Assembly (NCBI GenBank): GCA_002700365.1
Contig: PADB01000012.1
Location: 372,001 to 436,000, forward strand
Length of the DNA: 64,000 nt
Direction of reading: 5' to 3'
Source of the DNA: Kordiimonas sp.
GTDB lineage: Bacteria; Pseudomonadota; Alphaproteobacteria; Sphingomonadales; Emcibacteraceae
A program made the translations under genes and the position numbers. The notes under the pieces were generated by a model. It had not been told where the DNA came from and searched no databases. It worked only from the letters and a program-made list of their open reading frames with translations. Of this stretch, positions 1 through 64,000 are shown one piece after another (within the stretch, counting starts at the first letter, position 1; the number at the start of each line of letters is the position of its first letter).

Positions 1-1323
1 GTTTTCCAGCCAATGGATGTCATATGCACCGTTAATAAAATCGCTTTCCGCAATGAGTTTCTGGTGCAACGGTATTGTCGTTTTGATGCCACCGATAACG
101 TACTCTTCCAAAGAACGCCGCAATCTCATCAAACATTCATTACGGGTTTTGCCATGGACGATCAATTTGGAAATCAGGCTATCATAATAGGGTGGGATTT
201 TATATCCGGCATAAAGTGCAGAGTCGACACGGACATCCAACCCACCTGGCGTGTGATAATCTGTTATATTCCCGGGAGATGGCATAAACGTAAATGGATC
301 TTCCGCATTAATACGACATTCAATCGCATGACCTGAAAAGGTGATATCCTCTTGGTTATAAGAAAGCGGCATACCACCTGCGACACGAATTTGTTCGCGC
401 ACCAAATCAACGCCTGTAATCATTTCTGTGACGGGGTGTTCCACCTGGAGGCGTGTATTCATTTCGATGAAATAAAACTCACCATTTTCATAGAGGAACT
501 CAATGGTCCCTGCACCAACATACCCTAAATCGCTAATCGCCTTACTGACGATAGCTCCCATTTTTTCCCGTACTTCCGTATTCAAAGAAGGGGACGGTGC
601 TTCTTCCAGGACCTTTTGGTGGCGTCGTTGTAATGAACAATCACGTTCTCCCAAGTGAATGGCATTACCGTGTTTATCCCCCATCACCTGAAATTCAATA
701 TGGCGTGGCAAAACCAGGAATTTCTCAAGATACACCGCATCGTCACCAAACGCGGCCTTTGCCTCTGTTTTTGCCGAAGATACAGCCGCAGCCAGTTCAC
801 CTTCGTTGTGCACCACTTTCATGCCGCGGCCACCACCACCAGACGCCGCCTTTACGATAACCGGATAACCGATCTCACGCGCTACGACTTTAGCGGTATC
901 AATATCGCGAATTTCCCCTTCAGATCCGGGCACAACAGGTATGCCCAGCTTCTTTACTGTTTCTTTCGCGGTGATTTTATCACCCATCACACGTATATGT
1001 TCTGCTGTGGGGCCGATAAAGGCGATATTGTGCTCGGAAACAATTTCAGCAAATTTTGCATTTTCTGAGAGAAAGCCATACCCAGGATGAATAGCATCCG
1101 CACCTGTGATTTCCGCCGCCGAAATAATAGCAGGTATATTTAAATAACTGTCCGTCGAGGAAGCCGGCCCAATGCAGACACTCTCATCTGCAAGACGCAC
1201 ATGCATTGCATCTGCATCTGCCGTGGAATGAACGGCAACGGTAGCTATTCCCATTTCATGACAGGCGCGGTGAATACGCAGGGCGATTTCACCCCGATTG
1301 GCAATAAGAACTTTTTCAAACAT
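1..1323 (-). CDS. accC: Acetyl-CoA carboxylase, biotin carboxylase subunit (3' end cut by window edge)
   Basis: Biotin carboxylase makes carboxybiotin on AccB with ATP and bicarbonate, the first half-reaction of malonyl-CoA synthesis. I translated it from the minus strand: it starts [17 protein letters not shown] and stays open for 441 codons to the left edge, so only a few C-terminal residues are missing (the family is about 447 aa). Visible features are the N-terminal ANRGEIA motif, the glycine-rich ATP-grasp loop ([12 protein letters not shown]), the EAPSP segment and the catalytic-region [14 protein letters not shown] block. It lies 26 bp downstream of accB on the same strand, in an aroQ-accB-accC order common in proteobacteria. 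No stop codon is visible because of the edge. Confidence 0.97.
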
Positions 1324-1349
1324 CCGTGATCTCTACCTTCTGGTAAAAT

Positions 1350-1826
1350 CTATTCAATGATGACAAGAGGCTCACCGAATTCAATCGGTTGACCATTTTC
1401 AATCAGGATGTGTTTAACGACCCCGGACTTTGTCGCGGGAATTTGGTTCATCACTTTCATGGCTTCTACAATCATCAATGTTTGGCCTGACGTTACCTTA
1501 TCACCCACACTAATAAAGTCATCAGCCCCGGGTTCAGGCGCCAAATAAACTGTCCCCACCATGGGTGATGTGACGGCACCCGGATGATTAGCAAAATCAT
1601 TCTGCTCCGTCGGGGCATTCTCAACCGCTGCGGGTTGCGCGGTAGGGGCGATAGCCGCAGTTGCAGGAACAGTTGCAGAAGGAACCGACGCTGTTATGTG
1701 ATTAATTGAACGTGAAACCTTTATCCGTTTTTCGCCATCAGTGACTTCAATCTCACTTAGATCTGTATCATTTAACAATTCCGCCAGATCACGAAGCAGA
1801 TCTTTATCAACATTCATTTTTGACAT
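1350..1826 (-). CDS. accB: Acetyl-CoA carboxylase biotin carboxyl carrier protein
   Basis: BCCP carries biotin between AccC and the carboxyltransferase. The protein has an N-terminal dimerisation-type region, an Ala/Pro/Thr-rich linker (about residues 45-75) and a C-terminal biotinyl domain with the biotinylation motif EAMKVMNQI, in which the MK lysine is modified. I start at the ATG at 1826 (MSKMNVDKD) because GGAG lies 5 bases upstream; an in-frame TTG 15 bases earlier sits on top of that ribosome site and is unlikely. The length of 158 aa is normal. It is co-directional with aroQ upstream and accC downstream, probably one operon. Confidence 0.96.
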
Positions 1827-1868
1827 TATAACTCCAACCAAGTCTATTTGTTGTTATCAAATATATTT

Positions 1869-2321
1869 TTACTCAGAAAGAATATCCTGCATGGCATCTA
1901 ATGCCATGAGATAACCCCGTCCGCCAAATCCACAGATTACGCCTTGCGCAATATCTGAAATATAGGATTTATGGCGAAATTCTTCCCGCTTGTACAGATT
2001 AGAAAGGTGAACTTCCACGATCGGTAGATCAATGGCTAAAAGCGCATCACGTATCGCTACAGATGTATGTGTATATGCCCCGGCATTAATAATAATTGCC
2101 TGAAAGTTATTCCGGGCTTCTTGGATCCAATTGACCAGTTCCCCCTCAAGGTTACTCTGCCTAAAATCCACATCCAGTGCCATTGTCTTGCCATGCTGCT
2201 GCATGAGGTCATTAATATCTGCAAGCGTAGCTGTGCCGTAATGACCAGGCTCCCGCATACCCAAAAGGTTCAGGTTCGGTCCATTCAACACTAATATTCT
2301 TTTTGTATCCGATTGTGTCAT
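1869..2321 (-). CDS. aroQ: Type II 3-dehydroquinate dehydratase
   Basis: This enzyme converts 3-dehydroquinate to 3-dehydroshikimate in the shikimate pathway by the anti-elimination (type II) mechanism. The 150-aa length and the motifs are typical: [17 protein letters not shown] at residues 13-29 with the catalytic Tyr, the [17 protein letters not shown] block with the substrate-binding Asn and His, and the [18 protein letters not shown] segment. It is the first gene of the minus-strand aroQ-accB-accC set. Its upstream region (2322-2488) is shared with the divergent thiazole synthase gene and has no strong Shine-Dalgarno. Confidence 0.97.
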
Positions 2322-2488
2322 GATCTTGCTTATCTATTTGTGAAGTCTATGTATAGAGCCTTCTTACGCCCTTGAAAAGGCGCATATTCTACTCAATGTA
2401 GAAGTTGTGAGGAATTAGTCGTTGTCTGGCTGCTGGTCCCGCACTACTCTTCATCAACGCTTTATAGTTTTAACATCCGAAAAACAAT

Positions 2489-3484
2489 ATGACCCAAGAC
2501 AAACTGACAATAAACGGGGATATTCATTATATTGATGGCCCCACAGCCCTCACGACCCTGATCGAATCCTTAAAACTGAATGGCAAAAAAATTGCAATTG
2601 AACTGAACCGTGAGATTGTAGCACGTTCAAAATACGAGGATGTCACGGTCAAGAATGGTGACGTCCTCGAAATTGTACATTTTATTGGTGGTGGAAATAA
2701 CAACGTGACTAATCATACTGATCTTTTTGAAATTGCAGGTAAAAACTATCATTCCCGTCTTATTGTAGGCACAGGAAAGTATAAGGACTTTGGAGAAACG
2801 GCTGCAGCTATTGACGCTTCGGGAGCGGAAATTGTGACAGTTGCCGTACGGCGCGTGAATGTGTCAGACCCTGGTCAGCCCATGCTGGTAGACTATGTCG
2901 ACCCTAAGAAAATTACATATCTTCCGAATACAGCAGGCTGCTATACGGCTGATGATGCATTGCGTACTTTACGCCTTGCCCGCGAAGCTGGTGGCTGGTC
3001 CTTGGTCAAATTAGAAGTACTCGGCGATCAGAAAACTCTTTTTCCCAATATGACCGAAACGTTGTCTGCAGCAGAGACCCTCATCAAAGAAGATTTTGAC
3101 GTCATGGTGTACTGCAGTGATGATCCAATTATGGCGAAACGACTGGAAGAAATGGGTTGTTGTGCCATCATGCCATTGGGTGCCCCCATTGGATCGGGCC
3201 TCGGCATACAAAACCCTATTAACATTAGATTGATCGTTGAACAGTCAAATGTTCCCGTTCTTGTGGATGCCGGCGTAGGGACGGCCTCTGATGCTGCGGT
3301 AGCAATGGAGCTGGGATGTGATGGCGTTTTGATGAATACCGCCATTGCGGAAGCCAAAGACCCCGTACGTATGGCCAAGGCCATGAAACTGGCGGTAGAA
3401 GCGGGGAGAGATGCTTATTTAGCCGGACGTATGCCGCATAAGAAATACGCAGACCCGTCTTCCCCTCTCGCGGGGATTATTTAG
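2489..3484 (+). CDS. thiG: Fused sulfur carrier ThiS - thiazole synthase ThiG
   Basis: One 331-aa chain holds a ThiS-like ubiquitin-fold domain (about 1-69) and a complete ThiG TIM barrel (about 78-331). ThiG condenses deoxyxylulose phosphate, dehydroglycine and ThiS-thiocarboxylate into the thiazole of thiamine. The ThiS part ends in Gly-Gly-Gly at 67-69, but a linker continues directly into ThiG, so there is no free diglycine end. The ThiG part shows the Schiff-base lysine in [10 protein letters not shown] (K174), LPNTAGC and the phosphate-binding [10 protein letters not shown]. Fused ThiSG proteins are a known annotated family. No other thi gene is adjacent, and I see no TPP riboswitch in the 167-bp leader. 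Confidence 0.93.
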
Positions 3485-3508
3485 ACGTCAACATCTAGGG
3501 TAATATTT

Positions 3509-3533
3509 AAGGCGGACCTCTTAAGTCCGCCTT
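3509..3533. terminator. Hairpin between convergent thiSG and dsbA-like gene
   Basis: A 9-bp stem (AAGGCGGAC / GTCCGCCTT) with a 7-nt loop lies 25 bp after the thiSG stop and 31 bp before the stop of the convergent dsbA-like gene. There are T-rich bases on the plus side and A/T-rich bases on the minus side, so it probably terminates both transcripts. Confidence 0.75.
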
Positions 3534-3563
3534 ATGATTTTGCGACACTGAAAAATATTAATG

Positions 3564-4313
3564 CTATTTCACGTTGTCTGTCTGCCTTTCGCGCAACAGC
3601 CCGAGTTTTGCTGAAAAATAACCATAGCTTTCAGCACCAGGAATAATTTCATCACCAATGATAAAAGCAGGTGTTCCGGTGATCCCCAATGCACGTGCCA
3701 GACTTCGGTTCTGCTGGATAACGTTGCTAATGACATGACTGGTCATGTCTTCTTTTAAGCGGTCACTATCCAATCCTAACTTATCTGCAATACTCATGAT
3801 TTTCTTTTCGTTCAACGGTCCCGAGGATGCCAATAACGCAAAATGAAAATCTTCGTAGCGGTTCTGCTCTTTAGCCGCTAAGACAGCACGGGCAGCAACT
3901 TCTGAGCCTGGCCCCAAGATTGGCAGCTCTTTAAATACAACACGTAAATCAGTATTTTCCTTCATTAACCGTTGGACCGTAGGGGTGACTTTTTTGCAAT
4001 AACCACACTGATAATCAAAAAATTCAACGATCGTTATACGCCCGTCCGGGGCACCACCGATATAACTGTGTCCATCTTTATAAAGGGCCTGTTCATATAG
4101 CGCGAGGGCGGCTCTTACCTCACGCTTGCGCAATTCTTCAAATGCTTCTGGTAAGACTTCCGGATGTTCTAATAGATACTCGCGAATAAGAAGCTTTAGT
4201 TCCGCTTTTTCGGCTTCACTAAAATTTCCTGCCTGCACACCAGACACACAAAATACACCTGCTATAAGGCCGAGCCACAACCTTATAGATAAAACTTTTA
4301 ATGCATTGCCCAT
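3564..4313 (-). CDS. Periplasmic DsbA/Com1-like thiol-disulfide oxidoreductase
   Basis: The 249-aa protein has an N-terminal signal-like hydrophobic segment (about 7-28, ending in VQAG), a helical ScsC/Com1-type N-terminal extension rich in charged residues (about 30-75), and a thioredoxin fold with the active site CGYC at 103-106 after FFDYQ. A cis-Pro loop is seen as GTPAFIIGDEIIPG near the end. It probably oxidises or isomerises disulfides in periplasmic proteins. Its start overlaps the 3' end of the upstream M48 protease gene by 16 bp, suggesting translational coupling. Candidate clients include LptD, whose paired cysteines are encoded in this window, but that is inference. Confidence 0.9.
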   Translation of the reverse strand: MGNALKVLSIRLWLGLIAGVFCVSGVQAGNFSEAEKAELKLLIREYLLEHPEVLPEAFEELRKREVRAALALYEQALYKDGHSYIGGAPDGRITIVEFFDYQCGYCKKVTPTVQRLMKENTDLRVVFKELPILGPGSEVAARAVLAAKEQNRYEDFHFALLASSGPLNEKKIMSIADKLGLDSDRLKEDMTSHVISNVIQQNRSLARALGITGTPAFIIGDEIIPGAESYGYFSAKLGLLRERQTDNVK

Positions 4314-5788
4314 ATCGTATTTAATTCCTGATACTTTTCATGATAAGCAGAAACATATCCATGCTGATGTTCTTGCGTTGCAGAACTATCCTTCTTGGGT
4401 TTGGTTTTCTGACCACGTTGTAGCATTAAACTTTCTACCGTCATTTGTATATCTTGGGCACGCACCCAGGCCGGTGTATTTTTCTCAAAACTTTCTTGCG
4501 CCTTTTTTGCATTGACAATCGCGGGTTCCAGCTTGCCGGTCAAAAGGAACTCTTCTGCAGTGGACAGCCTTTGCATAGCCTCGTTTCCTGCGCGGTTGTA
4601 AGCAATGGATAACTGACGCCATGCGAAGCTGTTATATGGCTCTCTGGACACAGCGAATTGTAAATGTTTTACCGCTGGGCCATTCAAAATCGGCTGTTCC
4701 AGCGACAACATGGCCTGTGCCAGTGAAATCCGGAACATCGCCTGATCAGGTTCATATCTTACAGCCTCTTCATAAGCACGCACCGCATCATCTAAGAAGC
4801 CATTCTCAAATAAAATCTGGCCTTTAGTGTCATAGAAATATGGGTCATGGGGATAGCGCGTAATCAAAGTATCTATTTCACGTAGCGCACTTTTCACGTC
4901 ATGCTGTCTATAATAAGCAAATGTCCGCGCATAATATGCATAAAGACTTTGGTCACTTTCAGGATATTTCTGCAGCGTGACTTCCGGCGGCTTTAAGTAA
5001 CCGAATAGTTTCGCCTGCATACGCTTAAAAGCTTCCACATACTCAGGGCGACTTGGCGCGTTTGCATAGGGGGATTTATTCACATTGTCATGTAAACGCG
5101 ATATCCGTTCACTTGTTACCGGGTGCGAACGCACATAAGGGTCGCGGTTTTTGGTAATAAGCAATTCCTGCTCACCTAATTGGTCTAGGAAGCTGACAAG
5201 TCCCTTACTGCTTTGCTGTGTTTTATCCAAAAATGTGATTGCCGCCTGATCTGCTGCGGATTCCTGGATACGACTATAACTTAAAACTGAGCGACGGGCG
5301 GCTTCCTGACTTCCCATCATAACCGCCATCCCGGCATCACCGCTACCTGCTGCAATTGCGGCAGCCCCTAACAAAACACCTAAGACAGAATATGCGGTTG
5401 CACCCTTGAGGCCTTCCTCATAGCGGGCAAGATGACTTCCTGAAATATGGCCCGTCTCATGAGCAATCACGCCAATCACTTCATCAACATTATCAGCGGC
5501 CAATAACAAACCTGTATGGAGAAAAACATTCTGCCCCCCCGCGACGAAGGCATTCAGTGTTTTATCCCGGACCAAGAAGGTCCTAACGCTATTGGGGTCG
5601 AGGCCCGCAGCTATGAAAATCGGTTCGGAAAGGAGGCGTAGTGTACTTTCAATTTCTGCGTCCCTTAATATGGACAGCCCGCCTTTATCGCGTGCATGCG
5701 ACAATGATGGGACAAATTGTGCGACCGCTAATATCAGCATCGCTACAAAAGCACGGCGAAAAAAATATATATAGTTTTTGCGTCTCAT
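4298..5788 (-). CDS. Periplasmic M48 metalloprotease with TPR domain (BepA-like)
   Basis: The 496-aa protein begins with a signal peptide (about 12-32, ending in SHA). The peptidase M48 domain carries the zinc motif HETGH (H110, E111, H114) and a downstream glutamate in the ESAADQAA segment. The second half (about 260-460) has tetratricopeptide-like repeats. This architecture matches BepA/YfgC, which degrades misassembled outer-membrane proteins such as LptD in E. coli. The overlapping dsbA-like gene downstream fits a role in envelope protein quality control. Alternative: a general Loi-type M48 protease. The start has no strong ribosome site. Confidence 0.9.
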   Translation of the reverse strand: MRRKNYIYFFRRAFVAMLILAVAQFVPSLSHARDKGGLSILRDAEIESTLRLLSEPIFIAAGLDPNSVRTFLVRDKTLNAFVAGGQNVFLHTGLLLAADNVDEVIGVIAHETGHISGSHLARYEEGLKGATAYSVLGVLLGAAAIAAGSGDAGMAVMMGSQEAARRSVLSYSRIQESAADQAAITFLDKTQQSSKGLVSFLDQLGEQELLITKNRDPYVRSHPVTSERISRLHDNVNKSPYANAPSRPEYVEAFKRMQAKLFGYLKPPEVTLQKYPESDQSLYAYYARTFAYYRQHDVKSALREIDTLITRYPHDPYFYDTKGQILFENGFLDDAVRAYEEAVRYEPDQAMFRISLAQAMLSLEQPILNGPAVKHLQFAVSREPYNSFAWRQLSIAYNRAGNEAMQRLSTAEEFLLTGKLEPAIVNAKKAQESFEKNTPAWVRAQDIQMTVESLMLQRGQKTKPKKDSSATQEHQHGYVSAYHEKYQELNTIWAMH

Positions 5789-5902
5789 TCGTAGAATCTA
5801 CATTTCAGGTTTGGCTTTGTAAAATCAACTGTTTGTTACTATTGCTTCGTAGCTACATCATGGTAATGATGACACGGTATTATCCGGACAACAGATGTAC
5901 CC

Positions 5903-5917
5903 ACGATTAACAATCGT
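5903..5917. promoter_or_regulatory. Inverted repeat in the divergent M48 / aminotransferase promoter region
   Basis: The 188-bp region between the two divergent genes contains ACGATT-AAC-AATCGT, a perfect 6-bp inverted repeat, 60 bp before the aminotransferase start. It could be an operator. There is no regulator gene next to it, so this is only a structural observation. Confidence 0.3.
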
Positions 5918-5976
5918 TAACATTTTACTGAAACACCAAAACACAAACATCGCGCAGAATATAAGAAGAATATAAC

Positions 5977-7131
5977 ATGACCAGTCTATCCCAACGTGTC
6001 TCCAGTTTATCCCCCTTTCTTGCGATGGATGTACAACGCGCAGCCCAGCAGGAACGCGCTAAAGGTCGTCATATTGTAAATATGTCAATCGGCGAGCCGG
6101 GACAGGGATTACCCCAACAGGTTACAGAAACGATTCAAGCACGGCTGGGGCAGGAAAAGGTCGGTTACACTGATGCGACCGGCAACCAAGACCTGCGCGC
6201 GCGCATTGCCCGCCATTATGACGAATGGTACGGCGTGAAAGTTTCTCCCGAACGCATTTTTATCACCACGGGCTCTTCCAGTGCATTTCTTTTTATATTT
6301 TTGGCATGTTTTGATATTGGTCAGAAAGTAGGCATTGCGCAACCCGGATACCCTGCTTATCCCAATCTTCTGAAAGGGCTCGGCTTAGAGCCAGTCTATT
6401 TACCCGGACGGTATGACTTTGGTTATCAGCCATCTATCGAAGATTTAAAGGCAGTACCTGACCTTGCCGGTCTGATGATTGCCAGCCCCAACAACCCAAC
6501 AGGATCCATGCTCAGCAATAAGGATCAAATGGCCCTGATGGATTATTGCCGTACTGCCGGGATTACCTATATCTCTGACGAGATTTATCATGGCCTGCAT
6601 TATGGTGATAAACCCTCTACAGCCTTAGCCTTTGACGATCAAGCAATCGTAATCAACAGTTTCTCCAAATATTTTCTCATGACAGGTTGGCGTTTAGGCT
6701 GGATGGTTTTACCTGAACATTTTGTCAGACCGATTGAGAAGATTGCCCAAAGTTTTATCATCTCACCTCCCACATTATCTCAACATGCCGCCGTCAACAT
6801 TTTTGACTGTTATGCAGAACTGGATCAGGCCGTTGCCCATTATCGCACTAACCGCGATTTGCTGTTACAAGCATTGCCGACAATGGGTTTTAATAAAATT
6901 GCCCCGGCGGATGGAGCATTTTACCTTTATATAGATATCAGCGACTTTTCAAATGACAGCATGACCTTTTGCCAGGAAATGCTCTCCGACATTGGTGTGG
7001 CCACGACGCCCGGCATCGATTTTGATCCTGACCGGGGGCACAGATTTATGCGAATTTCCTATTCAACCGATACTGCGGAAATTAAAGAAGGAATCAGACG
7101 CCTTCAAAACTGGGAGCGACTGAAAGCATAA
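5977..7131 (+). CDS. PLP-dependent aminotransferase, class I/II (AspC-like fold)
   Basis: The 384-aa protein has the fold-type I aminotransferase signature: SIGEPGQGLP near the N-terminus, the cofactor-stacking TGSSSAF loop, SPNNPTG (170-176), the SDEIYHGLHYG segment, and the PLP lysine K231 in NSFSKYFLMTGWRLGW. The C-terminal arginine that binds the substrate carboxylate is probably the R in HRFMRISYS. The substrate cannot be told from sequence; members of this group act on aspartate, alanine, tyrosine or similar acids. It is transcribed alone and converges on luxR, whose stop is 45 bp away. Confidence 0.92.
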   Translation: MTSLSQRVSSLSPFLAMDVQRAAQQERAKGRHIVNMSIGEPGQGLPQQVTETIQARLGQEKVGYTDATGNQDLRARIARHYDEWYGVKVSPERIFITTGSSSAFLFIFLACFDIGQKVGIAQPGYPAYPNLLKGLGLEPVYLPGRYDFGYQPSIEDLKAVPDLAGLMIASPNNPTGSMLSNKDQMALMDYCRTAGITYISDEIYHGLHYGDKPSTALAFDDQAIVINSFSKYFLMTGWRLGWMVLPEHFVRPIEKIAQSFIISPPTLSQHAAVNIFDCYAELDQAVAHYRTNRDLLLQALPTMGFNKIAPADGAFYLYIDISDFSNDSMTFCQEMLSDIGVATTPGIDFDPDRGHRFMRISYSTDTAEIKEGIRRLQNWERLKA

Positions 7132-7175
7132 CATTATGTTCCATAACTGATGTTAAGGCTTGGCGTATGTCACAG

Positions 7176-7973
7176 CTATATACTGGTAATAATATTGTGA
7201 TATATAGCCAAGGCAACAGCATGCATGCGGTTACTTGCCCCCAACTTTTCTTGGGCGTTTTGACAGTGATAACGGACGGTACGTTCTGAAACGCCGAGCA
7301 CCTCAGCAATCTCCATATAGCTTTTTCCCAGTGCAGATAGATGTAAACAGTCACGCTGCCGCGCCGTCAACTTATATTCAAATACTGCACGATCGGGGAG
7401 TGGGGTTGCCGCCAATACTTTTGCATGAAAATGATGCCCCGCCATCAATAAAATATCACTGACCTCATCGCAGTAATGCCAGTATTCATCACCCGACATT
7501 TCGCCTTTATAAAAACAGGCTAAAGCAGCACGTCCTTCGTCCGGTAAAGGTAACGGAATCAATACTCCCTGTGAGACACCATGATGAAATACCCCACTGA
7601 CATATTGATGCTGGTTTGCTGTTAATTTCAGCTTTTCCCTATTACAAAACAATCCTTTTGATGTTAATTCCCACGCAACGGGAAGATGACATGTCATTGT
7701 CAATTTATAGAAGGGATCAAAACGAAAATATTGTCGTTCCTGGTAACTTCTGAACCACTGATTATACCACCCCGCATTGGTAGCCATCGTAAAGGGCAGC
7801 CGAAGCCGCCCTTGTTCATCATAAGGTTGGATCATGTATGTATAATAGATATCTTCAAAACCCATGCCTTTAATAAAGTCTTGCAAATAACCAAGGGCTG
7901 TCTCTGCATCAACGCAGGAAGATATCCTGTATTTATACTCCTGATAGTTTTCATAAAATGATTGTTCTGCCAT
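7176..7973 (-). CDS. LuxR-type quorum-sensing transcriptional regulator without adjacent synthase (LuxR solo)
   Basis: The N-terminal half is an autoinducer-binding domain. Counting from the GTG at 7976, W74, Y78, D87, P88 and W102 occur with exactly the W-x3-Y-x8-DP-x13-W spacing of the TraR/LuxR acyl-homoserine-lactone pocket, and a later HHGVSQG block matches the conserved glycine region. The C-terminal LuxR helix-turn-helix (about 205-260) shows LGKSYMEIAEVLGVSERTVRYH. One usually conserved glutamate of the HTH start is Gln here (LTARQRD). There is no luxI homologue in the window. The gene starts only a few bases after the phyH stop on the same strand, so the two are probably co-transcribed and coupled. 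ATG at 7973 or GTG at 7976 are both possible. Confidence 0.9.
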   Translation of the reverse strand: MAEQSFYENYQEYKYRISSCVDAETALGYLQDFIKGMGFEDIYYTYMIQPYDEQGRLRLPFTMATNAGWYNQWFRSYQERQYFRFDPFYKLTMTCHLPVAWELTSKGLFCNREKLKLTANQHQYVSGVFHHGVSQGVLIPLPLPDEGRAALACFYKGEMSGDEYWHYCDEVSDILLMAGHHFHAKVLAATPLPDRAVFEYKLTARQRDCLHLSALGKSYMEIAEVLGVSERTVRYHCQNAQEKLGASNRMHAVALAIYHNIITSI

Positions 7974-7982
7974 CACCCTAAT

Positions 7983-8828
7983 CTATAGACGGGGATATAC
8001 TTGCGGGTATAATGCCCCTCCCATAGGATCCCCTGGTTGAAGATTATCTTCAGGTACATTGGATTTAAACATGGGCTGTTCCGTAAAGCTATATTCTGTC
8101 GGTGCATATGTGACATCATCACCTGTATAACGTAGCGCGATAGCCCGCCGACGCATATCTTTGGTCATGTTACCTAAGGCACTATGAAAAGTATTCGCAT
8201 GGTGAAGCAAAAGATCACCTGGCTCCACATCCCAACATAAGACCTCATATTTTTCTGGCTCTGCATCAAAGTCAGGCACAGGAAGCGCGTCCTCAGCGTT
8301 ATTCCAGACGTCTTTTTCCGAAAAAGTCACAGCCTGATAGTCATTTTTATAATGATGACTTCCTTTAATATAGGCAATCGTCCCGCTTTCTCTTACGGCC
8401 TTATCCAACGGCATCCATACCGACGCTATCTGCTCACCTTTTAGTGGCCAATACGAAATATCATGATGCCATGGCGTTTTATTAGGGGTATTGGGTTCTT
8501 TGACTAACAGTTGGTCACCAAAGAAGTTCACCCGACGGCTATTAAACAGTTTTTGTATCATTTCTGGCAACGGTGAATCGAAAACAAGTTCTTTAAAATT
8601 ATCATTCCACCGATAGGTATACAGGTCACCGAAGAAACGCCCTGGGGCACCATCAGCTTGCATATCCATACCAAACCCCTTTGGCGAGGCCAATACCTCA
8701 TCCACGGCGTCACGCATAAAGTCAATCCAGTCATGGGGCATAATTTGCCGCAAAACAACAGCCCCATCTTCATGGTAACGTTGTATTTCCTCGTCTGTGA
8801 TCTCTCGCAAAAGCTTTGTTGATTTCAT
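7983..8828 (-). CDS. Phytanoyl-CoA dioxygenase (PhyH) family Fe(II)/2-oxoglutarate oxygenase
   Basis: The 281-aa protein has the double-stranded beta-helix fold of PhyH enzymes. The iron triad is visible: H121-x-D123 in WHHDISYWP and a distal His in HHANTFHSALGN (most likely H215), followed by an Arg-rich strand (MRRRAIALRYTGDD) that would hold the 2-oxoglutarate carboxylate. The family hydroxylates or halogenates many small molecules, and the substrate cannot be read here. The start is supported by GGGAG six bases upstream. It is followed directly by luxR, and a lux-box-like palindrome lies 83 bp upstream, suggesting quorum control. Confidence 0.9.
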   Translation of the reverse strand: MKSTKLLREITDEEIQRYHEDGAVVLRQIMPHDWIDFMRDAVDEVLASPKGFGMDMQADGAPGRFFGDLYTYRWNDNFKELVFDSPLPEMIQKLFNSRRVNFFGDQLLVKEPNTPNKTPWHHDISYWPLKGEQIASVWMPLDKAVRESGTIAYIKGSHHYKNDYQAVTFSEKDVWNNAEDALPVPDFDAEPEKYEVLCWDVEPGDLLLHHANTFHSALGNMTKDMRRRAIALRYTGDDVTYAPTEYSFTEQPMFKSNVPEDNLQPGDPMGGALYPQVYPRL

Positions 8829-8884
8829 TTTAGGCTCCCAATATTTACGCTAGGCACAATTGTTATTTCCTGCATTAGGAAGAT

Positions 8885-8930
8885 ATTTTAGGCACTTATT
8901 TTACTGAAAAACCTGTCACTTATGACAGGG
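8885..8930 (-). promoter_or_regulatory. Candidate lux box and -10 element upstream of phyH-luxR
   Basis: ACCTGTCACTTATGACAGGG (8911-8930) has the 6-8-6 layout of the classical lux box (ACCTGT-N8-ACAGGT) and differs from it at one half-site base. On the minus strand a TAAAAT (8890-8885) would put transcription start near 8878, centring the palindrome at about -42, the usual position at LuxR-activated promoters. The same palindrome can also be read as the araC terminator (separate entry). Functional assignment is inference. Confidence 0.5.
8907..8929 (-). terminator. Intrinsic terminator of the araC-type gene (overlaps the lux-box-like palindrome)
   Basis: Read on the minus strand, a 7-bp stem (CCTGTCA / TGACAGG) with a 4-nt loop is followed at once by five T residues, 28 nt after the AraC stop codon. 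This is a compact intrinsic terminator. It competes with, or coexists with, the lux-box reading of the same bases. Confidence 0.6.
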
Positions 8931-8957
8931 CAAGAGGCACAGCGAAAAAAACAACTA

Positions 8958-9920
8958 TTATGATTTAAGAAGCTTTTTGGGGGATATACTATACTTTTCA
9001 CGGTGCAATTTCGCAAATCGCCCTAAATCATTAAACCCCCATTTCGCCGCAATGTCTGTCACACTGACAGTATCACCGCGTAGCTGGCATAACTCATCAT
9101 GCGCGTTTCTTAATCGTTCTTGCCGTTGCCATGCTTTCGGGCTCATACCTATTTCTGATATGAAGGCCCGCTGTAAACTGCGGATATTCACACCACAATT
9201 GTCCGCGACATCTGCGATCGTCATGACAGCTGGAAACTTAGCCGTCATAATATCCTGCGCCTTCCGCACAACAACTTTACGATCAAGTTTTTTAGATTGT
9301 TTATAATATGGCAGGAAAAACGTAGAAATAACCTGGTCTATAAAGAGCTGCTCCCAAATAAGGGCATCCTTGCTCTGTTCATAGCTGTCAAAAGCATCGT
9401 AGTCATCTAATTCAGTTGCATGAAGGGTGAGACTATCAAAAACCTCCATCAAATTCTGGTATCGTGGATCTGTATGCGGAATTTCCTGAGTTTCGTTAAA
9501 GTCTAGAAGCTCAAAATTGTTAAGTTCTCTATGATTATAGATGACATCCTTTGAGAAAGGGATAAGACACACACCCGAATTCTCAGGGTAATATATCTCG
9601 CCACTGAATGATGGGGAAAACAGAAAGATTGATTTGGGATCCAGCACATATTTTTCACCTTTTTCAATGACCGTAATCCCTGAACCCCATATTCTAATAA
9701 AACCAAAACTATTATTTTCAATCTTACAGGAACAATAAAAGTCTTGCCCATAACGCACTGAAATTTGTGGCAGACTATGGGCTATTCTTAACGTCATGAC
9801 ATTTGGGCCAACATTCCACTTTGGCCCTTGTATTTCAAACGTACCTATCCATTGGCGCGTGATGTTTTCAAATTCACGGCGCGTAGGTAATAACGTCAGT
9901 GCATAAGGTGTCTGTTCCAA
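8958..9920 (-). CDS. AraC-family transcriptional regulator
   Basis: The 320-aa protein has an N-terminal sensor domain of the AraC-binding-like type (about 1-200, no strong hydrophobic segments) and a C-terminal AraC helix-turn-helix pair (about 215-320), with the first helix set around VMTIADVADNCGVNIRSLQRAF and the second around VSVTDIAAKWGFNDLGRFAKLHREKY. The predicted start is TTG at 9920, supported by AGGGG five bases upstream. It is divergent from the first Rieske oxygenase gene and shares a 132-bp intergenic region with it, so that gene is its most likely target. The effector is unknown. Confidence 0.9.
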   Translation of the reverse strand: MEQTPYALTLLPTRREFENITRQWIGTFEIQGPKWNVGPNVMTLRIAHSLPQISVRYGQDFYCSCKIENNSFGFIRIWGSGITVIEKGEKYVLDPKSIFLFSPSFSGEIYYPENSGVCLIPFSKDVIYNHRELNNFELLDFNETQEIPHTDPRYQNLMEVFDSLTLHATELDDYDAFDSYEQSKDALIWEQLFIDQVISTFFLPYYKQSKKLDRKVVVRKAQDIMTAKFPAVMTIADVADNCGVNIRSLQRAFISEIGMSPKAWQRQERLRNAHDELCQLRGDTVSVTDIAAKWGFNDLGRFAKLHREKYSISPKKLLKS

Positions 9921-9946
9921 AACATCCCCTGATTTATATAGTCGTA

Positions 9947-9980
9947 AAATACGTATTATTTAGTTTGTCTCTCGTATCTA
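9947..9980. promoter_or_regulatory. Candidate AraC operator between araC-type gene and Rieske gene 1
   Basis: AAATACGTATTATTTAGT at 9947-9964 reappears with two changes upstream of the second Rieske gene (13898-13915). A second CGTATCTA core begins at 9973, 21 bp after the first CGTATTA core at 9952. Tandem direct repeats on the same helix face at 21 bp are typical of AraC-type operators. It lies 27 bp from the araC start and about 90 bp from the Rieske start. Confidence 0.45.
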
Positions 9981-10052
9981 ATGTTCTCAATAAGAAACGA
10001 GGAAAAACACTGTTTCGACAATGCTCAAACTCTCTTAATACGGGGAATAAAT

Positions 10053-11141
10053 ATGACAAAATATCTCAGAAATACGTGGTATGTTGCAGCTGAATCTACA
10101 GAAGTAGCTAACGATGATCTTTTTGCACGCCGCATTCTAAATGAACCGGTCGTAATCTACCGCCTTGAAGACGGCAGTCCGGTTGCCCTGCGTGACCGCT
10201 GCCCCCACAGATACCTTGCATTATCAATGGGTAAGAAGGTCGGCGATACTGTCCAATGTGGCTATCACGGCATGGTTTTTGACAAGACCGGAAGCTGTAT
10301 TGAAATCCCGACACAGGACACAATCCCTGAAACAGCCTATACGAAGTCATATCCTATCGTCGAAAAATATAATTTCTTATGGATATGGATGGGTGATATT
10401 GAAAAAGCTGATGAAAGCCTGATACCTGACTTTTCGACCGTCACAAAAGGCTCCACATACGATTTTCGGACAGCCGATAAACACCCTCAACAATGGGGCT
10501 ATAAATATGTACGCGGTAATTACCAATTGATGGTTGATAACCTACTGGACCTCAGCCATGTTGGTTTCGTACATACGTCTACACTGGGATCAGAAGAGTC
10601 AACCCGCCAGCATGCCTCTGGTGAACAAAAGCAAACGGGCCGAATTGTATCGGACTACCGTCTTGCCGTAGACGTAGAATCTCCGCCAGCATTCGCCATG
10701 ATGTTACCTCATCTAAAGAAGGTAGACTTCTGGCTGGATATGCATTGTAGTTCGCCTTGCAATTTCCTGATTGAATTCGGCGTCACAGAACCAGGCAAGC
10801 CGCGTGAAGAAGGCGGACCGTTTACCGGCTTCCATATCCTTACGCCAGAAACAGAGGACACATGCCATTACTACTACGGGTCTACTTTACAAATTGATGG
10901 AATATCTGATGAGCCCATCAAAAAGCTCGGCGAGGCTGCGGTTATTGCCTTTGACGAAGACCTTGTGATTATTGAAGCTCAGCAAAAAGAAATTCAGGGC
11001 GGCAAATTTGATGATGAATCTATGGTTGCTTTGCGGGCTGATAAGGCTGCGTTAATGGCACGCCGCCTTTTAACACAGCTGATTAAAGAAGAAGAAGACT
11101 CAAAAGAACGTGAGAATGACGCAATTGCCAAAATTGCCTAA
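10053..11141 (+). CDS. Rieske non-heme iron oxygenase, VanA-like (paralogue 1)
   Basis: This is the oxygenase component of a Rieske-type demethylase or hydroxylase. The N-terminal [2Fe-2S] domain shows C-P-H-R-Y and, 17 residues on, C-G-Y-H, the four cluster ligands. The catalytic domain has DNLLDLSHVGFVH with the Fe(II) histidines, and a later FDEDLVIIEAQQ with the third carboxylate ligand. The longer open frame upstream starts at 9981, but I start at 10053 (MTKYLRNTWY): GGGG precedes it and the paralogue begins the same way. Length is 362 aa. No ferredoxin or reductase gene is nearby, so the electron donor must be encoded elsewhere. The substrate is unknown. Confidence 0.92.
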   Translation: MTKYLRNTWYVAAESTEVANDDLFARRILNEPVVIYRLEDGSPVALRDRCPHRYLALSMGKKVGDTVQCGYHGMVFDKTGSCIEIPTQDTIPETAYTKSYPIVEKYNFLWIWMGDIEKADESLIPDFSTVTKGSTYDFRTADKHPQQWGYKYVRGNYQLMVDNLLDLSHVGFVHTSTLGSEESTRQHASGEQKQTGRIVSDYRLAVDVESPPAFAMMLPHLKKVDFWLDMHCSSPCNFLIEFGVTEPGKPREEGGPFTGFHILTPETEDTCHYYYGSTLQIDGISDEPIKKLGEAAVIAFDEDLVIIEAQQKEIQGGKFDDESMVALRADKAALMARRLLTQLIKEEEDSKERENDAIAKIA

Positions 11142-11160
11142 TCCTCAGTAACCATTCCCT

Positions 11161-11200
11161 AAAAAAGCCTGCTTATCAATGTGATAAGCAGGCTTTGTTT
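11161..11200. terminator. Bidirectional terminator between Rieske gene 1 and tetR
   Basis: A perfect 13-bp stem (AGCCTGCTTATCA / TGATAAGCAGGCT, 11166-11178 / 11182-11194) with a 3-nt loop is followed by TTGTTTTTA and preceded by A6. It sits between two convergent genes and should stop transcription in both directions. Confidence 0.9.
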
Positions 11201-11220
11201 TTATCGTGCCGGGTTGCGGC

Positions 11221-11907
11221 CTAACGCAATAAAATAGCTTCCGTGTTTTCACGGATCACATCTTCTACTAATGCCATTTCTGCAGACCCGTATTCCTGCC
11301 ATCCTGTACGCCGGGTTACCATTTCCTGTGCAATAGTAAACGTCAATATCTGCCCCAATATCGCAGTTCCTTTAAGAATGATGCGATTGCTTTTAGGGTC
11401 CTCGCCCAAAATTGTTCCCACTAGATAAGCAATCATGTCATTTTGAGCCTTCATCGTTCTTTCATAAAGAATATCATAGGCCGTTGTGGGTTCGATTTGC
11501 TCTCGCATGAAATAGCTACAAACAAAGGGGCCTTCCGCCTCTGAAATATTGCATTTGGCAAAAGTCATTAAGATTTCTAAGAGCATATTCAGTAAAACAT
11601 CACGATCTGTAACTTTATCGTCTTTAAGACAATGAGCTTTTTCCATCACGGAACGCATATTTTTTTCAAAAAAATCAGATGCATACTCAGCCACAGCTTC
11701 ATTGAGGTTTTGCTTATTGCCAAAATAATAATTTATAACCCCTAAATTGACGTCAGCCTCTTTTGCAATCATTCGTGATGTTGCACCGGATAGGGAATAA
11801 AGACCAAAAACACGCAATGCCGTTTTAATGATTTTTAGCCGTGTTTCTTCGCCCTTTGCAAAACGTCTGACCTTTTCTTTATCTTTTGCTGCCATAACGT
11901 TAGCCAT
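11221..11907 (-). CDS. TetR-family regulator, CerR-like (DUF1956 C-terminal domain)
   Basis: The 228-aa protein has an N-terminal TetR HTH (about residues 18-70), with ATSRMIAKEADVNLGVINYYFGNKQNL as the recognition region; the YYFGNK pattern is typical of the CerR branch. The C-terminal part (FMREQIEPTTAYDILYE, then an ILGQILTFTIAQ helix and RRTGWQEYG) resembles the CerR ligand-binding domain. Start at ATG 11907, with GGAG 8 bases upstream; a GTG 9 bases earlier overlaps this site. It is divergent from the Grx-AhpD fusion gene, whose promoter carries a palindrome also found before the second Rieske gene, so it may repress both. Confidence 0.88.
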   Translation of the reverse strand: MANVMAAKDKEKVRRFAKGEETRLKIIKTALRVFGLYSLSGATSRMIAKEADVNLGVINYYFGNKQNLNEAVAEYASDFFEKNMRSVMEKAHCLKDDKVTDRDVLLNMLLEILMTFAKCNISEAEGPFVCSYFMREQIEPTTAYDILYERTMKAQNDMIAYLVGTILGEDPKSNRIILKGTAILGQILTFTIAQEMVTRRTGWQEYGSAEMALVEDVIRENTEAILLR

Positions 11908-12042
11908 AAAAAACACTCCATATTGTTATCGCTGGACAACCCCAACGTCTTGAAAAATTTTGTCTTTCAGTATTCATTTCCCCAAATGACAAAGCAAGAA
12001 ATTTAACATCTACTATTTAGCAATTGAGCCGCCTTGACTTTT

Positions 12043-12058
12043 TTACACAATTGTATAA
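12043..12058. promoter_or_regulatory. Operator-like palindrome before the Grx-AhpD fusion gene
   Basis: TTACAC-AATT-GTATAA, an imperfect 16-bp palindrome, overlaps a perfect TATAAT -10 hexamer (12054-12059), 34 bp before the fusion's ATG. A near copy (TTACAC-GAAT-GTGTAA) lies before Rieske gene 2. A repressor bound here would block the -10; the divergent TetR-type protein is the natural candidate. Binding is inference. Confidence 0.5.
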
Positions 12059-12092
12059 TTCTTTTCAAAGGATAAAAAAACAGGGTAGTATC

Positions 12093-13724
12093 ATGCAAGA
12101 CAATAAAACTCAGGTCACACTCTTCACAAAACAAAATTGCGTCCATTGTGCACGTGCTAAATCCTTACTGGATTCACATGGTATAGCATATGACGTCGTT
12201 GACACTTCCAACAATAACGAAGCCGGGCAGCTTTCCATATATCTCAGCAGCCAACTGACATTGCCGCAGGTTTTTATCGGTGGTCGCCTTATTGGTGGGG
12301 CCGATGATTTAGAACGCCTCACAGAAGCCGGCGAGTTGGAACAGGCTGTTGAAAATGCGAAGGCAGCAAATGCTAATGGGTTACCAGCATTAGCGATGAA
12401 CACGGACGTACTTAGTGAGGGTGTTAAAATCGCCAATATGGCCGATTACATCGCACCTATTGATGCGACACGTAGCACGGACCCTGAAGTCCTACCGCTC
12501 TTACAATTTTACAAAGCGTTTTTTGGATATTGGCCTCATTGCTATGGCTACTTATTCCGCGCGCCAGAAGCGACAAAAACCTTCATTTACACAACAGTGA
12601 TGAGCGTGTCCGGTGGTTTTGTGAAAGAAATTCTCGGCATTGATGTGCAGCATGCCCTGGGCTTTGCAACCAGTCAGGCGCAAGGCTGTGGCTATTGTCA
12701 GGTTCATACGGCTGCTATTGGCCAAAAAGTCGAAAATTCGCATGCAATCCGCAAATTTTATGATGGCGAAATTGATTATAGCGACCCCACCTTTGCAGAA
12801 GTAGAATGGGCCCTTATTGATCTTGCGGGTAGGGCATCGGTCAACAAAGTTACGGATGAATTACTCGCACGTATCCATAAACTTGCTGGTGACAAAGCCC
12901 CATTATTTATTACAGCTGCAGCAAAGATGGCGTCTATCTTTGGCTTCCTCAATACGTTTAATGACCTGACAGGTGTGGAAATTGAAGCGGGCTGGAATAA
13001 TGACGTCCAGTCAGTCTTTAACATTGAAATGGGGACCCATACACCCGCAGGCGATGTCAGCGACAATCCAGATAATCTCTCCCACGACATTCCCCAGGGG
13101 GATATCAGTATTCCTGAAATATTTGCCCGCTATGATAGTATTGCAGGTGATGATTATAAGGCGTACATGAAAGAGCATCTAGGCCTCGCCCCGAATTGGG
13201 AAGACAGATGGGCAGAACCAATACGCGCCAGACACGCCGTTATGTACGTCACACTTGTTGGCACTGACAGCCCCCAAATTTCCGCCGAACTTAAGCACCT
13301 CATGGCCCGCGTTTCAGCAGTCGTAAGAGGACATGACTACTTAAGTGCCGCTGAAGGGTTTATGGCTTATCAGGCTTCTGAAAAAACTGACATTAGTCTG
13401 AAGCGTGTCGCAGAATGTTATAATGCGGCGGCTGGCTATAGCGTCGAAGAAGGATTGTTTACAGATGCTGAGGTTGCCGCTTTGGCAACAGCCTTTACAT
13501 CCGCACAAATTCCGATGAACGTTATAGAAAAGACAGCAACGCAACTGCGCAACCATTATGACCAGGACGGAATGATACAATTATTTGTCGTCTGCGCTGT
13601 CAGTGCGTCCATTCAGCGATGGTGTGCCGTTATGAAACCAGAGTTTGAACCGGAAGTTCTTTCGTTCTTCGAGGAACATAATCTTCCACTGTCTACTCAA
13701 AAAATAAAAATTAACGCAACCTGA
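12093..13724 (+). CDS. Glutaredoxin fused to AhpD/carboxymuconolactone-decarboxylase-like protein
   Basis: The 543-aa chain has an N-terminal glutaredoxin domain (about 5-90) with the CVHC active site at 16-19, the cis-Pro segment TLPQVFIGG and the GADDLERL glutathione-binding end. It is followed by an AhpD-like all-helical region of about 440 aa. The first AhpD-like half has the redox motif C199-G-Y-C202-x2-H205; the second half shows a similar helical pattern without the cysteines and may be a degenerate repeat. AhpD proteins reduce peroxiredoxin or act as thiol peroxidases, so the Grx domain could feed electrons to the CxxC site. Start at 12093 has AGGG eight bases upstream; the open frame extends to 12024. 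Activity and substrate are inference. Confidence 0.85.
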   Translation: MQDNKTQVTLFTKQNCVHCARAKSLLDSHGIAYDVVDTSNNNEAGQLSIYLSSQLTLPQVFIGGRLIGGADDLERLTEAGELEQAVENAKAANANGLPALAMNTDVLSEGVKIANMADYIAPIDATRSTDPEVLPLLQFYKAFFGYWPHCYGYLFRAPEATKTFIYTTVMSVSGGFVKEILGIDVQHALGFATSQAQGCGYCQVHTAAIGQKVENSHAIRKFYDGEIDYSDPTFAEVEWALIDLAGRASVNKVTDELLARIHKLAGDKAPLFITAAAKMASIFGFLNTFNDLTGVEIEAGWNNDVQSVFNIEMGTHTPAGDVSDNPDNLSHDIPQGDISIPEIFARYDSIAGDDYKAYMKEHLGLAPNWEDRWAEPIRARHAVMYVTLVGTDSPQISAELKHLMARVSAVVRGHDYLSAAEGFMAYQASEKTDISLKRVAECYNAAAGYSVEEGLFTDAEVAALATAFTSAQIPMNVIEKTATQLRNHYDQDGMIQLFVVCAVSASIQRWCAVMKPEFEPEVLSFFEEHNLPLSTQKIKINAT

Positions 13725-13761
13725 TGCTACGAAATCTTCTTTAAAATAAAGGCATAAAACT

Positions 13762-13791
13762 AAAGAGCAGCGAACAATCGCTGCTCTTTTT
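13762..13791 (+). terminator. Intrinsic terminator after the Grx-AhpD fusion gene
   Basis: A perfect 12-bp stem (AAAGAGCAGCGA / TCGCTGCTCTTT) with the loop ACAA is followed by TT, 38 bp after the stop codon. It separates the fusion gene from Rieske gene 2, which therefore needs its own promoter. Confidence 0.9.
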
Positions 13792-13858
13792 GCATCATTA
13801 GTGCTATATATGGAAACAGTTAGTTTCTTTAATTGCCGCCATTAAATGTTGTTATGTT

Positions 13859-13915
13859 TTACACGAATGTGTAATTTTATAGGCATTCAATAAAGCTAAA
13901 TACGTATCTATAAGT
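13859..13915 (+). promoter_or_regulatory. Promoter region of Rieske gene 2 with two shared elements
   Basis: TTACAC-GAAT-GTGTAA (13859-13874) is a perfect 6-bp inverted repeat matching the palindrome before the fusion gene. AAATACGTATCTATAAGT (13898-13915) matches the element before Rieske gene 1 at 16 of 18 positions. The ATG used is at 13960. The two elements suggest joint control by the TetR-like and AraC-like proteins. Confidence 0.5.
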
Positions 13916-13959
13916 GCGACGGCGCACAATGTATCTGAAAAATATAGTGGAACATGGAC

Positions 13960-15009
13960 ATGAGTAATTATCTAAGAAACTGTTGGTATGCAGCGGCTGA
14001 ATCGACCGAGATCAGCGACAAAATTTTTGCCCGTCGTTACCTCAATGAGCCGGTCTTAATATATCGCAAGGAAGATGGCACGCCGGTTGCTCTGCGCGAT
14101 AGATGCCCACACCGTTATTTACCCTTGTCAATGGGCCGCAAACTAGGTGACACCATACAATGTGGCTACCACGGTATGATCTTCGATGAGACGGGGGCCT
14201 GCTCAGACATTCCTACCCAAGATAGCATCCCTGAAACAGCCAAGATTAAAGCCTACCCACTGGCCGAGCGTTATGGGTTTCTTTGGATATGGATGGGTGA
14301 TCCAGAAAAAGCAGACGAAGCACTAATTCCAGATTTTGAACCTGACCTTGGCCTAAAGCTTGGGGAAAGACTGAACGATGATTATCCTTCTCATTGGGGA
14401 TATAAAAAAGTTCAGGGCCATTATCAGCTCATGGTCGATAATCTTCTGGATCTAAGCCATATTGGTTTTGTTCACAGCAGCACTATCGGGTCAGAAGAAA
14501 CCACCCGTCAACATGCCTCCGGAGAACAAAAAGTCGTGGGCAAAATCGTGTCAGATTATCGTATTGCAATAGATGTCGAAGCCCCCCCAGCTTTCAAGGC
14601 GGCCCCTGTAGAAGGTCCGATCGATTTCTGGCTTGATATGCATCACCATATCCCGTCAAACTTCTTACAGGTATTTGGCATCGCGCCGACAGGTATGGAT
14701 CGTGATAAGGGCGTACCTTTCGAAGGCTTTCACCTTCTCACACCAGAAACAGATACATCTTGCCACTATTATTTCGGAGCATATCTAAAAGTGAAAGGTG
14801 CCCCTCAGGAGCCTGTCGACAAACTCGCCATGGCTGCGGATCATGCCTTTAACGAAGATATGGTTGTTATCGAAGCACAACAAAAAGAGATTATAGAAGG
14901 TCAAGAACTCGTCGAAGATACCACTGTTGCTTTGCGTGCGGATCGTGCTGGAATTATGGCACGAAAACTGCTCTCACAGCATCTTGCGGCGGAACAAAGT
15001 GCCGAATAA
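13960..15009 (+). CDS. Rieske non-heme iron oxygenase, VanA-like (paralogue 2)
   Basis: It is a close paralogue of the oxygenase at 10053, roughly 70% identical by eye over the first 125 residues. It has the same Rieske ligands (CPHRY, then CGYH), the same iron-site block DNLLDLSHIGFVH and the same FNEDMVVIEAQQ end motif. The region between (about 195-260 in each protein) differs more, so substrate range may differ. I start at the second ATG (13960) because GGA lies at good spacing and it aligns with paralogue 1; the first ATG is two codons earlier. Length is 349 aa. No reductase partner is adjacent. Confidence 0.92.
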   Translation: MSNYLRNCWYAAAESTEISDKIFARRYLNEPVLIYRKEDGTPVALRDRCPHRYLPLSMGRKLGDTIQCGYHGMIFDETGACSDIPTQDSIPETAKIKAYPLAERYGFLWIWMGDPEKADEALIPDFEPDLGLKLGERLNDDYPSHWGYKKVQGHYQLMVDNLLDLSHIGFVHSSTIGSEETTRQHASGEQKVVGKIVSDYRIAIDVEAPPAFKAAPVEGPIDFWLDMHHHIPSNFLQVFGIAPTGMDRDKGVPFEGFHLLTPETDTSCHYYFGAYLKVKGAPQEPVDKLAMAADHAFNEDMVVIEAQQKEIIEGQELVEDTTVALRADRAGIMARKLLSQHLAAEQSAE

Positions 15010-15319
15010 ATAGTCGCATAACCGTTTATAATATTATTTTTGGCCGTCCTGGATTACAGGGCGGCCATTCTCTTTCAGAGCAATCCTATTATCATCACAT
15101 CATACAAACTATATGGCTCTCATGACTTCAGGAAGTTTGCAGCCTATTGGGGACAGCGCTACATATTGCAAATAACGGCTCACAATATCCTCCCGACAAA
15201 CACATACGTTCTCTGGCGATACCCTTAAAAAAAATTCAGTGTGTATTTGCCCAATAGGTTATCACACAGTAACATAAGCCTAGATCGTTTTAGTTTTGTT
15301 AGCGGATATAATAATAAAG
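15010..15319. other. 310-bp intergenic region after Rieske gene 2
   Basis: It holds a 10-bp stem (15042-15051 / 15057-15066, one G-U pair) that probably ends the island transcript, though the following T run is poor. A perfect TATAAT at 15307-15312 lies directly before the gppA start. A 62-codon open frame between them has no homology that I recognise and no ribosome site; I do not call it a gene. Confidence 0.6.
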
Positions 15320-16567
15320 ATGAGTATAAATGGCGATAAACAAGGGCAAAATTCGCCAGACGCACCGGAGAATGTACCTTCCAACGCAGCATCAAAGCCT
15401 GCACGCCAACATCGTTCCCGCCGCCGCCACGCGGCACATGTAGGCAAAAATAACCGTCGCGGACGGTGGACGCATGTCTATAGCGCACTGGATCTAGGGA
15501 CAAATAATTGCCGGCTTCTCGTCGCCAAACCCACATCAAATGGGTTTCGTGTCATTGACGCATTTTCCAGAATCGTCCGCTTAGGTGAGGGGGTCTCCAG
15601 CCGCGGTGCATTATCTGAAGATGCCATAGAACGCACTATTGAAGCCTTAAAAGTCTGCGCACAAAAAATGGAACGCCGGGGCGTAACACATATGCGTAAT
15701 GTCGCAACACAAGCATGTCGTAGTGCGGAAAATTGTGATGATTTTATTCAACGTGTTCAACAAGAAGCCCGCATAAATATTGATATTATCAATCCATCAG
15801 AAGAAGCCCGCTTAGCCGTGATTGGTTGCAAGGCTCTTATGGATAGCAAATGTAAAAAGGCCATTGTATTTGATATTGGGGGCGGCAGTACGGAATTAAT
15901 CTGGACAGAAATACGCCCCAATGGCAATCCGCATATCCTGGGTTGGACATCTTTACCCTTCGGTGTGGTGAACCTGTCAGAACAATACGGTGGTACCGAT
16001 ATGGTCAGCCCGGAAAACTATGCAGCCATGGTTGCAATTATCAAAGAACGGCTAACCCTTTTCGAGGCTGAACACAACATGACAGCCGAGATCAAAAAGG
16101 GCAATGTCCAAATGCTCGGCACTTCAGGTACGGTCACCACACTCACCAGCCTCTATTTACAGCTTCCCCGATATGACCGTCGCCAAGTTGACGGAACATG
16201 GGTAGAAGCCTCAAGGCTGCATAATCTCTGCACTGATTTATCTCGTATGAGCTACGCTGAAAGGGCAGCAGAGACCTGTGTCGGGGAAGATCGCGCAGAA
16301 TTGGTCGTTGCTGGCTGTGCTATTCTAGATGCCATTATGGAATTATGGCCCGTAGAGCGCATACGTGTTGCAGACCGCGGCATTAGGGAAGGCCTTCTTT
16401 TGGAACTTATGGACGAACACCACTTTAAACGTCCACATAAGAACGCGAAGAAAAGTACACGCACTAACTCATCACGACATAGACGGTCGCGTAACCGTAC
16501 CTCCAAAGATAAAAATCAAAAAACCGCGCCCTTCACCTCTCAGGATCAAAATATAATTGTCGCTTAA
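15320..16567 (+). CDS. Ppx/GppA-family phosphatase with basic tails
   Basis: This 415-aa member of the exopolyphosphatase / guanosine pentaphosphatase family has the ASKHA motifs: the phosphate-1 loop SALDLGTNNCRLLV, the catalytic-region VATQACRSAEN and NPSEEARLA, and the FDIGGGSTELIW phosphate-2 loop. It would cleave terminal phosphates of polyphosphate or pppGpp. It is unusual in its Arg/Lys/His-rich N-terminal (about 30-50) and C-terminal (about 365-405) extensions, which look able to bind RNA or polyphosphate. It sits 94 bp before rlmE. A second family member is encoded at 60752. The start has little Shine-Dalgarno; a TTG 24 bases upstream is less likely. Confidence 0.88.
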   Translation: MSINGDKQGQNSPDAPENVPSNAASKPARQHRSRRRHAAHVGKNNRRGRWTHVYSALDLGTNNCRLLVAKPTSNGFRVIDAFSRIVRLGEGVSSRGALSEDAIERTIEALKVCAQKMERRGVTHMRNVATQACRSAENCDDFIQRVQQEARINIDIINPSEEARLAVIGCKALMDSKCKKAIVFDIGGGSTELIWTEIRPNGNPHILGWTSLPFGVVNLSEQYGGTDMVSPENYAAMVAIIKERLTLFEAEHNMTAEIKKGNVQMLGTSGTVTTLTSLYLQLPRYDRRQVDGTWVEASRLHNLCTDLSRMSYAERAAETCVGEDRAELVVAGCAILDAIMELWPVERIRVADRGIREGLLLELMDEHHFKRPHKNAKKSTRTNSSRHRRSRNRTSKDKNQKTAPFTSQDQNIIVA

Positions 16568-16661
16568 TCCTTCCCATCAGAAATAAGAAATGTAGGCTGA
16601 GGCAGTATAACTTTATAAGCAATGAATATTTCTCTATTCGACCAGAACCAAGGACAACAAG

Positions 16662-17384
16662 GTGCTTAAAAAACCACGTCCTACAAAGGGCAAAAAATCA
16701 AATCGCGTAGACCCAAGAGGGGTGACGCGTGGCCCCAAAACTCGTGTCAAAACTGCACGTTATCGTAAAACCTCCTCTACGCGTTGGCTCCAGCGGCAGC
16801 TGAATGACCCATACGTTGCCGCCGCACAACGTGACGGCTATCGATCCCGCGCTGCTTATAAGCTTCTGGAACTGAATGATCGTTTTCATTTCCTTGATAA
16901 TGCCCGAACGATCGTCGATTTAGGAGCTGCACCCGGCGGATGGAGCCAGGTCGCCCTGCAAGAAACAAACAATCGGGCCCGTATCGTTGGCATAGACTTA
17001 TTAGAGGTGGAGCCACTGGGAGGAGCCGTTTTCCTAAAAATGGACTTTCTAGATGATGACGCTGAGCAGAAATTGATCGACACTTTAGGTGGATCAGCCG
17101 ATATCGTCATGAGCGACATGGCCGCGACTACAACCGGCCATCGGCAAACCGACCATCTCCGCACAATGGCACTGGTTGAAACGGCGTTTGATTTCACGTG
17201 TAAAGTGCTTTCACCCGGCGGAACCTTTATTGCTAAAGTGCTGCGCGGAGGGACGGAAGATGATCTTTTGCGTGTGATGAAAGCACAGTTTCAACATATA
17301 CGACATTATAAGCCACCTGCTAGCCGCCCGGAATCAACGGAAACTTACGTCATTGCCCAAGGCTTTATCGGTAAAAAAGCATAA
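16662..17384 (+). CDS. rlmE: 23S rRNA (uridine-2552 2'-O) methyltransferase
   Basis: RlmE/FtsJ methylates the ribose of U2552 in the peptidyl-transferase A loop. The 240-aa protein has a basic N-terminal extension of about 40 residues, usual in alphaproteobacteria, then the Rossmann SAM site VDLGAAPGGWSQVA. The catalytic K-D-K-E residues are recognisable as K in YRSRAAYKLLEL, D in SDMAATTTGH, K in FIAKVLRGG and a C-terminal E in RPESTETY. The start is GTG, with AAGGA seven bases upstream. It lies after the gppA-like gene and 133 bp before guaB. Confidence 0.95.
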   Translation: MLKKPRPTKGKKSNRVDPRGVTRGPKTRVKTARYRKTSSTRWLQRQLNDPYVAAAQRDGYRSRAAYKLLELNDRFHFLDNARTIVDLGAAPGGWSQVALQETNNRARIVGIDLLEVEPLGGAVFLKMDFLDDDAEQKLIDTLGGSADIVMSDMAATTTGHRQTDHLRTMALVETAFDFTCKVLSPGGTFIAKVLRGGTEDDLLRVMKAQFQHIRHYKPPASRPESTETYVIAQGFIGKKA

Positions 17385-17508
17385 ACCTCTATAATATGGA
17401 AATATCATATTGGCTTTGACCGGCCATGCGAATCCTGTTAAGAGCAATAGCTTCTTATTTATCCGCGCATTTTTATTTTTTCATTAAACAATGCCGCACG
17501 GCCCCTAA

Positions 17509-18981
<1,473 letters not shown>

Positions 18982-18989
18982 CAGCGCAC

Positions 18990-20312
18990 ATGACGCCCGC
19001 CGCACGCCTGCAAGCCAGTATTGAATTGCTGGACAGCATTCTTAGCAGCCTGAGAGAGCAGGGGAGCTCTGCGGACGTCCTGATCCAACAATATTTCCGG
19101 TCCCGGCGCTATGCCGGGTCCAAGGACCGTGCTGCCGTTCGCGAAATCGTCTATGACGTGATCCGCAAACTGGGCCGCTACAACCGCCAGCTTTCAACTC
19201 TGTCTGTCACACCAAAGCAGGACGAAGAAAGCCGTCTGATGGCTGCCATGTATTTGAACGACGCAGGGCACCCCGTAGAACAGTTTTTCGTTGGCGACAA
19301 ATTCGCGCCAGCACCACTCAGCAATCGCGAACAGGATATGCTTCGTGAAGTTGCCAAGGCAGGCGATACACCAGAAAGCTTCATTTCTGAAGATTATGTC
19401 CCCGGCTGGATGTTACCCGCTTTGCAACAGCGTTTTGAAGCAAACCTGCAACAGGAAGTCATGGCGTTGAATGGTCGCGCGCCCCTTGACCTACGCATCA
19501 ACGGCTTAAAGTCATGCGTTAGTAATTCTCAACAATATATTGAAAATAAAGAGATAAATTCCTCTTTTGTTACCTATACCGACTTTGGTCTGCGCCTGCC
19601 GGCCGGCACGTCTATCAAAGGGTGGGGCCTTTATCAGGACGGCAGCCTCGAAATCCAGGACGCCGCCGCACAGATCGCGGTGAAGTGTTGTGGCCTGCAA
19701 TCAGGGCAGAACGTCATTGATCTTTGTGCGGGTGCTGGCGGCAAAAGCCTGGCCGCGGCCAGCTATATGAGCAACAAAGGTAAGATTACCGCCTGCGATA
19801 TCAATGCTGCACGTCTGGATGCGGCCAAACCCCGTATCAAGCGGGCCGGGGCCTCCATCATCCGGCTAAAAACCCTTTCTGAATATGCCACCCATCGCCA
19901 AAACACCCTGCGCGAACAACAGGGGACGGCTGACCGGGTAATCCTTGATGTGCCCTGCACCGGAACCGGCGTCTGGCGCCGCAATCCGGAAAGCAAATGG
20001 CGCCTGGCCGCACCCCAGCTTAAAGGCTACCAAAAACTGCAATATCAATTGCTGCGGGAAGGAGCCGGGCTGGTGAAAGAGGGCGGGCGGTTGATCTATA
20101 TGACCTGCTCCCTGCTGCCCCAGGAAAATGAAGACCAGATCAAAGCCTTTTTGCAGGATAATCCCGGCTTCAAACTGGTTCCCTATAGCTATAGTTTCGG
20201 TGGATCTTCGCCAAAAACGGCGTCTTTGATTCCCGAATGTCTCCAACTCACGCCATTTCAGCATAACACTGATGGATTCTTTGTTGCGATTATGCAAAAA
20301 GATACCCTTTAG
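18990..20312 (+). CDS. rsmB: 16S rRNA (cytosine-967 C5) methyltransferase
   Basis: RsmB forms m5C967 in 16S rRNA. The 440-aa protein has a NusB-like RNA-binding N-terminus (about 1-130) and a SAM-dependent Rossmann domain with DLCAGAGGKSLA. The two catalytic cysteines are in DVPCTGTGVWRRNP and MTCSLLPQENE. It lies 8 bp after guaB and 36 bp before guaA, an arrangement seen in several alphaproteobacteria. Its bases look richer in G+C than the surrounding genes, except for a short AT-rich patch near 19515-19570. Confidence 0.93.
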   Translation: MTPAARLQASIELLDSILSSLREQGSSADVLIQQYFRSRRYAGSKDRAAVREIVYDVIRKLGRYNRQLSTLSVTPKQDEESRLMAAMYLNDAGHPVEQFFVGDKFAPAPLSNREQDMLREVAKAGDTPESFISEDYVPGWMLPALQQRFEANLQQEVMALNGRAPLDLRINGLKSCVSNSQQYIENKEINSSFVTYTDFGLRLPAGTSIKGWGLYQDGSLEIQDAAAQIAVKCCGLQSGQNVIDLCAGAGGKSLAAASYMSNKGKITACDINAARLDAAKPRIKRAGASIIRLKTLSEYATHRQNTLREQQGTADRVILDVPCTGTGVWRRNPESKWRLAAPQLKGYQKLQYQLLREGAGLVKEGGRLIYMTCSLLPQENEDQIKAFLQDNPGFKLVPYSYSFGGSSPKTASLIPECLQLTPFQHNTDGFFVAIMQKDTL

Positions 20313-20348
20313 TGGACAGCTTAAGACGCAAAGGTTAACTTCGCTCCC

Positions 20349-21896
20349 ATGACTGAAAATGTACTCATTATTGATTTTGGCTCTCAGGTCACCCAGCTGA
20401 TTGCCCGTCGTGTCCGTGAAAGCGGTGTATATTCAGAAATCGTCCCCTTCAACAAGGCGGAAGAGGTTCTGGAAAGCTTTAACCCAAAAGCAATCATCCT
20501 GTCCGGTGGCCCGAATTCTGTCACCAATATTGATACGCCACGCGCCCCGGCACAGGTGTTTGAAATGGGTGTACCGGTTTTGGGTATCTGCTATGGCCAG
20601 CAAACCACATGTGAGCAGCTCGGCGGTAAAGTTGAAAGTTCTGAAGAGCGTGAATTTGGTCGTGCATTTCTTGATGTTAAAGAAGACAGCCCACTGTTTG
20701 ACGGCATCTGGAAAAAAGGTGACCACAAACAAGTCTGGATGAGCCACGGTGACCGCGTCACAGCCCTGCCTGAAGGTTTCAAAGTCATCGGCACCAGCGA
20801 GAATGCACCTTATGCTGCTATCGCCAACGAAGAGAAACAGTTCTACGGCGTGCAATTCCACCCTGAAGTTGTCCACACACCTGACGGGGCGAAACTGCTG
20901 ACCAACTTTGTCCGTGGCATTGCCGGTTGTTCCGGCGACTGGACCATGGCGTCTTTCCGCGAAACCGAAATTGCCAAGGTCCGCGAACAAGTGGGCGACC
21001 AGCGCGTCATCTGCGGCCTGTCCGGCGGGGTTGATTCTTCCGTTGTTGCCGTGCTGCTGCACGAAGCCATTGGTGATCAACTGACCTGTGTGTTTGTGGA
21101 TCACGGCCTGATGCGCGCAGGCGAGGCGGATGAGGTTGTCTCCCTGTTCCGTAACCACTACCACATCAACCTGATCCATGTGGACGCGCAGGACCTGTTC
21201 CTGGGCCGTCTGGACGGCGTCAGCGATCCAGAAAAGAAACGCAAGATCATCGGCAACACCTTCATCGAAGTGTTCGAAGAAGAAGCCAATAAAATTGGCG
21301 GTGCCGACTTCCTGGCACAGGGCACCTTATACCCTGATGTGATTGAATCCGTGTCCTTCACCGGCGGCCCAAGCGTGACCATTAAATCGCACCACAATGT
21401 GGGTGGTCTGCCGGAACGTATGAACATGGATCTGGTGGAACCACTACGCGAACTTTTCAAGGATGAGGTCCGTATTCTGGGCCGCGAACTGGGCCTGCCT
21501 GCCGCCTTTATTGAACGTCATCCGTTCCCGGGGCCTGGCCTCGCCATTCGTATTCCCGGTGAAATCACCAGTGAAAAATGCGAAATCCTGCGCAAGGCAG
21601 ATTCCATCTATCTGGAAGAAATCCGCAGCGCCGGCCTCTATAATGAAATCTGGCAGGCATTCGCCGTATTGCTACCGGTCAGAACTGTGGGCGTAATGGG
21701 TGATGAACGTACTTACGAATATGTATGCGCCCTGCGGGCGGTAACTTCCACAGACGGCATGACCGCAGATTACTATTCCTTCGACCATGATTTCTTAGGG
21801 CGCGTCTCCACACGCATCATCAACGAAGTCCGCGGCATTAACCGCGTTGTTTATGATGTCACCTCCAAACCCCCCGGCACGATTGAATGGGAATAA
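20349..21896 (+). CDS. guaA: GMP synthase (glutamine-hydrolysing)
   Basis: GuaA aminates XMP to GMP using glutamine and ATP. The 515-aa protein has the class I amidotransferase domain (about 1-195), with the nucleophile in [10 protein letters not shown] and the His-Glu pair in GVQFHPEV. It is followed by the ATP-pyrophosphatase P-loop [12 protein letters not shown] and the C-terminal dimerisation domain ending in KPPGTIEWE. It completes the guaB-rsmB-guaA set. Codon use (many C/G third positions) resembles rsmB and differs from panB downstream. Confidence 0.98.
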
Positions 21897-21935
21897 TCTT
21901 TTTGCCATACTGCCTTCAACCGTAGGAGAGTAGCT

Positions 21936-22760
21936 ATGTCAGCGCACCGCGAAGTCCGCCGCAATACCATACGCGATATTATCAACCTAAAGGGCAAGCA
22001 GCCCATCGTATCCTTAACGGCATATACAGCCCCCATGGCTACGTTACTGGACCCCCATTGTGACTTTCTATTAGTCGGCGACAGTCTGGCCATGGCGCTA
22101 TACGGTATGGATAGTACTATTGGGATTTCATTGGACACAATGATCGGCCACACTCAAGCTGTCATGCGTGGATCTTCCAATGCCTGTGTGATTGTCGATA
22201 TGCCTTTTGGCAGTTATGAAGAAAGCAAAGAAATGGCTTACCGCAACTGTGCGCAGGCCATGGCAGAGACGGGCTGCGCCGCGGTCAAACTGGAAGGCGG
22301 ACAGGAAATGGCAGAAACAATTTCTTTCCTCACCCAGCGCGGCATTCCTGTTATGGCGCATGTGGGCCTGATGCCCCATGCGGTCAACACGATGGGTGGT
22401 TATCGCGCTCAGGGACGAGAGGAGAGCGAATGGCCACGTATCATGAAAGACGCATATGCCGTTCAGGAAGCCGGAGCCTTTTCTGTCGTTCTTGAAGGTG
22501 TAGCAGAACCCTTGGCCCAGAAGATTTCTGAGGAACTATCAATCGTCACCATTGGAATTGGGGCTTCCAATGTTTGTGATGGCCAAATTCTTGTAACTGA
22601 GGATATGTTGGGTTTCTTTGCGGGCAATCCAAAGTTTGTTAAGCGTTATGCGGAAATTGGACAGTCTATAGACGAAGCTATCGCACGTTACGCCCAAGAC
22701 GTACGCCAGCGAAAATTCCCCGGCTCTGACCATGTATACTCCATGAAACGGTCCCATTAA
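21936..22760 (+). CDS. panB: 3-methyl-2-oxobutanoate hydroxymethyltransferase
   Basis: PanB adds a hydroxymethyl group from methylene-tetrahydrofolate to ketoisovalerate, giving ketopantoate for pantothenate and CoA. The 274-aa length is normal. Recognisable motifs are [10 protein letters not shown], the Mg-binding [40 protein letters not shown]-like AHVGLMPH, and [15 protein letters not shown]. The start is supported by TAGGAGAG. It is alone; no panC is adjacent. It is followed by 122 bp without a gene. Confidence 0.97.
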
Positions 22761-22882
22761 AGCTGCTAACACGGCTGATACATTGTGAAATCAGTAAACT
22801 TAACCTAGAGACTGATTGCGTCTCGCGCAATGACGGGCTATCTTCGCAAAAACAATCATCAGTCCGTCGAGGGAGACACATA

Positions 22883-23527
22883 TTGGCTGACAATTTTATA
22901 CGCGAAGTAGACGAAGACCTACGTCGCCGGCAACTTGAAGATTTCTGGCATAAATATGGCCGATATATTGTGGGGGCAGCCGTACTGGTTGTTGCCTTGA
23001 CCGCGGCAAATGTCGGGTGGCGTGAATATCGTCAGGCCAGTTTTAACAGTCAATCAGAACAATATGCTGCAGCAGTTGCAAAACTTGATGCTGGACAGCT
23101 GGATGAGGCTGAAACCTTCCTCAACGCATTACAAGACGACGGCAATCAAGGATACCGCTTTATAGCCAGTCTACAACTGGCGAAACAGGCCTTTACCGCT
23201 GGACAAACTGAACAAGGCCTGGACATCCTCAACCAACTGGCTACCGCTTCTGATATTGATAAAGTCCTTCAGGATTTTGCAGTCCTCAGCATCGCCATGC
23301 ATAATCTGGATAATAGTTCTTATGAAGACCTTGCCCTGTATCTAAATCCTCTGATAACACCAGATAATCCATGGCAGTATTTGGCTCAGGAATTACTAGG
23401 GCTTGCCGCCTATAAAGACGGCCAGAAGGATATGGCAGTTCAACTTCTCGGTGAATTATCCGGAAACGTTGATGCACCGCGGGCTGTCCAGAAGCGTGCA
23501 GAAGAACTTCTTGCCGTAATACGTTAA
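22883..23527 (+). CDS. yfgM: YfgM-like inner-membrane TPR protein
   Basis: The 214-aa protein has a short cytoplasmic N-terminus (DLRRRQLEDFWHKYG), one transmembrane helix (about 30-48, IVGAAVLVVALTAANVGW) and a periplasmic tetratricopeptide-like domain. This matches YfgM, the ancillary SecYEG subunit that works with periplasmic chaperones. The start is TTG at 22883, backed by GAGGGAGA 8 bases upstream; no ATG fits better. The order yfgM-bamB-der is the same as in E. coli, which strengthens the call. Confidence 0.88.
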   Translation: MADNFIREVDEDLRRRQLEDFWHKYGRYIVGAAVLVVALTAANVGWREYRQASFNSQSEQYAAAVAKLDAGQLDEAETFLNALQDDGNQGYRFIASLQLAKQAFTAGQTEQGLDILNQLATASDIDKVLQDFAVLSIAMHNLDNSSYEDLALYLNPLITPDNPWQYLAQELLGLAAYKDGQKDMAVQLLGELSGNVDAPRAVQKRAEELLAVIR

Positions 23528-23549
23528 TTGCCAACAAAATGGGCTGCAC

Positions 23550-24902
23550 ATGACCAATACACATACGCCTTTAACTATATTTAATCGCTTTCTGGCAATC
23601 GCCGCATCTTTCAGTGTTTTATCGGCCTGTAGTGCCTTTGACGGCGGAAGTGACGATGATCAAACTGTATTGGAAGGTGAAAGACTTCCTGTGCTATCCT
23701 ATGAATACACCGTAGAGGCTGACCCCCAGATCTCTGCCTTGGCAATTCATCTCCCCAAACCCTACATCAATAGCGATTGGGCACAATCCGGCGGTAACGC
23801 CGTTAATTTAATGCAGCATCTGGCTTTATCAGATACCCCTAAAGAAATATGGGATAAAAGCATCGGGGAAGGGTCATATAATCGTGCACGCCTCGTCAGC
23901 GGCCCCGTTCTCGCCGGCGGCCGCCTTTACACAATTGATGTGGAAGCAAATATCAGTTCTTTTGACGCCCAAACAGGTAAAAAATATTGGTCAGAAAAGC
24001 TGAAGGCTAAAAAAGAATCTGGAAAAGTTGCATACGGCGGCGGCATTGCAGCTACAAATGACACTGTATATGCCACGACAGGTTACGGTCACATCGCAGC
24101 ATTTGACGCCCAAACCGGTGATAAAAAATGGTCAGTAAAAATTGGCGTGCCGATGCGCGGGGCACCAACGGTTGCCGAAAACCGCGTTTTTGCCCTGACT
24201 CATGACAACCAGATATATGCCATTAATGCCGATGATGGCAGCATCATATGGAGCGAAGTAGGTATTTCCGAAAATGCGGGCCTTATGGGTGCTGCGAGTC
24301 CGGCTGTCTTGGGCAATACTGTTGTCGCGGCCTTTTCTTCAGGTGAACTCGTTGCAATGCGCGTTGAAAATGGACGTATCCTATGGACTGATACCCTAAG
24401 TCGCCGGACGCGTCTTAATGCCCTCGCGACCCTTACAGATATTGACGGAAATCCTGTCATTAATGATGGACGTGTTTATGCCCTAAGCCACGGCGGGCGC
24501 ATGGTTGCCATTGAATTGCGCACGGGGGCCCGTGTCTGGGAAAAAAACATAGGGGGGCTCCACACCCCCTGGGTTGCCGGAGATTTTATCTATTTGGTCT
24601 CTACAGACAGTCAGGTCATTTGCTTACACAAGCGTGATGGGCGTGTACGTTGGGTCAAACAACTACAACGCTATAAAGACCCCGAAGACCGTAAAGGACT
24701 TTTGCAGTGGAATGGGCCCATACTGGCTAGTGACCGCCTTATCGTAACATCTTCCCATGGCAAGGCTCTCTCGCTATCCCCTTATACAGGGGAATTATTG
24801 GGTCATATCAAGTTAGCGGAAGATTCTTATATGTCACCGATACTGGCAAACCAAACCCTGTATTTCCTAACAGATGATGGTGAAATTTCTGCGCTCCGCT
24901 AA
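23550..24902 (+). CDS. bamB: Outer membrane protein assembly lipoprotein BamB
   Basis: BamB is a beta-propeller lipoprotein of the BAM complex. The 450-aa precursor starts with a lipoprotein signal whose lipobox is LSAC (Cys about 27). The rest consists of PQQ-like propeller blades with repeated patterns such as SFDAQTGKKYW, AFDAQTGDKKW, AINADDGSIIW and CLHKRDGRVRW. It lies 22 bp after yfgM and 75 bp before der. It functions with LptD and other outer-membrane clients. Confidence 0.95.
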   Translation: MTNTHTPLTIFNRFLAIAASFSVLSACSAFDGGSDDDQTVLEGERLPVLSYEYTVEADPQISALAIHLPKPYINSDWAQSGGNAVNLMQHLALSDTPKEIWDKSIGEGSYNRARLVSGPVLAGGRLYTIDVEANISSFDAQTGKKYWSEKLKAKKESGKVAYGGGIAATNDTVYATTGYGHIAAFDAQTGDKKWSVKIGVPMRGAPTVAENRVFALTHDNQIYAINADDGSIIWSEVGISENAGLMGAASPAVLGNTVVAAFSSGELVAMRVENGRILWTDTLSRRTRLNALATLTDIDGNPVINDGRVYALSHGGRMVAIELRTGARVWEKNIGGLHTPWVAGDFIYLVSTDSQVICLHKRDGRVRWVKQLQRYKDPEDRKGLLQWNGPILASDRLIVTSSHGKALSLSPYTGELLGHIKLAEDSYMSPILANQTLYFLTDDGEISALR

Positions 24903-24977
24903 TTATTGCGAAACGGTCTTGCCTTTTATTGCCGCCGCGTGTATCGCCTGTGCGTGTAGTAAGGATATGTAATCAAT

Positions 24978-26405
24978 ATGACATTTACCGTCGCAATTAT
25001 AGGCCGCCCCAACGTCGGCAAATCAACATTATTTAACCGATTGGTCGGCAAACGACTTGCGCTTGTTGATGATACGCCCGGCGTCACACGAGATCGCCGC
25101 GAAGGGCAGGGGCGTTTGGGCCATTTTCAATTTACTGTTATTGATACCGCAGGACTAGAAGAAGGGCGCGGGGAAGAATTATCTGCGCGTATGCGTCATC
25201 AAACGGAAATGGCCTTAAAAGAAGCCAACTTTGCATTGTTTATGATTGATGCCCGTGCAGGCGTCACGCCACTGGATAAACATTTCGCAGCATGGTTACG
25301 TAAGGAAAAAATTCCTGTTATTTTGCTCGCTAACAAAGCCGAAGGGAAAGCAGGAGAACACGGCCTTTATGAATCATATGCATTAGGGTTTGGTGATCCT
25401 GTACCTTTTTCTGCCGAGCATGGGGAGGGGATCAGCAGTCTATTCGATGCTTTTGATGATATGCTTCTTAATCTTGGTATTGACCCGGATGCTGACGAGC
25501 AACCCCAGCTAGATACAAAAAGCATCACTATAGAAGCGGAAGCGGAACCGGAACAGGATTCTGGTGATGACGTAGAGACAGTCGACGATAATACCCCTGC
25601 TTTGCCACTTCAATTAGCTATCGTTGGGCGGCCCAATGCGGGAAAATCAACATTAATCAATCAGCTTCTTGGGGAAGATCGCCAAATTACTGGTCCAGAA
25701 GCCGGTCTAACGCGTGATTCCATTGCTGTGCCCTATCAGTATAAGGGCCGCGAAATCCGTATGTTCGATACAGCTGGCATGCGCCGGAAGTCCAAAGTCG
25801 TCAGTAAATTGGAAAAACTGTCGGTTGCCGATACCATTCGCGCTCTTAATTTTGCAGAAGTCGTTGTTTTGATGATTGATGCGTTGGATCCTTTGGAAAA
25901 ACAGGACCTCACTATTGCCAGTCTGGTGATACAAGAAGGACGTGGCCTTGTCATCGCCGTCAATAAAATTGATTTAGTCGAGGATCGCCAGGCCACACTC
26001 AACGAGATTGACTATAAGCTTGAGCGCACCTTACCACAGGTAAAGGGTATTCCCATTATTCCTATGTCCGCGCTCAGCGGTAAGGGCGTTGATAAGCTAA
26101 TGCCAGCAGTCTTAAAAACCTATGACTTGTGGAATATGCGCATTTCCACATCAAAAATGAACCGCTGGCTCAGCGAAACATTGGAATATCACGCCCTTCC
26201 AACAGTTAAAGGGCGGCGTCTGAAACTTCGCTACATCACACAAGTCAAAACCCGGCCACCCACTTTCACTGTATTTATGAATAGGCCATCGGAACTGCCG
26301 AAAAGCTACAAACGCTATCTTGTAAATGAATTGCGCCGTGATTTTGATCTGCCGGGAATTCCTATTCGCCTGCTTTTGCGTAAAGGCGACAATCCTTATG
26401 ACTAA
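24978..26405 (+). CDS. der: Ribosome biogenesis GTPase Der (EngA)
   Basis: Der has two tandem GTPase domains and a KH-like C-terminus and acts in 50S subunit maturation. The first G domain shows GRPNVGKSTLFN (about residues 8-19), DTAGLEEG and an NKAE motif. After an acidic linker (about 175-205) the second shows GRPNAGKSTLIN, DTAGMRRKSK and NKIDLV. The C-terminal KH-like domain contains KYITQ-type residues (RYITQVKTRPPTF). Length of 475 aa is usual. Convergent with the SDR gene at 26470. Confidence 0.97.
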   Translation: MTFTVAIIGRPNVGKSTLFNRLVGKRLALVDDTPGVTRDRREGQGRLGHFQFTVIDTAGLEEGRGEELSARMRHQTEMALKEANFALFMIDARAGVTPLDKHFAAWLRKEKIPVILLANKAEGKAGEHGLYESYALGFGDPVPFSAEHGEGISSLFDAFDDMLLNLGIDPDADEQPQLDTKSITIEAEAEPEQDSGDDVETVDDNTPALPLQLAIVGRPNAGKSTLINQLLGEDRQITGPEAGLTRDSIAVPYQYKGREIRMFDTAGMRRKSKVVSKLEKLSVADTIRALNFAEVVVLMIDALDPLEKQDLTIASLVIQEGRGLVIAVNKIDLVEDRQATLNEIDYKLERTLPQVKGIPIIPMSALSGKGVDKLMPAVLKTYDLWNMRISTSKMNRWLSETLEYHALPTVKGRRLKLRYITQVKTRPPTFTVFMNRPSELPKSYKRYLVNELRRDFDLPGIPIRLLLRKGDNPYD

Positions 26406-26469
26406 AGGTCGAGAAAGGGAGCAGGCGACAACCTTTCGTCATCCTAGATGATCTTAGCTATTCTTCAAT

Positions 26470-27186
26470 TTATCGATCGGCAAAATTAATAATTTGTCCG
26501 GTCTGCGAGATGTCTTCTTTGCAGTATTCGACAAAAAGTGGGGCTATATCGTCAGGCGTACGCAATGTCTCTGGATCTTCTCCTGGCATCGCCTGTGCCC
26601 GCATCCCTGTCCGCAAGGGACCAGGGTTAATCATATTAACCCGTAAGGGCATCTTTTCAGTCTCTGCAGCATATGTTTTGACAAGACATTCCAATCCTGC
26701 TTTTGTCACCGCATAGCCTGCCCAAAATGGACGACATTTCGTTGCCGCACCGGATGTCACAAATACGGCCCGCCCTGCGGGTGCGGCCTTCAATAAAGAA
26801 TCCAGTGACCGTAAAAGCCGCCAATTCGCAGTCAGGTTTACTGCTAATAAGTCATCCCAATCTTTAGGGCGAATATGTCCCACTGGACTTAATGGGCCTA
26901 ATATTCCTGCATTCCCCACCAAGATATCCAAACACCCCCATCTTTCAGCAATTGCCGCCCCCAGACGATCAATTCCCTTACCATCTTTCAGGTCCAATGG
27001 AACGATAGTGGCCTGTCCTCCTGCGGACTGAATAGTATCATTGACCTCTTCCAAGGCGCCTTCGGTACGGCCTAATAAAAGAACATGTGCCCCTTCACGC
27101 GCCAATGCTTTTGCAACTGCGGCACCAATACCGCGCGATGCACCCGTGACCAAAGCGACCTTATCTTTCAGATTCGCTGATGGCAT
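26470..27186 (-). CDS. Short-chain dehydrogenase/reductase (YciK-like)
   Basis: The 238-aa classical SDR has the cofactor motif TGASRGIGAAVAK near the N-terminus, NAGILGPL, a catalytic Ser in FVTSGAATK, and the active-site Y-x3-K in GYAVTKAGLE. The substrate cannot be determined. Its start is 6 bp after the purF stop on the same strand, so it is the last gene of a radA/cvpA/purF run. This purF-SDR pairing is frequent in alphaproteobacteria. Confidence 0.9.
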   Translation of the reverse strand: MPSANLKDKVALVTGASRGIGAAVAKALAREGAHVLLLGRTEGALEEVNDTIQSAGGQATIVPLDLKDGKGIDRLGAAIAERWGCLDILVGNAGILGPLSPVGHIRPKDWDDLLAVNLTANWRLLRSLDSLLKAAPAGRAVFVTSGAATKCRPFWAGYAVTKAGLECLVKTYAAETEKMPLRVNMINPGPLRTGMRAQAMPGEDPETLRTPDDIAPLFVEYCKEDISQTGQIINFADR

Positions 27187-27191
27187 ATTTT

Positions 27192-28673
27192 TTATACTTT
27201 CTCAGAGAGTAGGGAAAATTGCTCTGGATTGTCACCACTTTGTTCATCTGTCAAGCTGGTAGGGTAATCACCAGTGAAGCAAGCATCGCAATATTGTGGT
27301 TGCTCGCTGGAACGTCGTCCTTCGCCAACGGCTTTGTAAAGTCCATCAATAGAAATAAACGCCAAACTATCGACACCAATATGCTGAGCCATCTCTGCTT
27401 CGCTCATCCGTGACGCTAAAAGCTTGCTGCGCTCAGGCGTATCAACGCCATAATAACAGGAATTAGTTGTCGGCGGGCTGGCGATACGCATATGTACTTC
27501 CGATGCACCGGCCTGGCGAACCATGTCGACAATTTTTAAGGATGTTGTCCCCCGCACGATACTGTCATCAATTAATACGACCTTTTTTCCCTTCAATTCG
27601 GGACTATTGGCATTGTGCTTAAGCTTTACTCCAAGATGCCGAATTTGGTCAGACGGTTCGATGAAGGTTCTACCAACATAATGATTACGGATAATCCCAA
27701 GCTCAAAGGGAATTCCTGCCTCTTGTGCATAGCCGATAGCAGCAGGTGTCCCTGAATCCGGTACAGGCACAACAAGATCCGCATCAACCTTGCTTTCTAT
27801 CGCTAATTGCGCCCCGATTTCCTTTCGCACCTGATATACACTGCGATTCCATAGATAGGTATCAGGGCGTGAAAAATAGATATATTCGAATATACATGGC
27901 CGCGATTTTTGCACTGGGAACGGCTTGTGACTGGTCAGACCTTCATCATTTATCACAATGATCTCACCCGGCTCAATCTCACGCACATATTCCGCACCGA
28001 TAATATCCAAAGCGCAGCTTTCAGACGCCAGAATATGACTCTCATCAGATAATTTTCCCAAAACCAGAGGTCTGACGCCCAGAGGGTCGCGGGCACCGAT
28101 CAAGCCATCACGGGTCAAGGCAACAACAGAATACGCACCTTCAATACGGCGCAAAGAATCAATAACCCGGTCTAGCAAATTCAGGTATGTGCTCGTTGCG
28201 ATAAGGTGAATGAGAACTTCTGTATCTGAAGTCGACTGAAAAATAGCCCCTTTCTGCACCAATGTTTTGCGCAGGGTCCACGCATTGGTCAAATTTCCAT
28301 TATGCGCGACAGCAAAACCACCACCGGCAAGGTCCGCAAATAGAGGTTGCACATTCCGAAAGATCGTATCACCGGTTGTCGAATAGCGGACATGGCCAAT
28401 TGCCGCCTTACCTGGTAGGGATTCAATCACATTTTGTGAATTAAAATTATCCGCCACATGGCCCAAAGAGCGATGCGAATTAAACCGTTTACCATCAAAC
28501 GTTACGATCCCGGCGGCTTCCTGTCCGCGATGTTGTAAAGCATGTAGCCCCAGCACAGTATGGGCTGCGGCTTCGGCATGTTGATAAACACCAAAAACGC
28601 CGCATTCTTCGCGCAGTTTATCATCATCAAATGGCTGGGTCGTCAGGGCAGGAAGGTCTATGGGGCTATTCAT
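27192..28673 (-). CDS. purF: Amidophosphoribosyltransferase
   Basis: PurF makes phosphoribosylamine from PRPP and glutamine, the first step of purine synthesis. About 25 residues precede Cys in EECGVFGVYQH; PurF is usually processed to expose this nucleophile. The Ntn-hydrolase domain is followed by the phosphoribosyltransferase domain with the PRPP loop VVLIDDSIVRGTT. I use ATG at 28673; the preceding codon is a possible GTG start. It follows cvpA, as in E. coli, and precedes an SDR gene. Confidence 0.97.
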   Translation of the reverse strand: MNSPIDLPALTTQPFDDDKLREECGVFGVYQHAEAAAHTVLGLHALQHRGQEAAGIVTFDGKRFNSHRSLGHVADNFNSQNVIESLPGKAAIGHVRYSTTGDTIFRNVQPLFADLAGGGFAVAHNGNLTNAWTLRKTLVQKGAIFQSTSDTEVLIHLIATSTYLNLLDRVIDSLRRIEGAYSVVALTRDGLIGARDPLGVRPLVLGKLSDESHILASESCALDIIGAEYVREIEPGEIIVINDEGLTSHKPFPVQKSRPCIFEYIYFSRPDTYLWNRSVYQVRKEIGAQLAIESKVDADLVVPVPDSGTPAAIGYAQEAGIPFELGIIRNHYVGRTFIEPSDQIRHLGVKLKHNANSPELKGKKVVLIDDSIVRGTTSLKIVDMVRQAGASEVHMRIASPPTTNSCYYGVDTPERSKLLASRMSEAEMAQHIGVDSLAFISIDGLYKAVGEGRRSSEQPQYCDACFTGDYPTSLTDEQSGDNPEQFSLLSEKV

Positions 28674-28762
28674 CACTGTTTCACTTATGTCCTGGGGTCA
28701 AATAATACAATACCAGTCTGTGGGCGTTATAATTCGAAAATCACAAAAGGAGAACTGTTATT

Positions 28763-29404
28763 TTAACTCCCGCTTTTTTTCAAAAATTCATCTAGCTGCT
28801 GGCGCACATCATCGCTGTAACCTGAACCGTCATTATCACCTTTTTCATCTGGCAAATTACGCTGCAGTTTTTCCAGAAGCTGATAATTGTCACGGGTATC
28901 GCCGGCACGTTCTGCAATAGATTCCGGCATCGCTGCAAGAAGGATACTGGTTCCATACTCAGCCAGAGGTCTGGACTTCGCTTCCATAACCCAGTCCGGC
29001 ATATCATCCCGTCCTATAACCCAAATCATAAGCAGGTACCCCAAACATACAATCAGTGCTCCCCGCAACAAGCCAAACAAAACCCCCAATGCACGGTCCA
29101 GCGCACCAATATTACTATTTTTAATGCTCGAACCAATAAGACCCGCACCATAACGAAGAGTCATAAGACTAAGAAGGCCTAGACCCGCAATGGCAATCAA
29201 GTCTGCAATAAAATCTGGCTCGATATACTTGCGGGCATAAGGTTCCACGTAGGGCAACCCATGCATCGTCACTAAAGCTGCCCCCGCCCATGAAGCCAGA
29301 CTAAGTACCTCTGTTGTAAAGCCACGGCTTAAAGACAGTAATCCGGATAAGCCCAGTGCAATCAGCACCATAATATCAAAAGGGTTCAATGTCACATCAG
29401 ACAT
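28763..29404 (-). CDS. cvpA: CvpA family membrane protein
   Basis: The 213-aa protein has four hydrophobic segments (about 10-30, 35-55, 65-90 and 105-130) and a charged C-terminal tail, matching CvpA, an inner-membrane protein needed for colicin V secretion in E. coli and for envelope stress tolerance. A conserved GALDRALGVLFGLLRG-like segment is present. It sits between radA and purF, the same linkage with purF as in enterobacteria. Confidence 0.92.
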   Translation of the reverse strand: MSDVTLNPFDIMVLIALGLSGLLSLSRGFTTEVLSLASWAGAALVTMHGLPYVEPYARKYIEPDFIADLIAIAGLGLLSLMTLRYGAGLIGSSIKNSNIGALDRALGVLFGLLRGALIVCLGYLLMIWVIGRDDMPDWVMEAKSRPLAEYGTSILLAAMPESIAERAGDTRDNYQLLEKLQRNLPDEKGDNDGSGYSDDVRQQLDEFLKKSGS

Positions 29405-29441
29405 ATATGGTCACTTTCTATTATCTGTATCTGGCTATTAT

Positions 29442-30824
29442 CTATACCTGAATGACTGGCTCCGGAGAAATCAGGTCTACCAGGTCTTGCACATGACTAA
29501 CTGCAGAAATCTTGGTGCCATCAAAGCGCAACTTAGTATTATCCGGCATAATCGCCGCCTGAAAACCCAGCTTTGAGGCTTCTTTAATACGTGATTCAGC
29601 CTGAGAAACAGGTCGCACTTCACCCGACAGACTGACCTCGCCAAAAAATATTGTCTCCGCTGGCAATGGTTCTCCTGTCAAAGAAGACACCAAGGCCGCT
29701 ACCACGGCCAAATCTGCGGCGGGCTCGCTAATCCGTAGTCCCCCGGCAACATTAAGATAAATATCCAGCCCCCCAAGGCCCAGACCACAACGTGCATCCA
29801 ACACTGCCAAGATCATTGCCAAACGGCCGCTGTCCCAGCCCACAACGGCTCTGCGTGGTGTCGCGAGGGACGATGGTGCCACTAATGCCTGTATTTCCAC
29901 TAATACAGGCCGCGATCCCTCCATGCCTGCAAACACGGCGGAACCACTCACGTCTTTATTACGGTTGCTTAAAAAAAGAGCGGACGGGTTATGCACCTCA
30001 CGTAGGCCACTATCACCCATTTCAAAAACACCAATTTCATCCGTGCCGCCAAACCGGTTTTTTACTGCACGCAGTATTCTAAATTGGTGTCCTCGCTCCC
30101 CCTCAAAATACAGGACTGTATCAACCATATGTTCCAAAACGCGTGGCCCTGCTATCTGCCCGTCTTTGGTCACATGCCCCACAATCAAAACACAGATATT
30201 CTTCTTCTTTGCAAAACGAATTAATTCCTGTGCGCAGCTCCTGACTTGGCCTACAGTCCCGGGAGCCGAATCCAGTGTGTCCGCAAACATCGTTTGTATT
30301 GAATCTATAACGGCTATCTGTGGAGCGGCATCTTCCAGGGTGGATAGAATATCCCTTAGGCTCGTTTCTGCCCCCAACATAACGGGGCTTTCCGCCAAGC
30401 CCAGACGCTGCGCCCGCATGCGGACCTGCGCAATAGCTTCTTCTCCAGAAATATAAACACATTTTGTGCCGCTTGAAGACAGACGGGCAACGGCTTGCAA
30501 CAGAATTGTGGACTTACCAATACCCGGATCGCCACCAATTAATATTGCAGACCCCGCAACCAATCCCCCACCACAGACACGATCGAATTCAGCAATCCCT
30601 GATAATAAACGGGGAGGGGGTGTTTCCTCACCATTTAACGCATGAAGAGAAACAATACGGCCTTTCTTGACGCCACTACGTGCCCCCAGGCCACCGGGAA
30701 CATTTTCCGTTGCCACGTCTTCAATGATGGAGTTCCATTCGCCGCAGCCCTCACATTGCCCCAGCCAGCGCGGATAAACAGAGCCACAACTCTGGCACAC
30801 AAATTGTTTTTTTATCCGTGCCAC
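29442..30824 (-). CDS. radA: DNA repair protein RadA
   Basis: RadA/Sms promotes branch migration in recombination. The 460-aa protein has an N-terminal zinc finger (CQSCG then CEGCG), a RecA-like ATPase with Walker A GGDPGIGKST, the RadA-specific KNRFG motif, and a Lon-protease-like C-terminal domain around GGLDIYLNVAGG. The start is GTG (MARIKKQF) with GAGGG five bases upstream. It lies 24 bp after mlaF. Confidence 0.97.
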   Translation of the reverse strand: MARIKKQFVCQSCGSVYPRWLGQCEGCGEWNSIIEDVATENVPGGLGARSGVKKGRIVSLHALNGEETPPPRLLSGIAEFDRVCGGGLVAGSAILIGGDPGIGKSTILLQAVARLSSSGTKCVYISGEEAIAQVRMRAQRLGLAESPVMLGAETSLRDILSTLEDAAPQIAVIDSIQTMFADTLDSAPGTVGQVRSCAQELIRFAKKKNICVLIVGHVTKDGQIAGPRVLEHMVDTVLYFEGERGHQFRILRAVKNRFGGTDEIGVFEMGDSGLREVHNPSALFLSNRNKDVSGSAVFAGMEGSRPVLVEIQALVAPSSLATPRRAVVGWDSGRLAMILAVLDARCGLGLGGLDIYLNVAGGLRISEPAADLAVVAALVSSLTGEPLPAETIFFGEVSLSGEVRPVSQAESRIKEASKLGFQAAIMPDNTKLRFDGTKISAVSHVQDLVDLISPEPVIQV

Positions 30825-30848
30825 ATGTACCCTCGCGTCAAATACATT

Positions 30849-31625
30849 CTATGCTTTCAGCAGTTCCATATGAATAGGGCCTTCCGCACGGCCATTAATA
30901 AACTGATCCACAAATTCATTATCGCTTTGATCAATTTCATCACACGGCCCAGACCAGATAATCTTTCCTTTATATAACATCGCAACGCGGTCCGCGATTT
31001 TACGAACACTGGCCATATCATGCGTAATAGAAAGGGCCGTTGCCCCTACTTCTTTGACACATTCGACAATAAGATCATTAATGACATCCGCCATAATAGG
31101 ATCTAACCCTGTCGTTGGTTCATCGAAGAAAATAATTTCCGGCTTATTCGCAATAGCCCGGGCAAGGCCGACGCGTTTTTGCATGCCTCCCGACAGCTCC
31201 GAAGGATTAAGCCCTGCCACATCTGCCTCTAGACCCACCCGTCGTAGTGTCTCAATAGCAACAGACTTGGCCTCAGACCTCTTGACCTTTTTTTGCGCCA
31301 ATAGGCCAAACGTCACGTTTTCCCATACTGGCAAACTATCAAACAGGGCCGCCCCCTGAAATAGCATGCCAAATTTCTTGAGAATTTCTTTACGATCTTG
31401 GCGGTTCATACCGATAATATTTTCACCATCAATTTCGATGCTACCGCGTTCCGGCACCAAAATTCCCAGAATACATTTTAGCAACACCGACTTTCCAGTT
31501 CCCGATCCACCAATGATCACCATGGATTCACCGGCCTTCACGTCAAGGTCGACCCCATTCAGAACCACCTTAGATCCGAATTGCTTATGTAGATCACGTA
31601 TGCGTATTACCGGTGTTTCCGTCAT
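30849..31625 (-). CDS. mlaF: Phospholipid transport ABC ATPase MlaF
   Basis: MlaF powers the Mla lipid transporter that keeps outer-membrane lipid asymmetry. The 258-aa ATPase has Walker A GGSGTGKSVL, the signature LSGGMQKRVGLARA and Walker B IIFFDEPTTGLDP. Its ATG overlaps the mlaE stop by 4 bp (ATGA), implying translational coupling. No mlaD-type substrate-binding gene follows in this run; it must be elsewhere or replaced. Confidence 0.93.
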   Translation of the reverse strand: MTETPVIRIRDLHKQFGSKVVLNGVDLDVKAGESMVIIGGSGTGKSVLLKCILGILVPERGSIEIDGENIIGMNRQDRKEILKKFGMLFQGAALFDSLPVWENVTFGLLAQKKVKRSEAKSVAIETLRRVGLEADVAGLNPSELSGGMQKRVGLARAIANKPEIIFFDEPTTGLDPIMADVINDLIVECVKEVGATALSITHDMASVRKIADRVAMLYKGKIIWSGPCDEIDQSDNEFVDQFINGRAEGPIHMELLKA

Positions 31626-32395
31626 GATGAAAAGAACATTTCCGTAATAAAGTAATCAGACAGCAAGATAAGAATACAGGCAGAAACAACAGCATTTGTT
31701 GTTGCAACGCCGACACCTTGCGCACCACCTTTACTGTTATAGCCATGATAGCAGCCCATCAGGGATAAGATGAAACCAAACACTGCAGCTTTCGTCAAAC
31801 TTGCTATCACATCTATTTTTTCAAGGAATTCAACGGTTTTTTCCACATAAATTCCTGGATTAAAGCCCAATTTATCAGTGGCAATAACAAAGCCCCCGAA
31901 AACACCTATGGTATCCGCAACAATCACGAGAAACGGCATCATGATTGTTGTTGCAACGATGCGGGGGGTGACAAGATACTTAAATGGATCCGTTGACAGT
32001 GTTACCAAAGCATCTATTTGTTCTGTAACGCGCATAGTCCCCAGTTCCGCCGCCATCGCAGCACTCACACGACCTGCGACAATCAATCCGGCCAGCACCG
32101 GCCCCAATTCACGCACCATCCCAATTACGACAATGGTTGGCAGAACGCTTTCAGCATTAAAACGTGATCCACCCACATAAATATTCAACGCAAGAGCGGC
32201 GCCTGTAAACAGCGCGGTCAGCCCCACGACTGGCAATGAATAATAGCCGATCGCCAACATTTGCTTGCCTAAATCGCGGAAATAAAACGGTGGCGAGAAA
32301 ATCCCGATGATCGCATGGGCAGTAAACAACCCCAAGCGCCCAGCAGCCGCAAGAAATTGCAATGTTACACGCCCAATAATGCCTAAAAAATTCAT
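31622..32395 (-). CDS. mlaE: Phospholipid transport permease MlaE
   Basis: The permease partner of MlaF has the MlaE family features: an N-terminal amphipathic segment, five to six hydrophobic helices, and the conserved LGPVLAGLIVAGRVSAAMAAELGTMRVTEQIDAL-type block. I start at ATG 32395 (MNFLGIIGRV), giving 257 aa as in the family; a longer frame to 32488 would begin with TTG inside alr. It is co-directional with mlaF and lies downstream of alr. Confidence 0.92.
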   Translation of the reverse strand: MNFLGIIGRVTLQFLAAAGRLGLFTAHAIIGIFSPPFYFRDLGKQMLAIGYYSLPVVGLTALFTGAALALNIYVGGSRFNAESVLPTIVVIGMVRELGPVLAGLIVAGRVSAAMAAELGTMRVTEQIDALVTLSTDPFKYLVTPRIVATTIMMPFLVIVADTIGVFGGFVIATDKLGFNPGIYVEKTVEFLEKIDVIASLTKAAVFGFILSLMGCYHGYNSKGGAQGVGVATTNAVVSACILILLSDYFITEMFFSS

Positions 32396-32453
32396 ATGTT
32401 CGAACGCTCTGTTAACAGGAAGCCCTAGTAGCAACCCAACTTTCCAAACGGTT

Positions 32454-33575
32454 TTATGATTTATAACTGCGTTTATAACGCTTTCCAAGTAAAGTTAAAA
32501 TTTCATATTGGCTGATATGACCGCGTCTACTTGCGGCAAGTAACGTTTCATGTGGCCCGAAAAGCTCAATATCATCACCCACATTAATGTCCCTGTCAGG
32601 TACCGCCGTAACGTCAACTGCTAATAAATCCATAGACACTTTACCAAGAACCGAAAGTTGTTGGCCTTTGAAATAGACTTGCCCACACCCGTTAAAGCAC
32701 TGCAGATAACCATCTGCGTATCCAACGTTTACTGTCGCTATACGCGCGGGATCTCTGAACGTATGCGTTGCCCCATAGCCAACCGAACTCCCCGCATCAA
32801 CTTCGCGCAATTGCAAGACCTTGCCCTGAGCGGTGAAGACGTTTTCAAAGGGAGATATCGGCGGGCAGGGGGCTCCACCATACAAGGCCAGCCCGGGGCG
32901 GACCATATCAAAATGGTATTCTTCACCTAAAAGAACACCCGCTGAGTTCGCCAGACTCTTGGGAATGCCTGGGAATGCTGTTGAAATCGCCTTAAATTTT
33001 TCCAGCTGTGATTTATTATAAGGGTGCTCAGGTTGATCGGCACAGGCCAGATGGCTCATTAGCAGAGACAACCGTATCGTATTCATGAGATTTTTATCAG
33101 CCAGAAGTCTATCTGTTTCAACGCCAGATAACCCCAGCCTATTCATACCTGTATCAATATGCAATGCGGCCAATGCACCACTATCACCCGTGATATCCCC
33201 AAGCCAACATTCTATTTGTGGGAGACTATTTAAAACCGGCCGTAATTGATATTTCAGATATTGTGCTGCCTGTCCGGAAAAATAACCGTTAAGAACATAA
33301 ACATCGGCGTCTAAAGCCACTATTGACCGCAAGCTTACGGCCTCTGTCAAACTCGCGACAAAAAATGTACGAATACCATCCTTATACAAGGCTTGGCTTA
33401 TTTCTTTCAGCCCCAGTCCATATGCATCAGCCTTAACCATTGCCGCACACTCTGAGTGTGGTGCCAAACGGCGAATATGCCGGCTATTTTCGATAACCGC
33501 GCCTAAATTTACCGATAATGTTGTATGTAAATCTGGGACAGCCCCGTCACCATACGATTGCGAAACTACTTCCAT
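32454..33575 (-). CDS. alr: Alanine racemase
   Basis: Alr interconverts L- and D-alanine for peptidoglycan. The PLP lysine is in AAMVKADAYGLGL, and the C-terminal tyrosine is in SVGYGATHTF. The tail follows the alanine racemase C-terminal pattern (LGKVSMDLLAVDVT, GDDIELFG). I start at ATG 33575 because it follows the dnaB stop and gives about 373 aa; in-frame starts inside dnaB are also possible. The gene is directly downstream of dnaB, as in many proteobacteria. Confidence 0.93.
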   Translation of the reverse strand: MEVVSQSYGDGAVPDLHTTLSVNLGAVIENSRHIRRLAPHSECAAMVKADAYGLGLKEISQALYKDGIRTFFVASLTEAVSLRSIVALDADVYVLNGYFSGQAAQYLKYQLRPVLNSLPQIECWLGDITGDSGALAALHIDTGMNRLGLSGVETDRLLADKNLMNTIRLSLLMSHLACADQPEHPYNKSQLEKFKAISTAFPGIPKSLANSAGVLLGEEYHFDMVRPGLALYGGAPCPPISPFENVFTAQGKVLQLREVDAGSSVGYGATHTFRDPARIATVNVGYADGYLQCFNGCGQVYFKGQQLSVLGKVSMDLLAVDVTAVPDRDINVGDDIELFGPHETLLAASRRGHISQYEILTLLGKRYKRSYKS

Positions 33576-33585
33576 TCGTTGGGAA

Positions 33586-35124
33586 CTACCCTTCAGGGAT
33601 ACTATGATGTTCATCCAGATCAGAAAAGCGTGTTGTCGTCCGCTCAAAATGCAGCCTCACAGTCCCTGTGGGGCCATGACGTTGTTTTCCGATAATAAAT
33701 TCTGCCAGGCCGTGTAATTCCTCGCCTTTAACCTGCCATTGCTCATGCTCTTCAGTACCCATGGTCGGCTCTTTCATCTGGTGATAGTATTCAGGCCTAT
33801 AAACAAATGAAACCATATCGGCATCCTGCTCGATGGAGCCAGATTCACGCAAATCAGAAAGTTGCGGCCGCTTATCTTCACGCTGCTCTACAGATCGGCT
33901 CAACTGAGACAGGGCTATTACGGGAATATCCAATTCCTTGGCAAGACCTTTCAATCCACGGGTAATTTCTGAAATTTCTTGCACCCGATTTTCCGGTCCT
34001 CGTCCGCCACTCCCCACGCCACGCAGCAATTGTAAATAATCAACCACGACCAGCCCTAAACCATGTTGGCGCTGCAAACGACGCGCACGCGTGCGCAGGG
34101 AGCCAATACTTAACTGTGCCGTATCATCAATAAAGAGGGGCAGCTCTTCTAATTCCTGCGCCACACGGGACAACCTATTAAATTGTTCCTGGTTTAATTT
34201 ACCGCGACGCAGGTCTTCAGACGGGATCGAGGCCTGTTCTGCAAGAATACGCGTAGCTAACTGGTCTGCGGACATTTCCAGAGAGAAAAAACCCACCACA
34301 GCACCGCGATTATCGCGTCCAACAAGACCAGCATCAGTGTCTTGCCGGAAAAGGCGTGCCGTATTAAAGGCAATATTTGTGGCAAGTGCTGTTTTACCCA
34401 TCGCAGGGCGGCCCGCAAGAATAATTAAATCCGACTTGTGTAACCCGCCAATTTTTTCATCAATGCTTATAAAGCCGCTAGAGGCACCGGAAATCTTTCC
34501 GTCTCTCTTATAAGCGGCCTCAATCATCTGTACAGCATCGGTTGTCGCACGTAGAAACGTCTTAAACCCACCTTCACTTTGGCCTCTTTCCGCCAATGAG
34601 AACAAATGCTGCTCGGCCTGTTCAATCTGGTCTGTCGCCAAAGATTCCACTTTTGCTTCATAAGCGCGATTGACCATATCGCCGCCAATCTGAATCAATT
34701 CACGCCGCAGAGCCAGATCATAAATATTCTGGCCATAGTTTTCTGCATTAATCACGGTAACAGCAGATGCCGCCAATCGGGCCAGATATTGTCCGCCCCC
34801 GATATCTTCCAGTACTTTTTCTTTATCAAAAAATGGCTTTAACGTGATTGGTGTCGCTATTTGGCCCCGTTCAATAAGCGTGACAATCGCTTGGTAGATA
34901 CGGCCATGTACAGTTTCAAAAAAATGTTCGGGATGTAGAAAGTCCTGAACTCGCCCTGCGGCCTCATTATTCACAAGTATTGCCCCCAATAGGGCCTGTT
35001 CCGCCTCTATATTATGGGGCATTTCCCGATAAGTAATAACTTTACCGTCAGCATCACGTGGTAACGTGGCATCATCTTCCGGGGTTTCTATGTTTTGATT
35101 ATCAGGAAAATAATCTTCCATCAT
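33586..35124 (-). CDS. dnaB: Replicative DNA helicase DnaB
   Basis: DnaB unwinds the replication fork as a hexamer. The N-terminal DnaB domain (PHNIEAEQALLGAILVNN) is followed by the RecA-like ATPase with Walker A AGRPAMGKTALA, the VVDYLQLL Walker B region and the IALSQLSRSVEQR block. A frame upstream reaches 35151, but AAGG just before the two ATGs at 35124/35121 favours a start there; the choice is not certain. It lies behind a terminator after rplI and overlaps or abuts alr. Confidence 0.95.
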   Translation of the reverse strand: MMEDYFPDNQNIETPEDDATLPRDADGKVITYREMPHNIEAEQALLGAILVNNEAAGRVQDFLHPEHFFETVHGRIYQAIVTLIERGQIATPITLKPFFDKEKVLEDIGGGQYLARLAASAVTVINAENYGQNIYDLALRRELIQIGGDMVNRAYEAKVESLATDQIEQAEQHLFSLAERGQSEGGFKTFLRATTDAVQMIEAAYKRDGKISGASSGFISIDEKIGGLHKSDLIILAGRPAMGKTALATNIAFNTARLFRQDTDAGLVGRDNRGAVVGFFSLEMSADQLATRILAEQASIPSEDLRRGKLNQEQFNRLSRVAQELEELPLFIDDTAQLSIGSLRTRARRLQRQHGLGLVVVDYLQLLRGVGSGGRGPENRVQEISEITRGLKGLAKELDIPVIALSQLSRSVEQREDKRPQLSDLRESGSIEQDADMVSFVYRPEYYHQMKEPTMGTEEHEQWQVKGEELHGLAEFIIGKQRHGPTGTVRLHFERTTTRFSDLDEHHSIPEG

Positions 35125-35163
35125 GTGCCTTACGTCATTCTTTTGACCCATAGGTCTAGCACA

Positions 35164-35193
35164 AAAAAGGGCAGCCTAAAAGCCGCCCTTTTT
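35164..35193 (-). terminator. Terminator after rplI
   Basis: A hairpin (AAAAAGGGCAGC / GCCGCCCTTTTT on the plus strand, one internal mismatch) with A and T runs on both sides lies 23 bp after the rplI stop, reading minus. It separates the ribosomal protein operon from dnaB. Confidence 0.75.
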
Positions 35194-35215
35194 GAATATT
35201 CTGACACAGTGAAAC

Positions 35216-35815
35216 TTAGACTGTTTCGATATCCGCATCTTCTTCTGCTACAACCTCTTCCGCATCATCGTTTTCCAACAATTCCTCTGGGGCTGTCTCG
35301 AAGAAATCCTCCACAGAAGGAGCTTCTTCTTCGGCAATCACATTACCATTGGCCTGATGCTCAGCTTCTTCGTTTGATCGTGCAATATTGGCAACGATTG
35401 AAACTTCTACTTCAGGATGCAAGCGGATCACAACATCATGCAGACCAACCGTTTTAATGGCACGGTCCAATACGACTTGCTGGCGGTCAACCTTTACACC
35501 ATCCGCAGCAAGAGTTTCGGCAACATCACGTGCAGATACGGAACCGAAAAGCTGTCCTGATTCACCCGCCTGGCGTAGCAGAATAACTTTGCGACCTTCA
35601 ACATTCGCCGCAGCGGCTTCCGCCTCTGCTTTACGCTCTAGGTTGTTGGCTTCAATTTCTTTACGCTGGTTTTCGAAAAAAGCAAGATTTGCCTTTGTCG
35701 CACGCATTGCTTTTTTCTGCGGGAGCAAAAAGTTACGGGCAAAGCCATCCTTGACATTAACCACGTCACCCATTTGCCCTAACTTAGCAATACGTTCAAG
35801 AAGAATGATTTCCAT
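35216..35815 (-). CDS. rplI: Large ribosomal subunit protein L9
   Basis: L9 binds 23S rRNA near the base of the L1 stalk. The 199-aa protein begins [32 protein letters not shown]-like sequence, which contains the L9 signature, followed by the connecting helix and C-terminal domain. An acidic tail of about 40 residues rich in Glu, Asp and Val extends the C-terminus, as in many alphaproteobacterial L9s. It is 11 bp after rpsR in an rpsF-rpsR-rplI operon. Confidence 0.98.
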
Positions 35816-35826
35816 AGCCTGTCTCC

Positions 35827-36084
35827 CTATTGAACAACATAAGGCAGCAATGCCAACTGACGGGCACGCTTGATGGCTTTTGCCAGCTCACGCTGTTTCT
35901 TGGCAGAAACGGCTGTGATACGGCTAGGAACGATTTTGCCACGCTCTGAAATGTAGCGTGATAAAGTCCGCACATCTTTATAGTCAATTGCCGGCGCATT
36001 CGGACCGGAAAAAGGACATGTTTTACGACGACGGAAAAAGGGACGGCGACCTGCGCCTGGTTTAGCACCTTGAGTTTGTGACAT
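35827..36084 (-). CDS. rpsR: Small ribosomal subunit protein S18
   Basis: S18 forms a heterodimer with S6 on the 16S rRNA platform. The 85-aa protein has the basic N-terminal arm ([16 protein letters not shown]) and the S18 core [19 protein letters not shown] followed by [27 protein letters not shown]. It lies between rpsF (12 bp) and rplI (11 bp). Confidence 0.98.
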
Positions 36085-36096
36085 TCTCTTGACCTC

Positions 36097-36486
36097 TTAA
36101 TCTCTGCGTGGACGACGCTCACCGCCGCGATCATTACGTTCGCCGCGTTCACCGCGCTCATTACCCCGGCTTTGCATCACTACCGAAGGACCTTCGATAT
36201 GTTCATCAACTTTGATGCTCATGAAGCGGATTACGTCTTCATTAAGACGCTCATTACGCTCCAATTCCGCCAACGCTGCTGGCGGCACATCCAGATTCAA
36301 TAGAACATAGTGACCTTTGCGGTTTTTATTGATGCGATAAGCCAGGTTACGCAGACCCCAGTATTCGTTACTGGCAACAGAACCACCGTTCTTTTCAACG
36401 ATTTCTGTAAATTCTTTGGTCATTGCTTCGACCTGCTGAGGCTGAATGTCCTGCCTCGCGATATAGACATGCTCATACAATGGCAT
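36097..36486 (-). CDS. rpsF: Small ribosomal subunit protein S6
   Basis: S6 pairs with S18. The 129-aa protein ([13 protein letters not shown]) has the ferredoxin-like S6 core, with [21 protein letters not shown], and a C-terminal Arg/Gly-rich tail ([17 protein letters not shown]). I start at ATG 36486 with AGGAG ten bases upstream; a GTG two codons earlier is also near the site. Its leader carries a possible regulatory RNA structure. Confidence 0.97.
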
Positions 36487-36875
36487 TTGCACGTTACTCC
36501 TAAAGTAATGTTAGTGCGATTTCCATTTAGGGTTCGGACGCCATGACCTGATCTTGCCAGGCGCCTGATACATGAGCCGCATCAGGACCCCTATATGAAA
36601 AGTTTCTCTGTTAGAAGGGGCGCAATATACATGAAACCCCTTACTGTGCAAGACTAAAACGCCTGAATAAGCCTTGCATCCCAGCTTTTTTTATATTCCC
36701 ACTACAAAAACAAATTCGTATTGAATAAATTAGGGCAATACTCTTGATATTTTTGCAAATGGGGTGTCACTGTATTAAAGGCTTTGACAGCCTGTTATGA
36801 AACGCAATACTGACCAACAAAGCTAGCAAAACAAAAAAGACATTACTCTCAACTCTATAAGAGGATTGCAATAAT
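36487..36875. other. 389-bp divergent intergenic region between rpsF and fabD
   Basis: The left part holds the structured rpsF leader (separate entry). The right part is AT-rich. A TTGACA at 36784-36789 followed 17 bp later by a poor -10 (ATACTG) is a weak fabD promoter candidate. I see no gene and no tRNA. Confidence 0.6.
36529..36592 (-). promoter_or_regulatory. Structured 5' leader of rpsF, candidate S6:S18 autoregulatory RNA
   Basis: On the minus strand the leader can fold as an outer helix (AGGGGT with ACCCT, one bulge) enclosing two hairpins: CCTGAT/ATCAGG around an 11-nt loop, and CGCC/GGCG (or an alternative CCTG/CAGG). It lies 43 nt before the rpsF start. Many bacteria have an rpsF leader bound by the S6:S18 complex; whether this one belongs to that family needs a covariance search. 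Confidence 0.4.
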
Positions 36876-37820
36876 ATGAGCCGTGCATTTACATTTCCCG
36901 GCCAGGGGAGTCAGGCCATTGGTATGGGCAAAACACTCGCAGAGAACATACCTACCGCCGCAGACATTTTTTCACAGGTTGACGATGCCTTAAACCATAA
37001 CCTCAGCAAAATTATGTTCGAGGGACCAGAAGACCAGCTAACACTTACTGAAAATGCACAACCTGCGTTAATGGCCGTAAGCATGGCGATAATGGCTGTA
37101 TTAGAAAAAGATTTTGGTGTTCAGATAGATAATATCGCACAGTATGTAGCCGGACATTCTCTGGGCGAATATTCCGCACTTGCGGCGGCAGGGGCTCTTA
37201 GTCTTGAAGATACAGCCCGCTTACTTCGCCTGCGTGGACAGGCAATGCAACGCGCCGTACCCGTGGGGGAAGGAGCTATGGCGGCCATTCTTGGGCTTGA
37301 TTTTGCAGATGCTGAAAGTGTAGCTGAAGAAGCTGGACAAGGCGAAGTCTGCACAGCCGCCAATGACAACGCTGATGGTCAGGTGGTACTTAGCGGTCAT
37401 AAAGCCGCGGTAGAACGGGCCATTGAATTGGCGAAAAAAAAGGGCGCAAAGCGTGGGGTTCTGCTGCCTGTAAGCGCACCTTTCCACTGCCCTTTGATGC
37501 AACCGGCTGCAGATGAAATGAAGGCTGCCTTGTCTGAAACCAATATTCAGAAACCCATCATTCCGGTCATCGCCAATGTCACAGCACAACCTGAAACTGA
37601 CCCGGACCGCATTCGCGATTTATTGGTCGAACAAGTTACCGGACGTGTTCGCTGGCGGGAAACCGTGACCAACATGGCTGGACTCGGGGTCACGACACTT
37701 GTCGAGGCTGGATCTGGAAAAGTCCTGACTGGTCTTGTGCGTCGTATTGATCGCTCTCTTAGCGGCATATCTTTGCAATCTCTGGAAGATATCGAAAATT
37801 TTGCCAAATCTCTTTCTTAA
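36876..37820 (+). CDS. fabD: Malonyl-CoA:ACP transacylase
   Basis: FabD loads malonyl groups onto acyl carrier protein. The 314-aa protein has the GQGSQ motif near the N-terminus, the nucleophilic serine in GHSLGEYSALAAAG and the catalytic His in SAPFHCPLM. The start is preceded by AGAGGA. It is the first gene of the fabD-fabG-acpP-fabF-mltG run and is divergent from rpsF. Confidence 0.97.
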   Translation: MSRAFTFPGQGSQAIGMGKTLAENIPTAADIFSQVDDALNHNLSKIMFEGPEDQLTLTENAQPALMAVSMAIMAVLEKDFGVQIDNIAQYVAGHSLGEYSALAAAGALSLEDTARLLRLRGQAMQRAVPVGEGAMAAILGLDFADAESVAEEAGQGEVCTAANDNADGQVVLSGHKAAVERAIELAKKKGAKRGVLLPVSAPFHCPLMQPAADEMKAALSETNIQKPIIPVIANVTAQPETDPDRIRDLLVEQVTGRVRWRETVTNMAGLGVTTLVEAGSGKVLTGLVRRIDRSLSGISLQSLEDIENFAKSLS

Positions 37821-37932
37821 ATGAAAGGCGAACACTAAATCATCGCCCCAAGATCGCCGCCCAAGAATTTTTGAGGGTAATAGACGCCCGTAGAACGGGG
37901 TCACTCAATAAAGATATTATAAGGAACCAAAC

Positions 37933-38670
37933 ATGTTTGATCTCACAGGCAAAAACGCTTTGATAACTGGCGCCTCTGGTGGCATTGGCGCAGCCATTGC
38001 CACGGCCTTGCATAATCGCGGGGCAACTGTTGCCCTATCCGGTACGCGCACAGAACCTTTGGAAGCCTTGGCCGCCACACTAGGGGAGCGCGCTATCGTC
38101 TTGCCCTGCAATCTTTCTGATATGGATGCTGTTGCGGCCTTACCAAAGGCAGCAGAAGAAGCTCTGGGTACAGTAGACATTCTCGTTAATAATGCCGGTC
38201 TCACCCGCGACAATCTGGCAATGCGCCTCAAAGATGACGATTGGGATATTGTCATGGATGTCAACCTCAAGGCCGCCTTTAAACTTACACAAGGTCTCAT
38301 GCGCGGTATGATGAAGCGGCGGTGGGGTCGAATCATAAATATTACCTCTGTCGTTGGCATTACGGGCAATCCAGGCCAGGCCAATTATTGCGCCTCCAAA
38401 GCAGGCATGATCGGCATGAGCAAGTCTTTGGCACAGGAAGTTGCCACACGCGGCATCACTGTAAATTGCGTTGCCCCGGGCTTTATTGAAACCCCTATGA
38501 CACAAGCCCTGGACGAAAAACAACGTGAACGCATTTTAGTCAATGTGCCCGCTGGTCGTTTAGGGAGTGGTGAAGACATCGCCAATAGCGTATTATATTT
38601 AGCGAGCGATGAAGCAGGCTATGTCACCGGGCAAACGCTGCATATTAACGGTGGGATGGCAATGATCTAA
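37933..38670 (+). CDS. fabG: 3-oxoacyl-ACP reductase FabG
   Basis: FabG reduces 3-ketoacyl-ACP with NADPH. The 245-aa SDR has TGASGGIGAAIA, NNAGLTRDNLAMR, the catalytic Ser in INITSVVG, Y-x3-K in NYCASKAGM and the FabG C-terminus GYVTGQTLHINGGMAM. The start has AAGGA seven bases upstream. The context in the fab cluster supports the specific assignment over other SDRs. Confidence 0.97.
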   Translation: MFDLTGKNALITGASGGIGAAIATALHNRGATVALSGTRTEPLEALAATLGERAIVLPCNLSDMDAVAALPKAAEEALGTVDILVNNAGLTRDNLAMRLKDDDWDIVMDVNLKAAFKLTQGLMRGMMKRRWGRIINITSVVGITGNPGQANYCASKAGMIGMSKSLAQEVATRGITVNCVAPGFIETPMTQALDEKQRERILVNVPAGRLGSGEDIANSVLYLASDEAGYVTGQTLHINGGMAMI

Positions 38671-38882
38671 ATTTTTCATTACGGCTTTTTTACAGCACTA
38701 CTGGCCAAAGCCAAAAAACTATGCTACCAAGCCGCAATTATTTGGTCACTTAACACCAATAACTATTATTTTTAAGGCCTGATGAGTGTTTATACGCTGC
38801 CTTGACGGGCCTTAGTATTGCTGGAAGAACAGTTTTGAATAACCTAGGCTGAACAAACCAGCCAATGAACGAGGAAGAAGAT

Positions 38883-39116
38883 ATGAGTGATATCGCTGAT
38901 CGCGTCAAAAAAATCGTAGTTGAACATCTTGGGGCTGAAGAAGACAAAGTTGTTGATTCTGCAAGCTTTATTGATGATTTGGGCGCAGACAGCCTAGACA
39001 CTGTTGAGCTTGTCATGGCGTTTGAAGAGGAATTTGGCTGTGAAATCCCTGATGATGCTGCTGAAAAAATCCTGACTGTTAAAGACGCCATCGACTTTAT
39101 CGGCACCAATAGCTAA
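38883..39116 (+). CDS. acpP: Acyl carrier protein
   Basis: AcpP carries growing acyl chains on a phosphopantetheine attached to Ser in [11 protein letters not shown]. The 77-aa acidic protein starts at ATG 38883 ([10 protein letters not shown]), with GAGGAAG eight bases upstream; the open frame begins six codons earlier. It is flanked by a 212-bp upstream gap and a strong hairpin downstream, suggesting a separate abundant transcript. Confidence 0.98.
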
Positions 39117-39152
39117 GGGAAAGCTGCCAATTGGTGGCATTTCTGTATATTA

Positions 39153-39211
39153 TACCGCATCCTTGTCCTGCATACCTGATTACAGGTGTTTACAGGGGGA
39201 TGCGGTATTTT
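39153..39211 (+). terminator. Long hairpin between acpP and fabF
   Basis: TACCGCATCC and GGATGCGGTA form a 10-bp outer stem around an inner hairpin (ACCTG / CAGGT), followed by TTTTAA. It looks like an intrinsic terminator that ends the acpP message, perhaps with partial read-through into fabF, which starts 49 bp later. Confidence 0.75.
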
Positions 39212-39259
39212 AACATTAAGTGGTTAAATTAATTAATTTTTCTTGCATGGGGAAATGTC

Positions 39260-40522
39260 ATGAGACGTGTTGTCGTCACTGGTCTTGGACTCGTTACACC
39301 GCTGGCATGTGGTGTAGAAGAAACATGGAAACGCCTTTTGGCAGGTCAATCAGGTGCTGGTCCAATTACAAAATTTGACCCTTCTGATTTAACAGCCCGT
39401 ATTGCCTGTGAAGTCAAAAATGGCGATGGTTCAGATGGTACCTTTAATCCTGATGACTGGATGGAACCAAAAGAACAGCGCCGCGTAGATGACTTCATCA
39501 TCTATGGTGTCTCTGCGGCCCGTCAGGCTGTTGAAGATTCTGGTTTTGTCGCCGAAACCGAAGAACAACGTTGCCGTTCAGGCGTCATGATTGGCTCCGG
39601 TATCGGGGGACTTCCTGGTATTGAACAAGCCTCTATTCTTATGCATGAAAAAGGGCCACGTCGTGTCAGCCCACACTTTATTCCCGGACGGCTTGTAAAT
39701 CTGGTGTCAGGCCATGTTTCCATGCGTTACGGATTTAAGGGCCCGAACCACGCCGTTGTGACAGCCTGCGCCACGGGCACCCATGCCATTGGTGATGCAG
39801 CCCGCCTTATCATGTTTGATGACGCAGATGTGATGGTGGCTGGTGGCGCAGAGGCCGCCATCTGTAAAATTGGTATTGCTGGCTTTGCACAAGCAAAGGC
39901 ACTCAGTACTCATTTCAATGACGATCCCACAAAAGCATCCCGGCCTTACGACCAGGATCGTGATGGCTTTGTCATGGGTGAAGGTGCTGGTATCGTTGTT
40001 TTGGAAGAATATGAACACGCCAAAGCGCGCGGCGCAAAAATCTACTGCGAACTGGTTGGCTACGGCCTTTCAGGGGATGCCTACCATGTGACCGCACCTG
40101 CCCCTGATGGCGATGGTGGATTTAGGGCTATGCAAGGCGCCTTCCGCCATTCCGGCCTGACCCCCGCGGATATTGATTATGTTAATGCTCATGGTACATC
40201 GACTCCTTTGGGTGATGAAATTGAATATGGTGCTGTCAAACGCCTGTTTGGTGATGCGGCCTCAAAGATTGCCATGTCATCAACAAAATCTGCTATTGGC
40301 CACTTACTGGGAGCGGCGGGTAGTACCGAAGCCATTTTCTCCATTTTGGCCATGCGCGATAATGCTGTACCGCCAACACTCAATCTTGATAATCCATCTG
40401 AAGGACTGGATATCATCAATCTTGTCCCCCATGAGGCACAACAGCATAATGTCAATGCCGTACTGAGTAACTCCTTCGGTTTTGGCGGCACGAATGCCTC
40501 ACTGATCTTCAAAGCTATTTAA
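39260..40522 (+). CDS. fabF: 3-oxoacyl-ACP synthase II (FabF)
   Basis: FabF elongates acyl-ACP by decarboxylative condensation. The 420-aa protein carries the Cys-His-His triad: Cys in VVTACATGTHAIG, His in NAHGTSTPLGD and His in KSAIGHLLGAAGS. The C-terminal NSFGFGGTNASLIF is typical. It is followed after 8 bp by mltG, a pairing common in alphaproteobacteria. Confidence 0.97.
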   Translation: MRRVVVTGLGLVTPLACGVEETWKRLLAGQSGAGPITKFDPSDLTARIACEVKNGDGSDGTFNPDDWMEPKEQRRVDDFIIYGVSAARQAVEDSGFVAETEEQRCRSGVMIGSGIGGLPGIEQASILMHEKGPRRVSPHFIPGRLVNLVSGHVSMRYGFKGPNHAVVTACATGTHAIGDAARLIMFDDADVMVAGGAEAAICKIGIAGFAQAKALSTHFNDDPTKASRPYDQDRDGFVMGEGAGIVVLEEYEHAKARGAKIYCELVGYGLSGDAYHVTAPAPDGDGGFRAMQGAFRHSGLTPADIDYVNAHGTSTPLGDEIEYGAVKRLFGDAASKIAMSSTKSAIGHLLGAAGSTEAIFSILAMRDNAVPPTLNLDNPSEGLDIINLVPHEAQQHNVNAVLSNSFGFGGTNASLIFKAI

Positions 40523-40530
40523 GCCTGGAT

Positions 40531-41571
40531 ATGAAACGGCTTATTACCCGTTATATCCTTCTGTTCATCATCGGCAGCGTCGCTTTTGCGGCGCTGTTTG
40601 CCTATCTGGGGCATCGCCGTTTTCATGAAGCCGGCCCCACAACAGTTGATCTGACTTATGTTTTGGTCAAAGGGGAAAGTTTACGGCAAATTTCCGATAC
40701 CTTGGAACAGCGCGGTATGATTTACAGTAACCGCATTTTTACGGCTGGCGTAAGACTTTATAAGTTCGACCGCCGCCTGAAAGCTGGCGAATACAATATA
40801 CCCGCGAAGGCCTCCATGAATGACATCATGGAAATTTTGGCCAGCGGGCAGGTAATCCAGCATAAAATCACTTTCGTCGAAGGATGGTCGTCATTTGAAT
40901 TTATTGACGCCTTAGAACAACATCAGGCCCTGACCGGAGACAAACCACAAATTCCCGAAGGTAGCCTTTTGCCAGAAACGTATTTTTTCCCGCGCGGCAC
41001 AACAAGACAGCAACTTATTTCCCAAATGCAGGAACAGCAACAAAGCTTATTGCAAAAATTATGGGACAACCGCCGAACAGACTTACCCTTTTCAACAATG
41101 CAGGAAGCCATCATTCTGGCCTCTATTGTTGAAAAGGAAACCGCATTACCGTCTGAACGTCGTCATATCGCCGGAGTATTTATCAACCGCCTTCGTAAGG
41201 GCATGCGCTTACAGTCAGACCCTACGGTCGTTTATGGCATTCGTCAGGGCAGGGCACTTGAACGCCCCATCTCATATAATGATCTAAGGACCGCACATCC
41301 ATATAACACATATATGCATCATGGCTTGCCAAAAGGGCCTATTTGCCATCCGGGTCGCTTGGCAATAGAAGCTGTCTTCAACCCAATGCCCACAGAAGAT
41401 TTATATTTTGTAGCCGATGGCACTGGTGGACACCGCTTTGCCAAAACGCTGCAAGAACATAATCGCAATGTGCGTCATTGGCGAAATATAGAAGCAGAAA
41501 TGCGAAAGAAAACTATTTCCGAGGGCTCCTCGCCAGAATCCTCTCCACCAAACCGTTCGGCAGCAGATTAA
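40531..41571 (+). CDS. mltG: Endolytic murein transglycosylase MltG
   Basis: MltG cleaves nascent peptidoglycan strands and helps set their length. The 346-aa protein has an N-terminal membrane anchor (about 6-26) and the YceG domain, with the catalytic Glu in ASIVEKETALP, followed by RRHIAGVFINRL and QSDPTVVYG. A LysM-like segment lies near LVKGESLRQIS. Its 3' end overlaps the convergent SDR gene by 59 bp. Confidence 0.95.
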   Translation: MKRLITRYILLFIIGSVAFAALFAYLGHRRFHEAGPTTVDLTYVLVKGESLRQISDTLEQRGMIYSNRIFTAGVRLYKFDRRLKAGEYNIPAKASMNDIMEILASGQVIQHKITFVEGWSSFEFIDALEQHQALTGDKPQIPEGSLLPETYFFPRGTTRQQLISQMQEQQQSLLQKLWDNRRTDLPFSTMQEAIILASIVEKETALPSERRHIAGVFINRLRKGMRLQSDPTVVYGIRQGRALERPISYNDLRTAHPYNTYMHHGLPKGPICHPGRLAIEAVFNPMPTEDLYFVADGTGGHRFAKTLQEHNRNVRHWRNIEAEMRKKTISEGSSPESSPPNRSAAD

Positions 41572-42310
41572 ATCCCGCCCAGATCATTGCCACCATAGGC
41601 CAGGGAAAAGCGATGCGCCCTTTATTCTTTTCCAATTTCCGCTTAATAATCCTGGCCGCTTTGTCCGCCGTCATCATAAAAGGCATTGGGAAATTATTTT
41701 TATCTGTCATTGGTGTCTCAATAAATCCAGGACAGACAACATTCACGTAAATGCCATATGGCGCATAAACTCCACGCAAAGCTTCTCCATATGCCTTCAC
41801 TGTAACTTTACTGGTTGAATAGGCAGGTGAGGAAGGTAACCCCCGATATCCAGCTAATGAGCTTATCAATGCTATCTGGCCATAACCTCTGGCTTTCATC
41901 AGCGGCAGTGCCACTGTGACCGCGTTAAAAACCCCTTCTACATTTACCCCGAACGTCTTTTTAAAATGGTCCTTTAGATCATCTTTTTCTGCTTCGAATG
42001 AATATGACACCCCCGCATTTGCAATAACCAAATCTAATGAAAACCGTTGATCGCATTCCACAATCCAATCCGCAAGATCCGCCGCATTCATGACATCAAC
42101 CTGTTTTGTCTCAACAAATTCAGCCCCACTGCGTCTACAATCTGCGTAAATTTCCCCTAATCTGTCTGCATTACGTCCTGCTAAGAAAAGCCGCGCCCCG
42201 CTTGCAGCATATATCCGCGCCAAAGCAGCACCCAGCCCACTGCTGGCCCCAGTAATAAGAACAGTCTTATCCAATAATGATCCCCTTTTTACCTGATTAA
42301 TATTTTTCAT
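41513..42310 (-). CDS. SDR-family oxidoreductase
   Basis: This classical SDR of 265 aa has TGASSGLGAALARIYA for cofactor binding, NAGVSYSFEAE, the catalytic Ser in ISSLAGYRGLPSS and Y-x3-K in AYSTSKVTVK. It has a short hydrophobic C-terminal stretch (PWPMVAMIWAGFNLLP) that may associate with the membrane. I start at ATG 42310; a TTG four codons earlier is less likely. It is divergent from yicC, and its 3' end runs antisense to the end of mltG. Substrate unknown. Confidence 0.88.
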   Translation of the reverse strand: MKNINQVKRGSLLDKTVLITGASSGLGAALARIYAASGARLFLAGRNADRLGEIYADCRRSGAEFVETKQVDVMNAADLADWIVECDQRFSLDLVIANAGVSYSFEAEKDDLKDHFKKTFGVNVEGVFNAVTVALPLMKARGYGQIALISSLAGYRGLPSSPAYSTSKVTVKAYGEALRGVYAPYGIYVNVVCPGFIETPMTDKNNFPMPFMMTADKAARIIKRKLEKNKGRIAFPWPMVAMIWAGFNLLPNGLVERILARSPRK

Positions 42311-42426
42311 TATTATTCTCAAATCCTCAGGTCAAACTTGTTGCCTCTTGGTGAAGATACTATAGTCCCTTAAGTTTTGTTCGCATAGATAGCTATAAAT
42401 AGATAAATAGGGAACACGGAAAGCAT

Positions 42427-43314
42427 ATGAAAATTTCCAGTATGACGGGCTTTGCACGCACAGAAGGTACATGGAAAGATACCCAATGGGTATGGGAAAT
42501 CCGAAGTGTTAATGGTCGTGGTCTAGATATGCGTATGCGGCTCGGCAATGGGTTCGACAAAATGGATCCAGATATACGTGCCGCTATAAAACGACAAATA
42601 AGCCGCGGTAGTTTAACAATAAATCTGAATGTGCAACAAAACCGGCAGCAAAATAATCTGACAATAAATCGTGCACTCTTCGCAGAAATTCTCGATACTG
42701 CCCGGGAACTGGCACAGGCGCATGACATTGCGCCACCTGACATGAATGCATTGTTAAACGTTCGTGGCATCATTGATGTTCTAGACCCTGAAGAGGATGC
42801 CGAAGAACATGAACAAAAACAAGAACAGGTTAAAAGCGGACTTTTAGACGCCATTGAGGCACTTGTTCATTCTCGCATGCTGGAGGGAGAAAAACTGCGC
42901 TCTATCATGGTCGAAATATTACAGAATATAAGTGAGCAAGTAGAGCAAGCTGAACGCATCGCCACAACACAACCACAAATCATTAAGGCGAAACTGACTG
43001 AACGGCTACAAGAGCTGCTCGGTGAAAATAGTGCCTTGGAACCAGAGAGAATAGCCCAGGAAGTCACACTACTTGCAGCAAAAGCCGATGTCAGAGAGGA
43101 AATAGACCGCCTACGGCTGCATGTAAAGGCCGCTTATGAGATTATAGAAGAGGGCGGGGCCATTGGCCGAAAACTGGACTTTCTAGTTCAGGAATTTAAC
43201 CGTGAAACCAACACCTTATGCTCAAAATCATCAGATAGTACATTAACTAATATCGGCCTGTCTCTTAAAACCCTTATCGAACAACTCCGCGAACAGGCAC
43301 AAAATATTGAATAG
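42427..43314 (+). CDS. yicC: YicC-family endoribonuclease
   Basis: The 295-aa protein begins with the YicC signature SSMTGFARTEG and has the C-terminal DUF1732 block VREEIDRLRLHVKA, EEGGAIGRKLDFLVQEFNRE-type sequence and the terminal E-Q-A-Q-N-I-E. YicC proteins are reported as endoribonucleases with roles in RNA turnover. The yicC-gmk linkage seen here (65 bp gap) is widespread. Confidence 0.94.
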   Translation: MKISSMTGFARTEGTWKDTQWVWEIRSVNGRGLDMRMRLGNGFDKMDPDIRAAIKRQISRGSLTINLNVQQNRQQNNLTINRALFAEILDTARELAQAHDIAPPDMNALLNVRGIIDVLDPEEDAEEHEQKQEQVKSGLLDAIEALVHSRMLEGEKLRSIMVEILQNISEQVEQAERIATTQPQIIKAKLTERLQELLGENSALEPERIAQEVTLLAAKADVREEIDRLRLHVKAAYEIIEEGGAIGRKLDFLVQEFNRETNTLCSKSSDSTLTNIGLSLKTLIEQLREQAQNIE

Positions 43315-43378
43315 CCATGCGTTAAACAGAAATCCCTTTCAATAATAATGCCCTCATAGACCAAAAAATAAAAGCCTC

Positions 43379-44041
43379 ATGACGACAGATCCGACAGCAA
43401 CACACACCCAGATTCCCCGACGCGGACTTTTACTGGTCTTATCTTCCCCTTCAGGGGCCGGTAAATCGACCCTATCTCGACGCCTGCTTCAGCGTGATAA
43501 CAACATCGCCATGTCTATTTCAACGACAACGCGGCCACCCCGTCCCGCAGAAAAAAATGGCGTGGATTATAATTTTGTGACCATAGAAGATTTTAAAAAA
43601 ATGTTAGATGAGAATGCCTTTCTGGAATACGCCAAGGTATTTGATAACTATTATGGCACCCCGCAAGCTCCTGTAGAGGAGGCTCTCTCACAAGGTAAGG
43701 ACGTTCTGTTTGATATTGACTGGCAAGGAACGCAACAACTGGCGCAAAAAGCCGGGGGCGACTTGGTTCGTATCTTTATTTTGCCCCCATCTACAGAGGA
43801 ACTGGAACGGCGTCTTTACAGCCGGGCCCAGGACAGTGCAGACATCGTGCAAAAGCGTATGTCCAAGGCTGCACAGGAAATTAGCCATTGGCCAGAATAT
43901 GACTATATCATCGTTAATGATGACCTAGACCACAGTGATGCTCAGCTCAATGCAATTTTACAGGCAGAACGGCTGAAACGTGATCGTCAAACGGGTTTAT
44001 TAAAATTTGTATCGAACCTGGTCGACCCTGATGATAATTAA
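43379..44041 (+). CDS. gmk: Guanylate kinase
   Basis: Gmk phosphorylates GMP to GDP. The 220-aa protein has the P-loop SSPSGAGKSTLS, the GMP-binding STTTRPPRPAEKNGVDY, a FLEYAKVFDNYYGTP segment and DIDWQGTQQL. It is downstream of yicC. It is the next step after the guaB-guaA pathway encoded earlier in the window. Convergent with ksgA. Confidence 0.97.
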   Translation: MTTDPTATHTQIPRRGLLLVLSSPSGAGKSTLSRRLLQRDNNIAMSISTTTRPPRPAEKNGVDYNFVTIEDFKKMLDENAFLEYAKVFDNYYGTPQAPVEEALSQGKDVLFDIDWQGTQQLAQKAGGDLVRIFILPPSTEELERRLYSRAQDSADIVQKRMSKAAQEISHWPEYDYIIVNDDLDHSDAQLNAILQAERLKRDRQTGLLKFVSNLVDPDDN

Positions 44042-44089
44042 ATCATAGCCTGATAAATTACACATTTTCAGGTAATACACATCAGTGGA

Positions 44090-44947
44090 TCAGCCTAACA
44101 CTGCCTCATATTGCTGCGCCAATCTGCAAAAATCTGCAATACTTAGCTCTTCTGCGCGCGCTGTTTCGGAAATATTTGCCGCCTGCAAGAGGGGTAGGGG
44201 ATTTTGTCCTAATGCCTTTAGGCTAGACCGTAACATTTTACGCCGCATATTAAACGCCGCTGCGGTGACTTTTTCCAACACAGGAAGTGGCGGGCTATCT
44301 GTCTCATGCGCCTGCGGCTCCAGGCGAACAATACATGACGTCACCTTAGGAGGCGGCACAAAAGCCCGTGCAGGAACATCAAACGCAATCCCTGCCCGAC
44401 AACGGTGCTGACTGATAACCGATAAACGCCCATAGGATTTCGTTCGCGGCTGAGCAATAATTCGTTCGCCAACTTCTTTCTGTAACATCAAGGTCATACT
44501 TTTATACCAAGGCGTCCATGTATCTAATGTCAGCCACTTCAGCAATAAAGCTGTCCCCACATTGTAGGGCAGGTTAGACGCAATACGTATATCAAAGCCT
44601 TTTGTATCCCCAATAAGGCTCATTTCATCTACCATTAAGGCATCAGCCTCAACAACGTCCAGGCGACCCGGATAAGCCGCCTGAACATCCTTTAATGCAT
44701 CTATACAGCGCGCGTCCTTTTCAACGGCCACTACTTTCGCAGCACCGCTCATCAACAGCCCGCGCGTTAAGGCCCCGGGACCCGGGCCTACTTCATAAAT
44801 AATGCTTTTCTCTAATGGGCCTGCCGTCCTGGCAATCCGTGACGTCAGGTTTAAATCTGTCAGAAAATTTTGCCCTAATGATTTTTGTGCCGATAGTCCA
44901 TAGGCAGCAATCACGTCCCGCAGAGGGGGTAAACCATCCTTTGTCAT
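44090..44947 (-). CDS. rsmA: 16S rRNA (adenine-1518/1519 N6) dimethyltransferase
   Basis: RsmA/KsgA dimethylates two adjacent adenines in helix 45 of 16S rRNA. The 285-aa protein has LGQNFLTD at the N-terminus, the SAM motif YEVGPGPGALTRGLL and the catalytic SNLPYNVGTALL. It is the last gene of the lptD-surA-pdxA-rsmA run, 9 bp after pdxA. Confidence 0.97.
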   Translation of the reverse strand: MTKDGLPPLRDVIAAYGLSAQKSLGQNFLTDLNLTSRIARTAGPLEKSIIYEVGPGPGALTRGLLMSGAAKVVAVEKDARCIDALKDVQAAYPGRLDVVEADALMVDEMSLIGDTKGFDIRIASNLPYNVGTALLLKWLTLDTWTPWYKSMTLMLQKEVGERIIAQPRTKSYGRLSVISQHRCRAGIAFDVPARAFVPPPKVTSCIVRLEPQAHETDSPPLPVLEKVTAAAFNMRRKMLRSSLKALGQNPLPLLQAANISETARAEELSIADFCRLAQQYEAVLG

Positions 44948-44956
44948 GACGGATCC

Positions 44957-45991
44957 TTAACTTTGACTATTCTGATGGCGATATTGTGCCATCCTGCCCG
45001 CGACTTTAATCGCTTCAATCATGCTGCGTGGTTCAGCAATGCCACGCCCCGCAATGCCTAATGCGGTGCCGTGATCTGGTGACGTCCTAATTATCGGCAA
45101 CCCCAATGTCACATTTACCCCGCCATAAAAGTCTATCGTTTTCAACGGGATCAATGCCTGATCGTGATACATGCAAATCGCCGCATCATAATCACGACGC
45201 GCGTTATCGTGGAAAAGCGTGTCAGCTGCATGCGGACCTGTTGCCATAATGCCTTCGGCATTAAGCTGGTCTATTGCAGGGCGGATATACAAAGCTTCTT
45301 CATTCCCCATATTACCATCTTCACCTGCATGCGGGTTCAAGGCAGCAATCGCAAGCCGCGGCTGTGCAATCCCGAAATCTTTGTTCAATGCCTGTGCCGT
45401 AATTTTCGCTACGTCGACAATTTCTTTACAGCTCAAATTATGTGGGACTTTTTCAAGTGGTATATGAATTGTAACGGGAACAACCCTTAATTCCGGACAC
45501 GCCAGCATCATTACTGGCTGCTCTGCTTCCCCTGTCTGGTCGGCGCACAACTTGCCTAGATATTCTGTATGACCTGGAAATAAAAAACCGTCATCATAAA
45601 GTGCCGATTTCTGGATAGGGGCTGTGACCATTCCCGCATATTCACCTGCCAGCACCATTTCTGCTGCCTTCGTGATAGCACGAATGACAACATGTGCATT
45701 CGCCCTGTCTGGCGTTCCGGCACTTACAGGATGTGAGACAGGCAGATCAATAACAGGAAGTGCCGTCTGAAATAAGCTTTCTATTTCTTCGTTAGCGTCT
45801 ATAGGCTGAACAGATATAGGCATATCAAGTTCGTGTATCAGCTTCTTAAAAACACTCACAGGCCCCAATACGGAAAAAGGCGTAAGGTTTTCTTCTTTAC
45901 GTCTCCACCATGCTTTTAAAATAAGTTCAGGGCCGATACCTGCTAATTCGCCACAAGTGATAACCAGCCGAGGCGCCCGTGGTGCCATCAT
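44957..45991 (-). CDS. pdxA: 4-hydroxythreonine-4-phosphate dehydrogenase
   Basis: PdxA oxidises 4-phosphohydroxy-threonine in pyridoxal phosphate synthesis. The 344-aa protein shows GELAGIGPELILK near the start, the GHTEYL segment, the metal-binding LNPHAGEDGNMG and MYHDQALIPLK, and the C-terminal IRTSPDHGTALGIAG block. It lies 9 bp after surA. Two adjacent ATGs (45991, 45988) are possible starts, with AAGG just upstream. Confidence 0.96.
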   Translation of the reverse strand: MMAPRAPRLVITCGELAGIGPELILKAWWRRKEENLTPFSVLGPVSVFKKLIHELDMPISVQPIDANEEIESLFQTALPVIDLPVSHPVSAGTPDRANAHVVIRAITKAAEMVLAGEYAGMVTAPIQKSALYDDGFLFPGHTEYLGKLCADQTGEAEQPVMMLACPELRVVPVTIHIPLEKVPHNLSCKEIVDVAKITAQALNKDFGIAQPRLAIAALNPHAGEDGNMGNEEALYIRPAIDQLNAEGIMATGPHAADTLFHDNARRDYDAAICMYHDQALIPLKTIDFYGGVNVTLGLPIIRTSPDHGTALGIAGRGIAEPRSMIEAIKVAGRMAQYRHQNSQS

Positions 45992-46000
45992 TCGGCCTTT

Positions 46001-47284
46001 CTAACGATAGTCTATAATCGCATCACGCCGTAAATCACGCAAATGGCGCCGGGCCATTACCGTGACACGCTCATTCGTCAACGCGCTCTGTACGGATTCA
46101 AATGTTGGTGCTTTAATTTCTGGCACATCTTTCCCACAAATAATTAAAGCCCGAAAACCACCATCCTCTTTAAGCAGCGGAGCCGCCTGTCCAATTTCCG
46201 TTGCTAAAATACCGCTTTGTAGAGGCCCGGGAAAATCAGAAAGACGCATTTTGCCTAGATCCCCTGAACTTTCAGCTGTCATCTCTTCTGCCAAGCGTTC
46301 CACATCATCACAACTTTTGAGGGCCGCTAGTTTTTTTTCTAATGTATCTTTTAATGCCTCAACCTCTCTGGGCAGTGCCTTATCAGAAACTTTAAAGAAC
46401 ATATACTTGAGATCTAAAATGCTATTCGCGGAATTTGGTGTCATCACCTGACGTTTTCTGACCATTTCCAGAATATAATATCCCCCGTCCACGAGAATAG
46501 GATCACTAATGTCCGCCTCATTCATTTTTGACAAAGCAGGCCGTAATTCCGCTTCGATCGCATCCAGCATTAACCACCCCAAATCACCACCTACGGCACT
46601 TGTAGAGGTTTGCGAAAACTGGCGCGCCAGAACCTGAAACGGACTACCCTCACGCAACTGCTGCACTAAACGATTGGCCGTCTGCAAAGTCTCCTGACGC
46701 TTTTTTTCATCCGTAACGGGCAAGAAAATCTCACGCAAATGATATTCATCTTTGCCTTTATTGTTATTCAGACGTTCCAACACCGCATAAACTTCTTCGT
46801 CGGTCACACTTACCTGTGGACGCAATAGCCCATTTACCACACTATCCCATGCCATATTTGCCCGTAATTGATTGAGTAATGAGCTTTTCATCACACCAAT
46901 ACTCGTCAAATATTTTTCGAATTCCGCCGCAGACATTCTGTATTGTTCACCAATACGGCGAAAGGCAGTTTCAACGTCCTCTTGTGGCATTTGCACTTTA
47001 TATTCTGCAGCTTCCTGTAGCTGTAGTTTCTCATCAATCAACGTTTTTAAAGCCTGTGATTGAATATAACGCTGTTCTTGCGGGCTGACCTGACCCCCAG
47101 TTGCGGAAAGCAACATCAACATACGCTGTTTTAAATCATAGAGAGAGATCACCTGATCGTTCACAATAGCAACAATTTGTTGCACATCCTGAATAGATTT
47201 GGTCTGAGCCTTTACCGGGCTTTGCACCGGCGATACGAATAAAATCGCTACTGCCATCAGGACGCTGGGAAATATTCTTCTCAT
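46001..47284 (-). CDS. surA: Periplasmic chaperone / peptidyl-prolyl isomerase SurA
   Basis: SurA escorts outer-membrane proteins to the BAM complex. The protein has a signal peptide (RRIFPSVLMAVAILF...KAQ), a SurA N-terminal chaperone region beginning IVAIVNDQVISLYDLKQR, and a parvulin-type domain around YHLREIFLPVTDE to GGDLGWLML. A second parvulin domain is weak or missing. I start at ATG 47284 (MRRIF) with GGTGA eight bases upstream; an ATG seven codons earlier (47305) is also possible. It lies in the lptD-surA-pdxA-rsmA order. Confidence 0.93.
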   Translation of the reverse strand: MRRIFPSVLMAVAILFVSPVQSPVKAQTKSIQDVQQIVAIVNDQVISLYDLKQRMLMLLSATGGQVSPQEQRYIQSQALKTLIDEKLQLQEAAEYKVQMPQEDVETAFRRIGEQYRMSAAEFEKYLTSIGVMKSSLLNQLRANMAWDSVVNGLLRPQVSVTDEEVYAVLERLNNNKGKDEYHLREIFLPVTDEKKRQETLQTANRLVQQLREGSPFQVLARQFSQTSTSAVGGDLGWLMLDAIEAELRPALSKMNEADISDPILVDGGYYILEMVRKRQVMTPNSANSILDLKYMFFKVSDKALPREVEALKDTLEKKLAALKSCDDVERLAEEMTAESSGDLGKMRLSDFPGPLQSGILATEIGQAAPLLKEDGGFRALIICGKDVPEIKAPTFESVQSALTNERVTVMARRHLRDLRRDAIIDYR

Positions 47285-47318
47285 TATTGTGTCACCATTC
47301 TTCATTCTAATCTCTCAC

Positions 47319-47358
47319 GGGCTTCTTAATATATAGGGCTTTTCAATATATTAAGCCC
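47319..47358. repeat. AT-rich inverted repeat between lptD and surA
   Basis: GGGCTT-(C)-TTAATATAT and ATATATTAAGCCC form a 13-bp stem with one bulged base and an 11-nt loop, 35 bp upstream of the surA start. It may be a partial terminator or processing site within the lptD-surA transcript. There is no long T run. Confidence 0.4.
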
Positions 47359-47443
47359 ATAATCATGGCCGGATCATGATCTTGTTCTTAAAAGCGTCGC
47401 CATAAAAACATAGTTTCAAGATACAGGCAAAATTTGTTTTACA

Positions 47444-49630
47444 TTATCCTAAGTTTCGCAACACCAACCTTAGGCCAATAGATTTGGACGGCTCAATATC
47501 CCTGTCAGAGGTAAAACGCCGTTTGTAACTGATGCCAAAATCAATACATTCATCCCGATAGAATAATCCGCCATCATAGGAAATGGTATTTCCATCACCC
47601 TTTAGGTCACGCACCCAGTTTCCTTTCGCCCGCCAATGCGAACTCATTTTAAGCTCCCCGCCTAATCTTATTTCTTTGCGGTCTTTTAATTCTGTCGGTG
47701 GAATATTCAAATCCTGATCACGGTCCAAATCCAAATAACCTACTGTTGCCCGAAAACGCCATATTTTGGCGTGCAGTATCATCTCATTACGCTGTAGCTC
47801 AAATGACTTTTCATTAAATCTTAATCGGTGGACATAATCTATGTGATCCCCATATGACACATCTACCCGACCAACAATATCCGAAAATTTCCCATCAAAA
47901 CCGGTGCCTTGCGGAAAAATTTGCTCGTCACTTATGCGATAACTCTGCCCCATAACCGCAATTATATTCAGCTTCTGACTGGCCAGGGTATATCGCACGC
48001 CGTAGCTCATCCGTGAGCCGCTTTCCCACAAATCATAGCCTGTGAAGCGGTTATGACTAAATAAATTGCTGTCATCAAATTCAAAGCTGCGACTATCTTC
48101 ATTCGCGATCGCTCCCGGGTTTTTATCTTCCGGGGCCAGAATAAGGGAAAAAATGGGTTCAATAACTTGCTGTGTATCCATGCCCTGACGCATCCAGGGC
48201 CAACTCCAGTCCAAAGCAACACGGGGAAGGGCCCGTAGCTCTTCGCCATCCTCACTATCGTAAAGTGGGCTGTCAGGCTGATCGCTATCTGTAAAGTTAT
48301 ATATATCTCCTCGCAAGCTAACGCTCAGCCTGTACTGATCCCCCAAAGACGAACGAAAGGCGTGTGTCCATCCCCCCTCAACGGATAGGCGTTGACTATC
48401 ACGTCCCTTCGTACGAGCTAATGCAACACCATTGATATTCGCGTAAAAGGTACCGGCAATTGATTTTGGTGATGTCTCGAAATGCATATCCAGTAAGGGC
48501 AGGGCGTGCGCTGTGCGTCCGGACGCGTCTTCCAATCTCAATCCCTGAAAGCCGTAGATGGAAAGGGCAGCATAATTTTGCTGCTGAAAATGAGCAATGC
48601 GGGCATGGCTCGTCAATGTATCAGCTTTACTAAAATCGTAGCGGCGCAAATAGGTATCATCGCTTACCCATTCCAAATTATAATCCCATTGCCACATACC
48701 CCCGTGTAACCCGGGTAGTTTATTTAGGGCAAACTGGCCATCGGAATAAACATAGCCTTTTACTTTAGTTTCACCTGTCTTAATATTATTGTTATCGCGG
48801 TCATCCACATAGGTGATAGACCCACCCAGCCTGGCAATGCCATTGCCCATATGCTGGCGATAATCACCTGACAGGACAACGCTTTCCTGCTCCGTAAATA
48901 GCGGCGTCAACGTCAGATCTTTATCCCGTGCAAGGCGAATATAATAAGGCGTTTTTAAATAAACCCCCAATTCTGTTGAATTACCTGCCGATGGCGTCAA
49001 AAGGCCACTACGGGCATGGACTGTTGGGTCCGCATGAGAAAAATAAGGTGTATATAAAACGGGCACTCCCATTACTTCCAAAGAGGCGTCCTTATACTTG
49101 ACTGTACGATCGTCATTGTCATGGACCACTTTGCGCGCCTTGATCTGCCATATTGGTGGTCGGCCGCCTTGGTCACCACAAACCTTACACGGCGAATAAA
49201 CAGCCTTTTCAAGGATTGTCTTTTCCCCCGACCTTTCTCCTGTCACCGCCGCCAAACGTGACCCATCAGCGAGCAAAATTCGGATATTTTCTATAAACCC
49301 CTGACGAAAGCCTTCTGAAAGTTCCGCATTATCAATGGAAATTAAATTGCCGTTCTTATCCTGTAATCTAACATTACCATAGGCTTTAACCTGACCGCTA
49401 TCTTGCTGATATATAATACGATCAGCGTATAGTGCTTGCCCCCGTTGACGTAAAATAACATTGCCTAGGGCTTCGACGCGTTGGGCTTCGTAATCATATT
49501 TCACCTGATCCGCAGAAAAGGAAATAGGCTGATGCTGCCGAGAGGGACTATCCGCTAATACGGGAGCCACAGGAAGACTCAATGCGGACACGCTCCCCAA
49601 TAAATATAACGCCCAAAAGGTTTTTCTCAT
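47444..49630 (-). CDS. lptD: LPS-assembly protein LptD
   Basis: LptD is the outer-membrane barrel that inserts lipopolysaccharide. The 728-aa precursor has a signal peptide (ending ...PVLAD), a periplasmic OstA/jellyroll domain with ISFSADQVKYDYEAQ and repeats of the type VKAYGNVRLQD, and a large beta barrel. A conserved cysteine pair lies in YSPCKVCGDQGG, as in alphaproteobacterial LptDs, so disulfide chemistry may matter. It starts a minus-strand run with surA, pdxA and rsmA and is divergent from pepA. Confidence 0.95.
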   Translation of the reverse strand: MRKTFWALYLLGSVSALSLPVAPVLADSPSRQHQPISFSADQVKYDYEAQRVEALGNVILRQRGQALYADRIIYQQDSGQVKAYGNVRLQDKNGNLISIDNAELSEGFRQGFIENIRILLADGSRLAAVTGERSGEKTILEKAVYSPCKVCGDQGGRPPIWQIKARKVVHDNDDRTVKYKDASLEVMGVPVLYTPYFSHADPTVHARSGLLTPSAGNSTELGVYLKTPYYIRLARDKDLTLTPLFTEQESVVLSGDYRQHMGNGIARLGGSITYVDDRDNNNIKTGETKVKGYVYSDGQFALNKLPGLHGGMWQWDYNLEWVSDDTYLRRYDFSKADTLTSHARIAHFQQQNYAALSIYGFQGLRLEDASGRTAHALPLLDMHFETSPKSIAGTFYANINGVALARTKGRDSQRLSVEGGWTHAFRSSLGDQYRLSVSLRGDIYNFTDSDQPDSPLYDSEDGEELRALPRVALDWSWPWMRQGMDTQQVIEPIFSLILAPEDKNPGAIANEDSRSFEFDDSNLFSHNRFTGYDLWESGSRMSYGVRYTLASQKLNIIAVMGQSYRISDEQIFPQGTGFDGKFSDIVGRVDVSYGDHIDYVHRLRFNEKSFELQRNEMILHAKIWRFRATVGYLDLDRDQDLNIPPTELKDRKEIRLGGELKMSSHWRAKGNWVRDLKGDGNTISYDGGLFYRDECIDFGISYKRRFTSDRDIEPSKSIGLRLVLRNLG

Positions 49631-49893
49631 GCCTGCTCTACATTGCGTTTTGGTTGATGTATTCCAGTGTATACAGCCATTTTTTATCTTTTTTATCCGT
49701 CACTGCATACCCTTTAATTTTTTCTGATAAGAAGGACAACCTGTCATGGCCTAGAAGATTACAATTTTCTTAGCCTCATAAAGTCGATGAAGAGGCTTTT
49801 CTTTTACCCATGACTTGCCTAGGCTAATGAAAATAATAGATGCCTATCGGACAGACATCATTCATCAATGTTTTATTTAGTACTGAGGACGGT

Positions 49894-51387
49894 ATGAAGA
49901 TCAGCTTTTCCAGCAAACAAAAAAATGAAAATGGCACCCTGATTGTCTTCGGGTTTGAAAAAAAGAAACTCACAAAAACAGCACAAAAATTTGATGCCGC
50001 AAGTAAAGGTGCATTAAGTCGCGCCATAGAAGGTAGTCGTTATACAGGAAAGTTTGGCCAAAAACTGGAACTGCTTGCCCCGGCCCATTGTGAATTATCA
50101 CGAATAGTCCTTATCGGACTTGGCAAACCCAGTGCTATGAGCACACTAAAGGCCGAAAAAATTGGCGGTAAAATCATCACCGCATTTAACGCTGCAGGGG
50201 CTGAAACAATTGATATCGCAATTGACCCGCCGCGCGGGCTCGGTGCGGATGTATTTGCTGCCCACTTAGCTTTTGGTGCAAAGCTCAAAAGCTACCGTTT
50301 TGATAAATATCGCACCACAGAAACAGAAGAGAAGAAACCTACGTTAACGGGCTTAAATATTATCTGTAGCAAAAGCAATCAGGCCGAAAAAAAACTCGCA
50401 CTGCTCGATCATATTGCCGAAGGCATTATTATGGCGCGCGATTTGGTCACAGAACCCGGCAACGTGATTTATCCCGAAAGCTACGCAGAATATATCAAAG
50501 AACTCAGCCAATATGGTTTGGAAATAGAGGTTCTTGGTGAAGACGCGATGGAAGAGCTAGGCATGGGAGCATTGCTTGGCGTGGGGCAGGGCAGTGCCAG
50601 CGAAAGCCAACTGGTCATTATGCGCTGGAATGGTGCTAAAAAAGCAGATCAGGCTCCTATTACCTTTATTGGTAAAGGGGTCACTTTCGATACGGGCGGC
50701 ATTTCACTGAAACCCGGGGCTGGCATGGAGGACATGAAATTTGACATGGGCGGCTCAGCTACTGTCGTCGGCCTTATGCGGGCCCTTGCCGGACGGAAGG
50801 CTCCTGTGAATGCCATAGGACTTGTCGGGCTGGTTGAAAACATGCCTTCGTCAACAGCGCAAAGACCCGGTGATGTTGTAACCTCAATGTCTGGACAAAC
50901 CATTGAGGTCATTAACACTGATGCGGAAGGGCGTCTCGTTCTTGCTGATGTCCTCTGGTATGCTAAAGAAAAATATAAACCATGCGCCATGATTGATCTG
51001 GCCACATTAACAGGCGCGATGATTATCGCACTTGGTCATGAACATGCCGGCGTCTTTTCTAATGATGATGATCTTAGCCATAATCTGGTCACCGCAGGGC
51101 AAAAAACGGGCGAAGGCATTTGGCCCATGCCACTGGGGTCGGCCTATGACAAATTAATTGATTCACAAATTGCAGATATGAAAAATGTCGGCGGGCGGGA
51201 AGCAGGCAGCATCACCGCAGCACAATTCCTGCAGCGTTATGTTGGCGATGTACCATGGGCACATATCGACATTGCAGGAACGGCCTGGCGGAAAAAAGCT
51301 GATGATATTACACCCGCCGGGGCAACGGGATATGGAATTCGGCTCTTAAACCAACTGGTGGTCGATCATTACGAAGCTGATGAATAA
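49894..51387 (+). CDS. pepA: Leucyl aminopeptidase (M17)
   Basis: This cytosolic two-metal aminopeptidase hexamer removes N-terminal residues. The M17 signature NTDAEGRLVLAD is present, along with the metal ligands and active lysine in FIGKGVTFDTGGISLKPG and KFDMGGSA. I start at ATG 49894 (MKISFSSK), with GAGGA nearby; the open frame extends 18 codons upstream to 49840. The gene is 5 bp before holC, a linkage also seen in E. coli (pepA-holC). Confidence 0.95.
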   Translation: MKISFSSKQKNENGTLIVFGFEKKKLTKTAQKFDAASKGALSRAIEGSRYTGKFGQKLELLAPAHCELSRIVLIGLGKPSAMSTLKAEKIGGKIITAFNAAGAETIDIAIDPPRGLGADVFAAHLAFGAKLKSYRFDKYRTTETEEKKPTLTGLNIICSKSNQAEKKLALLDHIAEGIIMARDLVTEPGNVIYPESYAEYIKELSQYGLEIEVLGEDAMEELGMGALLGVGQGSASESQLVIMRWNGAKKADQAPITFIGKGVTFDTGGISLKPGAGMEDMKFDMGGSATVVGLMRALAGRKAPVNAIGLVGLVENMPSSTAQRPGDVVTSMSGQTIEVINTDAEGRLVLADVLWYAKEKYKPCAMIDLATLTGAMIIALGHEHAGVFSNDDDLSHNLVTAGQKTGEGIWPMPLGSAYDKLIDSQIADMKNVGGREAGSITAAQFLQRYVGDVPWAHIDIAGTAWRKKADDITPAGATGYGIRLLNQLVVDHYEADE

Positions 51388-51392
51388 AAATC

Positions 51393-51848
51393 ATGACAAT
51401 TGATATTTCATTTTATCACCTGCAACGCCAGACCCTGTCGCATGTCCTTCCTAAGTTACTGGAAAAGGCTTTGGGGGCAGGGCTCAAGACCATCATAAGG
51501 GCAGGCGATCATGAACAACTTCAACATATTGACGAAGAATTATGGCGTTTTACACCTGATAGCTTTTTACCCCACGGACATGCAAAGACACCTTACCCTG
51601 AAAGACAACAAATATATATTACGACAACCGACGAGAACCCAAATAACGCAACACTGTTAATGATAACAGGAGGCGGGGAAGCCGTTAATAATTTTGGGGA
51701 CTTCACTCGATGCTTTGATATCTTCGATGGAAATAGCCCCGATATGGTTGCTGCGGCGCGGGCACGCTGGTCTACTTATAAGAATGCAGGGCACAAGCTG
51801 ACATATTGGCAACAAAATGAGCGCGGTGGTTGGGATAAAAAAGGCTGA
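51393..51848 (+). CDS. holC: DNA polymerase III chi subunit
   Basis: Chi links the clamp loader to single-stranded-DNA-binding protein. The 151-aa protein follows the family pattern: FYHLQRQTLSHVLPKLLEKAL, RAGDHEQLQHIDEELWRFTPDSFLPHG and the C-terminal ARARWSTYKNAGHKLTYWQQNERGGW. Its position directly after pepA supports the call. Convergent with the ABC-F gene, with only 10 bp between stops. Confidence 0.95.
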   Translation: MTIDISFYHLQRQTLSHVLPKLLEKALGAGLKTIIRAGDHEQLQHIDEELWRFTPDSFLPHGHAKTPYPERQQIYITTTDENPNNATLLMITGGGEAVNNFGDFTRCFDIFDGNSPDMVAAARARWSTYKNAGHKLTYWQQNERGGWDKKG

Positions 51849-51858
51849 ACACGCTCTC

Positions 51859-53775
51859 TTACTTTGTGAGCTGCGCCTCCACCTCTTCCAGTGCCGCCAG
51901 TGCCGCCAGCCATTTTTCCTCTGCCACCTCCAGTGCTGATTCAAGGCGTGCCTGCTCCTGAATAAACTGCGTTTGTGCCTCCTGCGCCTTCGGGTTATCA
52001 GGATCGTACAGTCGCGGATTACTTAATGCCCGGTCGTATTTTGCTTTTTCTTCCGAAAGAAGAGTGACTTCAGATTCGGCCGCCTCTACTGCTTTCTTCA
52101 AAGGGGACAATCGTTGCCGCTGGGAAGCATTTTCTTTGCGTTTTTCATGGCGTGATTTTTTATCATCGTCACTACCATGGAAAACCGTCACTTTTTGCTG
52201 TCGGGCGTCATTTTTATCTCTTAAGATTTTCTGACGGTAATCCTCCAGACTACCCTCAAAGCGATGAAGTGATCCCTTTTCAACCACCCATAAATCATTA
52301 ACACAAGCTTCCAGAAGATGGCGATCATGACTAATTAATATCACGGCTCCCGGATACTCATTTAAGGCCAGCACCAGAGCTTCCCGACTATCAATATCCA
52401 AATGGTTAGTTGGTTCATCTAAAATCATCACTTGCGGTGCCTCAAAGCTCATAAGCGCAAAGAGCAGTCGCGCTTTTTCGCCACCAGACAACTTACTTAC
52501 AATAGTGTCAGCCTTATCCGCACTAAACCCAAATTGTCCAAGGCGCGCCCTAACTTCACTTTCTTTCGCTAGAGGCATCATCGGCCGCAAATGATTATAG
52601 GCTGTCTCATCAAGATTTAATTCATCCACCTGATGCTGTGCAAAATAACCCACTGTTAATTTGGGGGCTGTCTGATATTCCCCGCTTTGTACGTTCAGTC
52701 GCCCCGCAAGCAATTTTGCCAAAGTGGACTTACCATTACCGTTAGCTCCTAATAGGGCTATCCTGTCCTCCGGATCCAATCGTAAATTTACTTTTTCCAG
52801 TACAGGCTGCCTCTCTTCATAGCCGACACTGACGTTATCTAATTTCATCAATGGTGGGGCACAACTCCCAGGTTCAGGAAACTGGAAAGGTGTCGTCTGT
52901 TGCGCAACAATACTGGCAATCGGCGTCATTCTTTCCAACGCCTTAACCCGGCTTTGTACTTGTTTTGCTTTACTGGCTTTTGCCCTAAAGCGGTCAACGA
53001 ATGTTTGTATTCGCGCACGTTCCAGATCTTGCCGGGCTTTTAAGGTTGCCTGCTGACGTTGCTGTTCGGCGAGCGAAGCCTCAAATTGATTATACCCACC
53101 AGTCGAATATGACAGCTTACCTTCATGAACATGCAATATCCCGTTAACTGCACTGTTGAGCAGGTCGCGGTCATGGCTGATTATCAGTACCGTATGACGA
53201 TATTTGCGGATAAATTGTTCTAACCATAATACGCCTTCCAAATCCAAATAATTGGTTGGCTCATCCAACAGCAGAAAATCAGGTTCTGTAAATAATATAC
53301 TGGCCAATGCCACGCGCATCCGCCATCCCCCTGAAAAATCCGAGCATGGACGTTTCTGTGCCTGGGCACTAAAGCCTAATCCCGACAAAATAGCGGCCGC
53401 GCGCGCCTCCGCGCTCTGTGCATTGATATCCGCAAGACGATTATATATATCTGCGATTCGCTCTGGATCGGTCTCTTTATCTGCTTGTGATTGCAGAATC
53501 TGCAATTCCGAATGAGCAGATAATACAGTCTGTAAAAGTGATGTTGACCCACTAGGCGCTTCCTGAGCAACCATACCCAATTTCAAATGGGGTGAATATT
53601 TTACGCTGCCTCCATCAGGAGAGAGGTTTCCCATAATGATCTGAAAAAGCGTTGATTTTCCGGCACCATTACGCCCTACAATCCCTACTTTATGTCCAGT
53701 CGGGATGACGGCACTTGCCTTTTCGAATAGACCGCGCCCAGCAATATGGTATGTCAAATCATCAATTTGCAACAT
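51859..53775 (-). CDS. ABC-F family ATPase, YheS-like
   Basis: The 638-aa soluble protein has two ATP-binding cassettes and no membrane segments. The first has Walker A GRNGAGKSTL and signature FSGGWRMRVALA; the second has GANGNGKSTL and LSGGEKARLLFAL. The interdomain linker around VDRFRAKASKAKQVQSR is the ABC-F P-site tRNA-interaction motif. A C-terminal coiled coil (about 535-638) is rich in Lys and Glu. Length and motifs match YheS; such proteins act on stalled ribosomes. Alternative: Uup-like. Confidence 0.92.
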   Translation of the reverse strand: MLQIDDLTYHIAGRGLFEKASAVIPTGHKVGIVGRNGAGKSTLFQIIMGNLSPDGGSVKYSPHLKLGMVAQEAPSGSTSLLQTVLSAHSELQILQSQADKETDPERIADIYNRLADINAQSAEARAAAILSGLGFSAQAQKRPCSDFSGGWRMRVALASILFTEPDFLLLDEPTNYLDLEGVLWLEQFIRKYRHTVLIISHDRDLLNSAVNGILHVHEGKLSYSTGGYNQFEASLAEQQRQQATLKARQDLERARIQTFVDRFRAKASKAKQVQSRVKALERMTPIASIVAQQTTPFQFPEPGSCAPPLMKLDNVSVGYEERQPVLEKVNLRLDPEDRIALLGANGNGKSTLAKLLAGRLNVQSGEYQTAPKLTVGYFAQHQVDELNLDETAYNHLRPMMPLAKESEVRARLGQFGFSADKADTIVSKLSGGEKARLLFALMSFEAPQVMILDEPTNHLDIDSREALVLALNEYPGAVILISHDRHLLEACVNDLWVVEKGSLHRFEGSLEDYRQKILRDKNDARQQKVTVFHGSDDDKKSRHEKRKENASQRQRLSPLKKAVEAAESEVTLLSEEKAKYDRALSNPRLYDPDNPKAQEAQTQFIQEQARLESALEVAEEKWLAALAALEEVEAQLTK

Positions 53776-53925
53776 AGGCGGGGTTTAACATAGTGCCGGC
53801 GGCAACCAAAGAGATTTTGCCCAAGATCACAACAATGCATTTGTTCTGTTGATGTTAGTGCAATAAATCCTTATAACGCGCCGCAAAACATACATTACAA
53901 TCTTTAATCATGTGAGGACATACTC

Positions 53926-54348
53926 ATGGCTATGCAACGCACTTTTTCTATTATTAAACCTGACGCCACACGCCGTAATCTGACCGGCGCCATCAACGCA
54001 ATGCTCGAAGGTGCGGGCCTGCGCATTGTGGCACAAAAACGTATTCGCATGACACAAGAACAGGCTGAAGGCTTTTATGGCGTCCATAAAGAACGTCCGT
54101 TCTTCAACGATCTTGTAACCTTCATGACTTCAGGCCCTGTTGTTGTTCAGGTTCTGGAAGGTGAAGATGCTGTTGTAAAGAACCGTGAAGTCATGGGTGC
54201 AACCAACCCTGTCGAAGCTGCTGAAGGCACAATTCGCAAGACTCACGCCGAAAACATCGAAGCCAATTCCGTTCACGGTTCTGATTCCCCTGAAAATGCA
54301 GAAATCGAGATTAATTTCTTCTTCGATGAAGATGAAATTGTCGGCTAA
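53926..54348 (+). CDS. ndk: Nucleoside diphosphate kinase
   Basis: Ndk balances nucleoside triphosphate pools. The 140-aa protein has [12 protein letters not shown] at the start, the [14 protein letters not shown] strand and the catalytic histidine in NSVHGSDS. The start is supported by GAGGA seven bases upstream. It is alone and convergent with purN. Confidence 0.98.
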
Positions 54349-54387
54349 TCAAAAACGCGAAATTAAAAAACTTTAATAATAGGCCAT

Positions 54388-55041
54388 CTATTCGATCATG
54401 GGCTCTGGATTTACCAGCCATGTGTTTGAATAGGTGGCCTCTTTAATTTCAGCTTTTGACCCAACGACTTTAACCCGGCCTTCTGCAACCAGACGCAGGG
54501 CTTCAGGGTAAATCAAATGTTCCAGCAACAATACCCGTTCCGCTAACCTAGACGCATCTTCATGTGGGTTTACGGCAACAGCGGCCTGCGTCACAATCGG
54601 GCCATCATCCATCTCAGGTCGCACAAAGTGCACTGTACACCCGGTAAACCCTACACCAGCCTCCAAGACCCTTTCATGAGTATGAAGCCCTTTGAAGGCT
54701 GGTAATAGTGAAGGATGAATGTTTAGCATACGATCACGCCAGCGATTGACAAAGTCGGAATTCAAGATGCGCATAAATCCCGCCAGGCAAATAAATTCCA
54801 CGCCAGCATTTGACAATTCAGTGTGTAATGCGTCCTCGAAGGACTCTCGATCCGGAAAGTCTTTATGGTTCACCACTGCCGTATCAAGGCCTGCATTCTG
54901 TGCCCGCACCAGTCCATAAGCGTCCGCCTTATTGGAAATCACCCGAACAATAGTTGCGGGAAAGTCATCCCGGGCACAGGCATCTATTAATGCCTGTAAA
55001 TTCGAACCACGACCGGAAATCAACACTGCGACCTTAAGCAT
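54388..55041 (-). CDS. purN: Phosphoribosylglycinamide formyltransferase
   Basis: PurN formylates GAR using 10-formyl-tetrahydrofolate. The 217-aa protein has SGRGSNLQALI at the N-terminus, AGFMRIL, the catalytic NIHPSLLPAFKGLHTHERVLEAG block with His and the following Asp region DDGPIVTQ. It is downstream of purM by 79 bp on the same strand, as in E. coli. Confidence 0.97.
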   Translation of the reverse strand: MLKVAVLISGRGSNLQALIDACARDDFPATIVRVISNKADAYGLVRAQNAGLDTAVVNHKDFPDRESFEDALHTELSNAGVEFICLAGFMRILNSDFVNRWRDRMLNIHPSLLPAFKGLHTHERVLEAGVGFTGCTVHFVRPEMDDGPIVTQAAVAVNPHEDASRLAERVLLLEHLIYPEALRLVAEGRVKVVGSKAEIKEATYSNTWLVNPEPMIE

Positions 55042-55120
55042 ATAAAAGACCTTATATTTTCAAATAATGGGGGAAAGCAAAAATGCTAAGTAAGAGCCAT
55101 ACAACATTTGTTGGTATAGC

Positions 55121-56242
55121 TTATTCAGGCGAATAAGCTTCCCAGGCATCGTCATATCCCCAGCAGCCTTTATCTGCCGTGATAACGGTTGCGCGGTCAT
55201 CATCCTCTCGCACTCTAATTTCCCCAATACGATAGACCGTCTCACCTTCTGCTTCTAAAATTTCTTGTGCCGCATCGGCTTTATCAGCAGGCACAACCAC
55301 TACCATGCCTATACCGCAATTAAACGTACGCACAAGTTCTTCAGCCCTGATATTTCCGGCGGCTTTCAACCATTCAAAAACCGGCAATAACGGCCAGTTA
55401 TTCGCCTTTAGGTCCGCCTTAACTCCTTTTGGCAGGCAACGGGGGATATTTTCCGTAAAACCACCGCCCGTAATATGGACCAATGCATTGACATAACCGG
55501 CCTGAACAGCAGCAAGACAGCTTTTAACATAAATACGCGTTGGGGTAAGCAGGGACTCGCCCAATGTTTGCTGCGGATTAAAAGGAGCAGCATCCTCATA
55601 GGACAGGCCCTGATCTGTCACAAGCCGTCTCACCAATGAATAACCATTCGAATGAACACCAGATGAGGCCAGCCCTAATATGATATCACCTGCCTGCACC
55701 TTCTCCCCGGTTAGCAACTTGTCACGGTCTACGGCCCCCACACAAAAACCCGCAAGATCGTATTCCCCATCTGCATACATACCTGGCATTTCCGCAGTCT
55801 CACCACCTATAAGCGCGGCATGAGCCTGACGACACCCTTCCGCAATGCCTTCGATAATGTCTTTACCCTGCTGCACCGACAAATGCCCTGTTGCAAAATA
55901 GTCCAGGAAGAAAAGCGGCTCTGCCCCTTGCACGACAAGGTCATTGGCACACATTGCCACCAGATCAATACCAACAGTATCATGCTGGCCGGCAAGAATA
56001 GCCACTTTGAGTTTTGTGCCGACACCATCCGTACCAGATACCAAAATCGGGTCTTCATACCCCGCCGCCTTCAAATCAAATAGGGCACCAAACCCCCCCA
56101 GATCTACATTACAGCCTGGCCGGCGCGTAGAGGCCGCAGCGGGCTTTATGGCATCAACCAATGAATTTCCCGCGTCAATATCAACACCGGCATCTTTATA
56201 ACTATATGATTTTGTTTTATCTTCGTTCACGCGCTGGACCAC
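55121..56242 (-). CDS. purM: Phosphoribosylformylglycinamidine cyclo-ligase
   Basis: PurM (AIR synthetase) closes the imidazole ring. The 373-aa protein has [15 protein letters not shown] near the start, the Gly-rich [30 protein letters not shown] and [13 protein letters not shown]. The start is a GTG at 56242; another in-frame GTG four codons on is possible. It heads the purM-purN pair and is divergent from the DUF2066 gene. Confidence 0.97.
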
Positions 56243-56424
56243 TTCTTTTTTGCAACTGGGTCAAAATTTTTCACACCATACGACTAGCTTTAAAAAAAAT
56301 CGAGCCTGTAATAAACAGATATTACCCGTGAAGTTCTGGAAAGGGTGCCTTACTCATGCCATGATAGCGCATTATTTTTTGATTTCAGTATATTATCACC
56401 ATTTGGCCAATAACAGACGATGAC

Positions 56425-57729
56425 ATGCGCACAATATTTTTTCTTTATCTGGTCCTCTTATTTTCTGCGTTAACGCATGTATTTGTTCCCTTGGCTGTTG
56501 CCCAAAACAAAGCAAAGCAGCTTGACGCTTTCAGTATATACAATATTTCTGTAGACACGACGGCGCGCACCGCAAGCGAAGCCCGTAGTCAGGCTTTACA
56601 TATCGGACAGCGGCAGGCTTTAACCGCCCTGTTCGATAAAATCGTTCGCCCGGAAGATATAAGCCAATTACCACAACTGGATAATGCTAAAATTGCTAGT
56701 CTTGTCCGTGGCATAGACATATCTCAAGAGCGCAGTTCTACTGTGCGATACATTGCTAATTTCACTGTCCATTTTTCCCGCGAACATGTCTTTAATTTAC
56801 TCTCCGGTCTAAATATTCCTTTTGCGGAAACGATGGCAAAACCTTTATGGGTATTACCTATTATCTCTAGGGAAGGGACCTATAGCCTCTGGGAAAGCGG
56901 AAATGACTGGCTCTCTTTTTGGCAACAGCAGGACTTTCGCAATAACCTTGTTCCTTTTATTGTCCCCACCGCCACTTACCAGAATATTTTTCTGATTGAT
57001 GCGTTGCAGGCATATCAAGGAAATGCGGCGGCCTTAGCCCGCTTTGCCCGTCATCATCAGGTTGACGATATTTTAGTGCCAATCATTACATTGCCAGTGA
57101 CCACAGCCAACAGTCTGGAACACACACATCTTGCCACAATAACCTTACGGCGTGGCCTGACTGGCGACATTATCTTACAACAGGATATTCGCCTCACGAC
57201 TGCCGATATAAACAATCTGACTGAACTGGGGGATAATGGCGATAATTCAGTGGACATTCTTCCTAGCCTTTATGAAAAAGCACTCAGAACAATCCGGCAA
57301 GCCACGGAAACTGAATGGAAAAACAAAGTGTTGGTCCACTATGAAGAATCCGCAAAACTAACAATCTCATACAACACAAAATCTGTAAAAGATTGGCAAG
57401 AATTACAAAACAAAATATCCTCACAAGCCCTAATCTTAAAAACGACCCTTCATGACGTTTCAACAGACCACCTAATTCTGACATTGCATTATGCAGGTAC
57501 TGTTGAACAACTACAGTTATCACTACAACAACAAGACTTATTTCTCGTGCCGGGAGAGGCGGGCTGGATGCTCTTAACAAAGCAAGAAAAAGAATTGATT
57601 GAAGCCAGCGAAGATACTCCTCATGCTGCCTCTATTACGTATAGTGATGATGTGACCCCCATCACGGCCACCTCTGTCCCGCCAATCATTTCCGATCATC
57701 AACAGACACCTACGCAAAGTCCCCATTAA
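56425..57729 (+). CDS. DUF2066 domain protein, exported, function unknown
   Basis: The 434-aa protein starts with a signal-like hydrophobic segment (about 3-27, ending LAVAQ) and has a DUF2066 domain over about 30-290, with the pattern SEARSQALHIGQRQALTALFDKIV. The remaining C-terminal part has a helix-rich segment and a Thr/Pro-rich tail. I do not know a defined function. It stops 1 bp before hdaA, so the two are probably translated together; this pairing next to purM recurs in alphaproteobacteria as far as I recall. Confidence 0.85.
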   Translation: MRTIFFLYLVLLFSALTHVFVPLAVAQNKAKQLDAFSIYNISVDTTARTASEARSQALHIGQRQALTALFDKIVRPEDISQLPQLDNAKIASLVRGIDISQERSSTVRYIANFTVHFSREHVFNLLSGLNIPFAETMAKPLWVLPIISREGTYSLWESGNDWLSFWQQQDFRNNLVPFIVPTATYQNIFLIDALQAYQGNAAALARFARHHQVDDILVPIITLPVTTANSLEHTHLATITLRRGLTGDIILQQDIRLTTADINNLTELGDNGDNSVDILPSLYEKALRTIRQATETEWKNKVLVHYEESAKLTISYNTKSVKDWQELQNKISSQALILKTTLHDVSTDHLILTLHYAGTVEQLQLSLQQQDLFLVPGEAGWMLLTKQEKELIEASEDTPHAASITYSDDVTPITATSVPPIISDHQQTPTQSPH

Positions 57730-57730
57730 T

Positions 57731-58438
57731 ATGGCATCTCAGCAGCTACCTTTTTCTTATCCTCAACGCACTGCGCGCGGTGCTGAAGACTTTCTCATTA
57801 CGTCGTCAAACCAAAATGCTGTTCAGTGGATAGACCGCTGGCCGGATTGGCCCAGCAACACGTTGATACTCCTTGGCCCCGAAGGCAGCGGCAAAACCCA
57901 CCTTGCCCATGTGTGGCAAGAGCGCACCAATGCCCATTACCTTACTGCAGATGACCTGAAATCAACCCATGATATGTGGCCCGCAGGTCACTATATCGTC
58001 GAAGATTTGGATGCCAAACCGCTTACAAGCAGACAACAGACCGAATTATTTCACCTATATAATTGGCTCAGGGAAGGGCAGTTCTCACTACTATTGACTT
58101 CGCGCACACCGCCCGCCCAGTGGAAAATTTGCCTGCCAGACCTTATTTCACGACTAAAGTCCCCGCAAACGGCTATACTCAAGGATCCAGAAGATGAGCT
58201 ATTAGGGGGTGTTATTGTTAAAATGTTCAATGATAGACAAATAACAATTTCCATTGATGTGCTAAATTATATTCTCCGTCATATGGACCGAACATTGGCC
58301 ACAGCAAAGAATCTTGTCATCGCCATAGACAACAGGGCCTTTAGCGAAAAACGTGGGATTACCATCCCTCTTGTTAAGGCTGTCATAGGGGACCTTCGTA
58401 AAACGGACGCGCGCGACTTGGGCACTACGCCCAAATGA
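57731..58438 (+). CDS. hdaA: DnaA-related replication regulator HdaA
   Basis: HdaA promotes hydrolysis of DnaA-bound ATP after replication starts. The 235-aa AAA+ protein has Walker A GPEGSGKTHLAHVW, a Walker B-like YIVEDLDAK and sensor LLLTSRTPPAQW. It lacks the DnaA DNA-binding domain IV. It follows the DUF2066 gene by 1 bp and precedes ppk, a typical alphaproteobacterial order. Confidence 0.9.
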   Translation: MASQQLPFSYPQRTARGAEDFLITSSNQNAVQWIDRWPDWPSNTLILLGPEGSGKTHLAHVWQERTNAHYLTADDLKSTHDMWPAGHYIVEDLDAKPLTSRQQTELFHLYNWLREGQFSLLLTSRTPPAQWKICLPDLISRLKSPQTAILKDPEDELLGGVIVKMFNDRQITISIDVLNYILRHMDRTLATAKNLVIAIDNRAFSEKRGITIPLVKAVIGDLRKTDARDLGTTPK

Positions 58439-58510
58439 AATACAATTGAAACATAACCAGCCTATAGAAAACTGTGAACTCTTCCGCATTTCTGAAACTG
58501 AGATAATCTT

Positions 58511-60670
58511 ATGTCTGAACAAAGTGCCACCGCCCAGAATGATAACTTAGATGTTCTAAGCATCACCAGCGATGCGCCAGAACGTTTTATCAACAGAGAA
58601 CTTTCCTGGCTGGCCTTTAATAAGCGCGTTATCGAAGAATCATATAATACCCGGCATCCTCTATTAGAACGCCTGCGCTTTGTATCTATATCAGGCAGTA
58701 ACTTAGATGAATTTTATATGGTCCGCGTTGCCGGTATACGCGGTCAGATTAATGCTGGTGTTGAAACAATTAGCCATGATGGCCTGACACCACAACGACA
58801 GCTTGAGAAAATTAACGCGGCGGCAGAGCAGCTATTACAGGAACAGCAGCAATGCTGGCTAATGTTGAAAAGTGAATTGTCTGATGAAGGCATTACAGTA
58901 GTCAATCACACCGAATTGGATCAGGATGATGAGGAATGGGCCGAACTCTATTTTCTAGAGAAAGTCTTTCCTATTTTGACGCCTCTGGCTATTGACCCGG
59001 CGCATCCGTTTCCCTTTATTCCAAATTTGGGCTTCTCTCTCGTGATGGAACTGGAACGCGAAGATCGTCGTGGTGTCCTGAATGCCTTGGTGCCCATTCC
59101 ACCGCAAACACGCCGTTTTATCCGTCTGCCCGGTGATAAAATCCGTTACATCGCATTAGAAGATATTATCCGTTTGTTCCTGGATCAACTCTTCCCTAAT
59201 TACCGCGTATTGGGGCAGGGGCTATTTCGTATTATTCGTGATAGTGAGATGGAAGTTGATGAAGAAGCCGAAGACCTGGTCCGCGTCTTTGAAAGTGCAT
59301 TGAAACGTCGTCGCCGGGGACATGTGATCCGTCTCGAAGTCAACAACACCATGCCGGAAAAGTTAAAAGCCTTGGTCGTTAGCGAACTTAATGTCAGCAC
59401 ACAAGAAGTTGTTGATGTGTCCGGCGTGATTGGTATAGCAGAAATCAGTCAACTGATCGGCGATGAACGGCCAGACTTAAAATTCGAACCCTATAATCCG
59501 CGTTATCCCCATCGGGTGATGGAACATGGTGGTGATTGTTTTGCCGCTATCCGCAATAAGGACTTCATTGTTCACCATCCATATGAAAGTTTTGATGTCG
59601 TCCTGGGCTTCCTTAATCAAGCCGCCCGCGACCCCCAGGTCGTCGCCATTAAGCAAACGTTATATCGTACCAGTGATGACTCCCCCATTGTAAAGGCTCT
59701 CATTGAAGCCGCAGACGCCGGAAAATCTGTCACGGCACTTGTCGAACTAAAAGCACGTTTTGACGAAGCACGAAACATTAAATGGGCACGTGACCTGGAA
59801 CGCGCAGGCGTGCAGGTCGTCTACGGTTTTGTAGAAATGAAAACCCATGCAAAACTGTCTGTCGTTGTCCGCCAGGAAAATGACGGTCTGAAGACGTATT
59901 GTCACTTTGGAACAGGAAATTACCACCCAATCACCGCACGCATATACACTGACCTCTCTTTCTTCACAGATGACGAAGCATTGGGGCGCGATGCAACACA
60001 TATTTTCAACTTCCTAACCGGCTATGCGCGTCCGCGGCAGTTAGAATCTGTGTCCATTTCCCCCTTTGATCTACGGAGTACACTGCTGGAACATGTCGAC
60101 TTGGAAATCGAACATGCCAAAGCAGGACGCCCCGCCGCCATTTGGGCGAAAATGAATTCTCTCGTCTGTCCTACTGTGATTGATAAATTATATGAGGCTT
60201 CACGGGCTGGCGTTCAAATTCACCTGACAATTCGCGGCATTTGCTGTCTTCGTCCCGGTATTGAAGGATTATCGGAAAATATTCATGTCAAAAGCATTGT
60301 CGGACGTTTTCTTGAACACTCCCGCATTGCCTGCTTTGGCAATGGTCATGAATTACCATCGCCCAAAGCTAAAGTTTTTATCTCTTCCGCAGACTGGATG
60401 CCACGTAATCTGGACCGTCGTGTAGAAACACTCGTTCCCCTGACAAACCCCACAGTGCATATGCAGGTTCTAAATCAAATCATGGGAGCCAATATGCGCG
60501 ATGCGGCACAAAGTTGGGTGTTACAACCAAATGGGCAATACGAACGGCTTGCGAGCACAGATGAATCTTTCAACATTCATCATTATTTTATGACTAACCC
60601 TAGCTTGTCCGGCATGGGGAAGGCCATTAAAGATGAGGAAATCCCCCAGCTTTTACCTGAGGGCAAATAA
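58511..60670 (+). CDS. ppk1: Polyphosphate kinase 1
   Basis: Ppk1 makes polyphosphate from ATP. The 719-aa protein has the N-terminal [15 protein letters not shown], and the phospholipase-D-like halves with the histidines in [12 protein letters not shown] and [29 protein letters not shown]-type sequence identifies the family. It is followed 81 bp later by a Ppx-type phosphatase, giving synthesis and breakdown of the polymer in one locus. Confidence 0.97.
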
Positions 60671-60751
60671 AGATTTATTCATTGTCACTTTTGTGTAATC
60701 TGTCACATACTGATTTTTATGTAGATTAAATTCCCCGTTGGAACTTCGTGA

Positions 60752-62212
60752 ATGGGCAAGTTTGCTGTCGTTGACATCGGATCAAATTCGGTCCGTCTTG
60801 TTGTCTATGAAAACCTTAAACGCACACCTTATGTTGCATTCAATGAAAAGGTTCTCTGTGGTTTAGGTGGTGAAGTCACCGCCACAGGCAAAATGAGCCC
60901 AGATGCCATGGATATGGCATTGCGCACATTAAAGCGTTTTTCCATTCTTATGAAAAAAATGGGGATTTCACAGTATCGCGCCGTTGCAACGGCCGCAGTC
61001 CGCGATGCACTAAATGGTCCTGATTTTATAAAAGACATACGTCGTTATTGTGAGCTAGACGTTGACGTCATCAATGGTGAAGAAGAGGGGCGCCTTTCAG
61101 GACTAGGGGTTATTTGTGCCTTGCCAACGGCACAAGGGGTAGTCGGTGACCTCGGCGGGGGAAGTTTAGAGCTTATTGCGATTGCAGAAGGGCGCGTTCA
61201 CGAAAGCACCAGCCTTCCAATCGGCCCTCTTCGGCTGATGAAGGATCAGAATGCCAACTCGCATCGCATCATAGATGATGCGCTTAAAGGCCTTGGATGG
61301 ATGTCCGCAGAAAAGAATAAGCGATTTTATGCTGTGGGCGGGGCATGGCGGGCTCTTGCCAAATTGCATATGGCAATGACGCAGTATCCTCTTATCAACT
61401 TACATCATTATGCTATTCCTTTTAAAGATATGATGGAGTTGTGTGAGTATGTTGCTGGTAAAACACCCGAAGAAATACAGACAAAGCATAATTTTAGCAG
61501 CCGCCGCCTAAAGGTGCTGCCCTTGGCCGCTTTGACCTTGCAAAAAGTTCTACAAAAAATAAAACCCACCGAAATCATCATATCAGGCTACGGACTGCGG
61601 GAAGGACTTGTCTTTGAAAGCATGGCACCAGATGTGCGTGCCCAGGACCCGTTATTGCAATCCTGCAGGGAAATGGCTGAAATGACAGGCCGTTTCCCGG
61701 AGCATGGCCGGCGCCTTAAAAAATGGATTGATGTTCTTTTTCCCAATGAAACAGCCGAAGATGCACACCTTCGATTGGCAATTTGTATGTTGAGCGATGT
61801 CGGCTGGCGTGGTCATCCTGAATACCGTGCAGAGCGCGTTTACTCTGATATTCTCTATAGCCGGTTTTTAGGGCTAGACCACAGGGGCTGTGCCATTACA
61901 GGCTTGGCCTTATATGTATGTTACGGTGGAACTGCAGGGAAAAGCACTACACGTATTGCCGAAACATTACTCAGCGACCAGGAAATTCAATATGCTGTGT
62001 GCATTGGAATTGCACTGCGGTTGGCACAACGCATATCAGCCGGAACCGAGCGCGGTCTTAAGGCCGTAACGCTTTCTGTTACCGATGATAATATAATTGA
62101 ATTAGCCTTAAAGCCCGGGAAAGAAGACCTTATCAATGAGGTCGTTGAAAAGCGTCTGACTAATCTTGGACGTATTTTTGAAATGGAAACGCAAATTGCC
62201 GAGCCAGTTTAA
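60752..62212 (+). CDS. ppx: Exopolyphosphatase (Ppx/GppA family)
   Basis: Ppx removes terminal phosphates from polyphosphate. The 486-aa protein has the loops VVDIGSNSVRLVVY and VGDLGGGSLELIA, the ATAAVRDALNG segment and GEEEGRLSG. The C-terminal half has the HD-like extension typical of the long Ppx forms. It lies directly after ppk1 and is the second family member in the window after the gene at 15320. Convergent with rnd. Confidence 0.94.
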   Translation: MGKFAVVDIGSNSVRLVVYENLKRTPYVAFNEKVLCGLGGEVTATGKMSPDAMDMALRTLKRFSILMKKMGISQYRAVATAAVRDALNGPDFIKDIRRYCELDVDVINGEEEGRLSGLGVICALPTAQGVVGDLGGGSLELIAIAEGRVHESTSLPIGPLRLMKDQNANSHRIIDDALKGLGWMSAEKNKRFYAVGGAWRALAKLHMAMTQYPLINLHHYAIPFKDMMELCEYVAGKTPEEIQTKHNFSSRRLKVLPLAALTLQKVLQKIKPTEIIISGYGLREGLVFESMAPDVRAQDPLLQSCREMAEMTGRFPEHGRRLKKWIDVLFPNETAEDAHLRLAICMLSDVGWRGHPEYRAERVYSDILYSRFLGLDHRGCAITGLALYVCYGGTAGKSTTRIAETLLSDQEIQYAVCIGIALRLAQRISAGTERGLKAVTLSVTDDNIIELALKPGKEDLINEVVEKRLTNLGRIFEMETQIAEPV

Positions 62213-62250
62213 ACGGCCCCAGTTTAACGGCCAATGATAAATCTTGTCGT

Positions 62251-63408
62251 CTAATCACCCAGCAAAATGGTCTTGAGCTTTCCCCCACGAATAGCGAAAC
62301 CTAATTCACCCCGCTTTACGGCTAACGCGTCCTGACCAAATAATTCGTATCGCCATCCCTTAAGCGCGGGAACATCCGCCTGATCATGACGGGCAATTAA
62401 TTCCAAATGCTCTATCGTTGCCACTAATTTACTCGCAACCCCTGCATCCTGGCATTTTAATTTCAGCAAGACCCTTAATAATTCCACGATGGGGGCCGCT
62501 TTATCATCCGGGGGACGCTTTCCTTTTGGAATTTGCGGCAATTCTTTTTCTGGTATAGCCATCGCAGCCTGCACCGCGTTCAACACCTCAGCCCCTTGTA
62601 AACCCTTCTCGAAATTGGCCGGCAAACCCCGGATTTGTTTTAGTCCTGCCACATCAGTTGGGGGATGGGCTGCAATTTCAAATAATACATCATCGCGAAT
62701 AATGCGATTACGGGGTACATCTTTGCTTTGCGCTTGCACTTCCCGCCATGCGGCCAAGGTTTGCACAATCGCCAGAAAACGTCTGTTGTTACTCCGTGTT
62801 TTTAGGCGTCGCCATGCATCTTCCGGATGGGATATATATGTCTCTGCTGCTGTGAGAATAGCCATTTCTTCAGCTAACCAGCTTTGACGCCCGTTCTTCA
62901 CCAGCATTGCGTCCAAGGCTCTGTATACATCTCTTAGATGAATAACATCACCCAAAGCGTAGTTTAGCTGTTTTTCTGTTAATGGGCGTCGCGACCAATC
63001 TGTAAAGCGGACGCTCTTATCTAATGTTGCATTGGTCAGACGCAACACTAACTTTTCATAACCTACAGACTCACCAAAACCGCACACCATTGCCGCGACC
63101 TGTGTATCAAAAAGCGGTTGTGGGACAACACCGGCTTCTTTCACAAAGATTTCAATATCCTGCCGGGCAGCATGAAACACTTTCAGCACATTTTCATTCG
63201 CCATCAGGTCATAAAACGGTTTTAAGTCCAGCCCTTCTACCAATGGATCGATCGCCCAATACTCATCCGGACTTGCAACCTGTATCAGGCAGAGTTGTGC
63301 CCAATAGGTCTTTTCACGCTTAAATTCTGTATCCACAGTAATATAAGGTGCTGTCGCCAACCGCGCGCATAAAGCAGCTAATTCATCTGTTGTTTTTATC
63401 GTAGTCAT
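62251..63408 (-). CDS. rnd: Ribonuclease D
   Basis: RNase D is a 3'-5' exoribonuclease that trims tRNA precursors. The DEDDy motifs are visible: VDTEFKREKTYW, VFHAARQDIEIF and the Tyr-containing NYALGDVIHL. An HRDC domain follows (about 205-290). I start at ATG 63408 (MTTIKTTDEL) giving 385 aa; a longer frame reaches a GTG at 63456 without a good ribosome site. It is divergent from aspS. Confidence 0.94.
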   Translation of the reverse strand: MTTIKTTDELAALCARLATAPYITVDTEFKREKTYWAQLCLIQVASPDEYWAIDPLVEGLDLKPFYDLMANENVLKVFHAARQDIEIFVKEAGVVPQPLFDTQVAAMVCGFGESVGYEKLVLRLTNATLDKSVRFTDWSRRPLTEKQLNYALGDVIHLRDVYRALDAMLVKNGRQSWLAEEMAILTAAETYISHPEDAWRRLKTRSNNRRFLAIVQTLAAWREVQAQSKDVPRNRIIRDDVLFEIAAHPPTDVAGLKQIRGLPANFEKGLQGAEVLNAVQAAMAIPEKELPQIPKGKRPPDDKAAPIVELLRVLLKLKCQDAGVASKLVATIEHLELIARHDQADVPALKGWRYELFGQDALAVKRGELGFAIRGGKLKTILLGD

Positions 63409-63531
63409 AGGGGCTCTATACACGCTTGAAGACGAAAGGTCACCCTCGTTTATCACTCCGCACTTGACACAGACGGTAATAGGCTTAACAACAGCCTAAA
63501 CTTTTTGTTCACAACCAGTGAAATATACATC

Positions 63532-64000
63532 ATGCACCAATATAGAACACATACATGCAACGATTTAGGCCAGGAACATGTAGGGCAGGAGATACGCCTT
63601 TCAGGTTGGGTACACAGGAAACGTGACCATGGCGGTCTTCTGTTTATAGATCTGCGTGACCATTACGGTATTACGCAATGTGTAATTGATGTCGATAGTG
63701 AACATTTCACCGCCGCAGAAGGAGCACGCCCGGAAAGTGTTCTGCAAATCACCGGAAAAGTCGTTTCCCGTTCTGAGGAAACCATAAATGCCAATCTGGC
63801 CACCGGGCATATCGAAGTTCAGGTCCAGCACATGGAAATTCTGTCTCAGGCTGCGGAATTACCGATGCCTGTGTTCGGCGATCAGGAATACCCTGAAGAT
63901 ACGCGCCTACGTTATCGCTATCTTGATCTGCGGCGTGAAAAAGTGCATCAAAACATAGTATTGCGATCCAAAGTCATATCCAGCCTGCGGCAACGTATGA
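63532..64000 (+). CDS. aspS: Aspartyl-tRNA synthetase (3' part beyond window)
   Basis: The first 156 codons are present and the gene continues past the right edge. The N-terminal OB-fold anticodon domain shows [30 protein letters not shown] and the [15 protein letters not shown] transition into the catalytic domain. rnd-aspS divergence is a common alphaproteobacterial layout. Whether it is a discriminating or non-discriminating enzyme cannot be judged from this part. Confidence 0.95.

Follow-up and report, generated by a model that had tools for sequence, protein, structure and literature searches.

Locus and palindrome

The window analysed here, that is, the whole 64-kb stretch of DNA, carries on its minus strand an AraC-family regulator gene (araC, 8958..9920; Pfam HTH_18 and HTH_AraC), followed by a 129-bp gap and by two genes that we treat as an operon. 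The first of these, phyH (7983..8828), encodes a 281-aa PhyH-family dioxygenase (Pfam PhyH, E 4e-28), and the second, luxR (7176..7973), begins after a spacing of 9 bp and encodes a 265-aa LuxR-type receptor with Pfam Autoind_bind and GerE domains. Residues H121 and D123 of PhyH are invariant among 16 homologues and are likely, from this conservation, to be metal ligands. A Rieske oxygenase gene (10053-11141; VanA_C, with a distant match to 4beta-methylsterol monooxygenase) diverges from araC and is possibly a target of that neighbouring regulator. A strong bidirectional terminator with a 15-bp stem lies at 11160-11200, where the Rieske gene and a TetR/CecR-like gene converge.

The araC-phyH gap contains a palindrome at 8911..8930 (plus-strand ACCTGTCACTTATGACAGGG; minus-strand CCCTGTCATAAGTGACAGGT), which is oriented here on the minus strand as a lux box and lies 82 nt before the phyH ATG. 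Its core, CTGTCA-N4-TGACAG, occupies 8913-8928, and its arms are symmetric over 7 bp. ACCTGTCACTTATGACAGGG matches the layout ACCTGT-N8-ACAGGT at 11 of 12 half-site positions; the palindrome, its coordinates and this match, all put forward in an earlier sequence-only reading, proved exact on re-checking, as did the minus-strand TAAAAT at 8890-8885. At up to one mismatch no other lux-box site was found in the window, and when the 129-bp gap was shuffled, only 45 of 200,000 trials reached at least 11/12 (2.3e-4).

The sequence-only reading had also pointed to the rest of the genome, where copies of the pattern might stand near other promoters. The genome measures 2.4 Mb (listed completeness 100%), and at up to one mismatch it holds eight sites. 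Six fall within coding frames and a seventh overlaps the 3' end of a cobQ-like gene, leaving the box upstream of phyH as the only fully intergenic site. The looser pattern with up to two mismatches is not enriched genome-wide (90 sites versus 81 for the reversed control). A wider lux regulon was considered and set aside: about 40 other sites reach at least 10/12, a tally that covers about half of the 10/12 sites, and nearly all are coding among the matches listed, while the two other fully intergenic sites of at least 10/12 among those matches have poor dyad symmetry. One further non-coding CTGTCA-N4-TGACAG site, with one mismatch, is found at C4:856628 between hemE and a PPSR-like gene. That gap (L255:1240-1580; G000:C4 at about 856.5 kb) carries the DnaA-box-like TTATCCACA and is probably the region of the chromosome replication origin; because the surroundings look like an origin, the match is probably due to chance, and we rejected it as a second operator.

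A LuxR receptor without a LuxI partner

The receptor is the only Autoind_bind protein of the genome, and its predicted structure (pLDDT 86.6) matches those of TraR, QscR, LasR, RhlR, SdiA and CviR. LuxR proteins have a nine-residue signature, in TraR numbering W57, Y61, D70, P71, W85, G113, E178, L182 and G188 (PMC4338825), and eight of the nine are present here. All six ligand-pocket residues are kept (W73, Y77, D86, P87, W101 and G136, corresponding to TraR W57, Y61, D70, P71, W85 and G113), as are L182 and G188, and E178 in the HTH is replaced by Q, a substitution shared with two LuxRs of the same taxonomic family that have a luxI partner and a lux box.

No LuxI-type synthase was found in the genome. 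The single PF00765 (Autoind_synth) match is a TIGR03694 exosortase-associated acyltransferase, so the receptor is a LuxR solo, and a quorum-sensing pair encoded within this genome was rejected. This PEP-CTERM/exosortase-associated acyltransferase (L046:1324-2178; G000:C1 at about 620 kb) passes the Pfam LuxI cut-off and is easily mistaken for an AHL synthase. With no synthase and a solo receptor, the signal would be exogenous, of another kind, or absent; if there is a ligand, it may be an AHL made by neighbours or an AHL-like molecule. The claim of 'quorum control' of the PhyH oxygenase was therefore too strong, since no known LuxI makes a signal in this genome.

Sphingomonads offer a precedent for connecting phyH with AHL signalling: their luxI/luxR pairs are often found next to phyH, and phyH has been proposed to belong to a quorum-regulated operon, including in Novosphingobium (PMC3704786, PMC4288048). 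The present locus shares with such Novosphingobium-type clusters the association of phyH with AHL-type signalling genes, but in those clusters phyH adjoins luxI, whereas here it adjoins a solo luxR in a genome without luxI. In another family of the order, one contig (G033:C251; L030/L114) carries a luxR-luxI-phyH-small ORF-cytochrome P450 string, with gene names assigned by inspecting translations, and its LuxR is without W57 and Y61.

Lux boxes in the family and among the nearest LuxR relatives

The classical lux box is used in the taxonomic family to which this genome belongs, as can be concluded from luxI promoters: of 16 same-family promoters, 5 have a box of at least 10/12 at 74-95 nt ahead of luxI, three of the boxes being perfect, compared with 0 of 34 luxI promoters from the order's other families; shuffled sequences gave such a box in 0.5% of trials. 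The luxI promoters of G003, G001, G024 and G020 have the same box layout as the phyH-luxR promoter at a comparable distance from the gene (74-95 nt versus 102 nt for phyH, measured from the 5' edge of the box), but the LuxRs of these genomes are LuxI-paired and lie on a different branch of the tree from the phyH-operon LuxR.

The receptor's own relatives served as a second comparison. The closest LuxR in the class, from G595 (31-32% identity, E 1.9e-40), stands before a TonB-dependent receptor gene, and the gap between the two genes contains CCCTGTCGTTTTCGACAGGT 84 nt before the receptor ATG, to be compared with CCCTGTCATAAGTGACAGGT 82 nt before phyH. In both G040 and G046 there are two luxR copies: the first copies are associated with ACCTGTCACTTCTGACACTT upstream of luxR and with GCCTGTCGGATTTGACAGCT upstream of an M19 dipeptidase gene, the second with AACTGTCAGTTTTGACACCG upstream of luxR and with ATCTGTCAAAACTGACAGCT upstream of a TonB receptor gene. 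The LuxRs of these three genomes and that of the phyH operon have a common recognition helix, ERT(V/I)R(F/Y)H, and their boxes are near-identical as well. In G012 and G014 the LuxR helix is EITVRFH, and the palindrome in the gap is CCTATCG-N4-CGATAG. All of the nearest relatives thus have a palindrome in a neighbouring promoter, mostly of the form nCTGTC(A/G)-N4-(T/C)GACAn. The LuxRs of G595, G040, G046, G012 and G014 group with the phyH-operon LuxR in one clade (support 90/84), a grouping that we regard as moderately supported by the sequences, with the phyH-operon LuxR on a long branch.

The relatives are only about 30% identical to our receptor and their neighbours are other genes, namely a TonB receptor or a dipeptidase, whereas here phyH is the first and luxR the second gene of the operon. 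An orthologous phyH-luxR operon was found neither in a first contig scan nor in a profile scan of 80 loci, none of which had an adjacent LuxR; there is consequently no close footprint of the phyH-luxR promoter. Upstream of same-family phyH homologues (45% identical) no box was found, and no luxR adjoins them. The recurrence of the box among the related LuxRs is, as far as comparison of their promoters indicates, a footprint at the level of the clade, and it favours the lux-box reading of the palindrome over its reading as a terminator, although a secondary terminator role remains compatible with it.

Promoter geometry and proposed mechanism

The putative -10 hexamer TAAAAT (8885..8890, minus strand) lies 20 bp after the box. 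From this hexamer and a predicted start near 8878, the dyad centre would fall at -42.5, which is the standard position of a lux box (PMC4471428, PMC7585371). The lux box of Vibrio fischeri and its class II LuxR promoters have the same 20-bp dyad, and the centre predicted here and the spacing of about 20 bp to the -10 agree with them, but the present locus differs from the V. fischeri system in that there is no luxI nearby or elsewhere in the genome, the genes driven are phyH-luxR, and the core is CTGTCA-N4-TGACAG. A -10-like hexamer stands exactly 20 bp past the box in four of the five target promoters of the LuxR clade (TAAAAT for phyH, TAGAAT for the M19 dipeptidase, and TACTAT and TAATAT for two TonB receptor promoters), the exception being the G595 TonB receptor promoter, where no good -10 was found at that distance. 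Chance would give this spacing in four of five promoters with P 1.5e-4, and the summed -10 score of the four promoters excluding phyH has P 0.007; these values are optimistic because the test was made only after the spacing had caught attention. The placement near -42 proposed earlier fits both the geometry and the clade recurrence, with the start near 8878 standing as a prediction.

We consider it very probable, on this comparative evidence, that the phyH-luxR promoter has its operator, a lux box, in the palindrome at 8911-8930 and that this box mediates class II activation of an autoregulated operon. A dimer of the LuxR solo encoded by the second gene would bind the palindrome, with the recognition helix (SERTVRYH) of each subunit contacting one CTGTC(A/G) half-site. 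In this arrangement the box would stand in for the -35 element, 20 bp ahead of the -10 TAAAAT, so that bound LuxR could recruit RNA polymerase from a centre at -42.5, and activation from the box would in turn raise expression of luxR itself. The autoregulation implied in the sequence-only reading is supported to the extent that the box precedes an operon encoding a LuxR and the motif recurs beside the closest relatives with the same recognition helix. Binding, activation over repression and a start near 8878 are what we infer from this arrangement, and most likely the locus is a real but fairly ordinary case of a known type of switch.

The main mechanistic rival is that unliganded LuxR represses from the box and ligand releases it, in the style of EsaR or CepR2. 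Within the CepR2 solo group, certain members are listed with an araC neighbour and with E178Q (PMC4338825), and LuxR402, a Novosphingobium solo, influences its own promoter, whose expression is raised in a knockout (PMC10413115). A box that replaces the -35 element at class II spacing, in a gap where no consensus -35/-10 pair was found, nevertheless suits an activator, and we regard repression as rather unlikely.

Overlap with a terminator-like hairpin

The bases of the box also form a terminator-like hairpin for araC (8904..8929, minus strand), with a 7-bp stem, a 4-nt loop and five T. The sequence-only reading had called it a good terminator; its parts are all there, but the stem (CCTGTCA/TGACAGG, 4 of 7 bp GC) reaches only -8.7 kcal/mol, compared with -15.8 to -22.3 kcal/mol for six clear terminators of the window. 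The T-run is particular to the phyH-luxR box, the clade relatives having 2-3 T in the first eight bases. Given the weak hairpin and the unconserved T-run, any termination of araC by the box hairpin would be partial and no more than secondary, and transcripts from araC could read through into phyH.

If the palindrome were nothing but the intrinsic terminator of araC, the lux match would be accidental and phyH-luxR would be transcribed from another promoter or by read-through. The perfect stem lies on the correct strand 28 nt past the araC stop, and the gap has no other terminator-like site. We hold this account improbable, however, in view of the stem energies, of the rarity of CCTGT in a random stem (about once per 1000) and of the recurrence of boxes lacking the T-run before the targets of related LuxRs.

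Both functions could instead be combined, the duplex serving as the operator for LuxR while the hairpin in the RNA ends araC transcripts, which would insulate phyH-luxR from araC and leave it under its own control. The sequence features of operator and terminator do occur together here, and at another same-family locus (L066) a lux box directly behind luxR is followed by five T in the first eight bases; the weakness of the hairpin and the short T-runs of the clade relatives count against it. We counted this version within the operator reading, with which it is compatible, and view it as possible though doubtful.

Wider setting of the LuxR clade

With a proposed operator, its target and its receptor all within 1.8 kb, the locus offers a LuxR solo in a small genome without an AHL synthase. 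It belongs, moreover, to a small clade with a common operator and helix and with other neighbouring targets, which could be useful for questions about solo signals and promoter rewiring. In a far-reaching form, which we consider distinctly unlikely as a whole, a Sphingomonadales-type LuxR clade would use CTGTCA-N4-TGACAG at -42.5 to activate genes for nutrient handling, namely those for TonB receptors, an M19 dipeptidase and (autoregulated) PhyH, upon an exogenous or non-AHL signal, and the operator would double as the araC terminator, with LuxR occupancy competing with araC read-through.

Across the loci of the clade (L059, L060, L237, L061/L062 and L074/L075), luxR adjoins genes for TonB-dependent receptors and M19 dipeptidases. 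At the same loci, the helix change from ERT to EIT accompanies the half-site change from CTGTC to CTATC.
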